Positions 1-43,664 of a DNA stretch of 43,664 bases are shown here, piece after piece; position 1 is the first letter of the stretch; each line of letters begins with the position of its first letter. The DNA comes from Prevotella sp. (GTDB lineage: Bacteria; Bacteroidota; Bacteroidia; Bacteroidales; Bacteroidaceae). Position numbers and translations under genes: made by a program. A model generated the notes under the pieces. That model did no database searches, had not been told where the DNA came from, and saw nothing but the letters and a program-made list of their open reading frames with translations. The DNA lies in NCBI GenBank assembly GCA_017548275.1, contig JAFZAH010000015.1, positions 1 to 43,664 on the forward strand, given 5' to 3'.

Positions 1-462
1 TGGTTCGTTAAGGCTAAAGGACATACCAATGGCAACAGCCTCGTGATTGCTGAGTGCGATGGACTCTACTATATGTTCCAAGCCGACATCACATACGTGG
101 ACGAAGCCTTGCATGAGAATAAACTGTCGGTGGTTTATGACGACCAGCCCGCAGCCCGTGAGACGCTGGACCGAGTGCGCGAATTCGTCCGTAACAACCC
201 CACCGTCTATATGGGCACCCACACCCCGCAGGGCTACGAGAATCTGGAAGCCAAAAGGGTGATAGACCTCGACAATCCCGTTCCGACGGTCTTTGCTGAG
301 GTGGATTTCTCCCAGCAGGAAGCCAGCGGCAAGTATGTCTGTTCCATCTGTGGTTACGTCTATGACCCGGAAGAGCACGACGGCGTGGCCTTCGAAGACC
401 TGCCCGACGACTGGCGCTGTCCCCGTTGCAAACAGCCCAAGGAGAAATTTAACAAGGCATAA
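1..462 (+). CDS. Metallo-beta-lactamase-fold hydrolase with C-terminal rubredoxin domain (5' end outside window)
   Basis: The reading frame is open from base 1, so the gene begins before the window and only the last ~153 codons are seen. The first part contains GHTNGNS, which fits a late metal-binding motif of the metallo-beta-lactamase fold in the AHL-lactonase-like subgroup. The last ~45 residues are a rubredoxin: CSICGYVYD near the start and WRCPRC near the end give the four cysteines that bind one iron. Rubredoxin fused to this hydrolase fold suggests an electron-transfer or redox role rather than simple lactone hydrolysis, but that is inference. The stop codon overlaps the ATG of a decayed ZIP transporter gene (TAATG), so the two were once translationally coupled. 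Confidence 0.8.
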
Positions 463-601
463 TGGCATTCGTTTACGGCCTACTTATCCCTCTTTTGGGA
501 ACCATGCTCGGAGCGGCATTCGTCTTTCTATGAAGGATGAGATGCCGCTTCGTCTTCAAAAGACCCTGCTCGGTTTTGCATCAGGCGTAATGGTGGCGGC
601 A
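462..601 (+). pseudogene. Remnant of a ZIP-family metal transporter, frameshifted and truncated
   Basis: An ATG overlapping the previous stop codon opens a frame reading [20 protein letters not shown], then a stop at 531-533. A second frame starting with the ATG at 530 continues with MKDEMPLRLQKTLLGFASG and VMVAA. Joined, these two pieces resemble the N-terminus of Bacteroidetes ZIP (zinc/iron permease) proteins, where the FVF-MKDEMP junction is continuous. One base appears to have been lost near 528-530. After about 601 the match stops and no transmembrane protein follows; full-length members are about 260 residues. It is therefore a frameshifted gene that has also lost most of its body. The identification rests on remembered family sequence, not a search. 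Confidence 0.6.
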
Positions 602-746
602 ACAGTGGCGACAATCAACGCTATTATGGTAAAAATGATAAGAGAAATTATCAGCATCTCTTCATTTCCTTATATTGTGGTAGTAAAAAAACGACCAATC
701 CCCAAACGACTAAACGACCAATCTCCCAAACGACCAAACGACTAAA
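602..746. other. Gap after the ZIP remnant: unidentified sequence, then period-8 repeat array
   Basis: Bases 602-687 do not continue the ZIP reading frame in recognisable form. One frame is rich in Gly, Asn, Lys and Tyr and could be the tail of another deleted gene. From about 688 to 744 there is a degenerate tandem of CGACCAAA and CGACTAAA words with a period near 8 bp. The same words occur on the opposite strand at 29056-29148. Confidence 0.5.
688..744. repeat. Degenerate octamer tandem array (AAACGACC/AAACGACT)
   Basis: Seven or so units of the type AAACGACC or AAACGACT, with some 7- to 9-base interruptions, fill the space up to the purN stop codon. It belongs to the window-wide set of 7-9 bp arrays and has the same word, reverse-complemented, as the array at 29056-29148. 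Confidence 0.75.
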
Positions 747-1316
747 TTATATCCCCTTCAGCACCTCCTCTATCACCTCGGGGAAATAGCGCATTTCGAG
801 GACATGCTCTTTGTCGGCGATGTCGTGGGGAGTGTCTTCTGGGGCGACGGGAGTGCGGTATTGCGCAATGATTTCACCGCCGTCGCAGACGTTGCTCACC
901 CAGTGTACGGTCATGCCCGTCTCGGTATCGCCAGCGTCCTTCACAGCCTCATGCACGTGCATGCCATACATGCCCTTGCCTCCATGCTTGGGCAGGAGAG
1001 CCGGATGGATGTTGATGATGCGTCGGTCGTAGGCCTGAATCATGTAGTCGGGCACCATGAGCAGGAATCCCGCCAGCACGATGAAATCGATGTCGTATTC
1101 GCGGAGCAGCGCGAGCATTTGTTCCTCGTCATTGAACTGTGCTTTGGTTTTCACTACCGCCGGCACATTCCATTTCTCGGCACGTTTCAGGGCATAGGCG
1201 TCGGAGCGGTTGCTCACGACCAGTGCCACACTCACGTCATCGCGCCCGGAAAAATGGCGGATGATATTCTCACAGTTCGTTCCGCTGCCGGAAACAAATA
1301 TCGCTATCTTTTTCAT
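747..1316 (-). CDS. purN: Phosphoribosylglycinamide formyltransferase 1
   Basis: PurN transfers a formyl group from 10-formyltetrahydrofolate to GAR in step 3 of purine biosynthesis, in the cytoplasm. The 189-residue length is typical. The N-terminal IFVSGSGTNCENII is the phosphate-binding loop that holds GAR. The INIHPALLPKHGGKGMYG segment carries the catalytic Asn and His and the folate loop, and CDGGEI supplies the catalytic Asp. The gene is last in a minus-strand series rplY-pth-S4 protein-purN and is probably cotranscribed with them. Only 52 bp separate it from the S4 gene, and that gap holds a period-9 repeat. A plus-strand open frame over the same bases is a shadow. Confidence 0.95.
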   Translation of the reverse strand: MKKIAIFVSGSGTNCENIIRHFSGRDDVSVALVVSNRSDAYALKRAEKWNVPAVVKTKAQFNDEEQMLALLREYDIDFIVLAGFLLMVPDYMIQAYDRRIINIHPALLPKHGGKGMYGMHVHEAVKDAGDTETGMTVHWVSNVCDGGEIIAQYRTPVAPEDTPHDIADKEHVLEMRYFPEVIEEVLKGI

Positions 1317-1344
1317 TATCTTGGTTTATGAGGTTTTGAGGAAT

Positions 1345-1371
1345 AAGGACGTTAAGGGCTTTAGGGTCTTA
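1345..1371. repeat. Short period-9 array between purN and the S4 gene
   Basis: Three consecutive nonamers of the form AAGGACGTT, AAGGGCTTT, AGGGTCTTA lie between purN and the S4-domain gene. They share the words seen in the period-9 arrays at 1880-1932 and 6297-6342. Confidence 0.55.
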
Positions 1372-1785
1372 GTCATCTAAATCGTCGAAGTCGTCGTCGA
1401 AACCGAACATGACGGGGTCGGTGAAGGCCTCCATCGATCGGCGGTCTTTCTTGGTGGGGCGTCCGGTGCCACGGGCGCGGTCCACGAATCCGCTGATGCG
1501 GCTCATCTCCAGAATCTCGTATTGTTTGGGGTCGGTCACATTCTCGTAAATCTCGGGCAGGAGTTTGGTACCCACGCGCTGCTCGATGCATTTGATGACA
1601 CGGAACGAGTAAGTCACGGGCGGTTTCCTCACATCCACCACCTCGCCCTCTTTGAGCATCCGTGAGGGTTTCACATTCATGCCACCGATGGTGACGCGCC
1701 CGTTTTTGCAGGCGTCGGCAGCGATGGTGCGGGTCTTGAAGATACGCGCCGCCCAAAGCCATTTGTCTATTCTCGCTTCTGTCAT
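1369..1785 (-). CDS. RNA-binding S4 domain protein, Hsp15 (HslR)-like
   Basis: This 138-residue cytoplasmic protein opens with RIDKWLWAARIFKTR and continues with CKNGRVTIGG and KPSRMLKEGEVV, which is the S4 RNA-binding fold of the Hsp15/HslR family. In E. coli, Hsp15 binds free 50S subunits carrying nascent chains after heat shock; whether this protein does the same is inferred. The S4 domain occupies about residues 1-65. A basic stretch (GTGRPTKKDRR, around residue 110) and an acidic tail rich in Asp and Phe follow. It lies between pth and purN on the same strand, next to two other translation genes, which supports a ribosome-linked role. Confidence 0.88.
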   Translation of the reverse strand: MTEARIDKWLWAARIFKTRTIAADACKNGRVTIGGMNVKPSRMLKEGEVVDVRKPPVTYSFRVIKCIEQRVGTKLLPEIYENVTDPKQYEILEMSRISGFVDRARGTGRPTKKDRRSMEAFTDPVMFGFDDDFDDLDD

Positions 1786-1810
1786 GTGTATTAATGCCTC
1801 CTTTCCATCC

Positions 1811-1824
1811 CTCCCCGAGGGGAG
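1811..1824. other. GC-rich perfect palindrome
   Basis: CTCCCCGAGGGGAG is a perfect 14-base palindrome in the 79-bp gap between pth and the S4 gene. There is no T-tract directly after it on either strand, so it is not a convincing terminator. Similar CTCCCC...GGGGAG hairpins occur at 13717-13752, 17480-17512, 17577-17604 and 28328-28351. Confidence 0.5.
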
Positions 1825-1864
1825 CGCGTGATGGCTTCACTGATGGGGATTTTTTGGGGTGATG

Positions 1865-2527
1865 TTATGGGGTTGTAAGGTCCTTAGTATCTTTAGAGTC
1901 CTTAAGGTCTTTAGGGTCTTTAAGGTCGCTCGGGGTATTCTGATTTCCTGGTTTTGCGGGGGCTTTACGCTTGTTGAATTGGTTCATGGTGATGTTGACC
2001 CCTGCGAGCACGAAACTGCGTATGATGTCTTGTGCGGTGTCGAAGGCAGGTTGCATGACGGACATTTCGTCGGCAGTGAAGTCGCCCAGCACATAATCCA
2101 CCTGTCCGCCCATGGGGTAATCGTTTCCGATACCCACGCGCAGGCGCGCGTACTTTTGACCGATGAGTTGCTGGATATGTCCCAGCCCGTTGTGCGTGCC
2201 GGCTGAGCCTTGGCCTTTCAGCCTGAGCGTGCCCAGAGGCAGCGACAGGTCATCGACGATGACCAACAGTCGGCACTCGTCGATATTCTCTTTGTTGAGC
2301 CAATAGCGCACGGCGTTGCCGCTAAGGTTCATGTAGGTGGTCGGTTTCAGGAGGAACAGTTTGCGTCCTCTGACAGACGTTTCAGCCACATAACCATAGC
2401 GTTTGTCTTCGAAAACAATATTGGACGCCTTCGCAAAAGCGTCCAATATCATAAATCCTGTATTGTGGCGGGTGTTGGCGTATTCCGCGCCGGGATTGCC
2501 CAGACCCACAATCAAATACTTGTCCAT
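1865..2527 (-). CDS. pth: Peptidyl-tRNA hydrolase with repeat-derived C-terminal tail
   Basis: Pth cleaves the ester bond of peptidyl-tRNAs released by stalled or aborted translation. The conserved elements are visible: [18 protein letters not shown] holds the structural Asn and catalytic His, [10 protein letters not shown] is substrate binding, and VDDLSLPLG carries the Asp that activates the His. GSAGTHNGL is the last family motif. Usual length is about 190 residues. Here the enzyme proper ends near residue 190-195 and is followed by a tail made of repeated [18 protein letters not shown] units. That tail is encoded by a period-9 DNA repeat. The gene is 9 bp downstream of rplY on the same strand. 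Confidence 0.95.
1880..1932. repeat. Period-9 array inside the 3' end of pth
   Basis: Units such as AGTATCTTT, AGAGTCCTT, AAGGTCTTT, AGGGTCTTT and AAGGTCGCT follow each other in register every 9 bases. Because 9 is a multiple of 3, the array stays in frame and is translated from the minus strand as a lysine/aspartate-rich tail of Pth. Confidence 0.75.
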
Positions 2528-2536
2528 GCTTCAGAA

Positions 2537-3151
2537 TTATTCTGCTGCAGCCTCTTCCTCCTCGGTGTTGGCGCTTGCCAAAGAAGCGGCACGTGTCATC
2601 TTGATGGAGCAAACGATGACCTCTTTCGGAGTGGCAATCTCGAGGCCCTCGAAACTCAGGTCGCCCACCTTGATGCTCTTGCCGATGCGCAGGTCGGTAA
2701 CGTCCACGTCGAGATGCTCGGGAATTCTCTGGAAGGGAGCAGTGACATTGATTTTGCGGATAGAGAGGTTCATACGACCACCGTCGCGCACACCCTGAGC
2801 CAGACCGGTCAGACGTACGGGGATACCGATGGTGATAGGTTTCTCCTCATGAATCTCATAGAAATCGACATGCAGCACAGCGTCGGTCACGGGGTGGAAC
2901 TGCAACTCTTTCAGTACTGCGGTGTGATGCTCACCGTCGATGTTGAGGTTGATGACATAGATGTGGGGTGTGAACACGACCTTTCTCAGATCAGATGCCA
3001 GGATAGCGAAGGCGTGAGCCTCGGGCTGTCCGTTTTCACTTTTTTTCTCACCATAGAGGTTGCAAGGCACATAACCTTGTTTGCGAAGTTCCTTGGTGGC
3101 TTTTTTCCCAACCTCAGTACGGGCTTTACCGTTTAATGCAAATTCTTTCAT
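2537..3151 (-). CDS. rplY: 50S ribosomal protein L25 (CTC-type, long form)
   Basis: L25 binds 5S rRNA in the large ribosomal subunit. The 204-residue length fits the long CTC form, with an N-terminal 5S-binding domain of about 95 residues and a C-terminal beta domain. The motif RTEVGKKATKELRKQGYVPC near the start is the standard L25 opening, in which basic residues contact the RNA. VDFYEI and PVRLTGLAQGVRDGG follow in the second domain, and the tail is acidic. A strong minus-strand Bacteroidetes promoter lies 75 bp upstream. The gene leads the rplY-pth-S4-purN series; rplY next to pth is a widely conserved pairing. Confidence 0.95.
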   Translation of the reverse strand: MKEFALNGKARTEVGKKATKELRKQGYVPCNLYGEKKSENGQPEAHAFAILASDLRKVVFTPHIYVINLNIDGEHHTAVLKELQFHPVTDAVLHVDFYEIHEEKPITIGIPVRLTGLAQGVRDGGRMNLSIRKINVTAPFQRIPEHLDVDVTDLRIGKSIKVGDLSFEGLEIATPKEVIVCSIKMTRAASLASANTEEEEAAAE

Positions 3152-3226
3152 TTTTTTGTGTTACTCTAAATTAAGTTGTTATTACTTGCTTAATTCGCCA
3201 TCACACGATGCGTCAAAAAAGCTGTG

Positions 3227-3258
3227 CAAAGGTACTCCTTTTTTACGAAACAAACAAA
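3227..3258 (-). promoter_or_regulatory. Bacteroidetes-type promoter for rplY operon
   Basis: Read on the minus strand, TACCTTTG (3227-3234) matches the TAnnTTTG -7 box exactly, and TTTG (3255-3258) lies 20 bp upstream as the -33 box. Confidence 0.75.
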
Positions 3259-3295
3259 GAATCTCCAAAAAAACGCAGAAAATAGTATCTTTTTC

Positions 3296-3326
3296 TTGGT
3301 TGTTACGAGTAAATATGCTATTTTTG
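3296..3326 (+). promoter_or_regulatory. Bacteroidetes-type promoter for nusB operon
   Basis: TATTTTTG at 3319-3326 fits the -7 consensus TAnnTTTG, with TTGG at 3296-3299 as a weaker -33 box 19 bp upstream. It is 47 bp ahead of nusB and diverges from the rplY promoter. Confidence 0.65.
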
Positions 3327-3373
3327 CAAAATAAATTATGAAAGAAACACACCTTTAAACAATACATTCCAAG

Positions 3374-4306
3374 ATGATCAATAGGGAATTGATAAGAATA
3401 AAGATAGTTCAGTTAACCTACGCTTACTATCAGAACGGTAATCACAACATGAATAACGCCGAGAAGGAACTGATGTTCAGCCTCTCGAAATCATATGATT
3501 TGTATAATTACCTTCTTCTGCTCATTGTGGCCATCAATAAAGAGATGCGACATCGCGTGGAGGTATATACAACAAGAGCCAAGCGTGAGGGTACACCGGT
3601 GCCGTCGGAGAAATTTGTCAACAACCGATTCGCGTTGCAGTTGGAGAACAATGCCATGCTGCTCGACTACGTGGACGAGAAGAAACTCTCTTGGAATGAC
3701 GATATTGAAATGGTGCGCCGGTTGTGCAACACCATCGAGCAGAGCCAGATGTATCAGGAATACATGGCTTCTGAAGAGGACAATTATGAGGCCGACCGTG
3801 AGTTGTGGCGGAAAATCTACAAGACGCTGATATCCGACAACGAAGACCTTGACGCCTTGCTCGAAGAGAAGAGCCTGTACTGGAACGATGACAAAGAGGT
3901 GGTCGATACCTTCGTGCTCAAGACCATCAAGCGCTTTGAGGAGAAATCGTCGGCCAAACAGCCCCTGCTGCCGGAATTCAAAGACGAGGAAGACAAGATA
4001 TTCGCCCAGAAACTGTTCCGCGCGGCCATACTCAACGCCGACGAGTATCAGCACTATATGAGCGAGATGTCGCGCAACTGGGATTTCTCGCGCCTGGCAT
4101 ACATGGACATTGTCATCATGCAGATAGCCATCGCCGAGATGCTCACCTTCCCCGGTATTCCCGTGAGTGTCACCATCAACGAGTATGTCGATTTGGCGAA
4201 ACTGTACAGCACGCCCAAGAGCGGCGGTTACATCAATGGTATGCTCGACGCCATCGCCCGCTATCTGGTGGATACAGGCAGGATGATGAAAGAGATGAAA
4301 AAGTAA
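3374..4306 (+). CDS. nusB: Transcription antitermination factor NusB, long Bacteroidetes form
   Basis: NusB with NusE (S10) binds boxA RNA and supports antitermination of rRNA transcription. Bacterial NusB is usually about 140 residues; this one is 310, typical of Bacteroidetes, with a long helical N-terminal region ahead of the canonical domain. The C-terminal part holds the recognisable NusB end: MDIVIMQIAIAEML, PGIPVSVTINEYVDLAKLYS and GYINGMLDAIAR. The start MINRELIRIKIVQLTYAYYQ is the conserved RNA-binding first helix. It is the first gene of a plus-strand series nusB-yajC-ybbR-coaE-DUF5606, an arrangement often conserved in Bacteroidales, and has its own promoter. Confidence 0.93.
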   Translation: MINRELIRIKIVQLTYAYYQNGNHNMNNAEKELMFSLSKSYDLYNYLLLLIVAINKEMRHRVEVYTTRAKREGTPVPSEKFVNNRFALQLENNAMLLDYVDEKKLSWNDDIEMVRRLCNTIEQSQMYQEYMASEEDNYEADRELWRKIYKTLISDNEDLDALLEEKSLYWNDDKEVVDTFVLKTIKRFEEKSSAKQPLLPEFKDEEDKIFAQKLFRAAILNADEYQHYMSEMSRNWDFSRLAYMDIVIMQIAIAEMLTFPGIPVSVTINEYVDLAKLYSTPKSGGYINGMLDAIARYLVDTGRMMKEMKK

Positions 4307-4401
4307 AACAGTTCGATCGTTTCGTTTTAGGGGTTTGACTCCCGTCATAATGCTGTTTTTGACTACAGAATAATCAATTCAATCATTAAAATATTAAAAG
4401 T

Positions 4402-4740
4402 ATGTACACACATTTATTGTTAGCCGCTGAGGGTGAAGCAGCCGCCCCGCAGGGTGGCGGTATGGGATTCCTTATCATGATGGTCGCCATCTTTGCCATC
4501 ATGTGGTTGTTTATGATTCGTCCGCAGCAGAAAAAGCAGAAACAAATCAGAGAGTTCCAAAATGCGCTGAAAGAAGGCGCAAGCGTGGTGACTGGCGGCG
4601 GAATCTATGGCACTGTGAAGCGCATTGACAATGAAAGAAACAAGATTGAGGTGGAGATAGCCAAAGGCGTGGTCATCGAAGTGGACCGCTCGTTTGTCTA
4701 TGCTGATGTTAACGCCACTCAAGTGCAAGGCGCAAAATAA
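4402..4740 (+). CDS. yajC: Preprotein translocase subunit YajC
   Basis: YajC is a small single-span inner-membrane partner of SecDF that assists the SecYEG translocon. This 112-residue protein has a glycine-rich N-terminus, one hydrophobic helix (GFLIMMVAIFAIMWLFMIRP, about residues 22-42), then the family signature of RPQQKKQKQ followed by a small beta domain with GASVVTGGGIYGTV. The tail is basic-acidic mixed, as usual. It starts 95 bp after nusB and ends only 5 bp before the YbbR-domain gene, indicating cotranscription. Confidence 0.93.
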   Translation: MYTHLLLAAEGEAAAPQGGGMGFLIMMVAIFAIMWLFMIRPQQKKQKQIREFQNALKEGASVVTGGGIYGTVKRIDNERNKIEVEIAKGVVIEVDRSFVYADVNATQVQGAK

Positions 4741-4745
4741 TCCCG

Positions 4746-5726
4746 ATGGACGAGCCGAAACGCGGTATATTTCAAACAATCAGGGACTTCTTATTCCGTT
4801 TGCTGAATAAGGAGTTTCTGATTTTTTTGTTCTTTTTGGCCCTCAGTGGTGTCTTCTGGCTCGCCATGACACTCAATGAGACCATGGAGAAGGAGATTTC
4901 CATACCGCTGGTGGTGACCAATGTGCCCAAAGACGTGATGATCACGTCGAACATCAACGACACCCTGAGGGTGACTGTCCGCGACAAGGGATATACCATC
5001 GGTTCATACGTTTACGGGAACAGCATCCAACCCGTAAAGGTCAATTTCGCCAATTATGCCCGCTCAGGAGGGCACGGCGTGGTGACCACGGCCGATCTGC
5101 TCAAACTGGTGAGAAGCCAGTTGGGCAAATCTACGTCAGTCGTGTCCATCAAACCCGAGAAGTTGGATATCTATTACAATTACGGCAACAAAGAAACCCG
5201 CCCTGTCGTGTTGAACGGGAGAATCACCGCTGGAGGCAACTATTTCATATCTGAGCAGAAGGTGTCGCCCGAGCAGGTGACCGTCTATGCCTCTGACGAG
5301 GTGTTGAAAAACATCAAGTCGGTGATGACCGCGCCCGTGAACGATTTGCGAAATCTGACCCAAGACCCGGAGAAACGCGTCGTCAAACTGGAACCGGTAG
5401 CGGGTGCGAAGTTCGACCCTGGTGAGGTGACGCTCGAGGTGAAGGTCGATGTGTACCAGAACGACTCTATCGATGTGCCCGTCACGGTGGTGAACGCGCC
5501 CGAGGGACGGTCGATTGTCGTCGTGCCCTCGGTGGTCAAGGTACATTACGTACGTCCCAGCAAGGCCAAGGCCAAGTTCAGGGCCTCGGACTTCAGGGTC
5601 GAGGCCGACTATGGCGAGATGGGCACACCCAGCAGCAAATGCCGGTTGACAGTGAAAGCCGTCAATCCCGCCGTCAAGTCGCCTAAATTGGAAGTGGAGG
5701 AAGTGAATTGCATCATCAAACAATGA
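4746..5726 (+). CDS. YbbR-domain (CdaR-like) membrane-anchored protein
   Basis: A 326-residue protein with a short cytoplasmic N-terminus, one transmembrane helix around residues 25-43 (LIFLFFLALSGVFWLAMTLN) and an extracytoplasmic part built of YbbR-like beta repeats. Such repeats occur in CdaR, which regulates diadenylate cyclase CdaA in Firmicutes. Whether it controls c-di-AMP synthesis here cannot be told, as no cdaA is in view. Phrases such as IPLVVTNVPKDV, VTVYASDEVLKNIKSV and DVPVTVVNAPEG mark successive repeats. The stop overlaps the coaE start (ATGA), so the two genes are translationally coupled. Confidence 0.85.
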   Translation: MDEPKRGIFQTIRDFLFRLLNKEFLIFLFFLALSGVFWLAMTLNETMEKEISIPLVVTNVPKDVMITSNINDTLRVTVRDKGYTIGSYVYGNSIQPVKVNFANYARSGGHGVVTTADLLKLVRSQLGKSTSVVSIKPEKLDIYYNYGNKETRPVVLNGRITAGGNYFISEQKVSPEQVTVYASDEVLKNIKSVMTAPVNDLRNLTQDPEKRVVKLEPVAGAKFDPGEVTLEVKVDVYQNDSIDVPVTVVNAPEGRSIVVVPSVVKVHYVRPSKAKAKFRASDFRVEADYGEMGTPSSKCRLTVKAVNPAVKSPKLEVEEVNCIIKQ

Positions 5727-6346
5727 GCGACGGCAAACCACTTAAAATCGCCATCACGGGAGGCATAGGCAGCGGGAAATCGTATGTCTGCGACCGTCTG
5801 AAGGCACAAGGCATCGACATCTACGATTGTGATGCTGCCGCCAAACGCCTGATGCGCTCTTCGGCTGTGCTCAAACGCCGTTTGCGCGAGACCGTGGGCG
5901 ATGATGTGTATATCAACGGCCGGCTCAACAAAGCGCGTATGGCGCAATATCTGTTGGCCTCTGACGAGAACGCGCGCCGCATAGACGGTATCGTGCATCC
6001 CGCCGTGGCACAGGATTTCATCCGTTCGGGTTATGACTGGATGGAATGTGCCATCCTCTTTGAGAGCGGGTTCGACCGTCTGGTCGATTTTATCGTTTGT
6101 GTGGATGCTCCCGATGATGTGAGAATGCGGCGGGTGATGCTGCGCGATGGCATCACGGCCGAGAAAACCGCCGAATGGATGGGCCGCCAGTGGCCTTCTG
6201 ATGAGGTGCGCCGCCGCAGCCATTTCGTCATCGTCAACGACGGCACCGCAGACATTGACGGGCAAATCGCCACACTCCTCAAAACCCTGAGTCGCATCAA
6301 GGACTCTAATGACCTTAAAGTCCTTAACGACATTAACAACAAATAA
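5723..6346 (+). CDS. coaE: Dephospho-CoA kinase with repeat-derived C-terminal tail
   Basis: CoaE phosphorylates the 3'-hydroxyl of dephospho-CoA, the last step of coenzyme A synthesis. The P-loop ITGGIGSGKS is at residues ~10-19, followed by YDCDAAAKRLM (the DxD motif), IVHPAV and the LFESGFDRLVD segment. The start at 5723 (ATGAGC) is preferred over the upstream ATG at 5708: it leaves the P-loop at the usual distance and overlaps the ybbR stop by 4 bases. The last ~16 residues (RIKDSNDLKVLNDINNK) are encoded by a period-9 DNA array like the one at the end of pth and are not part of the kinase fold. Confidence 0.93.
   Translation: MSDGKPLKIAITGGIGSGKSYVCDRLKAQGIDIYDCDAAAKRLMRSSAVLKRRLRETVGDDVYINGRLNKARMAQYLLASDENARRIDGIVHPAVAQDFIRSGYDWMECAILFESGFDRLVDFIVCVDAPDDVRMRRVMLRDGITAEKTAEWMGRQWPSDEVRRRSHFVIVNDGTADIDGQIATLLKTLSRIKDSNDLKVLNDINNK
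6297..6342. repeat. Period-9 array inside the 3' end of coaE
   Basis: Units ATCAAGGAC, TCTAATGAC, CTTAAAGTC, CTTAACGAC, ATTAACAAC follow every 9 bases across the last codons of coaE up to its stop. The word ACCTTAAAGTCCTTAA is the reverse complement style of the pth-associated array. Confidence 0.65.
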
Positions 6347-6360
6347 TATTTACATTCAAA

Positions 6361-6813
6361 ATGCAAAAAACCATTCTTTCAATAGCCGGCAAACCGGGGC
6401 TTTATCAACTGGTTTCAAGAGGTAAGAACAATCTGATAGTCGAGGCGCTTGACGAAACCCGCAAGCGCATGCCCGCCTTCGCCAGCGACCGCGTCACATC
6501 ATTGGCCGACATCGCCATGTACACCGACGCCGAGGACGTGCCCCTGATGACTATCCTCGCCGCCATGCGCGACAAAGAAGAGGGCAAGGTCTGTTCGCTC
6601 AACTTCAAGAAATGCTCTTCGAAGGAACTGCGCGACTATTTTTCGACCATTCTGCCCGACTTCGACCGCGAGCGCGTGCACGACAGCGATATCCGTAAAC
6701 TCTTTACTTGGTACAACATCCTCATCAACAACGGCATCACCGATTTTGAGGAGGAGATGCAACCTACTGAAGGCGACAATATCGACGATAGACAAGAGAA
6801 GACGGAGGAGTAA
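6361..6813 (+). CDS. DUF5606 domain-containing protein
   Basis: A 150-residue soluble protein of the DUF5606 family, found in Bacteroidetes and usually located near coaE. It has no known function. Visible conserved pieces are ILSIAGKPGLYQLVSRGKNN at the start, SVTSLADIAMYT-like text (VTSLADIAMYTDAEDVPL) in the middle and WYNILINNGITDFE near the end. The N-terminal 40 residues look like a small beta-barrel, and the rest appears helical. It sits 14 bp after coaE and 3 bp before pepT, so it is almost certainly in the same operon. Its tail is acidic and low-complexity. Confidence 0.85.
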   Translation: MQKTILSIAGKPGLYQLVSRGKNNLIVEALDETRKRMPAFASDRVTSLADIAMYTDAEDVPLMTILAAMRDKEEGKVCSLNFKKCSSKELRDYFSTILPDFDRERVHDSDIRKLFTWYNILINNGITDFEEEMQPTEGDNIDDRQEKTEE

Positions 6814-6816
6814 GCC

Positions 6817-8040
6817 ATGAATCTGACCGAACGGTTTATCAAATACACGCAGTTTGACACGCAGTCGAGCGAGGAGAGCCAGTCCGTGCCCTCCACCTCG
6901 AAGCAACTCATCTTTGCCGAGTATCTGAAAAAAGAACTCGAAGACGAGGGTTTCGACGACGTGGAGATGGACGACAAAGGCTATATCTATGCCACGCTGA
7001 AGGCCAACACCAAGAAAGAGGTGCCTGTCATCGGGTTTATCTCGCATTATGACACCAGTCCCGACTGCAGCGGCGCTGGCATCAAAGCCAGAATTGTCAA
7101 CAACTACGACGGCGAGGACATCCTGCTGTCGGAGGGCATCGTGTCGTCGCCGAAGAAATTCCCCGAACTGCTCCAGCATGTGGGCGAAGACCTCATCGTC
7201 ACTGACGGCACCACGCTGCTCGGCGCAGACGATAAAGCGGGCATTGCCGAGATTATCCAGGCCATGTGCTATCTGCGCGACCACGACGACATCAAGCATG
7301 GCGACATCCGCGTGGCGTTCAACCCTGACGAGGAGATTGGCATGGGCGCACATCATTTCGATGTGGAGAAATTCGGTTGCGAATGGGCCTACACCATCGA
7401 CGGCGGCGACGAGGGCGAACTGGAGTTTGAGAACTTCAACGCCGCGTCGGCCAAAGTGCGCATCAAGGGCGTGAGCGTCCATCCCGGATACGCCAAAGGC
7501 AAGATGGTGAACGCCAACCGCGTGGCGGCTGAGTTTGCTGCCCTGTTGCCCGCAGAGGAGACACCCGAGAATACCGAAGGTTATCAGGGATTCTATCATC
7601 TGCTCGGCATCAACTCGAATATCGAGAACGCCACGATGTCATATATCATCCGTGATCACGACCGTGAGCGTTTCGAAGAGCGCAAGGCATTCATCACCCA
7701 GTGCGCTGACGTAATCAATGAGCGTTTCGGCGAGGGCACCTGCACCATCGAGGTCAATGACCAGTATTACAACATGAAGGAGAAGATAGACCCCAACATG
7801 CATGTCATCGACTTGGTGTTGCACGCCATGCAGCAGTGCGGTGTGGCTCCGCAGGTGAAACCCATCCGTGGCGGAACCGACGGCGCGCAGTTGTCTTTCA
7901 AGGGACTGCCCTGTCCGAATATCTTCGCCGGCGGTGTCAATTTCCACGGCCCGTTTGAGTTCGTGTCCGTCCAGGTGATGGAAAAAGCCATGCGCGTCAT
8001 CGTGAAAATCTGCGAGTTGACCGCCTCGTACAACGATTAA
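6817..8040 (+). CDS. pepT: Peptidase T (tripeptide aminopeptidase)
   Basis: PepT is a cytoplasmic dizinc M20-family aminopeptidase that releases N-terminal residues from tripeptides. All metal-site motifs are visible: ISHYDTSPD (His and Asp ligands), [10 protein letters not shown] (bridging Asp), [14 protein letters not shown] (catalytic Glu-Glu), [11 protein letters not shown] (Asp ligand) and [16 protein letters not shown] near the C-terminus (final His). The 407-residue length matches the family. It starts 3 bp after the DUF5606 gene. After its stop the gap to the next gene is filled with period-9 and period-7 repeats. Confidence 0.95.
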
Positions 8041-8042
8041 AA

Positions 8043-8125
8043 GCGGAGCCTATGGAGTCTATGATTCTATAGGCTCTATTGATATTGAACCATACAACCA
8101 ATACCACACTCCACATTCCACATTG
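8043..8125. repeat. Compound short tandem array (period 9 then period 7)
   Basis: From 8043 the units GAGCCTATG, GAGTCTATG, ATTCTATAG, GCTCTATTG follow with period 9. From about 8104 the period becomes 7 with CCACACT, CCACATT, CCACATT, ending 5 bases before the antiporter ATG. The CCACATT word is related to the GTGGAAT/ATTGAAC heptamers at 11736, 27345 and 38512. Confidence 0.65.
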
Positions 8126-8129
8126 ATAT

Positions 8130-10379
8130 ATGTCCACTCTTCCTGCCCTTGTCGAAGATCTAACCCTGATACTGATAGTAGCGGGTGTTGTTACGCTGTT
8201 GTTTAAACGGCTGAAACAACCGTTGGTGTTGGGTTATATCGTCGCGGGATTTCTTGTCAGCCCGCACATGCCTTACATCTCCTCGGTGGTCGATGAGGCG
8301 AATATCCACACGTGGGCCGACATTGGCGTGATGTTCCTTTTGTTCTCGCTCGGACTGGATTTCTCGTTCAAGAAAATCGTGAAGATGGGCGCCGCGCCTG
8401 TCATCGCCACGGTGACGGTCATCTTCTTTATGATGACGCTGGGCGTGTGCGCGGGTTATGCCTTCGGGTGGAACAAGATGGACTGCATCTTTCTCGGCGG
8501 TATGCTCGCCATGAGTTCCACCACCATTATTTATAAGGCGTTCGACGACCTCGGTCTTCGCCAGCAGAAGTTTGCCGGAATGGTCATGAGTGTGCTGATT
8601 TTGGAGGATATCCTCGCCATCGTGATGATGGTGATGCTGTCGGCCATCGCTTCGGATAAAGGCGCAGACAGCGGTCAGATGATTGGCAGTGTGCTGCAAA
8701 TCGTGTTCTTCCTCGTACTGTGGTTTGTGGTGGGCATCTTCCTCATACCGATGCTGTTGCGTTATCTGCGCAAACTCATCAACAACGAGACGATGCTCAT
8801 CGTGTCGTTGGGATTGTGCTGCCTCATGGCGTTCATCTCCACACAGGTGGGCTTCAGCGGAGCCTTCGGCGCGTTTGTCATGGGTTCCATTCTGGCCGAG
8901 ACGGTCGAGGCGGAGCGAATCATCAGACTGGTCGAGCCGGTTAAAAACCTCTTTGGAGCCATTTTCTTCGTTTCTGTGGGTATGTTGGTCGATCCGAAGA
9001 TACTTGACGATTACGCACTGCCTATCCTCGCGCTGGTACTCACTATTCTGATAGGCCAGGCGGTGTTCGGCACGTTGGCGTTCGTCCTCTCCGGCCAGAC
9101 GCTCAAATCGGCTGTGCGCTGCGGATTCTCCATGGCGCAGATAGGTGAGTTCTCGTTTATCATCGCGTCGCTGGGCATGTCGCTCGGTGTCATCAGCGAC
9201 TTCCTCAACCCCGTGATTGTGGCGGTGTCGGTCATCACCACCTTCCTCACACCTTACATGATTAAGGCGGCGATACCCTGTTACGGTTTTCTGGAAAAAC
9301 GGTTGCCGAAGAACTGGGTGTTGCGGTTGAACCGTCTGACCACGAGCCATTCGTCTTCGCATCAGGAACAGAACCACTGGAAACAACTTATCAAGGCCAT
9401 GACCGTCAATACCGTTGTCTATACCATTCTGTCCATCGCAGTCACGGCGGTCATGCTCACCGTCTTCCTGCCGCTCATGCGCCGACTGATAGCCGTGTCG
9501 TGGGTGGCCAATCTCGTGACGGGTCTGCTCACGGTCATGGTCATCTCGCCTTTCCTCCGTGCGATGATTATGAAGAAAAACCACTCTGAGGAGTTCAAAG
9601 CCCTCTGGACCGCGAACCGTGTCAACCGCCTGCCGCTCATCTTCACCATCCTCGTGCGTGTGGCCATCGGTGTGGCGTTCATCTTCTATATCTGTCATCG
9701 TCTGTCGGGATTCTCCAACGCCATTCTCATCAGCCTCGGCGTGGCGGGCATCGCATTGATTGTCATCTCGCGCACCATCAAGCACCGCAGCATCCAGATG
9801 GAGCGTCGGTTTATCCTCAACTTACGCTCACGCGACATTGAGGCGCAGGTGCATGGTCATAAGCGCCCGCTCTATGAGGGCCATCTGCTCGACCGTGATG
9901 TGCATATTGCCGATTTTGAGGTGCCCTATGACTCGCTGTGGATAGGGCAGACATTGAAGGAGTTGGCACTCAGACAGAAATACGGGGTGGATGTGAGCAG
10001 CATCCTGCGCGCCAACCGCCGTATCAACATCCCCGACGGGAACAGCGTCATCTTCCCGGGCGATAAACTGCAGGTCATCGGCAGCGACGACCAACTGTCG
10101 GCTTTCGGCAAGGCATTGGCAACGGAACTTTACGAGGAGGACGAGAACATGGAGCAGCGCGAGATGAAACTGCGCCGTATGGTCATCGGAGGCACCAGCA
10201 TCTTCGTGGGCCTCACCCTCAAAGAGAGCGGCATACGTGACAAATACAACTGCATGGTCGTCGGTCTGGAGGAAGGCAAGGAGAACCTCTCGCAAGTGGC
10301 CCCCGACTACCGTTTCCGCCAGGGCGACATCCTCTGGGTCGTCGGCGAGGAGAAAAGCCTCGAGGCATTGTTTGAATGA
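8130..10379 (+). CDS. Kef-type cation:proton antiporter (CPA2) with two RCK_C domains
   Basis: A 749-residue inner-membrane antiporter. Residues ~5-390 form a CPA2 Na+/H+ or K+/H+ exchanger core of about 12 helices, with MSSTTIIYKAFDDLGL, LEDILAIVMM (the exchanger Asp) and MAQIGEFSFIIASLG as conserved stretches. Unlike plain KefB/C, a second hydrophobic block of four to five helices follows at ~410-550. Two TrkA_C (RCK_C) domains then occupy ~590-660 and ~680-749 (IGQTLKELALRQKYGVDV and VGLTLKESGIRDKYNCMV). These domains usually bind a nucleotide or ion and gate transport. No RCK_N nucleotide domain is evident. The ion carried cannot be read from sequence. Confidence 0.88.
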   Translation: MSTLPALVEDLTLILIVAGVVTLLFKRLKQPLVLGYIVAGFLVSPHMPYISSVVDEANIHTWADIGVMFLLFSLGLDFSFKKIVKMGAAPVIATVTVIFFMMTLGVCAGYAFGWNKMDCIFLGGMLAMSSTTIIYKAFDDLGLRQQKFAGMVMSVLILEDILAIVMMVMLSAIASDKGADSGQMIGSVLQIVFFLVLWFVVGIFLIPMLLRYLRKLINNETMLIVSLGLCCLMAFISTQVGFSGAFGAFVMGSILAETVEAERIIRLVEPVKNLFGAIFFVSVGMLVDPKILDDYALPILALVLTILIGQAVFGTLAFVLSGQTLKSAVRCGFSMAQIGEFSFIIASLGMSLGVISDFLNPVIVAVSVITTFLTPYMIKAAIPCYGFLEKRLPKNWVLRLNRLTTSHSSSHQEQNHWKQLIKAMTVNTVVYTILSIAVTAVMLTVFLPLMRRLIAVSWVANLVTGLLTVMVISPFLRAMIMKKNHSEEFKALWTANRVNRLPLIFTILVRVAIGVAFIFYICHRLSGFSNAILISLGVAGIALIVISRTIKHRSIQMERRFILNLRSRDIEAQVHGHKRPLYEGHLLDRDVHIADFEVPYDSLWIGQTLKELALRQKYGVDVSSILRANRRINIPDGNSVIFPGDKLQVIGSDDQLSAFGKALATELYEEDENMEQREMKLRRMVIGGTSIFVGLTLKESGIRDKYNCMVVGLEEGKENLSQVAPDYRFRQGDILWVVGEEKSLEALFE

Positions 10380-10404
10380 TAGCCCTTTTCATTCTTTTTT
10401 TATT

Positions 10405-10431
10405 ATAGGTGACGGCCAAACCGCCACCTAT
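10405..10431. terminator. Hairpin after the antiporter gene
   Basis: ATAGGTG-A-CGG pairs with CCG-C-CACCTAT around a 5-base loop, a strong stem with one internal mismatch. A run of T precedes it and another (TCCTTTTTTG) lies about 12-20 bases after. It is 25 bp past the stop codon, so it plausibly ends the pepT/antiporter transcript, but the U-tract is not adjacent. Confidence 0.5.
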
Positions 10432-10547
10432 GGTAAATCTGTCCTTTTTTGAAGTCCTTTCGCCTTTCTCCGATATGAGGAAGGGGAGGCACACGCATCC
10501 TTTCCATTTCATTTTGTCGCAAAAATAAAATATTTATGCGCAAAATG

Positions 10548-10577
10548 TTTGTATTTATTCATTTTTGCTTACCTTTG
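10548..10577 (+). promoter_or_regulatory. Bacteroidetes-type promoter for the porin gene
   Basis: TTTG (10548-10551) and TACCTTTG (10570-10577) match the -33 and -7 boxes with 18 bp between them, 29 bp ahead of the porin start codon. Confidence 0.75.
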
Positions 10578-10606
10578 CACCCTGAAAATCATCAAAAACG
10601 TGAATA

Positions 10607-11734
10607 ATGATTGGAAATAAAAAGCGCAAGGGTGCTTTTCGGAGAGCCTTGTCGGTCGTGGTGCTGACGGTGGCGGGACTGTTGCTGTGCGGCGCAAACG
10701 CTTTGGCGCAAGAGAAACAGGGTAACGCTCAATCGCAAGAGAAACAGGGCGGCATCGACTGGCTGAAAGAACTGACTTGCCGTATCGAACTGCATGGATA
10801 TGCGCAGGGCGGCTACTCTTGGCAGGACGCCAACGGCAAGCAGAAGAACGATTTCAACCTGAAGCGCACGCTGTTCTGGGCGAAGGCCCGCATCACCGAC
10901 CGCTGGTCATTCCTCTTCATGCACGATTTCTCGAGCGTGGTGCAGGAGTTTTACACCGACTTCCGCGTCACGAACGACAATGCGCTGACGGTGCGCCTGG
11001 GTCAGTTCAAACACTCTTTCTCGATGGAGAACCCCCTCTCGCCCACGATGCTCGAACTCGTCGATGTCTATTCACAGGCGGCGCTCTTTCTGGCTGGCGA
11101 GGGTCCCGACCCGCTCCACGGCGTGAACTACGGCCGCGATATGGGTCTGATGCTCTACGGCTCGCTGTTCAACAACCATCTGCTGTATGAACTGGCGGTG
11201 ATGAACGGCCAAGGCGTAAACCGACGCGACGGAAATAACCATAAGGACCTGATAGCAAAACTCGACTACCGTCCCATCGACGGACTGCGCATCGTAGGCT
11301 CTGCCCAGAAAGGCAAGGGTCACGCCATCGGCACGGCAGCATGGAATCCCGGCATCGAGGAGGGCGACGACTACGACCGCGACCGTGTTAGCATCGGCGC
11401 GGAATGGAAGTGCCCCACCGTGGCAGGCCGGAAATCCACCTCGGGCGGCATCAGTGTGCGTGCGGAGTGGATGGCGGGCAAGGACGGCGACGTGACCAGC
11501 CGCGGCGGCTACATCACGGGTTGTGTGCCTGTGGGCGGCGGTGTCGATATCGTGGCGTCGGCCGACTATTTCGACCGCAACATCGACATGGATTACTATC
11601 AGACGCAACTCACCGGCGGACTGCAATATTGGTTCTATAAGAAATGCCGTCTGCAGTTGCAATACACGCGCACGTTCAGCCATTTCCAAGACGATTACAA
11701 CTGGCTGCAGGCGCAGGTGCAAGTGGCCTTTTGA
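10607..11734 (+). CDS. Outer-membrane porin, phosphate-selective porin O/P family
   Basis: A 375-residue outer-membrane beta-barrel. The first ~35 residues are a signal peptide (basic start, hydrophobic SVVVLTVAGLLLCGANALAQ, cleavage after ALA). The body has short alternating beta strands and the OprO/OprP signatures LKRTLFWAKARITDRWSFLF, RLGQFKHSFSMENP and NYGRDMGLMLYG. It ends in an aromatic residue (VQVAF), as expected for BAM-assembled proteins. OprO/P porins take up phosphate or polyphosphate in Pseudomonas; the substrate here is not determined. It has its own promoter and is followed by a long heptamer array, then a sodium symporter. Confidence 0.88.
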   Translation: MIGNKKRKGAFRRALSVVVLTVAGLLLCGANALAQEKQGNAQSQEKQGGIDWLKELTCRIELHGYAQGGYSWQDANGKQKNDFNLKRTLFWAKARITDRWSFLFMHDFSSVVQEFYTDFRVTNDNALTVRLGQFKHSFSMENPLSPTMLELVDVYSQAALFLAGEGPDPLHGVNYGRDMGLMLYGSLFNNHLLYELAVMNGQGVNRRDGNNHKDLIAKLDYRPIDGLRIVGSAQKGKGHAIGTAAWNPGIEEGDDYDRDRVSIGAEWKCPTVAGRKSTSGGISVRAEWMAGKDGDVTSRGGYITGCVPVGGGVDIVASADYFDRNIDMDYYQTQLTGGLQYWFYKKCRLQLQYTRTFSHFQDDYNWLQAQVQVAF

Positions 11735-11735
11735 T

Positions 11736-11903
11736 ACGTTGAACGTTGAACATTGAACGTTGAACATTGGACGGTGAAGGTTGAACGTTGAAGGTTGAAC
11801 ATGGAACGTTGAACATTGGAAGTTGAACGTTGAACGTTGAACATTGAAGGTTGAACATTGAAGGTTGAACATTGAACGTTGAAGGTTGAAGGTTGAACGT
11901 TGA
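11736..11903. repeat. Long degenerate heptamer array (GTTGAAC/ATTGAAC)
   Basis: About 24 consecutive units of 7 bases, mostly GTTGAAC, ATTGAAC, GTTGAAG and ATTGGAC, fill the space between the porin stop and the symporter start. Base 1 (G or A) and base 7 (C or G) vary while TTGAA is nearly constant. It is the longest of the period-7 arrays in the window. Confidence 0.9.
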
Positions 11904-11936
11904 CATGGGATTTGTTAACAATTAAATTAACTCAAT

Positions 11937-13460
11937 ATGTTTATCAAGATTTTTCTTACAGTCATTTTTATCGGGTTGATGGTTTTCGTGGGGCTCTATT
12001 CCAGAAAACAAGCGAAGTCGGTCGATGGTTTCGTGTTGGGCGGACGCACCGTGGGGCCGTGGCTCACCGCCTTCGCTTACGGTACCTCGTATTTCTCTGC
12101 CGTGGTGTTTGTAGGCTATGCCGGACAGTTCGGCTGGAAATACGGTATGAGCAGCACATGGATAGGTATCGGCAACGCTGTCATCGGTTCGTTGTTGGCC
12201 TGGATACTGTTGGGCCGCCGCACCAAACTGATGACGCAGCACATCGAGAGCCGCACCATGCCCGATTTCTTCGGAACCCGCTACAGCAGCCAGCAGTTGC
12301 GCGTCTTGGCGAGCATCATCGCCTTCGTGTTTCTCATCCCTTACACCGCGGGCGTGTATAAAGGTATCTCCACGTTGTTTGAGATGGGTTTCGGCATCGA
12401 TTATCAATATTGTGTCATCTTCATGGCCATCTTCACGGCTGTGTATGTGATATTAGGCGGATACAAAGCCACCGCCATGAACGATTTCATCCAGGGTGTG
12501 ATTATGTTGTTCGGCATCATCACCGTCATCGTTGCTGTGCTCAACACGCAGGGCGGATTGTCATCGGCTGTCAGCAAGATGGCTGAACTGCCGAGCGATG
12601 GCGACGCGTCGGTGAACGGCGGTTTCGCATCGTTGTTCGGTCCCGACCCGTGGAATCTGCTGGGTGTGGTGGTGCTCACCTCGTTGGGCACATGGGGTCT
12701 GCCGCAGATGGTGGGAAAATTCTACTCCATCACCGACGAGAAAGCCATCAAGCGCGGAACAATCATCTCTACCGTCTTCGCGTTGGTGGTCGCTGGCGGC
12801 TGCTATTTCCTCGGCGGTTTCGGACGTCTGTTCGGCATGCCTCCGACGTTGGCCAGTGGTAAGTTGGACTTCGACGCTATCGTGCCGTCGATGCTGGTGA
12901 CACTGCCTGATGTGATTATTGCCTTGGTGGTGCTGTTGGTATTGTCGGCCTCAATGTCTACGCTTGCCTCGCTGGTGCTCACATCGTCATCGACCATGAC
13001 GCTCGACCTTATTTACCGCGACAAGAAATCCTTGCCCGGCGAGGTGCAGGAGGGAAGCATCGATGACGAGGTGTCGGAGAAGGTGGAACACCGTAAGGTG
13101 GTGGTGATGCGTGTGCTGATCGTGTTCTTCATCGTCATCTCGCTGTTCATCGCCTTGAATCCGCCGACGTTCATCGCCCAACTGATGGGCATCTCGTGGG
13201 GAGCGTTGGCAGGAGCCTTCCTCGCGCCGTTTATGCTCGGTCTGTATTGGCGCGGTGTGACTCCCGGTGCCGTCTGGGCATGTTTCATCTGGGGTGTGGG
13301 TTTCACGGTGGTCAATATGTTGCTGGGCAACCCGATTAACCCCATCAACTGCGGCGCTATCGCCATGTTGGGCGGCTTCCCCATCGTGTGGATAGTGAGC
13401 CTGCTCACCCCGAAGTTGCCGAAAACAACCGTCGACAGTATTTTTGAATGTTATAAATAA
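11937..13460 (+). CDS. Sodium:solute symporter (SSS family)
   Basis: A 507-residue inner-membrane protein with about 13 transmembrane helices and the SSS (SLC5-like) pattern. It starts with an external N-terminus, FVLGGRTVGPWLTAFAYGTS (the family FxxGGR and unwound helix 1), then GVYKGISTLFEMGFG, VILGGYKATAMNDFIQG (core sodium-site region) and SASMSTLASLVLTSSSTMTL in helix 8, where Ser/Thr side chains help bind Na+. The solute is not identifiable. An ideal terminator overlaps the stop codon, so it ends its transcript. The ATG at 11937 directly precedes the first hydrophobic helix. Confidence 0.9.
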   Translation: MFIKIFLTVIFIGLMVFVGLYSRKQAKSVDGFVLGGRTVGPWLTAFAYGTSYFSAVVFVGYAGQFGWKYGMSSTWIGIGNAVIGSLLAWILLGRRTKLMTQHIESRTMPDFFGTRYSSQQLRVLASIIAFVFLIPYTAGVYKGISTLFEMGFGIDYQYCVIFMAIFTAVYVILGGYKATAMNDFIQGVIMLFGIITVIVAVLNTQGGLSSAVSKMAELPSDGDASVNGGFASLFGPDPWNLLGVVVLTSLGTWGLPQMVGKFYSITDEKAIKRGTIISTVFALVVAGGCYFLGGFGRLFGMPPTLASGKLDFDAIVPSMLVTLPDVIIALVVLLVLSASMSTLASLVLTSSSTMTLDLIYRDKKSLPGEVQEGSIDDEVSEKVEHRKVVVMRVLIVFFIVISLFIALNPPTFIAQLMGISWGALAGAFLAPFMLGLYWRGVTPGAVWACFIWGVGFTVVNMLLGNPINPINCGAIAMLGGFPIVWIVSLLTPKLPKTTVDSIFECYK

Positions 13461-13491
13461 AGAAATCGCCCCCCGGAAGGGCGATTTCTTT
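13459..13491 (+). terminator. Rho-independent terminator after the symporter gene
   Basis: AAAGAAATCGCCC pairs perfectly with GGGCGATTTCTTT around a CCCGGAA loop. The symmetric A-rich and T-rich arms mean it could work in both directions. The left arm begins inside the symporter stop codon. Confidence 0.9.
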
Positions 13492-13500
13492 GTTGCTTTG

Positions 13501-13690
13501 GAGTTTAGGAGTTTAGGAGTTTAGGAGTTTAGGAGTGTAGGAGTTCAGGAGTATAGACAATAGTGGGGCTATTTGTTTAGGAGTGTAGAAGTTTAGACAA
13601 TGGTACGGCAATTTGCTTAGGAGTTTAGGAGTGCAGGAGTTTAGACAATAGTACGGCTATTTGCTTAGGAGTGTAGGAGTCTAGATAATA
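13501..13690. repeat. Octamer array with higher-order 24-base units
   Basis: GAGTTTAG-type octamers occur as seven copies (13501-13556), two (13581-13596), three (13621-13644) and two (13669-13684). Between them sit three near-identical 24-base units (13557-13580, 13597-13620, 13645-13668) beginning ACAATAGTACGGCTATTTG and ending TTAG. Since 24 is three octamers, the whole block keeps a register of 8. Confidence 0.9.
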
Positions 13691-13710
13691 GTATAGCATT
13701 GACGTATGTA

Positions 13711-13848
13711 GGCAGACTCCCCCCTGACCCTCCTCTAACTTAGATGGGGAGTTGTTGCTTGGGAACGGCTAATATATATGTTCTTTTGTTCTTATGTCTA
13801 AAAACGTTCTTATGTCTTTGTGTCTGAAAGAGTTCTTTTGTCAAAAGG
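13711..13848. repeat. Dispersed repeat, copy A (left edge of the accessory cassette)
   Basis: The segment GCAGACTCCCCCCTGACCC, then a hairpin arm matching GGGGAGTTGTTGCTTGGGAA, then GGCTAATATATATGTTCTTT and TTCTTATGTCTAAAAACG closely matches 17572-17692. The matching parts keep the same order and spacing, with a few substitutions. Confidence 0.85.
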
Positions 13849-13851
13849 GGG

Positions 13852-13881
13852 ATTCGTACAATAAACGCGGGGGTTCATACA
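13852..13881 (+). promoter_or_regulatory. Tandem operator-like repeats ahead of the first cassette promoter
   Basis: ATTCGTACA (13852-13860) and GTTCATACA (13873-13881) are direct repeats of 9 bases separated by 12, thus 21 bp apart. The second ends 15 bp before the -33 TTTG. The same geometry occurs at 14775-14804. Two 9-base direct repeats with a 12-base spacer is the known layout of LytTR-family regulator sites; assignment to that family is inference. Confidence 0.65.
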
Positions 13882-13896
13882 AAGTGCCTCTTTTTA

Positions 13897-13929
13897 TTTG
13901 GTGAAGGTCTTTTCCTGATTGTATATTTG
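13897..13929 (+). promoter_or_regulatory. Bacteroidetes-type promoter, first cassette gene
   Basis: TTTG at 13897-13900 and TATATTTG at 13922-13929, 21 bp apart, 24 bp before the start codon at 13954. Confidence 0.75.
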
Positions 13930-13953
13930 CGTTGAAATCATTCAACTACAAAT

Positions 13954-14796
13954 ATGCAAACAAACATTTTTCAATTGATGGCGGTGGTTTGTGCCGTCAG
14001 TTCGCTCCCGGCTCTGATAACGAGTGTCAGGAGAGTTGTCCGTGAGAAAAACATGCTCGGCACCATTCTGGCAATATGTTGCGGCTTGCTCATAGCCACG
14101 TACATCAGCGCCTTCTTCCATGTGGGGCAGTTCACGTCGCTTCTCCGACTGGTTCCAGAGACGATGGACATCTCTTCACTGATTTCAAAAGCATGTTTGG
14201 CACTCACTCTGTGTTGCGTGGTCGGCAACATGCTGGTGTGGTTCTTCGTCCGTAAGGTGGCGACCGATAACCTTTGGCGTTGGATACTCATTATGCTGGG
14301 CGTCTTCTTGTTGTTGCTCGTAGTATTGGCCGTCGGCCTTTCGGTCGTCACGGGTCTGCCGTTCGACACCTGTTTCTTCTGCTCCTGTTGCGGTTTCATG
14401 GGGATGGCCGGCATGGCATGGGGCTTTAGTTACAAGGAAATCTGCGTCATCATCAACATCTATCTGGAATCCGGTCTTTGCCTGCTGTCGGCCTTATGGC
14501 TGACGTGGGTGTGTGTGAAGCGCTATTTGAGTCATAAGACAGTGGCAAACGGACTGTTGATGGCTGTGGGATGCCTGTACGGAGCAGTCTGCTGCGTGGC
14601 CTTCGTCTGCATCTGCATACATTATGCGATGCCGATGGAACAAGCCTTCGACCTCTGTTATCGTGAACTGAACGCCTTGGCTGCAAAATGGGACATATCA
14701 TACAACAGCGTCAACTATCTCCTGTTCATCCTGCCGTTTATCATCCTCACGGTCGGCAACCTGTTTTTGGCCAAACTCATACATAAAAAAGGGTGA
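13954..14796 (+). CDS. Multi-pass membrane protein of unknown function
   Basis: A 280-residue protein with seven or eight predicted hydrophobic helices (about residues 5-25, 35-55, 78-100, 110-135, 140-155, 165-190, 200-225, 255-275) and no recognised domain. It is unusually rich in cysteine, with clusters FDTCFFCSCCGF and CCVAFVCICIHY. The stretch WGFSYKEICVIINIYLESGL at about residue 150 resembles LSYEPVTIFVCIYLWPVIC in the next gene's product, suggesting they are related. It has its own promoter with tandem operator-like repeats upstream. It opens an accessory cassette bounded by direct repeats. Function is unknown; a membrane or envelope-stress role is only a guess. Confidence 0.75.
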   Translation: MQTNIFQLMAVVCAVSSLPALITSVRRVVREKNMLGTILAICCGLLIATYISAFFHVGQFTSLLRLVPETMDISSLISKACLALTLCCVVGNMLVWFFVRKVATDNLWRWILIMLGVFLLLLVVLAVGLSVVTGLPFDTCFFCSCCGFMGMAGMAWGFSYKEICVIINIYLESGLCLLSALWLTWVCVKRYLSHKTVANGLLMAVGCLYGAVCCVAFVCICIHYAMPMEQAFDLCYRELNALAAKWDISYNSVNYLLFILPFIILTVGNLFLAKLIHKKG

Positions 14797-14804
14797 TTCA
14801 TACA
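14775..14804 (+). promoter_or_regulatory. Tandem operator-like repeats ahead of the second cassette promoter
   Basis: ACTCATACA (14775-14783) and ATTCATACA (14796-14804) are direct repeats 21 bp apart, and the second ends 15 bp before the -33 TTTG at 14820. Spacing and position equal those at 13852-13881. The first repeat lies in the last codons of the upstream gene. Confidence 0.65.
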
Positions 14805-14819
14805 TCCCCGGCAAAATGA

Positions 14820-14851
14820 TTTGCATCCGCTTTTCCCAGACGCTATCTTTG
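14820..14851 (+). promoter_or_regulatory. Bacteroidetes-type promoter, second cassette gene
   Basis: TTTG at 14820-14823 and TATCTTTG at 14844-14851 with 20 bp between them, 28 bp before the start at 14880. Confidence 0.75.
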
Positions 14852-14879
14852 CAAAAAACAAATAAAAACCTTGTGTGAT

Positions 14880-15338
14880 ATGGAATTCATCTATCAATTT
14901 TTCAGTGGAATCCTATGCCAGATAGGCGAAAGTCTGAATTTAAGTTATGAGCCAGTAACCATTTTTGTTTGTATTTACCTTTGGCCTGTCATCTGTACTT
15001 TAACAACAATTCCTATAGTGCGCTCTGCCTTAAAACTCTACGAAGTAAAGAAAAATGCCGGACTTATCAGTTCTATTCTCTCAATGGGATATACGCTCAT
15101 GTGTCTGATGTTCTCCATATCAATGATGAATAAATACAGTTTATCCTCTCCTTTCTATTCTTATGATTCGTTGGTCGAAAATTTGTATGAGATTGCTGAT
15201 GGATTCAATACTTCATTTGAGACACTAAATGTTTATATTTATGTTATAGGGTTCATTTGCATCGTAAGTTTCAATGTTATCATTTCATACGTAATCAAAA
15301 GGTTTGCCCGAAAACCCTGCAAACAGTCAGCGGCTTGA
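14880..15338 (+). CDS. Small membrane protein related to the upstream one
   Basis: A 152-residue protein with about three transmembrane helices (roughly residues 20-45, 60-80, 115-140) and an external-looking loop rich in Ser and Tyr between the last two. No known domain is recognised. The segment LSYEPVTIFVCIYLWPVICT near residue 20 parallels FSYKEICVIINIYLESGLC in the preceding gene's product. The ATG at 14880 is chosen over a TTG nine bases earlier because it is a normal start and suits the promoter. The gene is clearly AT-richer than the core genes. It carries the same upstream operator-like repeats as its neighbour, so both are probably under one regulator. Confidence 0.7.
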   Translation: MEFIYQFFSGILCQIGESLNLSYEPVTIFVCIYLWPVICTLTTIPIVRSALKLYEVKKNAGLISSILSMGYTLMCLMFSISMMNKYSLSSPFYSYDSLVENLYEIADGFNTSFETLNVYIYVIGFICIVSFNVIISYVIKRFARKPCKQSAA

Positions 15339-15391
15339 CAATGTACAAGATATAACAACATTCAAATCAAACTAACAAAAACAATTTAACA

Positions 15392-15742
15392 ATGAAAAAC
15401 CTGTTAGCAACCCTGATCCTCGCGCTCATGAGCGTGATGGTATCAATGCCCGCCAGTGCAACAACAGGCAACAACTACAACGTGAAGGAAGGTATTCCTC
15501 AGAACATCATCGTGAAGCAGACCACACGTTACAACGACGGTCGCACGCTGATTATCTACTACAAGAAACAGGGCAATCGGTGCGAGATTTATTCGCCCTG
15601 CAACGAAGAAGATTATTCCATCGATGACATAGCGGAAATAGCATCCACCAATTTCGAGGTAGTGGAGGCCACTGAGGGAAAACTCTACAAGCGCACCACC
15701 GTGAAGCAGCTGATGCGCATCTTTATGAAGGCGCTCTCATAA
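15392..15742 (+). CDS. Small secreted protein of unknown function
   Basis: A 116-residue protein with a clear signal peptide: MKNLL start, hydrophobic core TLILALMSVMVSM and cleavage after PASA near residue 23. The mature ~93 residues are a mixed alpha/beta domain with two cysteines (NRCEIYSPCNEED) that could form a disulfide in the periplasm. The C-terminus is basic (KRTTVKQLMRIFMKALS). I recognise no family. It follows the small membrane protein by 53 bp with no promoter seen between, and a strong hairpin follows its stop, so it probably ends the transcript begun at 14851. Confidence 0.7.
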   Translation: MKNLLATLILALMSVMVSMPASATTGNNYNVKEGIPQNIIVKQTTRYNDGRTLIIYYKKQGNRCEIYSPCNEEDYSIDDIAEIASTNFEVVEATEGKLYKRTTVKQLMRIFMKALS

Positions 15743-15757
15743 TCAATGAAACAATTC

Positions 15758-15825
15758 TACGGTGTCATGGAGGGAGACAGTCTCCTTTCACCCCATGGCA
15801 CCGTAACAATTTCTTCTTTTATCTT
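15758..15825 (+). terminator. Strong hairpin terminator
   Basis: TACGGTGTCATGG (15758-15770) pairs with CCATGGCACCGTA (15793-15805) with one T-G wobble; AGGGAGA and TCTCCTT extend the stem inside. A T-rich tail (AATTTCTTCTTTTAT) follows. It lies 15 bp after the small secreted protein's stop. Confidence 0.8.
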
Positions 15826-15910
15826 CTGAAAACTCATCTCGAAGCGACCTGAAGACCGAAAACCTTAGAAAACTGAAGCAAACGAAAATAGAGTTATAAT
15901 TTGAGCAGAT

Positions 15911-16516
15911 ATGAAAAAGTTAATTGGATTATTCTTGATGTGTTCTATTCTATTTACAATTACTAATTGTGATGTAACAGGACATAAATGTACGTGTCCT
16001 CCGACTGTTTTCTTACAACCATGTAATTCATATACAGTAAAAGAGGCGGAAAAATTGGCTCCCATTATTGAAAAGGAGATATATGAAAATACCGGAGTAC
16101 CGATGTGTGTAGAGATTCTTGATAACATAAAACTTTCAAAAAGTTATTATAACAAGAATAATACCAGATATCGTGCCAGTAAAATTCTTAACTCTTTATG
16201 TCTTGACTACTTGTTGTCGCATGATGGTGTGATCGCTTTGATGCATGATGACATTTCAGATTCAAAAGGAGACATCGAAGATTGGGGAATACAGGGGCTT
16301 TCTTATATGGGAAAGAAAGTAAGTGTCGCCTCTGATTTCCGTGTAAAAGATAAATCCCAGTTCTGGAAAGTGGTCGTACATGAGTTCTTTCACTCATTTT
16401 GCAACTTAGACCATTGTGAAAAGAATGACCCAAGTTGTTTAATCAAGGAAGGTGCCGTGAAAACCTCTGAAAAGAAACTGTGTGAGAACTGCAGAAGTAA
16501 AATTAGTATAAGGTAA
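15911..16516 (+). CDS. Lipoprotein with archaemetzincin-like zinc peptidase site
   Basis: A 201-residue predicted lipoprotein: hydrophobic signal LIGLFLMCSILFTITNC with the lipidated Cys at residue 20. Residues 157-176 read HEFFHSFCNLDHCEKNDPSC and a CENC pair follows at 191-194. This matches the archaemetzincin arrangement of HExxH, a third His followed by Cys, a further Cys and a final CxxC that holds a second zinc. Two departures stand out. The third His is one residue later than in HExxHxxGxxHC, with Asp at the usual place. The usual Met after the third Cys region is Leu-Ile. RYRASKIL at 87-94 fits the family's upstream core. If active it would be a membrane-tethered metallopeptidase with an unknown target. 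Confidence 0.65.
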   Translation: MKKLIGLFLMCSILFTITNCDVTGHKCTCPPTVFLQPCNSYTVKEAEKLAPIIEKEIYENTGVPMCVEILDNIKLSKSYYNKNNTRYRASKILNSLCLDYLLSHDGVIALMHDDISDSKGDIEDWGIQGLSYMGKKVSVASDFRVKDKSQFWKVVVHEFFHSFCNLDHCEKNDPSCLIKEGAVKTSEKKLCENCRSKISIR

Positions 16517-16576
16517 CCGTACTTTCGGGGGGGTATGATGACGATACTCCCCCTTATAACCCCTTCAAATAAAATC

Positions 16577-17092
16577 ATGAAAAAAATACTGCTCATATTT
16601 CTTGCCGTATTTGTCGGCTTAATCGTAATAATATTCAGTTTTGCCACTTTAGAAAAGACTTCAGAGGTACAATCTTATTACAACATCCCGGATTCTTTGA
16701 GAGAACAGGTAAGACTCTATACACAAGGGATGGAAAGTGTTCAGATTGCCAAAAAGTGTGTCGAATTAACGGCTGATTTGTTAAAGTTTTCCAGACAGGA
16801 AGATTTGAATAACCATCAAGCCAATTGTGTAGGTTATGCAAAGATTTGTGCAAGTTTATGCAATTATGCTTTCAGGGTCAACCATATCAATGCTTCAGCG
16901 AAACACGTCAGGGGCTATGTCTCTTGTTTAGGTGTCAACCTCTGCAGCATAGCAGCGGCACTCTGTCCAGAAAGTATGGCGAACTTTGTTAAGGACCACG
17001 ATTTCGTGGAAATACAAACCGAAGGCAGGTCTATATATATCGACCCTTCTATCTATGACCTGACAGGAAGAATGATGCTTCGGGTAAGATAG
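16577..17092 (+). CDS. Membrane-anchored transglutaminase-like protein
   Basis: A 171-residue protein with one N-terminal transmembrane helix (about residues 4-24), so the rest is extracytoplasmic. The domain has the transglutaminase-like papain-fold order: ANCVGYAKICASL with the nucleophile Cys84, then DHDFVEIQTEGR with His141, then IYIDPSIYD with Asp156. The Cys-(57)-His-(15)-Asp spacing suits small bacterial members, many of which are cysteine proteases rather than cross-linking enzymes. The start at 16577 (MKKILLIF) is preferred to an ATG 42 bases upstream because it begins a normal signal anchor. It is AT-rich, and lies 60 bp after the archaemetzincin-like gene. Confidence 0.65.
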   Translation: MKKILLIFLAVFVGLIVIIFSFATLEKTSEVQSYYNIPDSLREQVRLYTQGMESVQIAKKCVELTADLLKFSRQEDLNNHQANCVGYAKICASLCNYAFRVNHINASAKHVRGYVSCLGVNLCSIAAALCPESMANFVKDHDFVEIQTEGRSIYIDPSIYDLTGRMMLRVR

Positions 17093-17136
17093 CCCACTAT
17101 ATAAAGATATTATAAATTTCAACAAATTAGATAATT

Positions 17137-17349
17137 ATGAAAAAGAATAAAGTATTTTTTCAATTTTTAATTGGAATATTGTTATATTTCGCTATATTGG
17201 TAACATTTGTATTGGGATTGTTGGATAACAGATTTTATCTTACTGTTTCAATAGTACTATTTATTGTATATCTATATTTATTCTGGTATAATTCTTATCA
17301 GAAATTAAAGGATGAAATTACTTCAATAAAAGAAATGCTTAAACAATAG
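17137..17349 (+). CDS. Small two-helix membrane protein
   Basis: A 70-residue protein with two hydrophobic helices (FFQFLIGILLYFAILVTFVL and YLTVSIVLFIVYLYLFWY) joined by a short loop, then a charged amphipathic tail KLKDEITSIKEMLKQ that could form a coiled coil. No family is recognised. It follows the transglutaminase-like gene by 44 bp on the same strand and is the last gene of the AT-rich cassette. Its coding potential is supported by orientation, composition and a clean signal-like start, but it is short. Confidence 0.55.
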   Translation: MKKNKVFFQFLIGILLYFAILVTFVLGLLDNRFYLTVSIVLFIVYLYLFWYNSYQKLKDEITSIKEMLKQ

Positions 17350-17479
17350 CTTATTGTCTTTACAGCCGTCTCAAGACAATATGTAGGGACAGGCGTTTAT
17401 CGGGTACCTCGCTCATCGGGAACCATCGTTCGCCGACTGTTGATTCCCGATGAACTGCCTGTTAGTTCCTGATGAACAA

Positions 17480-17527
17480 CAGACTCCCCCCCGCCCCCCT
17501 CTAGAGGGGAAGTTGTCGCTTGGGAAT
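17480..17527. repeat. Dispersed repeat, copy B (partial)
   Basis: CAGACTCCCCCCCGCCCC, then TCTAGAGGGGAAGTTGTCGC and TTGGGAATT repeat the left half of copies A and C. Upstream at 17441-17477 lies a short direct repeat, GTTGATTCCCGATGAAC and GTTAGTTCCTGATGAAC. Confidence 0.75.
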
Positions 17528-17571
17528 TCTGCTTGTTTTTGCTATTGGATGGGTGACTTTGGCTCCGAACT

Positions 17572-17692
17572 GGCAGACTCCCCCTGACCCATCAAGAGGG
17601 GGAGTTGTCGCTTGGGAATGGCTAATACATATGTTCTTTTGTTCTTATGTCTAAAAAAGTCGTTGTGTCTAAAAAAGTCCTTATGTCAAAAG
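17572..17692. repeat. Dispersed repeat, copy C (right edge of the accessory cassette)
   Basis: GGCAGACTCCCCCTGACCC, then GGGGGAGTTGTCGCTTGGGA, GGCTAATACATATGTTCTTT and TTCTTATGTCTAAAAAAGTC parallel copy A at 13711-13848. The end contains an 18-base period (TTATGTCTAAAAAAGTCG, TTGTGTCTAAAAAAGTCC). Confidence 0.85.
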
Positions 17693-17709
17693 ACGGGGAG
17701 GGGTGGGGG

Positions 17710-18726
17710 CTAAAACGCCCTTTTCGCCTGCTCCAGCGCATCGATGACACGGTCGCACCACTGGTCGAAGTCGGGGTCGGGTTCTTGGCACTCGGGATGG
17801 CTGAGGATGTAGTCGACGCAACGGCGCGCACCCTCTTCGAAACGCATGGTGGCCTGGAATCCCGGCACGGCGCGTTTGAGTTTGGCGCAGTCGAAGACCA
17901 CCGTCACGGCCTTGTCGCCGATGAGGTTGCCCTCCAGGTCATATTCCTTCGGAGCCACGGCATTGAGAAACTCTGACGACACATGATACAGTTTTGCCTT
18001 CACGCCGAGAGCATCAGCCACAGCTGTGTAGATCTGGTCCCACGTTAGCGACTCGTCAGACATAATCTGAAACGCCTCGCCGATGGCATGAGGATTGCCG
18101 AGCAATCCGATAAAGCCCTTTGCGAAGTCACCGTTCCATGTCATGGTCCACAGCGAACTGCCGTCGCCATGCACCAAAACGGGTTTGCCCTCCATCATGC
18201 GGCGGAGCACCTGCCAACTGCCTTTCAATCCATGCAATCCTAAGGGAACGCTTCGCTCGCAATAGGTGTGGCTGGGACGTACGATGGTGACGGGGAACCC
18301 CTCCTCGCGATACCATTTCATCAGCATCTCCTCGCAGGCTATCTTGTTGCGTGAATACTGCCAATGGGGATTGGCCAGTGCCGTGCCTTCGGTGATGACA
18401 TGGCTGCGCGCGGGCTTGTGGTAAGCCGACGCCGAACTGATAAACACATACTGGCGGGTGCGTCCCGCAAAGAGGCGGTGGTCGCGCTCAAGTTGATCGG
18501 TGGTAAACACGATGAAGTCGCATACGGCGTCAAAGGTCATGTCGCCCAACAGCCGCAGCACCTCGGCCTCGTTGTTGATGTCCACTGTGATTTGCTTCAC
18601 GTTCGCGGGCACCTCGTCTTTGCGGTTGCCGCGGTTGAGAATCCACAATTCATGCTCGCTGTCCGCCAATTGGCGGGTGATGGCCGAACTGATAGTTCCC
18701 GTGCCACCGATAAATAGGATTTTCAT
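17710..18726 (-). CDS. NAD-dependent epimerase/reductase family protein (extended SDR)
   Basis: A 338-residue Rossmann-fold protein. FIGGTGTISSAITRQL is the glycine-rich dinucleotide loop, FISSASAYHKP and WQYSRNKIACE place the catalytic Ser, Tyr and Lys of extended SDRs, and VRPSHTYCERSVPLG follows. It resembles the isoflavone-reductase/CSP41-like SDRs that Bacteroidetes carry as orphan genes; the substrate is unknown. The frame extends 65 codons further upstream, but the methionine at 18726 begins exactly at the beta strand leading the NAD loop, and a -7 box lies between, so it is the true start. It is transcribed towards the repeat-bounded cassette and is not part of it. Confidence 0.88.
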   Translation of the reverse strand: MKILFIGGTGTISSAITRQLADSEHELWILNRGNRKDEVPANVKQITVDINNEAEVLRLLGDMTFDAVCDFIVFTTDQLERDHRLFAGRTRQYVFISSASAYHKPARSHVITEGTALANPHWQYSRNKIACEEMLMKWYREEGFPVTIVRPSHTYCERSVPLGLHGLKGSWQVLRRMMEGKPVLVHGDGSSLWTMTWNGDFAKGFIGLLGNPHAIGEAFQIMSDESLTWDQIYTAVADALGVKAKLYHVSSEFLNAVAPKEYDLEGNLIGDKAVTVVFDCAKLKRAVPGFQATMRFEEGARRCVDYILSHPECQEPDPDFDQWCDRVIDALEQAKRAF

Positions 18727-19124
18727 GATGATAAATATTTGCTGATAATCAATAGAGTTTTTGCAAAGATAGCAAAATTCATCAAAAAACCACATACTAA
18801 CACCAATAATTTCAAATAAACACATGTTTTTCGACACATGGACATTTTGAGACGGGGGCGTCTCGCCTTGGCGAAACCATTTAGAGATAATGACATTTTC
18901 CGGCACATAGACATAACACATATAGGACGGACATGACTTTTTGAAAGAGATAATGTCTGTCTGAATCCTTTATTCCTCTTAACAAAACGTAATTTCTTTA
19001 TCCTACACGTACGTAAATCGGGATAATTGACTAAATTTGCACCCGAAAAGCGGGATGGAGGGGTCATCAATCCCCCTCCGTCAGGTATGTGTCGGCTTTG
19101 CTGACCGCCTCCCCGCATTGAAGA
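18727..19124. other. Divergent promoter region between the SDR gene and lptD
   Basis: Minus strand: TATCTTTG at 18764-18771 is a -7 box 38 bp before the SDR start; its -33 box is weak. Plus strand: TAAATTTG at 19032-19039 is a -7 box ahead of lptD, also with a weak -33 box. Between them are two related segments (TTTTCGACACATGGACATTT and TTTTCCGGCACATAGACAT) and a GAGACGGGGGCGTCTC palindrome at about 18850. No gene is supported here. Confidence 0.55.
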
Positions 19125-22064
19125 ATGAACAGAAAATGGGTAATATTAGCGTTCCTGCCCGCCTTGATGAGCATCATGGCGGGAGGGGCTGTGACGTCGC
19201 AATCCTCATGGAGGACTGCGCGTACTGCCCGTTCCGTCACTAAGAACGACACCACCGACACTAATATCCTGAGAAGCAACTTGTCCGACACATTCTCGCT
19301 CTCGACACTTGACGACCCATTTACGCTGCCGCCTTTCGAGGACGACACCTTCACGATGACGCCCGCTGACGGTGACATCACTTTCGAGCCAGACACGATG
19401 CAGATGGACTCGTTGCGACGGGCCATCTACCGCCACAACAAACTCGTCGACGACAGTATACGCCTTGACTCGTTGGCACGTGCCGGCGCCAATGGTATCG
19501 AGTCGCCCGTGCGGTATTCCGCCCACGACTCTCTGGTTTATATCGCCAGCACCAAGACGGCACACCTCTACGGCTCGTCGGATGTCGATTACCAGAACAT
19601 CAACGTGAAGAGCGAGAAGATTTACATGAGTCTCGACAGCAGTCTGGTGTATGCCACGGGTGTGGCCGACAGTACCGAGGAGAAAGGGCTGCGCGGTGTG
19701 CCTAAAGTGAAATGGGGCAATGACGAGTATGAACTCGATACTATCCGTTTTAACTTCAAATCGAAGGTCGGTGTCATACGCAATGTCTATACCGAGCAGG
19801 AAGACGGGTTCCTGCGCAGTGAGAAAGCCAAGCGCGACAATCAGGGCAACCTCTATCTGCAGCGCGGCACCTACACCACCTGCGACCTGGAGCATCCCGA
19901 CTTTTACATAGCCCTGTCGCGCGCCAAGGTGCGTCCCGGCAAGGACGTGGTCTTCGGACCGGCTTATCTCGTCGTAGCCGACGTGCCGTTGCCATTGGCC
20001 ATCCCTTACGGTTTCTTCCCCTTCACCAAGAATTATTCCAGCGGATTCATCATGCCCACCTACGGCGATGAGAGCAGCCGCGGCTTTTACTTGCGCGACG
20101 GTGGTTATTACTTCGCCATCAATGACAAGTGGGACCTGAAACTGTTGGGAGAGATATACACGAAAGGCTCGTGGGGCATAAGCGCTGCGTCGAACTACGT
20201 GAAACGCTACCGCTACAGCGGTAGTTTTTATGCCTCGTATCAAGATACGCGCACCGGTGACAAGGGCATGCCCGATTATCAGAAACAGGAGAGTTTCAAA
20301 ATACAATGGAGTCACCGCCAAGACACGAAAGCCAACCCCTTCAGCACACTCTCGGCAAGCGTGAACTTCGCAACGACAAGTTATGAGCGCAACAACCTGA
20401 CGGGTATGTACAACCCGCAGGCCTTGACGCAGAGCACTCGCACCTCGTCGGTGAACTGGACCACCAACTTCTCCAGCCTCGGCATGACAATCAGTGCGGA
20501 AGCCAACTTAGCACAAAACATGCGCGACTCGATTATCGACCTGAAGTTGCCCGAACTGAGCATCACCGTCAGCCGATTCTATCCGTTCAAACGTAAGCAT
20601 GCGGCAGGTAAAGAACGTTGGTATGAGACCATCTCGATGAGTTACACCGGCCGTTTGAGCAACTCCATCAAGACGAAAGAAGACCAACTGATGAAGTCGA
20701 GCCTCGTGAGGGACTGGAAAAACGGATTCCAGCACTCCATCCCCATCAACAGCAATTTCACCTTGTTTGATTACATCAACGTGAACCCGCAAATTAGCCT
20801 GACCGACCGTATGTATATGATGAAGGTGCTTCGCCGTTGGGATCCGGAAAACCAATGCGAGGTGACCGACACCACATACGGCTTCCACAATGTGTTTGAC
20901 TGGAACGCGTCAATCAACGCATCGACCAAACTCTACGGTTTCTATGTACCCAACCGGAAAATCTTCGGCGACAAGATAGAAGCCGTGCGACATGTGTTGA
21001 CCACGAAGGTGGGATTCAGTTATGCGCCCGATTTCAGCGCCTCGCGCTACGGATATTATGAGACCTACCAGAAGACCGACGCCGACGGCAATGTGTCGCT
21101 CGTGGAGTATTCTCCTTATCAGGGTTTTCTTTATGGTGTGCCGGGTACAGGAAAGACGGGCCGCCTGAACTTCGACATCTCCAACAACATCGAGATGAAA
21201 ATCAAATCCGACAAAGACAGCACAGGCGTCAAGAAAATCAGTATCATCGACGAGTTGGGCTTAAATATGTCATACAACCTCGCCGCCAAACAGCGCCCGT
21301 GGAGCGACCTGACCATGCGCATACGACTGAAATGGTGGAAAAACTACACGTTCAACCTCAATGCCGTGTTCGCCACCTATGCCTACGAACTTGACGAGAA
21401 CGGACGTCCATACGTCGGCACGCACACGGAGTGGGGATACGGGCGTTTTGGCCGTTTCCAGGGCATGTCGCAGAATGTCTCTTACACGCTGACCCCCGAT
21501 AAAATCAAAAAATGGTTTGGCGGCGGCAGCGATGATGACGACGATGACAGGGGCATAAAGGGCGACGAAGAGGATGAGTGGGACACCGAGGTGGAGACCA
21601 ACGTGGATGATGACATGATAAAGGCCCAAAAAGGTGCCAAGAAACGTAATAAAGGCGGCAAAGCCGAGACCGACTCTGACGGATATATGACTTTCAACAT
21701 GCCGTGGTCGCTTACCTTCGGCTATGGTATCACCATGCGCGAAAACACGGGTGGAAAGTTCAACACCAAGCGCATGCGCTATCCTTACAAGTTCACGCAG
21801 ACGCTCAACGTGAGCGGTAACATACGACTCAGCGACGGGTGGAACATCAGTTTCTCGTCAGGCTATGATTTCGAATTCAAGAAAATATCGATGACCACCG
21901 CCTCGCTCTCTCGCGACCTGCATTGTTTCAATATGTCGTGCTCGGTCGTCATCGCGCCATACACCAGTTACAACTTCTCCTTCCGTTGTAATGCCGCCAC
22001 CCTGACCGACGCCCTCAAATACGACAAGCGAAGCGGCTACTCCAACGCCGTGCAGTGGTATTGA
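19125..22064 (+). CDS. lptD: LPS-assembly outer-membrane protein LptD (Bacteroidetes type)
   Basis: A 979-residue protein that with LptE would insert lipopolysaccharide into the outer leaflet. It has a signal sequence at residues 1-20, a Thr/Asp-rich linker, then the OstA/LptA-like jellyroll at about 130-290 (SDVDYQNINVKSEKIYMSLD, VYATGVAD, GFLRSEKAKRDNQGNLYLQR, TYTTCDLEHPDFYI). A large 26-strand-type barrel fills the remainder, with PYGFFPFTKNYSSGFIMPTY as the conserved entry. Near residues 800-850 lies an acidic then basic low-complexity insertion (a run of six Asp, then KGAKKRNKGGK), probably an external loop. It ends in an aromatic residue (WY), as usual for BAM clients. It is monocistronic. 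Confidence 0.88.
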   Translation: MNRKWVILAFLPALMSIMAGGAVTSQSSWRTARTARSVTKNDTTDTNILRSNLSDTFSLSTLDDPFTLPPFEDDTFTMTPADGDITFEPDTMQMDSLRRAIYRHNKLVDDSIRLDSLARAGANGIESPVRYSAHDSLVYIASTKTAHLYGSSDVDYQNINVKSEKIYMSLDSSLVYATGVADSTEEKGLRGVPKVKWGNDEYELDTIRFNFKSKVGVIRNVYTEQEDGFLRSEKAKRDNQGNLYLQRGTYTTCDLEHPDFYIALSRAKVRPGKDVVFGPAYLVVADVPLPLAIPYGFFPFTKNYSSGFIMPTYGDESSRGFYLRDGGYYFAINDKWDLKLLGEIYTKGSWGISAASNYVKRYRYSGSFYASYQDTRTGDKGMPDYQKQESFKIQWSHRQDTKANPFSTLSASVNFATTSYERNNLTGMYNPQALTQSTRTSSVNWTTNFSSLGMTISAEANLAQNMRDSIIDLKLPELSITVSRFYPFKRKHAAGKERWYETISMSYTGRLSNSIKTKEDQLMKSSLVRDWKNGFQHSIPINSNFTLFDYINVNPQISLTDRMYMMKVLRRWDPENQCEVTDTTYGFHNVFDWNASINASTKLYGFYVPNRKIFGDKIEAVRHVLTTKVGFSYAPDFSASRYGYYETYQKTDADGNVSLVEYSPYQGFLYGVPGTGKTGRLNFDISNNIEMKIKSDKDSTGVKKISIIDELGLNMSYNLAAKQRPWSDLTMRIRLKWWKNYTFNLNAVFATYAYELDENGRPYVGTHTEWGYGRFGRFQGMSQNVSYTLTPDKIKKWFGGGSDDDDDDRGIKGDEEDEWDTEVETNVDDDMIKAQKGAKKRNKGGKAETDSDGYMTFNMPWSLTFGYGITMRENTGGKFNTKRMRYPYKFTQTLNVSGNIRLSDGWNISFSSGYDFEFKKISMTTASLSRDLHCFNMSCSVVIAPYTSYNFSFRCNAATLTDALKYDKRSGYSNAVQWY

Positions 22065-22190
22065 GATGGTTTAGGGTAGATGGTTTAGTGTTTTTCTGGT
22101 TTTTCTTTTTTCCTGGGCTTTTTTAGGTTCCCATAGGTTCTCCTGGGTTCTGATTATCCCCTTACTGGGGAGGGTCAAGGTGGGTTTTCC
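22065..22190. repeat. Gap with short period-9 words and a relic of the dispersed hairpin repeat
   Basis: AGATGGTTTAGGGT and AGATGGTTTAGTGT are repeated at the start. TAGGTTCCC, ATAGGTTCT and CCTGGGTTCT then follow with period near 9. From about 22157 to 22183 the minus strand reads CCCACCTTGACCCTCCCC, AGTAAGGGG, resembling the left half of repeat copies A-C. Confidence 0.5.
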
Positions 22191-22191
22191 T

Positions 22192-22779
22192 TCATTCAAA
22201 CTTTTCTACCCATTTTCGGAAACGCTCTACGCCTGCTTCGCCGAATTTGGAGAGGCTGCGCTCGGCTTGTTCTATGGTCTTTTCGCGGTCGAGGCGGGTC
22301 TTGGAGTAGAATTTGTCGGCATAGCAGATGACCTGTTCCTCGAGCGTTTCAGGTTGGAAATCGCGATGGGGTAGGGGCAGGTCTTGTGAGACGATGTCGT
22401 CGAGGGTCAGACCGGCGCCGGTATGGCGCTCGCAGACGCGGGCATGGCGCTCATAACCTTCAGCGCGCAACATCTCGGCTCCCATCATGCCGTGACGGAT
22501 ATAAGGCTCGGTGCCGTGGCAGAGAATGCCGGGCGCGTCGCAGCGGATGATGCCGATGTCGTGGAGCATGGCGGCCTCGAGCAGGAACAGGCGGTCCAAC
22601 TCCAACTCAGGGTGTGCGTCGGCTATGCGCAACGCTCTTCGCGCCACCGCCTCACTGTGCACAACGAGGATGCGGTGCAAATCCGCATCCTCGTCGTAAT
22701 ATTGATTGATGATTTTTTGGTAATCCAATGACAATAAACTGTTATCAATAATCAATTTATTCTGTTGTCGGTCGCTCAA
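22192..22779 (-). CDS. HD domain-containing phosphohydrolase
   Basis: A 195-residue cytoplasmic protein with the metal-binding HD superfamily pattern: VVHSEAVARRAL (first His), AAMLHDIGIIR (the HD doublet, HDIG type), HGMMGAEML, CERHTGAGLTLDDI (further His) and CYADKFYSK (final Asp). Members hydrolyse phosphate esters of nucleotides or related compounds; the substrate is unknown. Its start overlaps the end of the upstream carboxyltransferase gene by 23 bp on the same strand, so the two are cotranscribed and translationally linked. No later methionine would keep the first helix, which supports the chosen start. Confidence 0.85.
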   Translation of the reverse strand: MSDRQQNKLIIDNSLLSLDYQKIINQYYDEDADLHRILVVHSEAVARRALRIADAHPELELDRLFLLEAAMLHDIGIIRCDAPGILCHGTEPYIRHGMMGAEMLRAEGYERHARVCERHTGAGLTLDDIVSQDLPLPHRDFQPETLEEQVICYADKFYSKTRLDREKTIEQAERSLSKFGEAGVERFRKWVEKFE

Positions 22780-24535
22780 TATAAGCGATTACATCGCCTT
22801 TCTGCACCTTGCTGCCCTGTTTGGCGTTGATTTCCACCAACTTGCCGCCCAATGCTGCGGGCACTTCGACAATCTCGCCCCAAGGAGCCTGGATGAAGCA
22901 GAACGGGTCGCCCTCGTTGTATTCCTTGCCGATGAAAGGCTCGGTGGTGGGAGCGCACTCGCCGTCGCCGTTGAACTCCCAATAGATTTGTCCTTTGACG
23001 GGAGCCACCAGTGCGTCGGCTTTGGCATGCTTGAAGGCGCTGATTTGCTCGGGCGTGAGTTTTGCGCCGAGTCTGGCGTCTTTAGCCTTCTGCAGGTCGG
23101 CCAGGAAGTTCTTCTTCGCCTGTCCGGTCTTGAAGTTGCGGTACTGCTCGGGGTGCATTGCCAGTTCGTAAAGTTCTTCATCGTCGGGACCGTATTCCCA
23201 TCCGTTCTCGTCCATCTCCTTGCGGAAGTCGTCGAGAGCATTGGGGATGAGGGTGTGCGGGTCGGCGTCGGTGAACTCGCGTCCCTGTTTGGCAGCGAGG
23301 TCTTTCAACTCCTGGTCGATTTCGCCCGGTATGCGACCGCTCTTGCCGAGAATCATGCCCCACATCGAGTCGTCCATCATCACGAAGCGTCCCTTGCCCT
23401 GAGCCATGGTGAGCAGGTTCATCAATGCGATGTTCTTTACATACTGTGAGAATGGTGTGACCAGTGGAGGATAACCCACGCGCGGCCATACGTATGCCAC
23501 CTCGTCGAACAGTTTCACGAGCATGTCATCGGTTGACAGTTCAGGTTCGCCTTTGGCTTTGAGCGTCTTGTTGATGATGGAGTGGATGCCGGCCAGGTCG
23601 GCCATCATCGAACCCATCATGCCGCCTGGCAGTCCGCATCCGAGCAGCAGTGACGACATGTGCTTGTTGCCGGGGTTGATGAAATAACCCAGCCAGTCGT
23701 CGATAAACTCTTGTGTCAGTGAGCGTGCTTTCATGTAGGCGTTCATGTTGATGTCTGCCACCTCGAAGCCTTCGTTCTTCAGCATGCTCTGCACGGAGAT
23801 GATATCCGGGTGCACCTTGCCCCAACTCAGCGGCTCGATAGCCGTGTCGATGATGTCGCCGCCGTTGTTGCACACCTCGAGCACGGAAGCCATCGACAGG
23901 CCGGGGCCTGAGTGGCCGTGATACTGGATGATGACGTCGGGGTGCTTGGTCTTGATGCTCTTGGTGAGCGCGCCGAGCAGTGCGGGCTGACCGATGCCGG
24001 CCATGTCTTTCAGACAGATTTCCTCGGCACCGGCGGCAATCACCTCGTCGGCGATGGCACTGTAGTAGTCCACGGTATGTACGGGCGACGTGGTGATACA
24101 CAATGTGGCCTGCGGCGTCATGCCTGCAGCCTTAGCCCACTTGATGCTGGGTATGATGTTGCGGGTGTCATTCAGTCCGCAGAAGATACGTGGAATGTCA
24201 ACGCCCTGTGCGTGTTTCACTTTGTATTGCAGTTCGCGCACATCGTCGGGCACGGGATACATGCGCAGCGCATTAAGGCCGCGGTCGAGCATGTGTGTCT
24301 TGATGCCCACCTCGTTAAAGGGTTTGCAGAATGCGCGCACGGCGTGGTTGGGGTTTTCGCCTGCCAGCAGGTTCACCTGCTCGAAGGCACCGCCATTGGT
24401 CTCTACTCTCGAAAAACAGCCCATGTCGATAATAGCCGGGGCAATACGTTCCAACTGGTCTTTACGGGGCTGGAATTTTCCCGACGACTGCCACATGTCA
24501 CGATAAACGAGACTAAACTGGATTTTCTTTTTCAT
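22757..24535 (-). CDS. Divergent biotin-dependent carboxyltransferase subunit (OadA/PycB-like)
   Basis: A 592-residue protein with the TIM-barrel carboxyltransferase domain of oxaloacetate decarboxylase alpha and pyruvate carboxylase B, followed by a PYC-OADA conserved region and a C-terminal biotinyl/lipoyl-like domain. Metal-site features remain: YRDMWQSSG (Asp), CLKDMAGIG (the carbamylated-type Lys) and YHGHSGPG (two His). Two departures are plain. The usual RDxHQS is RDMWQS. In the last domain, where EAMKM should present the biotinylated Lys, the sequence is FIQAPWGEIVE with no Lys. So the attached domain probably cannot carry biotin. Common annotation is oxaloacetate decarboxylase or pyruvate carboxylase subunit B; activity as such is uncertain. 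Confidence 0.82.
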   Translation of the reverse strand: MKKKIQFSLVYRDMWQSSGKFQPRKDQLERIAPAIIDMGCFSRVETNGGAFEQVNLLAGENPNHAVRAFCKPFNEVGIKTHMLDRGLNALRMYPVPDDVRELQYKVKHAQGVDIPRIFCGLNDTRNIIPSIKWAKAAGMTPQATLCITTSPVHTVDYYSAIADEVIAAGAEEICLKDMAGIGQPALLGALTKSIKTKHPDVIIQYHGHSGPGLSMASVLEVCNNGGDIIDTAIEPLSWGKVHPDIISVQSMLKNEGFEVADINMNAYMKARSLTQEFIDDWLGYFINPGNKHMSSLLLGCGLPGGMMGSMMADLAGIHSIINKTLKAKGEPELSTDDMLVKLFDEVAYVWPRVGYPPLVTPFSQYVKNIALMNLLTMAQGKGRFVMMDDSMWGMILGKSGRIPGEIDQELKDLAAKQGREFTDADPHTLIPNALDDFRKEMDENGWEYGPDDEELYELAMHPEQYRNFKTGQAKKNFLADLQKAKDARLGAKLTPEQISAFKHAKADALVAPVKGQIYWEFNGDGECAPTTEPFIGKEYNEGDPFCFIQAPWGEIVEVPAALGGKLVEINAKQGSKVQKGDVIAYIERPTTE

Positions 24536-24568
24536 GTGTATTTCGTTTTAAGTTACAATAGGATTTTG

Positions 24569-24576
24569 CAAAAATA
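24569..24576 (-). promoter_or_regulatory. -7 box for the carboxyltransferase operon
   Basis: On the minus strand TATTTTTG matches TAnnTTTG exactly, 33 bp before the start codon. No convincing -33 box is present. Confidence 0.55.
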
Positions 24577-24616
24577 ATATTTTTTTTCCATCTTTCATCA
24601 CTTCATTCGTATTTTT

Positions 24617-24648
24617 TTTGGCAAATCTTGAAAAAAACAATATTTTTG
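24617..24648 (+). promoter_or_regulatory. Bacteroidetes-type promoter for the lipoprotein gene
   Basis: TTTG at 24617-24620 and TATTTTTG at 24641-24648, 20 bp apart. It lies upstream of the ATG at 24672 and inside a longer open frame, which settles the start choice. Confidence 0.75.
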
Positions 24649-24671
24649 CACGCACAATCAGAGCAAATGAT

Positions 24672-25451
24672 ATGAAACCAAAACACATATTTGCACTCCT
24701 GTTTCTGCTGTTGGCGGCGATAGGATGCGGACAGAAGACGGAAGAGGCGCCGGAGCAGATTCTTCCGCCATCGGAATCATACGTGGCCAAGGGCGACTCG
24801 ATGTTGTACGGCTTTGCGTGCGACGGTTGCTCCGACTCCGTGCTCGTGTTCATGCCCGATACCATCAGCGACCCTATCTCCTACAATATCATCGAGGCCA
24901 CGTTGCAACGCCACGTCTTCGGCAGCCCGAAGGTGGGCGACAAGGTGGCTATCCTGCTCGGTCCTGACAAGAAAGAGGTGCTCATGGTTGTGGATATTGA
25001 TGACCTGAAGGGCACATGGACGTATCTGGTTCTGCCTGAGTCGAAACTGAAAAACATCGAGGTGGACAACGAAGTGAAGGTGACACCTGAGGAACAGCAC
25101 GAGTTGGACTCTATCATCGCCTCACTGATGGTGCCCCGTGAATACGGGATGACGCTCAAACGCGACTATACGGTTCAGTCCGTGGGCGGTCCGCCCCGAC
25201 AGACTTCCTTAGACGAGGAGAGCCCTGTGACCTATCCCCGCCAGCGGCGTTATCACGAATGGCATCTGTGGAACGGAAAACTGATTTTGACCAATCGGGG
25301 CAGGCGCGCACTCAACGACAGCACACAACCTGCCCATCTGATGAACGACACGGCAGAGTTCGTGATGATGTACCGTGACACCCTCATGTTGAAATTCAAG
25401 GATTTTGAAAGGGGTTATTCACGCAAACCCGACTCACTCTCGGTTAAATAA
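24672..25451 (+). CDS. Lipoprotein of unknown function
   Basis: A 259-residue predicted lipoprotein: [18 protein letters not shown] is a signal peptide with a classic lipobox (AAIGC). The open frame begins at 24618, but the promoter -7 box at 24641-24648 lies inside it, so the ATG at 24672 is the start. The mature part has a linker rich in Glu and Pro. A beta domain follows with an oddly close Cys pair ([13 protein letters not shown]) and [16 protein letters not shown], an OB-like strand pattern. The C-terminal half holds [21 protein letters not shown] know no function for it. Its end overlaps the convergent queF gene by 18 bp. Confidence 0.75.
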
Positions 25452-25889
25452 GCGAGTTTCAGCCAACTGCTCGTATTTCGTGTCCGGGCGGCCGTAATTG
25501 GCGTAAGGGTAGATGCTGATGCCTCCGCGGGGTACGAAGATGCCGGTCACCTCCAGATATTTGGGGTCCATCAACTTCACCAGGTCTTTCATGATGGTGT
25601 TGACACAGTCCTCATGAAAACTGCCGTGATTGCGGAAACTAAACAAATACAGTTTCAGGCTCTTACTCTCCACCATCCGGCGGTCGGGAATGTAACTGAT
25701 GCGTATCTCGGCAAAGTCGGGCTGACCCGTCACAGGGCAGAGGGCGGTAAACTCCGGGCAATTGAAGCGCACCCAATAATCATTCTCCTGATTTTGGTTT
25801 TCGAAGGTTTCCAGGACTTCGGGCGTATAGGTGGTGGCTATCTTCGCCTCGTGACCCAGCAGTTTCAGATTCTCTTGTTTTCTATCCAT
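25434..25889 (-). CDS. queF: NADPH-dependent 7-cyano-7-deazaguanine reductase
   Basis: QueF reduces preQ0 to preQ1 in the synthesis of the tRNA nucleoside queuosine. The 151-residue length fits the unimodular (YkvM-type) class with a single T-fold. [13 protein letters not shown] holds the nucleophilic Cys that forms a thioimide with preQ0, [16 protein letters not shown] is the QueF signature binding NADPH, and GSFHEDC carries the conserved Glu and Asp that recognise substrate. It runs convergently with the lipoprotein gene, overlapping by 18 bp. Its promoter lies back-to-back with that of the TlpA-like gene. Confidence 0.95.
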
Positions 25890-25938
25890 AATCTTGTTTT
25901 TTAAGAGGTTGCAAGCACTCTGTGAATAAATAGTAATG

Positions 25939-25972
25939 CAAAAGTAGAGAAAAAAAACAACTATTGCAAATA
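25939..25972 (-). promoter_or_regulatory. Bacteroidetes-type promoter for queF
   Basis: Minus-strand TACTTTTG at 25939-25946 is the -7 box and TTTG at 25969-25972 the -33 box, 22 bp apart, 50 bp before the queF start. Confidence 0.65.
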
Positions 25973-25997
25973 ATAAAAAGGAAAAACGTTATATTTG
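25965..25997 (+). promoter_or_regulatory. Bacteroidetes-type promoter for the TlpA-like gene
   Basis: ATTG at 25965-25968 and TATATTTG at 25990-25997, 21 bp apart. Its -33 region abuts the queF -33 box on the other strand. A second TATATTTG occurs at 26026-26033. The coding start is more than 200 bp further on, so the transcript has a long leader. Confidence 0.6.
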
Positions 25998-26022
25998 CAG
26001 CAGATGAACGAAAAATGTTGAA

Positions 26023-26145
26023 ATGTATATTTGTCTCCGCGAGGCAGGAGGCAACCTCGGCGTAACCCTTAACGAAAATGTCAATCAATTCGATGGCATA
26101 GAGAAAGAGGTTTACTCGACTTGCCCAGGAGGCAATGGACGATAA
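26023..26145 (+). CDS. Possible 40-codon leader ORF or gene remnant
   Basis: An ATG 26 bp after the upstream -7 box opens a 40-residue frame: MYICLREAGGNLGVTLNENV, NQFDGIEKEVYSTCPGGNGR. It has no recognised family. It could be a leader peptide in the 5' region of the TlpA-like gene, the remnant of a longer protein, or chance. Confidence 0.25.
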   Translation: MYICLREAGGNLGVTLNENVNQFDGIEKEVYSTCPGGNGR

Positions 26146-26235
26146 AAATGGTGGAATTTATGCAATAAGCATTGCTGAATGATGAAATGGTTTTTGAAGA
26201 ATTATAGAACAATAACAAAAATACTATCAACCAAT

Positions 26236-27342
26236 ATGAAGAAAATATTATGTTTAGCCGTGATGCTCATGTCGGCGATGTGGGCGATGGCGCAGGACAG
26301 GGAGTTTACCGTTTCTGGGGAGGTCAGGAGCGGACTGAAAGAAGTGTATGTTTATGACCTGAAGAAAGATTTCAAGAAAATAGCCACAATAGAGGTGGTC
26401 AACGGCTTGTTCTCTTATACCGGCACGAAGCCCGATGGAGCGATTCTCGGTATCGGGGCAGACGAGTATTACCTGCCGTTTTTCAACGACGGCACGCCTA
26501 TCAACGTTTTCTTCGTTGATAATGAGAATGGCGACATGAAGGTCGATGGCATGCCCCTGCTGCTCATGAGCGGTTCCGAACAGAATATCAAACTGGCCAA
26601 GACAGACCGTGCTTTGGATGAGGTGAACGCTACGTTCACGAAAGTTCTGATGGACCTCAACAGCAAAGTCACGGCCGATAACCAGGAAGAATTGAGAAAA
26701 GAGGCGGTCAAGGCATACGAGGTTGCACAGAATGGAAAAATCCAGGAACTGAAGAAATGCCGCGACACGATGATTCCCGCCGTCTATCTGCCAGGTATGA
26801 TGCAGGATATGAGTTATGACGCCCTCAAGGATTTCATGATTCCCAGCACGCCTTATTACAACCATCCCGACATGGCGCCAGTGAAGGAGTATTTCGAGAC
26901 CATCGGTCTGAAACAACCTGGACAGCCTTTCCACGACGTCAGCGTGCCCGACGAGTTCGGACGCCAGCACAAACTGAGCGAGTGGTGCGGCAAGGGTAAT
27001 TACGTGCTTGTCGATTTCTGGGCCAGTTGGTGTGGACCATGCCGGCAGGAGATGCCCAATGTGGTGGAATGCTACAGCCAATATCACGGAAAGAAGAAAT
27101 TTGACGTTATCGGCATCTCTCTCGACGAGAACGCCAGCGCCTGGAAGGCGGCTGTCAAAAAACTCAATATGCCTTGGACGCAACTCTCCGACCTGAAAGG
27201 ATGGAAAAGCGAGGCTGCCGCGGCTTACGGTGTGATGGCCATCCCTTCAAACGTTCTCATCGACCCCAAAGGGCAGATTATCGCCACCGACCTGCGCGGT
27301 GACGCTTTGAAAGAGAAATTAGCGGAACTCCTTGACGATTAA
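26236..27342 (+). CDS. TlpA-family thioredoxin-like protein with DUF4369 domain
   Basis: A 368-residue periplasmic protein. The signal peptide is [20 protein letters not shown] (residues 1-20). Residues ~23-110 resemble DUF4369 ([35 protein letters not shown]), a helical segment follows, and the C-terminal ~140 residues are a thioredoxin fold with the redox motif [13 protein letters not shown] and cis-Pro region [15 protein letters not shown]. Such proteins reduce disulfides in the periplasm and are common in Bacteroidetes envelope maintenance. An in-frame ATG 57 bases upstream would put a charged stretch before the signal peptide, so 26236 is preferred. A heptamer array separates it from the next gene. 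Confidence 0.9.
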
Positions 27343-27344
27343 GG

Positions 27345-27388
27345 GTTCAATGTTCCACGTTCAATGTTCCACGTTCAATGTTCCACGT
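27345..27388. repeat. Heptamer array (GTTCAAT/GTTCCAC)
   Basis: GTTCAAT and GTTCCAC alternate three times with a strict period of 14 (2 x 7), ending one or two bases before the next ATG. Reverse-complemented, the words are GTGGAAC and ATTGAAC, the same family as at 11736-11903. Confidence 0.85.
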
Positions 27389-27390
27389 AA

Positions 27391-28317
27391 ATGACAGTAA
27401 AAGAAGTGTTTGAACTGCGCAAGCAGGGAAAGATAGAGGAGGCCTATGAGGCCATCCGCCCGATGTATGCAGTGCATAAGGGCAAATACACCACGCTGTG
27501 CATGTTCTGGACAGCGAGCGACATCATGAAGAAACGCCTGACGGAGAAACGCACCGCCGAGGCAGAGAAAATCTTCGAGGCGCTGCTGCGTGTGCAACCT
27601 GCCATCGACGACAAGGACGGCAAGGTGCATGAGGCTGTCATCCATGGTGCCCTGCGCATGAAAGAGGCCTCGCCGACATTCCGCATGCTCGATTTTGTGG
27701 AGCGTTATGGCATGGAACGTTTGAAAGAGGAAGACTGGCGTGGTGCCACCAGCCAAGAGGGCAACCATCCCCTGCCATCGACCGCACGACGTATGCTCAC
27801 GTGCTGCTTTCATGAGTTGAAGGCTAATCCCACGGTGGAGAACGCGTTGAAGATGATGCCGCTCTTGCAAGAGTCTGTGCGCCGGCATCCGCGCGACAAA
27901 CACAATCTGCGCTACATGGCAGTGGTTTATTGTATCATGGGCGAGCGCGAGAAGGCCGTCAATCTCTACCGCCAACTGCTCACACGCCACCGCGACAGTT
28001 ACCTTTATGCCGAATTGGCTGACCTGACCGATGACCCGGGACAGAAGGCGGCTCTCCTTTGCCGCGCCATTATGAATCAGCGGCAGGAGCAGTTCCGTTC
28101 GGGATACCGTTATGCCCTCGCCACACTCCTCATCTCGCGCGACAAGCCCAAAGCCGTGCACGAGGTACAGAAATGTGTCGCCTGCAGAAAAGCGCAAGGA
28201 TTCCCCATCACACGCGACCTGCAATCCATGCTCACACAACTGCAGGGCGTCACACCCACCACAGATGCCCAACAAATGGATTTCTACCGCAAAATGGTAG
28301 AGAAGTTTAAGGTGTAG
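27391..28317 (+). CDS. Tetratricopeptide-like helical protein of unknown function
   Basis: A 308-residue, fully helical, soluble protein. Helix pairs such as VKEVFELRKQGKIEEAYEAI (residues 3-22), EAEKIFEALLRVQPAIDDKD, HNLRYMAVVYCIMGEREKAV and LYRQLLTRH have the small-large spacing of TPR units, giving perhaps five to six repeats. No catalytic motif is seen. There is no signal peptide, so it is cytoplasmic and likely a protein-binding scaffold. It stands alone behind a heptamer array and is followed by a GC-rich hairpin region, with an oppositely oriented HD gene beyond. Confidence 0.75.
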   Translation: MTVKEVFELRKQGKIEEAYEAIRPMYAVHKGKYTTLCMFWTASDIMKKRLTEKRTAEAEKIFEALLRVQPAIDDKDGKVHEAVIHGALRMKEASPTFRMLDFVERYGMERLKEEDWRGATSQEGNHPLPSTARRMLTCCFHELKANPTVENALKMMPLLQESVRRHPRDKHNLRYMAVVYCIMGEREKAVNLYRQLLTRHRDSYLYAELADLTDDPGQKAALLCRAIMNQRQEQFRSGYRYALATLLISRDKPKAVHEVQKCVACRKAQGFPITRDLQSMLTQLQGVTPTTDAQQMDFYRKMVEKFKV

Positions 28318-28414
28318 GAAGAAGCCTCCCCCTTCTCCTCCGAGGAAGGGGAAAGGGATGCAGGTGTAATGACTAAATGATTGCCGGACAGTCTTTGTTC
28401 TCCCCCTCGGGGGT
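28318..28414. other. Convergent gap with two GC-rich hairpins
   Basis: CCCCTTCTCCTCCGAGGAAG plus GGG (28330-28351) folds as a strong hairpin, and CCCCCTCGGGGG (about 28403-28414) forms a second one. Convergent genes end on either side, so both may help stop transcription. The first resembles the CTCCCC...GGGGAG element found elsewhere in the window. Confidence 0.45.
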
Positions 28415-29059
28415 TTAAGGTTTAGCCGTCGTTGTCAGTGTTGTAAAAATCTCGTCGAAGCGTTTGCGGAGCGCTTCGGGGTTGTTGATGAGTTCGCGCA
28501 GGGCTTTCAAATGACGCTCGTTTTGCGAACCGGGAATCCACAACCTGATATATCCGTGAGCGGAGTATTTATTGTCTAAATGCTCTTGAAAGCGTTTCCA
28601 TTGTTCATCGCGTCCGTATTCTGGATAATGGTCCAGACCGAATTGTATGGTGCGTGTGATGACCATCTCCGGGTCGAGGTCGCGGTCGGCTTCTGCCACA
28701 ATTTTGCCGTAAATGCTGCGCGGGGCGTTCGATGCCGATGCGCGGTGGTCTTCCACAGCCTCTTTCATCAAACGTATCTGTGTGGGCGAGAACCATTTCT
28801 TCAGACGTGCGTCGGAGGCGAGAATCTTGCCGCTTGTGCGGTGATGGATGGCGCGCGGTCCCTCCAGTCCCAGGTCATGATAAGCCGCGATGACGTACAC
28901 CATGTCGAGGTCGGCGCCCAATTGGCGGGCTAGTGCCTCGGAGCGGCGTATCACCCGGGTCACATGTTCCATGTTGTGCGCCTTGTCGAACGACGCATAG
29001 CGGGGCAGTATCTGCTGCTCCACAAATTCCATGAGGTCTAAACTTACGCGGTCGGTCAT
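28415..29059 (-). CDS. HD domain-containing protein
   Basis: A 214-residue cytoplasmic protein with an HD-type phosphohydrolase core: DKAHNMEHVTRVIRRSEAL (first His), VIAAYHDLGLEG (HD doublet), IHHRTSGKILA, VEDHRASASN and IVAEADRDLDPEM (final Asp). Members with this NMEHV...YHDLG arrangement resemble YfbR- or yedJ-like phosphohydrolases; the substrate is unknown. It is last in a minus-strand series from 33444 down. It is separate from and dissimilar to the HD protein at 22192-22779. The start codon lies inside a period-8 array that fills the upstream gap. Confidence 0.82.
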   Translation of the reverse strand: MTDRVSLDLMEFVEQQILPRYASFDKAHNMEHVTRVIRRSEALARQLGADLDMVYVIAAYHDLGLEGPRAIHHRTSGKILASDARLKKWFSPTQIRLMKEAVEDHRASASNAPRSIYGKIVAEADRDLDPEMVITRTIQFGLDHYPEYGRDEQWKRFQEHLDNKYSAHGYIRLWIPGSQNERHLKALRELINNPEALRKRFDEIFTTLTTTAKP

Positions 29060-29148
29060 TTGGTCGTTTAGGGGGTTAGTCGTTTGGTCGTTTTGGGGAG
29101 TTGGTCGTTTGGTCGTTTGGGGAGTTAGTCGTTTGGTCGTTTAGGGGT
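29056..29148. repeat. Octamer array (GGTCGTTT/AGTCGTTT)
   Basis: About eight copies of GGTCGTTT or AGTCGTTT with GGGGAGTT spacers, starting at the HD gene's own start codon. Reverse-complemented, it is the word of the array at 688-744, 28 kb away. Confidence 0.85.
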
Positions 29149-29173
29149 TGGAAACTATGGGAGGGGTGGCGAA

Positions 29174-29248
29174 CCTCTCACCTCTGACCTCTCACCTCTG
29201 ACCTCTAGGTAATCTCTTGCCCCTTGCCCCTTGCTCCTTGCTCCTTTT
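29174..29248. repeat. Two heptamer arrays (CCTCTCA/CCTCTGA, then TTGCCCC/TTGCTCC)
   Basis: Five CCTCTNA-type heptamers (29174-29208) are followed by GGTAATCTC and then TTGCCCC, TTGCCCC, TTGCTCC, TTGCTCC (29217-29244), ending at the menA stop codon. The linker GGTAATCTCTTGCCC recurs at 33595-33609. Confidence 0.85.
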
Positions 29249-30149
29249 AAACCATTCCGTCGAGGAGGACGCCGGCGGTGAATAGGAGGCCGAAGATGAA
29301 GATGTTGCGGGCGGTCATGCCTAATATCTGATTGAGGGCCTTGCCTTGGTGTATCTTTTTCATTTTCCAGAAGGTGTAGGTGTGAATCATGACATATACT
29401 GCCGGCAGGAGAAATGTCAGGTAGCGCCCTGAAGACAGTTGCACCAGTCCCAGCAGGAATGCGATGACCCCGAGTGCGAAGTAGAGCGCCTCTGTCCATC
29501 TCTCACCGATGAGCACCACCAATGTGTGCTTACCCGTCCGACGGTCATTGTCACGGTCGCGGTAGTTGTTGACCACCAACAGGGTGTCGATGACCAGTCC
29601 GCTTGTCACAGAAGCCACTATGACATCCGTGGTCACCGTACCCGTCTGCAGGTAATAAGTGGCACACACGGGCACCAGTCCGAAAAACACCAACACCAGA
29701 AGGTCGCCCAGTCCACGGTAAGAGAGGTAAATCGTATAAAGGAAACAGAAGAGCACGCATGCCACACCGATGACCACGGTCCACCATCCTCCGTAGATGA
29801 CCAATGGCAGACCGATGACACAAGCCACAGCAGTGGTGATGTTGATGGCGCGCTGCATGGCATGCTCAGTCACCCATCCTTGCGCACATGCACGCCGTGG
29901 CCCCAGACGGTGCTCGTCGTCGGTGCCTTTCTTGAAATCAAAATAGTCATTGATGAGATTGGCGTCGATTTGCATGATGAAGGCGAAGAGGAAACAGAGA
30001 ACCGCCGGCAGGACCTTGAACGCGCTCCACCCTCCGTCAACGAACGCCATCGACAACGCCATCATCACGGGCACCGCCGCCCCTGTGAGTGTCTTGGGGC
30101 GGGCTGCCAACACCCAGGCTTTCAGAGAATTCGTTTTTACTTCGACCAT
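29247..30149 (-). CDS. menA: 1,4-dihydroxy-2-naphthoate octaprenyltransferase
   Basis: MenA attaches the polyprenyl chain to 1,4-dihydroxy-2-naphthoate, giving demethylmenaquinone. It is a UbiA-family integral membrane protein of 300 residues with eight or nine helices. KAWVLAARPKTLTGAAVPV is the typical opening, NLINDYFDFKKGTDDEHRLG is the first Asp-rich Mg-prenyl-diphosphate motif and NNYRDRDNDRRTGKHTL is the second. The open frame extends 45 codons further upstream, but that part overlaps the neighbouring porin gene and lacks the family pattern, so the ATG at 30149 is used. It follows the putative porin gene by 34 bp in the same direction. Confidence 0.94.
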   Translation of the reverse strand: MVEVKTNSLKAWVLAARPKTLTGAAVPVMMALSMAFVDGGWSAFKVLPAVLCFLFAFIMQIDANLINDYFDFKKGTDDEHRLGPRRACAQGWVTEHAMQRAINITTAVACVIGLPLVIYGGWWTVVIGVACVLFCFLYTIYLSYRGLGDLLVLVFFGLVPVCATYYLQTGTVTTDVIVASVTSGLVIDTLLVVNNYRDRDNDRRTGKHTLVVLIGERWTEALYFALGVIAFLLGLVQLSSGRYLTFLLPAVYVMIHTYTFWKMKKIHQGKALNQILGMTARNIFIFGLLFTAGVLLDGMV

Positions 30150-30183
30150 AGTGTATATCCCTTTCCTGATGAAAAAGTGATTT

Positions 30184-32445
30184 CTAATTAAAGAAATTCC
30201 ATGATATGCCAAAGCGGAACACACGTGTGTTGAGCGGATAGTGGGGCGTGAAGAAATAATTGCCTCCGTCGCCCGCGTTGACATGGCTCAGCATCACAAA
30301 GAAACGCGCTTGTTTCAAGTGGAAATTGGCGTAAGCATTGATGATGGGGTAGTTGCCTATCTCCACACGGCTTTCGGGATTTTCCTGCACGGCAAATTGC
30401 GCAATGCCCGGCACATATTCCGGCGCATGGTATTTGGTGAACCATCTCATGTCGGCACCGAGGTCGCATTTCAGCACCTTGGCGATTTTGAACCTGAGAT
30501 AGAGGTTGCCGTAGATATTCAGGTCAGGCACGGGGATGATATCCTCGTGACTCGAATTCTGATACGTGACCACAGCGTCGAGATGGAGCGGGCCGAGACG
30601 GAATTCCTGTGACAGTTGTGCGGTCAATAGGCTGATATTCTCGCCTGTCTGGCGCGCATACACGGCATTGCCTGAACGTCCGTATGTTATGCCACCGTTA
30701 CTTTGCGTTTCGGTGATGTTGAACGAGGTGCCGAAGTATGCATAGTTTTGCAGGTTATCGACCGCTACACGGAGACGTGTCTTCGTCCGGCGCAGTGAGA
30801 ACAGGCCTTCGACACGCGAATGGGTCACTTGTTTCATCTCTTGGTCCCACCAGTAATGCTTCGAGTGATAATGGTCATAGTAGAACGACGGTGTGGCGAG
30901 ATGGAAAAAACCTTTTGCCGCCAGTTGGATGGTGTCGCCCCACAGCCGGAAATTCAGGTCGGCATTGGCGTCGATACTGACGGCACCGACGTCATCGCCG
31001 ACAACGCCGAATTCACCTGTCACATTGTAATGGAAGGTATTACCTTGTGTCTTGCTCAGTTGTCCTCCTACAAGCAAAGACTGTTCGTTGTATTTTGCCC
31101 ATCCGCCCTGGTCGTCGGGCAGTTTATAGTGGCGGAACGAATGTGTGGCGAAGATTTTCAATCCTGTTTTCACCCATTTGTTGAAACCCTCGAGCATGGC
31201 AATGGCCAGCGTGTTGCGCAGTTCGTAGTGGCGCGTATTGTCATAGATGGAGTCGCCTCCATAGGGGCTAGTGGCGTCGTAGTGCTCGGCGTAATAGTCT
31301 TTGGGGGTCTTGTATGCCTGATAAATCCGGTCATAATTGTTGAAACTCACAGTATGGATGAAACTGGTGACCGGCACATACTCGTTTTTGACCCACGAGG
31401 TGTCGGAGGGCGCGACGGCCGTGGTGTCGGGTCTGCCGAGCGTCGCCTGCAGCCTGAGTTGCTCCTCATATTCCTCCTCGTCGAATTCCATGCCGTTTTT
31501 CTTGGCTTCAGCGCGTGCTTTATTTTTCGCGTCGGCAGCGGCTTTCTCCTCCTGCGACTTCATGGCAAACTTCTTTGCCTCAATCTCCTCGGGAGTCATG
31601 GGCACCTGACGATTGAATCCCACATTATAACGGTGGGAGAAGAAGATGTGCTGGTTGTCGTTTCTGTTCCAGTTTTGGCTCATCACCGTGGGAATCTCGC
31701 CCTCACTGTAGTTGTCGTTGAATATCTCCGGGTGGGTGACATAATTGTCATTGGTGATACCGCCGTTCTCAGCCTGTTTCTGGTGATTGAGCGAGGTGAG
31801 CAGGTGTGCCTCGTAGCGGTCGCCGAGGTAGGAGCCGTACATGGTGTAATTGAACAGCGCCGCGCTGATGTCGGAATAGTAGCCGCGCCCGTAAAGGTAA
31901 TTGAACTTAAACCCTACGCCCAGGCGTTTTCCCGCATTGACGGCAAATGCTGCTTTGAGGTGGTCTTCGCCGTTGGTGCGGTCGCCGCAGGAATGATATC
32001 CGAGATTGGTGACGGGTGTCAGCGTGTTCGTGAAATGGAAATCGCTGACGGGAATGATAAAGTATGAGAAGGGATGTGTGAAAATGAAATCGCCCCGGTC
32101 GTTGCGGTCGATGAAAATACGGCTCTGGCGCGGTGCCCCGAGGTTGCCCGTGGTGTTGTATTCGCCCCGCAAGCCTGTGGTGAACGTGGTGTTCATAAAC
32201 ATGTACGACAGCGTGTCGGGTTCGGCGGGCGTACGGTCGCCAAACCGCTCGTCGATGGTCCATACGTGCAGTCCGGTGTGTATCTCTTTATGCTGACTTT
32301 GTATGGAGTCGCTTACCCGCTGCTGCCGCATGCCGGCCGGGATGATGGTGCCATCGTCGCGGATCTCATTGTATTCCTGCGCGGCAATATTTCCCGCCCA
32401 ACAGGCGAGTACGATTACTATGGATAATAATCTTTTGATATTCAA
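30184..32445 (-). CDS. Putative porin (Porin_10-type outer-membrane barrel)
   Basis: A 753-residue outer-membrane protein with a signal peptide (KRLLSIVIVLACWAGNIAAQ, residues 4-23) and long beta-rich sequence matching the large Bacteroidetes putative-porin family (Porin_10). GGITYGRSGNAVYARQ and FRLGPLHLDAVVTYQNSS are barrel strands, and the protein ends FRFGISWNFFN with the C-terminal aromatic. A lysine/glutamate-rich coiled-coil-like insertion (TPEEIEAKKFAMKSQEEKAA, around residues 290-335) interrupts the barrel and is probably surface- or periplasm-exposed. It is cotranscribed with menA, the small membrane protein and the DUF4468 gene. Cargo is unknown. Confidence 0.82.
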   Translation of the reverse strand: MNIKRLLSIVIVLACWAGNIAAQEYNEIRDDGTIIPAGMRQQRVSDSIQSQHKEIHTGLHVWTIDERFGDRTPAEPDTLSYMFMNTTFTTGLRGEYNTTGNLGAPRQSRIFIDRNDRGDFIFTHPFSYFIIPVSDFHFTNTLTPVTNLGYHSCGDRTNGEDHLKAAFAVNAGKRLGVGFKFNYLYGRGYYSDISAALFNYTMYGSYLGDRYEAHLLTSLNHQKQAENGGITNDNYVTHPEIFNDNYSEGEIPTVMSQNWNRNDNQHIFFSHRYNVGFNRQVPMTPEEIEAKKFAMKSQEEKAAADAKNKARAEAKKNGMEFDEEEYEEQLRLQATLGRPDTTAVAPSDTSWVKNEYVPVTSFIHTVSFNNYDRIYQAYKTPKDYYAEHYDATSPYGGDSIYDNTRHYELRNTLAIAMLEGFNKWVKTGLKIFATHSFRHYKLPDDQGGWAKYNEQSLLVGGQLSKTQGNTFHYNVTGEFGVVGDDVGAVSIDANADLNFRLWGDTIQLAAKGFFHLATPSFYYDHYHSKHYWWDQEMKQVTHSRVEGLFSLRRTKTRLRVAVDNLQNYAYFGTSFNITETQSNGGITYGRSGNAVYARQTGENISLLTAQLSQEFRLGPLHLDAVVTYQNSSHEDIIPVPDLNIYGNLYLRFKIAKVLKCDLGADMRWFTKYHAPEYVPGIAQFAVQENPESRVEIGNYPIINAYANFHLKQARFFVMLSHVNAGDGGNYFFTPHYPLNTRVFRFGISWNFFN

Positions 32446-32509
32446 GTGATTAACGCTTTATTGTTTCGCAATGACTTGTCACGTCGTGACCCTCTGCCAC
32501 TTCCTCTTT

Positions 32510-32743
32510 TTATCTCATCATCCTCAATACGCACTCCGTGAATTTCAGCACGATGGATGTGAGGATGATGGCCGTGGCCACGGTGTGGTCGGACGAGTTG
32601 AGATAAAGAATCACGCCTACCACAGCGCCCACCATAAACAGGATATTGAGCACATTCCTGAAAACGAAGAAACGGTCGCGTTTCTTCTCATTTCTGTGCT
32701 TCATTCTTTCCGGCTTTTTGGCCAGAGATTCATTGTCGGTCAT
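32510..32743 (-). CDS. Small two-helix membrane protein
   Basis: A 77-residue protein with a charged N-terminus (about 25 residues, Lys/Arg/Glu-rich) followed by two hydrophobic helices (NILFMVGAVVGVILYLN and VATAIILTSIVLKFTECVL). No function is known. It lies between the DUF4468 gene (32 bp away) and the putative porin gene (64 bp) on the same strand, so is most likely in their transcript. Similar short proteins next to this porin appear to be common in Bacteroidales, but I cannot confirm that here. Confidence 0.7.
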   Translation of the reverse strand: MTDNESLAKKPERMKHRNEKKRDRFFVFRNVLNILFMVGAVVGVILYLNSSDHTVATAIILTSIVLKFTECVLRMMR

Positions 32744-32775
32744 CGCAAGTAAGGGTTGATGATGGTGGGATGGAG

Positions 32776-33444
32776 TTATTGCTTAATTACCTCGTATTCA
32801 AACTGTTGCATCAGTTCCTCCATGCGGTCAACGGTCTTGCGGCGGAATTTGCCGGACAGGGGGAGCAGTCGGGTGTGTTTCTTGTTGACCGCGTATTTGT
32901 CGGTAATCCATGTCTCAGCATGATAACGGTATCCGCCCTTTCTGTTCTCCTCATACCAATAGGAGATGCGGAAGGCTTTGACTGTCACCCGATGGTCGTC
33001 GCAGGTCGCCTGGAGCGTGTAGATGAGACGTGAGCGGTCGAGCGAGATAAACGTCGATGAGAATGTGATATACTCGTCGATATGAGCCGCGATGCTGCGT
33101 TCAGCCTTGTTGACCAGCGCCACTCTGCTCTCGGGGTTGAAATTCTTGCCCTTGATGTAGTTGTTCATAAACTCCAACATGTGGTTGTAGTTCTCTTCAG
33201 CGCTCAGTTGGTTGTTGAAGGTGCGTTCCCACACCACATTCCCTTCGGCGTCGGTGGGCACCACGTCGCCCAGATAGGCAGCCCATTCATACGTTTTCTC
33301 TTTTTTCTCCGTAGTCGTTTTCTCCGCTTCGGGCTTAGTCCATTTGGTCTTTTGCTGCGTGTTTTCTTGATTGTCGGGGGTTTCCCATTGCGCCCAGGCA
33401 AACATGGGCATCAGGCTCATCAGAGCAAATATCAGTTTTTTCAT
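32776..33444 (-). CDS. DUF4468 domain-containing secreted protein
   Basis: A 222-residue exported protein. MKKLIFALMSLMPMFAWAQ is the signal peptide with cleavage after AWA. The mature part has a Lys/Glu/Thr-rich linker (about residues 25-50) and then a DUF4468 domain with a TBP-like fold: YLGDVVPTDAEGNVVWERTF, ITFSSTFISLDRSRLIYTLQ and VTVKAFRISYWYEENRKGG. The C-terminal helix is amphipathic. The start is set at 33444 because the longer frame adds only eight polar residues before the signal. It is the first gene of the minus-strand series that continues through menA. Confidence 0.8.
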   Translation of the reverse strand: MKKLIFALMSLMPMFAWAQWETPDNQENTQQKTKWTKPEAEKTTTEKKEKTYEWAAYLGDVVPTDAEGNVVWERTFNNQLSAEENYNHMLEFMNNYIKGKNFNPESRVALVNKAERSIAAHIDEYITFSSTFISLDRSRLIYTLQATCDDHRVTVKAFRISYWYEENRKGGYRYHAETWITDKYAVNKKHTRLLPLSGKFRRKTVDRMEELMQQFEYEVIKQ

Positions 33445-33878
33445 ATTTCGATTTGATATTGAATTCAAGAAGTTAAGTTAAGGACATTACTCTGCCAATT
33501 AAGAGTTCAGAAGTTCAGGATTTTAGGAGTTCAGACGTTACCGCTGCATCAGCAGAGTATTCTCAGACCTCCGGCCTCCAACCCCTCACCTCATGGTAAT
33601 CTCTTGCCCTTTGCTCATTTTTCCGATATTTTTACTTATGTGCCGCAAAATTACACAAAAAAAACATTTTGTAGAAAAAAATGGGGAGAAAAACGGTCTA
33701 TGTCGATTAAAATTAGTATTTTTGCAGCGCAAAAACAGCAGACTGACGAATCTGCGGGCGTGAAACGCTCCTATGCGGTGACGCTTTTGCTGATAGATGC
33801 GTTATATCTTTCTTTGTGACCTCTTACCGCGCTTTTTTATTGCCAGTGAGAGGAGGAGATGCGCATCTTTCATCGTGA
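33445..33878. other. Divergent region: short octamer array and two -7 boxes, no gene
   Basis: Bases 33498-33537 carry GAGTTCAG, AAGTTCAG, GATTTTAG, GAGTTCAG with period 8. CAGACCT, CCGGCCT and similar heptamers follow at 33570-33592. The word GGTAATCTCTTGCCC at 33595-33609 repeats that at 29206-29220. On the minus strand TAATTTTG (33646-33653) and on the plus strand TATTTTTG (33717-33724) are candidate -7 boxes for the DUF4468 and GtrA directions. No convincing coding region lies here. Confidence 0.55.
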
Positions 33879-34319
33879 ACATCAAATCTTCGTATTATCA
33901 TTTCCAATTCATTTATCCGGTTCGCTATAGTAGGCGTTATCAACACGGTCGTGGGCACCGCCATCATGTTTGTGCTTTACAATGTGTTCGACTGTTCCTA
34001 CTGGTTGTCGTCAGCGGCCAATTATTTCTTCGGTTCGATTCTGAGTTATTGCCTTAACAGGTGGTACACTTTCAAATATCATGGTTCGACATGGCGTTCT
34101 GTCGTCAAGTTCACCATCAATATCGTCGTTTGTTATTTCATCGCCTACGGTGTGGCCAAACCTCTGGCCAAGGCTGCTCTCGCTGACAGCAGCAAGAGTG
34201 TGCAGGAAAATGTGGCCATGGTCGTAGGCATGGTGCTGTTTGTGCTGCTCAATTACCTCGGACAGCGTTTCTTCGCATTCAAAAAGGAAAAGAAAACTGA
34301 GGAGCCCCAAGAGGCGTGA
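33879..34319 (+). CDS. GtrA-family membrane protein, start codon unclear
   Basis: GtrA-like proteins are four-helix membrane proteins, often linked to moving polyprenyl-linked sugars across the inner membrane. The family opening SFIRFAIVGVINTVVGTAIM is encoded from 33909. The frame is open from just after a TGA at 33876-33878, yet holds no ATG, GTG or TTG ahead of that motif. The first usual start (GTG at 33951) would remove half of helix 1. Either an ATT/ATC start is used (for example 33894-33900) or the 5' end has been lost by mutation. Further helices are SYWLSSAANYFFGSILSYCL, TINIVVCYFIAYGVA and VAMVVGMVLFVLLNYLGQRF. It precedes rfbB by 39 bp filled with heptamer repeats. Confidence 0.7.
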   Translation, partial: TSNLRIIISNSFIRFAIVGVINTVVGTAIMFVLYNVFDCSYWLSSAANYFFGSILSYCLNRWYTFKYHGSTWRSVVKFTINIVVCYFIAYGVAKPLAKAALADSSKSVQENVAMVVGMVLFVLLNYLGQRFFAFKKEKKTEEPQEA

Positions 34320-34354
34320 AATCTCAAACCTCAAATCTCAAATCTCAAACCTCC
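34320..34354. repeat. Heptamer array (AAATCTC/AAACCTC)
   Basis: Five units AAATCTC, AAACCTC, AAATCTC, AAATCTC, AAACCTC exactly fill the gap between the gtrA-like stop and the rfbB ATG. Confidence 0.88.
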
Positions 34355-34358
34355 AAAT

Positions 34359-35420
34359 ATGAATATCATTATCACCGGTGGAGCCGGGTTTATCGGCTCG
34401 CATGTCGTCAGGCTGTTTGTCAACAAATATCCCGACTATCACATCATTTGTCTTGACAAACTGACCTACGCCGGCAATCTCGAGAATCTGGCCGACGTGG
34501 AGGACAAACCCAATTATACCTTCGTCAAGGCCGATATCTGCGACTTCGACACCATGCTCGCCCTCATGCGCGAGCATCAGGTTGACGGCATTATCCACCT
34601 GGCCGCCGAGAGTCATGTGGATCGTTCCATTAAAGACCCGTTCACCTTCGCCAAGACGAATGTGCTGGGCACCCTCTCGCTGTTGCAGGCTGCCAAAATC
34701 TACTGGGAGTCGCTGCCCGAGCGATATGAGGGCAAGCGGTTCTACCATATCTCCACCGACGAGGTCTATGGCGCATTGCAGTTTGACGGCACGCTCTTCA
34801 CCGAGCAGACCAAATACCAGCCTCACAGCCCCTACTCGGCATCGAAGGCGTCGAGCGACCATTTCGTGCGCGCTTACCATGACACCTACGGCATGCCAAC
34901 CATCGTGACCAACTGCTCGAACAACTACGGGCCGTATCAGTTCCCCGAGAAGTTGATACCCCTGTTCATCAACAATATCCGCCACCGCCGCCCCCTGCCC
35001 GTCTATGGCAAGGGCGAGAACGTGCGCGACTGGCTCTATGTGGTTGACCACGCAAGAGCCATCGACACCATCTTCCACAATGGGCGCATTGCCGAGACGT
35101 ACAATATCGGCGGATTCAACGAGTGGCGCAACATCGACATCATCCACGTGCTCATCCGCACCGTGGACCGTCTGCTGGGCCGTCCCGAGGGGGCCGACCT
35201 CGATCTCATCACCTTCGTCACCGACCGTCAGGGTCATGACCTGCGCTACGCCATCGACTCCACCAAACTCAAGGAGGAGTTGGGCTGGGAGCCGTCATTG
35301 CAGTTTGAGGAGGGCATCGAGAAGACCGTGCAGTGGTATCTCGACCATCAGGAATGGATGGACCGCGTCACCTCAGGCGACTACCAGCGCTATTATGACG
35401 ACATGTATAAAGGGCGGTAA
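34359..35420 (+). CDS. rfbB: dTDP-glucose 4,6-dehydratase
   Basis: RfbB (RmlB) converts dTDP-glucose to dTDP-4-keto-6-deoxyglucose, the branch-point for rhamnose, Fuc3NAc and Qui3NAc. The 353-residue protein has TGGAGFIGSHVVR (NAD loop), LTYAGNLENL, LAAESHVDRSI, FYHISTDEVYG (active-site Thr, Asp, Glu), YSASKASSDHFVRAY (Tyr and Lys) and NNYGPYQFPEKLIPL, all family hallmarks. It supplies the substrate of the ketoisomerases and aminotransferases downstream (40817-43289). The enzyme making dTDP-glucose (RmlA) is not in the window. It is followed after a heptamer array by a sugar aminotransferase. Confidence 0.96.
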   Translation: MNIIITGGAGFIGSHVVRLFVNKYPDYHIICLDKLTYAGNLENLADVEDKPNYTFVKADICDFDTMLALMREHQVDGIIHLAAESHVDRSIKDPFTFAKTNVLGTLSLLQAAKIYWESLPERYEGKRFYHISTDEVYGALQFDGTLFTEQTKYQPHSPYSASKASSDHFVRAYHDTYGMPTIVTNCSNNYGPYQFPEKLIPLFINNIRHRRPLPVYGKGENVRDWLYVVDHARAIDTIFHNGRIAETYNIGGFNEWRNIDIIHVLIRTVDRLLGRPEGADLDLITFVTDRQGHDLRYAIDSTKLKEELGWEPSLQFEEGIEKTVQWYLDHQEWMDRVTSGDYQRYYDDMYKGR

Positions 35421-35459
35421 TAATTGACAATTGGCAATTCACAATTCACAATTAAAATT
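35421..35459. repeat. Heptamer array (AATTGAC/AATTCAC)
   Basis: Units AATTGAC, AATTGGC, AATTCAC, AATTCAC, AATTAAA begin at the base after the rfbB stop and run with period 7. Confidence 0.85.
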
Positions 35460-35478
35460 CCTCTGTCCTTATTCAAAA

Positions 35479-36582
35479 ATGCTTTCCTATCTTGACCTAA
35501 AGACTGTCAACGGGTTTTATGCCGACGAGATACAAGAGGCGGTGTGCCGAGTGGTTGATTCAGGGTGGTATCTCTTGGGTGAGGAGGTGAGGCGTTTCGA
35601 GCAGCATTATGCGCAATATATCGGCTCGAGTGAATGTGTGGGCGTGGCCAACGGCTTGGATGCCCTGACGCTCATCTACAGGGCTTACCTCGAGATGGGG
35701 CTGATGCATGAGGGCGACGAGGTGATCGTGCCTGCTAACACCTATATCGCATCCATCCTCGCCATCACGGAAAACAGATTGGTGCCCGTATTCGTCGAAC
35801 CGCGTCTCGATACGCTCGAGATTGACGATGACAGAATAGAGGAGGCTGTCACCCCGAGCACACGGTCGGTCATGATCGTTCATCTCTACGGCCGCTGCGC
35901 ATACACTGACAAGATAGGCGACATCTGCCGCCGCCACAATCTGCTGTTGGTCGAGGACAATGCCCAGGCACACGGATGCCACTATGGAGACAGACGCACG
36001 GGTTCTATAGGCCATGCCGCCGGTCATAGTTTCTATCCGGGCAAGAACCTTGGAGCCATGGGCGACGGAGGAGCCGTCACCACCGATGACGCCGAGTTGG
36101 CCGCCGTCGTCCGTTCCCTGGCCAATTACGGCTCAACGCGCAAATACGAGTTCCGCTATGCGGGTCGCAACAGCCGCCTTGACGAGATACAAGCCGCCGT
36201 GCTCGATGTCAAACTCCGTCATCTCGATCGCGACAATGCCCGCCGTTGGCAGATAGCGCGGTATTATTACGATCACATCGACCATCCTGCCGTCACATTG
36301 CCCGCCCGCATGCCCGACGAGCAGAATGTTTGTCATATCTTCCCCGTGATGAGTCCTTGCCGTGACCGTCTGCAGCAGCATCTTGCCGACCGTGGCATAC
36401 AGACCATCATCCATTACCCCATCCCCCCGCACCGTCAGGAGTGCTATCCGCAGTATCACGCCCTCTCCCTGCCCGTCACCGAGCAGATACATCGCGAGGA
36501 ACTGAGCCTCCCCCTCCATCCCGCCCTGACCGACACCGATGCCCGGCAGGTGGTAGAGGCGGTGAACGGGTTTGAATGTTGA
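35479..36582 (+). CDS. DegT/DnrJ/EryC1 sugar-nucleotide aminotransferase, copy 1 (FdtB/QdtB-like)
   Basis: A 367-residue PLP-dependent enzyme that would transaminate a dTDP-3-keto-6-deoxyhexose. Landmarks are [57 protein letters not shown] (Asp and Gln contacting PLP), [12 protein letters not shown] (Schiff-base Lys) and [13 protein letters not shown]. The start at 35479 is preferred: the 16 codons of the longer frame are encoded by the heptamer repeat. It is about two-thirds identical by eye to the product at 42150-43289 but has GC-rich codons like the core genome. No ketoisomerase gene lies beside it, unlike the second copy. Confidence 0.9.
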
Positions 36583-36690
36583 CCATCGGCATAACAATCA
36601 GAATAAACAGAACACACTTAATAACCAATAGACAGTCATTGTCTGAACTTCTGTCACTCCTCAACACTGTCACTCCTAAAAACACCAAAT

Positions 36691-37410
36691 ATGTCCAATA
36701 TCGCACTGATTATAGCCGGAGGAGCCGGCAACCGCATGGGGCAAGATATCCCCAAGCAGTTCATGCATGTAGATAACTGCCCAGTCATTATCCATACATT
36801 GCTCGCCTTCGAGCGTCATCCTGACATCAGCGCCATCGCCGTGGTGTGCATCGAGGGATGGGAGACCGTGCTGCAATCATACGCCAACCAGTTCAGCGTG
36901 ACGAAATTACGCTGGATATTCCCAGGTGGCAATACCGGCATGGAGTCTATCCACAACGGCATCTACGGACTGCGCGACGCCGGTTGTCAAGACGAGGATC
37001 TCGTGCTCATCCACGACGCGGTGCGCCCCCTGCTCTCGCAAGATATCATCTCGTCGAACATTGCTATCTGCAAGAAATACGGTTATGCCATCACCGGCAT
37101 CAAATGCCGCGAGGCCATTCTTGAGAGCGCCGACGGATTCACTACCACGACGAGCATCCCGCGTGACAAACTCATCCGCACGCAGACACCGCAGACCTTC
37201 CGCCTGCGCAACATCATCGCGGCGCATGAAGAGGCTCGTGAGCGAGGCATCACCGATTCTGTGGCTTCGTGCACGTTGATGGCGGAACTTGGCGGACGCG
37301 AGATGCACATCGTGCCGGGTTCGGAGAAAAACATCAAAATCACGACCGTCGAGGACTTGGAGATTTTGAAGGCCTTGATGCATACCGAGCGAGAGGCTTG
37401 GTTGAAATGA
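36691..37410 (+). CDS. IspD/TarI-family cytidylyltransferase
   Basis: A 239-residue CTP-dependent cytidylyltransferase. LIIAGGAGNRMG and IPKQF bind CTP, LVLIHDAVRPLLS is the middle motif, LIRTQTPQTFRL follows, and GSEKNIKITTVEDLEI closes the fold. Family members are IspD (methylerythritol 4-phosphate) or TarI/Bcs1 (ribitol 5-phosphate). Here it sits in a polysaccharide locus directly before an SDR and close to a CDP-polyol phosphotransferase-like protein, so activation of a polyol phosphate or similar capsule precursor is more likely than isoprenoid synthesis. That reading is from context. It is separated from the upstream aminotransferase by a 108-bp gap with a CTGTCACTCCT direct repeat. Confidence 0.82.
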   Translation: MSNIALIIAGGAGNRMGQDIPKQFMHVDNCPVIIHTLLAFERHPDISAIAVVCIEGWETVLQSYANQFSVTKLRWIFPGGNTGMESIHNGIYGLRDAGCQDEDLVLIHDAVRPLLSQDIISSNIAICKKYGYAITGIKCREAILESADGFTTTTSIPRDKLIRTQTPQTFRLRNIIAAHEEARERGITDSVASCTLMAELGGREMHIVPGSEKNIKITTVEDLEILKALMHTEREAWLK

Positions 37411-37503
37411 ACCGCCTCAAACCTGCCCCCAATGGGCGAGGGGAGCGGTGAATCACATTGAGGCTGCAGATATGCCCGTCAGCAAATAACAGAAGCAATA
37501 TAA

Positions 37504-38514
37504 ATGAACGCCTACCTCGACGACATACGGCATATAGACAGTTTTTCCCTGCCATGGGAACAACTCTCGGGAGCGAACATCCTCGTCACGGGCGCTACGG
37601 GCCTGATAGGCTCGGCGCTCGTCGATGCGCTGATGCTCCATGCCGGGCGTGATTACCATGTATATGCCGCCGGGCGCAATGAGCAACGGGCAAAGGGTCG
37701 TTTTGCCGACTATCTTGGCGATGCGGCGTTTCATTTCATGAAATACGATGTGATGGAGCCGTTGCAGACAGATGTGCCGTTCCACTACATCATCCACGCC
37801 GCCAGTCCGGGCAGTCCTAATTTCTTCGCCAGCAATCCCGTCGAGGTGATGAAAGCCAATCTCATGGGCGTCACCCATCTCATGGAGTACGGGTTGGCGC
37901 ACGACATGCGGCGACTGCTGTATGTCTCCTCGGGCGAGGTCTATGGCGAATGTGCCGAAGTGCCGTTTACCGAACAGAGCAGCGGTTATCTGGATTGCAC
38001 CAACCCGCGCGCCTGCTATCCGTCGTCGAAACGGGCAGCCGAGACGCTTTGCGTGGCCTATGCCGCCGAGTATGGCGCTGACGTGGTGATAGCCCGTCCC
38101 TGCCATACCTACGGACCCTGTTTCACTGAGAGCGACAATCGCGCTTACGCCCAGTTCATCCGTCTTGCGCGTGAAGGCAAGGATATCATCCTCAAGAGTC
38201 CCGGTTTGCAGATGCGCTCGTGGTGCTATGTGGCCGATGCCGTCTGCGCCCTGCTGCATATCCTGATGAAAGGCGAGAGCCGTCAGGCGTATAATGTGGC
38301 CGACGACACCTCCAACCTCACCATACGCCAGTTGGCTGAGCATATCGCCCGTATTGGCGGCTGTCAGGTGCGATTCGACGTTGACGAGGCACTTATGCGG
38401 CAGAACGACATCATCAGCCGTGCCGTCTTCGACACCACCCGTCTCCGAGCCCTCGGCTGGCACCCCATCGCCGATGTGGAGCATAATCTGCGGAGCAGCA
38501 TTCAAGAATGTTGA
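37504..38514 (+). CDS. NAD-dependent epimerase/dehydratase (extended SDR)
   Basis: A 336-residue extended SDR. VTGATGLIGSALVDAL is the NAD-binding loop, VSSGEVYGE contributes the active-site Ser, YPSSKRAAETL gives Tyr and Lys, and ARPCHTYGPCF follows. HAASPGSPNF and WCYVADAV are typical of UDP/CDP-sugar epimerases and UDP-glucuronate decarboxylase-like enzymes. The gene follows the TarI-like cytidylyltransferase by 93 bp in the same direction; in other capsule loci such pairs make a CDP-linked polyol or sugar, and that is the likely setting. The exact substrate cannot be read from sequence. Confidence 0.85.
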   Translation: MNAYLDDIRHIDSFSLPWEQLSGANILVTGATGLIGSALVDALMLHAGRDYHVYAAGRNEQRAKGRFADYLGDAAFHFMKYDVMEPLQTDVPFHYIIHAASPGSPNFFASNPVEVMKANLMGVTHLMEYGLAHDMRRLLYVSSGEVYGECAEVPFTEQSSGYLDCTNPRACYPSSKRAAETLCVAYAAEYGADVVIARPCHTYGPCFTESDNRAYAQFIRLAREGKDIILKSPGLQMRSWCYVADAVCALLHILMKGESRQAYNVADDTSNLTIRQLAEHIARIGGCQVRFDVDEALMRQNDIISRAVFDTTRLRALGWHPIADVEHNLRSSIQEC

Positions 38515-38540
38515 ATGTGGAATGACGAATGTGGAATGGT
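38512..38540. repeat. Heptamer array (GTTGAAT/GTGGAAT)
   Basis: GTTGAAT, GTGGAAT, GACGAAT, GTGGAAT at a period of 7, starting in the SDR stop codon. Same word family as 11736-11903 and 27345-27388. Confidence 0.7.
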
Positions 38541-38626
38541 CGCTTCGCGATGATGAATGACACCACTCCGCCCGCCCACATAGACCATATTTATTTGCCA
38601 AATACAAAATAACATAATAACAAAAA

Positions 38627-39309
38627 ATGTCTGACACTATTGACAAATAGAACAAAGAAGAGAATTTAGAGACAGTCAAACCCCGGGTTACCATCCTCGT
38701 ACCTGTCTATCAGGTAGAAAACTATATCGAGCGTTGCGCCCGAAGCGTGTTTGAACAGACATACCCCAACCTCAAGTACATCTTCTGCGATGACGGCACG
38801 CCCGACCGCAGTATGGAGGTGCTCGAACGCGTGATGAAAGATTACCCCGAACGGGCCGCGCATGTCACCATACTGCACAACGGCGAGAACAAAGGTCTCG
38901 CCACGGTGCGAAACACCCTCGTCGCCGCCTGCCAGACCGACTGGCTCGTGCATGAGGACTCCGACGACTGGATGGAACCCGACCTTGTGGAAAGCCTTGT
39001 CGGAAAACAGTTATAACAAGGCAAAGGAAACACGAAGGGAATGTGACGAGGGCATGGGTAAATAAAACGAACAGACTGACAGAATTCTTGAAAAATGTAA
39101 AGAACCCATGCTATTATGATCGGACAACAATGTTGAGTGAAATCGAAAAAAAAGTGCCACTTACGGATGATGGAAAAGTCGTATTAAGCGATTTAAGGAG
39201 AATAGTGGATCGGAACGCTACGGTATGGGGGCGCTTCCTGAACTTTTTCTTCAAACTTCGTCACTATCAACTGATTTATGGCTTTACAAATCAGAAATGG
39301 GGAATTTGA
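38627..39309 (+). pseudogene. Decayed family-2 glycosyltransferase
   Basis: From the ATG at 38627 the frame reads MSDTIDK, then an in-frame TAG at 38648-38650, then a clear GT2 domain: PRVTILVPVYQVENYIERCA, SVFEQTYPNLKYIFCDDGTP (the DDG region) and DWLVHEDSDDWMEPDLVESL (the DxD-type motif). It stops at 39014-39016 after about 128 codons, whereas such enzymes are 250-330 residues. A second frame at about 39085-39309 gives a helical, basic tail (KVVLSDLRRIVDRNATVWG, then FFFKLRHYQLIYGF) of the sort that ends these proteins. So the gene has an early amber codon and an internal deletion or frameshift. It also marks the change from GC-rich to AT-rich sequence. Confidence 0.7.
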
Positions 39310-39476
39310 AGGAGTGCCCCCAGCGTATCAGCACGCTTACCCGGAGTCAAAGACCGCATTATTTAACCTCAAATCCACCTAAAATTTCTACCGCCTCCAT
39401 GAATTGGTTGTATGTAATAGAGGTATTAAAAAATGAGATTGTATAGTATTGCGCTTTGTTTTTTAACTTATTCAGA
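39310..39476. other. AT-rich junction between the decayed glycosyltransferase and the next gene
   Basis: Composition drops sharply here. No gene, promoter with both boxes, or IS end was recognised. A minus-strand open frame of about 60 codons at 39359-39541 overlaps the next gene and has no supporting features. Confidence 0.4.
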
Positions 39477-40811
39477 ATGTCATTCAAAGAGAGACTCATA
39501 AATATTTTACCTAATAAATTGTTGGGCGTTTGTGCATACATTGTTCACCCTTTAAAGTATTATCGGCTTCATAAGGAGAATAAATATCTTTCTCAATCCT
39601 ATTTGGAAAAACAAATAATATTGCATCAAAAGGCCTTAGAAAGATGCAAAAAGAAAAAAGTTATTAATTGTGTGTTCTTTGCTATTTATGATTCCGTATG
39701 GAAATATGATGCTTTATACCGATTAATGGAAAGAAATGAGAGGTTTAATCCTACCGTTTTAGTTTGTCCTGCGGTCAACAGAGGCAGAAAACACATGTTG
39801 GAATCATTACAACATTGTTATGACACTTTTAAGAAGAGAGGGTATAATGTGATTATGTCCTATAATTATAAAAACGGAGTTTATGTAGATGTTAGAAAAG
39901 AATTGGCTCCAGATATTATTTTTTATACTAATCCCTATAAAGGATTAATTGATGACCGGTATTATATATACCGATTTAGGGATTTACTGACTGTGTATGT
40001 GACGTACGGATTTGGAAACACCAAAGATTTTTCTTTCAATTTTAATCAACCTTTGCATAATCTGGTGTGGAGAAATTATGTAGAGACAAGCAAACATTTG
40101 GATTATGCAAGACTCGGGGGAAATAATAATGGACGAAATGCTGTTGTGACGGGTTATTTAGGTATTGAGGATTTAATAGATACTCAATATAAAGTCAAAA
40201 ATAACTATTGGAAATTCCTTGAGAATCAAAGAAAAAGGATAATATGGGCACCTCATCATACATTAGAACCAGTAGGTCCAATTCACTTTTCTTGTTTCTT
40301 GGATTATTGTGATTTCATGGTAGAAATGGCCAAGAAATATGCGGATAAGATTCAGATAGCGTTCAAACCCCATCCTTTGCTAAGATCCAAATTAGAACAT
40401 TTTTGGGGAGAAGAAAAGACAAATAGTTATTTTGAGAATTGGGCAAATATGCCCAATACCGCATTGGTCGAGGGTGACTATACGGATCTATTCTTGACAA
40501 GTGACGCCATGATTCATGATAGCGGGTCTTTCCTCATAGAGTATTTGTATGTGAATAAGCCCGTTATGAGGACATCAAATGGAATTCCCTTAGAAGATTT
40601 GTTTAATGATTTCACATTGGATGCACTAAAAAATTATTATCACGCTTACAAAACTGATGATGTAGAAGAATTCATTAATAACGTGATAGAAGGTGTGGAT
40701 CCGTTGAAAGAGCAAAGAACGCGATACGTAAATGATGTATTGATGCCCAAAAAAGGTTTGCCTTCTGAAAATATATTGAATGATATCATTAATAGTATTG
40801 ATAAGAATTGA
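39477..40811 (+). CDS. CDP-glycerol/ribitol phosphotransferase-like protein
   Basis: A 444-residue cytoplasmic or membrane-associated protein of the Glyphos_transf (TagF/TagB-like) family, which uses CDP-glycerol or CDP-ribitol to build phosphopolyol chains. The C-terminal half carries the family marks: IIWAPHHTLEPVG (catalytic His region), KIQIAFKPHPLLRSKL (second His), and MIHDSGSFLIEYLYVNKPVM (the DSSSxxxE-like CDP-binding motif). The N-terminal half (VINCVFFAIYDSVWKYDALY) is the acceptor-side Rossmann domain. The ATG at 39477 is chosen over a TTG seven codons earlier. It is strongly AT-rich. With the TarI-like gene it suggests a phosphopolyol unit in the polysaccharide. Confidence 0.75.
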   Translation: MSFKERLINILPNKLLGVCAYIVHPLKYYRLHKENKYLSQSYLEKQIILHQKALERCKKKKVINCVFFAIYDSVWKYDALYRLMERNERFNPTVLVCPAVNRGRKHMLESLQHCYDTFKKRGYNVIMSYNYKNGVYVDVRKELAPDIIFYTNPYKGLIDDRYYIYRFRDLLTVYVTYGFGNTKDFSFNFNQPLHNLVWRNYVETSKHLDYARLGGNNNGRNAVVTGYLGIEDLIDTQYKVKNNYWKFLENQRKRIIWAPHHTLEPVGPIHFSCFLDYCDFMVEMAKKYADKIQIAFKPHPLLRSKLEHFWGEEKTNSYFENWANMPNTALVEGDYTDLFLTSDAMIHDSGSFLIEYLYVNKPVMRTSNGIPLEDLFNDFTLDALKNYYHAYKTDDVEEFINNVIEGVDPLKEQRTRYVNDVLMPKKGLPSENILNDIINSIDKN

Positions 40812-40816
40812 AAAGG

Positions 40817-41227
40817 ATGAAATTGTCTGATGTGAAAATTATACAACTGCCGAAGTTTCTTGACGCTCGAGGTAATTTGTCGGTAGTGGAAGAATTAAAG
40901 GAAATCCCCTTTAAGATAGAGCGGACTTATTGGATATATGATGTGCCGGGCGGAGAGAGTCGTGGTGGACATGCTTATCGGGAGAATTGTGAGTTCATCA
41001 TCGCTCTTTCTGGTAGTTTTGATGTGATACTTGACGATGGAAATGAGCGGCAAAGATATCATCTAAACCGCTCCTATTACGGTTTGTATGTTCCTTCAGG
41101 CTTATGGCGTGAGATGGATAACTTCTCTACCAATTCACTGGCTTTGATCTTGTCGTCTACTCGCTACGATGAGCAGGATTATATTCGTGATTACGAACAC
41201 TTTAAAACTCTGAAGAATGAGGAATAG
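40817..41227 (+). CDS. Sugar 3,4-ketoisomerase-like cupin, first copy (altered active site)
   Basis: A 136-residue cupin of the FdtA/QdtA/WxcM type, which moves the keto group of dTDP-4-keto-6-deoxyglucose from C4 to C3. LDARGNLSVVEEL, IYDVPGGESRGGHAYRE and YGLYVPSGLWREMDNF mark the family. The two conserved His of the RGxHAH motif are reduced to one: His52 stays but the second is Tyr54. It may thus have altered specificity, partner with the second copy, or be inactive. It starts 5 bp after the phosphotransferase gene and overlaps the second copy by 11 bp, so the two are translationally coupled. The ATG at 40817 is used. Confidence 0.85.
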   Translation: MKLSDVKIIQLPKFLDARGNLSVVEELKEIPFKIERTYWIYDVPGGESRGGHAYRENCEFIIALSGSFDVILDDGNERQRYHLNRSYYGLYVPSGLWREMDNFSTNSLALILSSTRYDEQDYIRDYEHFKTLKNEE

Positions 41228-41639
41228 TAGGGTTTATGATTGTTCAATCATAGAGTTTAGTAAGCATCATGCTCCTCAGGGCAATCTGTCTGTTGTGCAA
41301 AACGACAAGGATATTCCGTTCAGCGTTCAGCGTATATACTATTTGTATGATGTGCCTGGGGGCGAGAGTCGCGGGGCACATGCACATAAAGAATTATCGC
41401 AACTGATTGTCGCCGCCAGTGGCAGTTTTACTGTCACTTTGGATGACGGACGCACCAAACGCACATTCCTCCTCAATCGCCCATATCAAGGTTTGCTGGT
41501 TGTCCCGGGCATTTGGCGTACCCTTGACGATTTCTCATCGGGTTCTGTTTGTCTAGTCTTAGCATCACATAAATACGACAAAGAAGACTATATCCGAAAC
41601 TATGAAGTTTTTTTAGATTACAAGAAAAATGGCGGTTAA
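41217..41639 (+). CDS. Sugar 3,4-ketoisomerase, second copy (FdtA/QdtA-like)
   Basis: A 140-residue cupin with the complete motif: APQGNLSVVQNDKDIPFSV, YDVPGGESRGAHAHKELSQL (His55 and His57 of the active site), LDDGRTKRTFLLNRPYQGL and VPGIWRTLDDFSSGSVCLVL. FdtA yields the 3-keto-6-deoxygalactose (Fuc3NAc route), QdtA the 3-keto-6-deoxyglucose (Qui3NAc route). A few residues set the difference and I cannot decide which. It overlaps both neighbours (11 bp each side), so the block is tightly coupled. It is about half identical to the first copy, probably an old tandem duplication. Confidence 0.9.
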   Translation: MRNSRVYDCSIIEFSKHHAPQGNLSVVQNDKDIPFSVQRIYYLYDVPGGESRGAHAHKELSQLIVAASGSFTVTLDDGRTKRTFLLNRPYQGLLVVPGIWRTLDDFSSGSVCLVLASHKYDKEDYIRNYEVFLDYKKNGG

Positions 41640-42153
41640 AATCCATCCATTATCAGATTGTATGTCATCACATATAGGTGATGGCACTAATATTTGGCAA
41701 TTTTGCGTCATCTTTCCCCAAGCTGTCATAGGCAATAATTGTAATATTTGTGCCAATGTGTTGGTTGAGAATGAGGTGACAGTGGGAGATAATTGCACGG
41801 TAAAATCAGGGGTTCAATTATGGGATGGTGTTACACTTGAAGACAATGTCTGCGTAGGCCCCAACGTGACTTTTACGAATGATTTAGTCCCTCGCTCGAA
41901 AAACTTTGATTATGTGTTGACCAGAACATTGGTGAAGAAAGGCGCTTCGATAGGTGCAAATAGTACCATCAAGGCAGGTGTCGTCATTGGTGAGTATGCT
42001 TTGATCGGCGCAGGAAGTGTTGTCACACATAATGTGCCTGCAAATACTCTTTGGTATGGAAATCCCGCACGTCAAAAAGGTTTTATCACATCAGATGGAA
42101 TCATCTTGGATATGGATAAGAAAGATAAATCTGGAAAAACGCATGAGATATGA
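41629..42153 (+). CDS. Left-handed beta-helix acetyltransferase (FdtC/QdtC-like)
   Basis: A 174-residue hexapeptide-repeat transferase that would acetylate the 3-amino sugar made by the neighbouring aminotransferase. The isoleucine/valine-rich hexapeptides run from residue ~15 ([40 protein letters not shown]) to residue ~145 ([20 protein letters not shown]). The loop [16 protein letters not shown] holds the Asn-Asp and the usual CoA-side region, and [16 protein letters not shown] closes the domain. The gene overlaps the upstream ketoisomerase by 11 bp and the downstream aminotransferase by 4 bp (ATGA). Confidence 0.9.
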
Positions 42154-43289
42154 TTAAGTTTTTAGACTTACAAAAGGTAACTCAGAAATATGCTGCTGAA
42201 ATCCATGAAGCCGTGAGCCGGGTAGTGGATTCCGGTTGGTATCTGCAAGGTCAAGAAGTGGAACGGTTTGAAGATAATTTCGCTTCGTATATAGGAACGG
42301 ATTATTGTATAGGGGTTGGTAATGGACTCGATGCTCTTATTTGGATATATAGGGCATATATCGAATTGGGTGTCATGCGACCTGGAGATGAGGTGATTGT
42401 ACCCGCTAATACCTTTATAGCCTCTATTTTAGCAATTACAGAAAACGGCTTAAAGCCTATTTTTGTTGAGCCCCGTTACAACACTTTGGAAATAGATGAT
42501 ACTAAAATAGAAAAGGCTATTACTGAACGGACCAAATCCATATTGCTCGTACATCTTTACGGAAGGTGTGCATTTACAGAGAGAATCGGAGAGATCTGTA
42601 AGAAATTCAATTTGAAATTGGTCGAAGATAATGCTCAGGCTCACGGCTGCCGTTTTGAAGACCGAAAAACAGGCTCTCTTGGCGACGCAGCTGGGCATAG
42701 TTTCTATCCAGGTAAAAATTTAGGCGCATTCGGAGATGCAGGGGCCGTTACAACCAACGATTCGCTATTGGCTGAAACTGTAAGAACGCTTGCTAATTAT
42801 GGATCGTCAAAGAAATATGTGTTCAAATACACAGGTCGTAATAGCCGTCTAGACGAGATTCAGGCTGCGGTTTTGAACGTAAAATTGAGACATCTCGACG
42901 ATGACAATGCACATCGCCAGATAATAGCCAATTACTATTATGACCACATCAATCATCCGCTGATACAGTTGCCACTCCGTCTTAATGACAGACAGAATGT
43001 ATATCACCTATTCCCCGTATTTTGTGAACAGCGTGATGAATTACAAAAATATTTGTCTGAGAAAGGTGTACAAACGCTTATTCATTACCCGATACCACCA
43101 CATAAGCAAGAGTGCTATAGGCAATACGCACATTTGTCGCTACCAGTCACAGAAAAGATACATCAACAGGAGTTGAGCCTGCCAATCAGTCCGGTGATGG
43201 ATATGGCAGAGGTCGGTCGTGTCATAGAGTTGTTAAAAAATTATACTGCTAAAGTTTCGCAAGTGAATATTCATTCATCAAGCGACTAA
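42150..43289 (+). CDS. DegT/DnrJ/EryC1 sugar-nucleotide aminotransferase, copy 2 (FdtB/QdtB-like)
   Basis: A 379-residue PLP enzyme that would turn dTDP-3-keto-6-deoxyhexose into the 3-amino sugar. The same landmarks as copy 1 are present: [60 protein letters not shown] with the PLP Lys, and [16 protein letters not shown]. The gene is AT-rich like its three upstream partners. The end (after VIELLKNY) has about 16 extra residues ([14 protein letters not shown]) not present in copy 1. The last 12 bp overlap the convergent IS4-type transposase gene, so this tail may come from the inserted element. Confidence 0.92.
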
Positions 43290-43664
43290 TTTATACATTT
43301 GATATAGCTTATGGAACTTAGGATTGACATCAATGACCGCAGAAAGCAGTTCGCCGGCATCGGCAGAAATCATCTCTGCGATTTCCAGGATGGTGTCCAG
43401 TATAAGTTCCCATATCCTGTCCGTAACAGACAGCTCAAGTGTGTTTCCGGTGACATCACGGAAGAGTCCTCCGATGGTCTCGTATGCCTCAAACCGTTTC
43501 ACCGTGCAGAGAATGTTGTATTGCATCATGGTCAGCGTGAAGCTGGCAATCTGTGCGGAGAAGTGTACGCTCTGGCACTTACCGAAGTCGAGCAGTTGCT
43601 TGCTATCGTGATATGCAACTTCGGGGGCCCCTCTCATGGAGTAGGTACGGTATGCCTTGAGGAA
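43240..43664 (-). mobile_element. Right-hand (3') part of an IS4-family insertion sequence, cut by the window end
   Basis: The transposase reading frame (43278-43664) shows an IS element entering from the right. An IS end must lie a little beyond the transposase stop, so within the last codons of the aminotransferase gene, roughly 43240-43277. The exact inverted repeat cannot be fixed without the other end, which is outside the window. Confidence 0.6.
43278..43664 (-). CDS. IS4-family transposase, C-terminal part (5' end outside window)
   Basis: The minus-strand frame is open from the window end to a TGA at 43278-43280, giving the last ~128 residues. [15 protein letters not shown] matches the IS4 signature Y-(2)-R-(3)-E-(6)-K exactly, the C-terminal catalytic block of these DDE transposases. 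The following [20 protein letters not shown] and [17 protein letters not shown] are the helical tail typical of such elements in Bacteroidetes. Its stop overlaps the aminotransferase gene end by 12 bp in convergent orientation. No frameshift is seen in this part, so the element could be intact. Confidence 0.85.

Follow-up and report, generated by a model that had tools for sequence, protein, structure and literature searches.

Two promoters in the window (the whole stretch of DNA analysed, 43,664 nucleotides of a Prevotella sp. contig) carry the same pair of direct repeats, very probably bound by a small switch of the LytTR type whose gene lies beside that of a single-pass membrane protein. 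Repeats and promoters together are likely to form the operator-promoter module of a system resembling the LytTR Regulatory Systems (LRS), whose membrane partner has a NAGPA fold, a system for which we infer binding of the repeats, activation of the promoters and inhibition by the membrane protein.

All elements of both modules lie on the forward strand. The first operator consists of ATTCGTACA (13852-13860) and GTTCATACA (13873-13881), separated by a 12-bp spacer and ending 15 bp before a TTTG -33 box (13897-13900); its -7 box, TATATTTG (13922-13929), lies 68 bp from the start of the first TCRTACA. The second is built in the same way from ACTCATACA (14775-14783) and ATTCATACA (14796-14804), which ends 15 bp before TTTG (14820-14823), and the -7 box TATCTTTG (14844-14851) at 67 bp, the distance from TTTG to the -7 box being 21 bp at the first site and 20 bp at the second. 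The 9-base repeats with their 21-bp period, the 15-bp gap and the -7 boxes thus lie exactly where the sequence-only reading had placed them. Our site matrix gives operators 1 and 2 scores of 50.2 and 53.2, whereas the background, 997 kb of reversed sequence, did not exceed 16.2.

The first gene after operator 1 encodes a 280-aa protein (13954-14796, forward strand) that has several hydrophobic stretches by eye and no match above cut-off in a Pfam search; its 3' end overlaps the start of operator 2. It is followed on the same strand by a 152-aa protein (14880-15338), also a membrane protein by eye and placed with it in cluster c8. This second protein is a remote homologue of the C-terminal half of the first (BLASTP E 5e-6, 19% identity over 134 columns), which accounts for the motif already noticed as common to both. 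Next on the forward strand come a 116-aa protein with a signal-like N-terminus by eye (15392-15742, cluster c2) and a 201-aa lipoprotein-like candidate for an archaemetzincin-type metalloprotease (15911-16516), with the motif HEFFHSF and a match to NF033823 (E 3.9e-13, below the family cut-off). The last gene has no site of its own; its homologue on contig C23 is the first gene behind one. The whole cassette is flanked by imperfect direct repeats (13713-13847 and 17574-17692), in which 76 nucleotides are 89% identical (13742-13817 versus 17595-17670, plus neighbouring positions), a possible recombination route for its gain or loss. A tandem array of GGAGTTTA with 40-, 48- and 88-bp higher-order repeats (13500-13693) lies just 5' of it.

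In the genome of origin (3.22 Mb in 56 contigs), the core TCRTACA-N14-TCRTACA has eight matches against one for the reversed pattern, which bears out the claim that the geometry is beyond chance. TTTG stands exactly 15 bp 3' of all eight, and the longer pattern has no match when reversed. As the sequence of C15:1-120 recurs unchanged close to the end of C17, the two probably represent one place at an assembly fork, and we therefore count seven distinct exact sites. Allowing up to three mismatches yields 20 matches against four for the reversed pattern. Two of the 12 non-exact ones, C49:32848 (two mismatches, matrix score 34.8) and C14:135669 (three mismatches, 33.1), have a -7 box in phase and were counted as degenerate sites; the other ten were left out of the count, C14:129387 scoring below 14 and nine being unscored. 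One further weak match in the own-genome stretches (L040) scores 16.4, at background level, and was left out as well. The genome scan proposed earlier thus yields several more sites in the same phase, for a total of seven distinct exact and two degenerate ones.

The genes behind these sites, with operon extents judged from gene order and lipoproteins called by eye, are of several kinds. After the archaemetzincin-like homologue, the C23 site is followed by a small protein and a YiiX-type C92 peptidase. One C17 site precedes a weakly Tae4/NlpC-like protein (below cut-off) and a papain-like peptidase, with PARG-like and DUF5715 proteins further 3'; the other, an exact operator, starts 252 bp before the start of an RpoD-like sigma gene (C17:57939-58799; G000, L039). 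This gene and a second RpoD-like sigma gene, C56:15746-16600, are 54% identical. The C1 site is followed by three proteins without a Pfam match, the C49 site by a lipoprotein-like gene, and the C14 site by an acidic protein of 357 aa that matches DUF6550 weakly. Adjoining this last site is a second stand-alone LytTR gene (C14:135723-136115, equivalent to L042:7724-8116), and an FHA-like gene (by eye) comes next. Behind the C55 site we found a small lipoprotein-like gene, a LytTR gene and a membrane protein gene, in this order. The earlier attribution of the repeats to a LytTR regulator is strengthened by these in-phase sites and by a search for LytTR domains in the genome, which gave eight matches, one of them behind a site. 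To this we add that many linked genes encode secreted cell-wall enzymes, so that membrane proteins are only one class among the genes behind the sites.

The C55 LytTR protein, P0001 (129 aa, C55:86480-86869), is a stand-alone LytTR: PF04397 is its sole Pfam match, it has no receiver domain and, by eye, no transmembrane segments, and a 42-row alignment assembles relatives that are similarly short. Its gene starts about 430 bp after the -33 box of the C55 site. A terminator-like hairpin separates it from the small lipoprotein-like gene driven by the site, so that autoregulation at C55 would need read-through. No histidine kinase was seen by eye among the C55 neighbours examined.

The gene for the membrane protein, P0002 (295 aa, C55:86874-87761), starts 4 bp after P0001. 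The protein has a hydrophobic stretch at residues 36-54, a helix at 27-62 and, by computation, an outer domain of NAGPA (phosphodiester glycosidase) fold at residues 84-295, with 10-14% identity to the NAGPA chains compared. The Pfam NAGPA family (PF09992) was found in 34 of 43 of these membrane proteins, P0002 itself matching it only at E 0.012. None of the described LRS membrane families appeared in the Pfam search of the 43 proteins at E values up to 0.01; a described family is not required, since the sections of the LRS paper used here also list putative novel types (PMC6193735). A PDB sequence search with a 12-row profile of the membrane protein gave no match. An NCBIfam 'anti-sigma' match of P0002 was discarded (E 0.0047, score 17 against a cut-off of 100, covering the helix region). 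The short cytosolic tail bears a conserved PxIIIE-type motif, both forms of which are missing in 8 of the 43 tails, and this tail may hold the LytTR regulator. In the N-termini of the membrane proteins of L106, L112, L113, L117, L128 and L133, PxIIIE is present twice per tail.

To follow the operator beyond this genome we used 80 named loci, the best 80 of 91 encoding the membrane protein, which were picked by protein and not by site. Their titles assign them to Prevotellaceae and further Bacteroidales, many of rumen or gut origin, and name among others Prevotella ruminicola KHT3, Segatella copri, P. pectinovora, Leyella stercorea and Prevotellamassilia timonensis; L067/L068 and L128/L129 are near-duplicates. 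When TCRTACA-Nx-TCRTACA was scanned with x from 0 to 39, all 54 exact matches (47 loci) fell at x=14, every other spacing in this range giving zero in the 80 loci. With at most one mismatch there were 80 matches in 62 loci at x=14, against 0-4 at each other spacing, and 18 of the 80 loci had no such site in the stretch examined. These 80 sites comprise 77 distinct cores. Their logo reads YTCRTACA, A-rich bases, TTTCATACA, a T-rich -33 region and TA[AC][CT]TTTGCA, where the conservation of TCRTACA stems from the selection of sites and that of the remaining positions does not. The proposed tie to promoters extends to these relatives, TAnnTTTG being found at 67-69 bp in 68 of the 80 sites (start at 67 bp in 53, at 68 bp in 14, at 69 bp in one) and missing in 12. 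The fit to the LytTR core GTTNRK is partial, as suggested: the first base of the core is G in 45% of second repeats, which continue with T 93%, T 95%, C 92%, A/G 99% and T 98%, and first repeats have T or C where the core has its first T. Because the sites were picked by TCRTACA, this comparison is independent for the first two core bases alone. Whole-genome scans of 12 named genomes gave 29 exact-core matches in 10 genomes against eight for the reversed pattern, with a -7 box in phase at 19 of the 29, seven of these 19 being new relative to the 80 sites.

The LytTR gene stands directly before the membrane protein gene in 76 of the 80 named loci and in 20 of 20 regions from the family, with a gap of at most 40 nt in 92 of 97 cases. 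Of 119 other genomes of the genus, 11 encode the membrane protein, always behind a LytTR gene, and in four of these 11 a c2 homologue lies one or two genes before the LytTR gene, which ties the window cassette to the LytTR-membrane pair. Homologues of c2 and c8 occur in four and seven of the 119 genomes, four and six of which also have the membrane protein. Neither of the two outcomes named as refuting the sequence-only reading was borne out. One was a lack of enrichment at promoters, and the sites are tied to promoters as described above; the other was that homologous loci keep the genes and lose the repeats. For c2 this is not what we observe, as a site lies 101-133 bp upstream of each of the four homologues of the 15392-15742 gene (with a poor -7 match in L201). 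The c8 picture is mixed: three of seven homologous loci have a site 150-913 bp upstream, two have one only downstream and two have none.

At the family level, the membrane protein is matched in 36 of 301 genomes, the genome of origin included. Sixteen of the 20 family regions, which were taken from these 36 genomes, have a site above the reversed-sequence maximum and four have none above background; L172 and L174 seem to repeat contigs already present among the 80 loci (L082 and L132), judged by length and sequence or by length alone, so that the 20 regions are not all independent of the matrix. The exact pattern with TTTG is present in only five of the 300 other genomes (six of 301 with our own), since the -33 box of relatives is often TTTT or CTTG, and we switched from this pattern to the core plus -7 box with mismatches. 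At up to two mismatches the latter is found in 82 of 301 genomes versus about 27 for the reversed control; given these reversed matches, association was assessed at up to one mismatch only, the control count being that for two mismatches. Among the 300 other genomes, 17 of the 35 that have the membrane protein contain a site at this level, against 15 of the 265 without it, although association P-values overstate independence because genomes and loci are related. In genomes lacking the membrane protein, some sites adjoin or lie close to a different LytTR gene or a fragment of one (L046, L049, L205, L225), suggesting that related LytTRs may use the same motif. In one genome where no membrane protein was detected (G287), four sites match the core plus -7 box without mismatch (L230 and three other places), one of them behind a gene with a protein-kinase-like segment (by eye).

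Which genes do the relatives place behind their sites? Among first ORFs after the 80 sites, c2 is the commonest (24), followed by c4 (15), a DUF4846 family with a weak CHAP match, LytTR (7), radical-SAM/B12 proteins (6), small lipoprotein-like c6 (5), M23 peptidases (c9, 4) and CreD (c10, 4); cluster names come from one scanned member each, and a gene behind two sites is counted twice. A LytTR gene lies within four ORFs of 48 of the 80 sites. YkuD_2 L,D-transpeptidases, one GH25 protein and papain-like and YiiX-type enzymes are also linked, and the scans of 12 genomes add a weakly sigma-like protein family and, by eye, more amidase-like and YiiX-like proteins. This gene set suggests remodelling of the envelope and peptidoglycan or else lytic competition; the presence of CreD, L,D-transpeptidases and sigma factors leads us to favour the former slightly.

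By analogy with LRS, where the partner silences the regulator until an outer signal frees it to bind the repeats and amplify its own expression (PMC6193735, as outlined in the sections used here), the system probably works as follows. Two RYTCRTACA half-sites placed two helical turns (21 bp) apart and 15 bp before a Bacteroidota-type -33/-7 promoter would be the operator of an activatable promoter, with P0001, encoded directly before P0002, as the cognate regulator. At rest, the tail of the membrane protein would tether the LytTR protein at the membrane or keep it inactive. A signal from the envelope, read by the NAGPA-fold domain, would release it, and the freed LytTR dimer would bind the repeats and recruit RNA polymerase. 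Besides the locus of the pair itself, its targets would be operons scattered over the genome that code for secreted enzymes acting on peptidoglycan, for proteases and small lipoproteins, and for membrane proteins, among them the two of the window. More speculatively, and as a possibility that we find less probable than not, the membrane protein may be a family-wide transmembrane anti-activator in gut Bacteroidales: its NAGPA-fold domain would sense a phosphodiester-linked envelope or foreign glycan, its short beta-strand-like PxIIIE tail, duplicated in some species, would free a one-domain LytTR activator, and this activator would switch on a dispersed set of secreted hydrolases of peptidoglycan and of proteases, joined in the window's genome by a second RpoD-like sigma factor, for wall remodelling or attack on neighbours.

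Could another regulator occupy the sites, the LytTR-membrane pair being a mere target? A paralogous LytTR, such as the C14 protein, which adjoins a degenerate site, or an unrelated factor might do so. The 15 of 265 genomes with sites and no detected membrane protein fit this idea, and so do four of the five other exact-TTTG genomes (all except G190), which lack the membrane protein; two of the four are 67% and 77% complete, two of their sites precede a LytTR gene or fragment (L046, L049) and one a c8-like gene (L047). We nevertheless consider it unlikely, as the presence of sites follows the membrane protein over 300 genomes and a site is found at the pair's own locus in 62 of the 80 named loci and in 16 of the 20 family regions; where another LytTR adjoins a site, moreover, the factor would belong to the same family. 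That the LytTR protein acts on the repeats as a repressor, with the membrane protein as co-regulator rather than inhibitor, seems quite improbable to us. The repeats do lie upstream of an intact -33/-7 promoter, and computation cannot give the sign of regulation, but they stand entirely 5' of the -33 box and in fixed helical phase, like those of activating LytTR systems in the sections of PMC6193735 used here.

Control at the RNA level, in which the second repeat would be the loop of an intrinsic terminator and expression would depend on read-through, is suggested by a stem of at least seven pairs enclosing the second repeat in 16 of the 80 sites (shuffled mean 3.06, maximum 9 in 200 shuffles), often followed by a T-run (for instance L067:3602, L071:3570, L084:2697 and L135:5035). 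Such a stem is absent from 64 of the 80 sites and from all nine own-genome sites, however, and 68 of the 80 have a start box in phase. It is more likely that operator and probable terminator of the upstream gene occupy the same DNA, and we regard an RNA element as very improbable. Chance, or promoter modules recently copied without any regulation, deserves almost no weight: the two window genes are paralogous, so that one unit of operator and gene may have been copied from the other, but the spacing scan, the 77 distinct cores and the control counts contradict it.

The activated, membrane-restrained LytTR system that we favour would belong to a signalling class that has received little study. 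As of 2018, LRS had been characterised in Streptococcus mutans only, and the signals of HdrRM and BrsRM were unknown, according to the sections of the paper used here (PMC6193735). The type proposed here, from Bacteroidales of rumen and gut such as Prevotella ruminicola, Segatella copri and Leyella stercorea, comes with an identifiable outer domain, a sharp operator and a set of linked genes. It opens a direct route to what an LRS senses and to how a membrane protein restrains an activator, and proposes a candidate regulator for many unnamed envelope genes. In the open-access literature on LytTR with Prevotella, Bacteroides, NAGPA or anti-activators, neither a LytTR-NAGPA pair nor this operator appears in any title or abstract opening among the matches listed.

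As far as the sections of PMC6193735 used here describe them, the S. mutans LRS that we compared (HdrRM, BrsRM, SMU_294/295, SMU_433/434 and SMU_1070c/1069c) have in common with our system a soluble stand-alone LytTR gene directly 5' of a membrane protein gene, and 9-bp direct repeats with a 12-bp spacer just 5' of the promoter and also before other targets. The layout also suits LRS positive feedback on the own operon, LytTR being the first ORF after seven of the 80 sites. In contrast to these systems, the partner here crosses the membrane once and has an outer domain of NAGPA fold, a type absent from the LRS partners compared; the repeat reads RYTCRTACA, unlike the ACCNCTTAY type; 15 bp separate it from the -33 box, versus 4-11 in S. 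mutans and 10 in most others; the promoter is of Bacteroidota type; and many linked genes encode secreted cell-wall enzymes, not bacteriocins or competence proteins (PMC6193735, same sections). The LRS-like operons of Bacteroides thetaiotaomicron and B. ovatus are closer in phylum and likewise combine a LytTR domain with direct repeats before a TATCTTTG promoter, but in that account their LytTR proteins themselves contain transmembrane segments, the LytTR gene stands behind the membrane gene (NfeD-like and DUF2154), and the repeats are of 11 bp with an 11-bp spacer (PMC6193735). The fold of residues 84-295 is that of the NAGPA/DUF2233 proteins 6pku, 6pki, 6u11, 3ohg (B. ovatus) and 5h3k (Synechocystis), from which P0002 differs by its one-helix tether, its cytosolic motif tail and its pairing with LytTR; any glycosidase activity is putative. 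Response regulators of the AgrA/ComE type also have a LytTR domain and 9-bp repeat pairs with a 12-bp spacer, whereas P0001 is without their receiver domain. Those LRS features that can be judged from sequence, namely a soluble LytTR, an adjacent downstream membrane gene and paired repeats before the promoter, are thus all present, in a system that departs from known LRS in its membrane partner, its operator sequence and its distance to the promoter.
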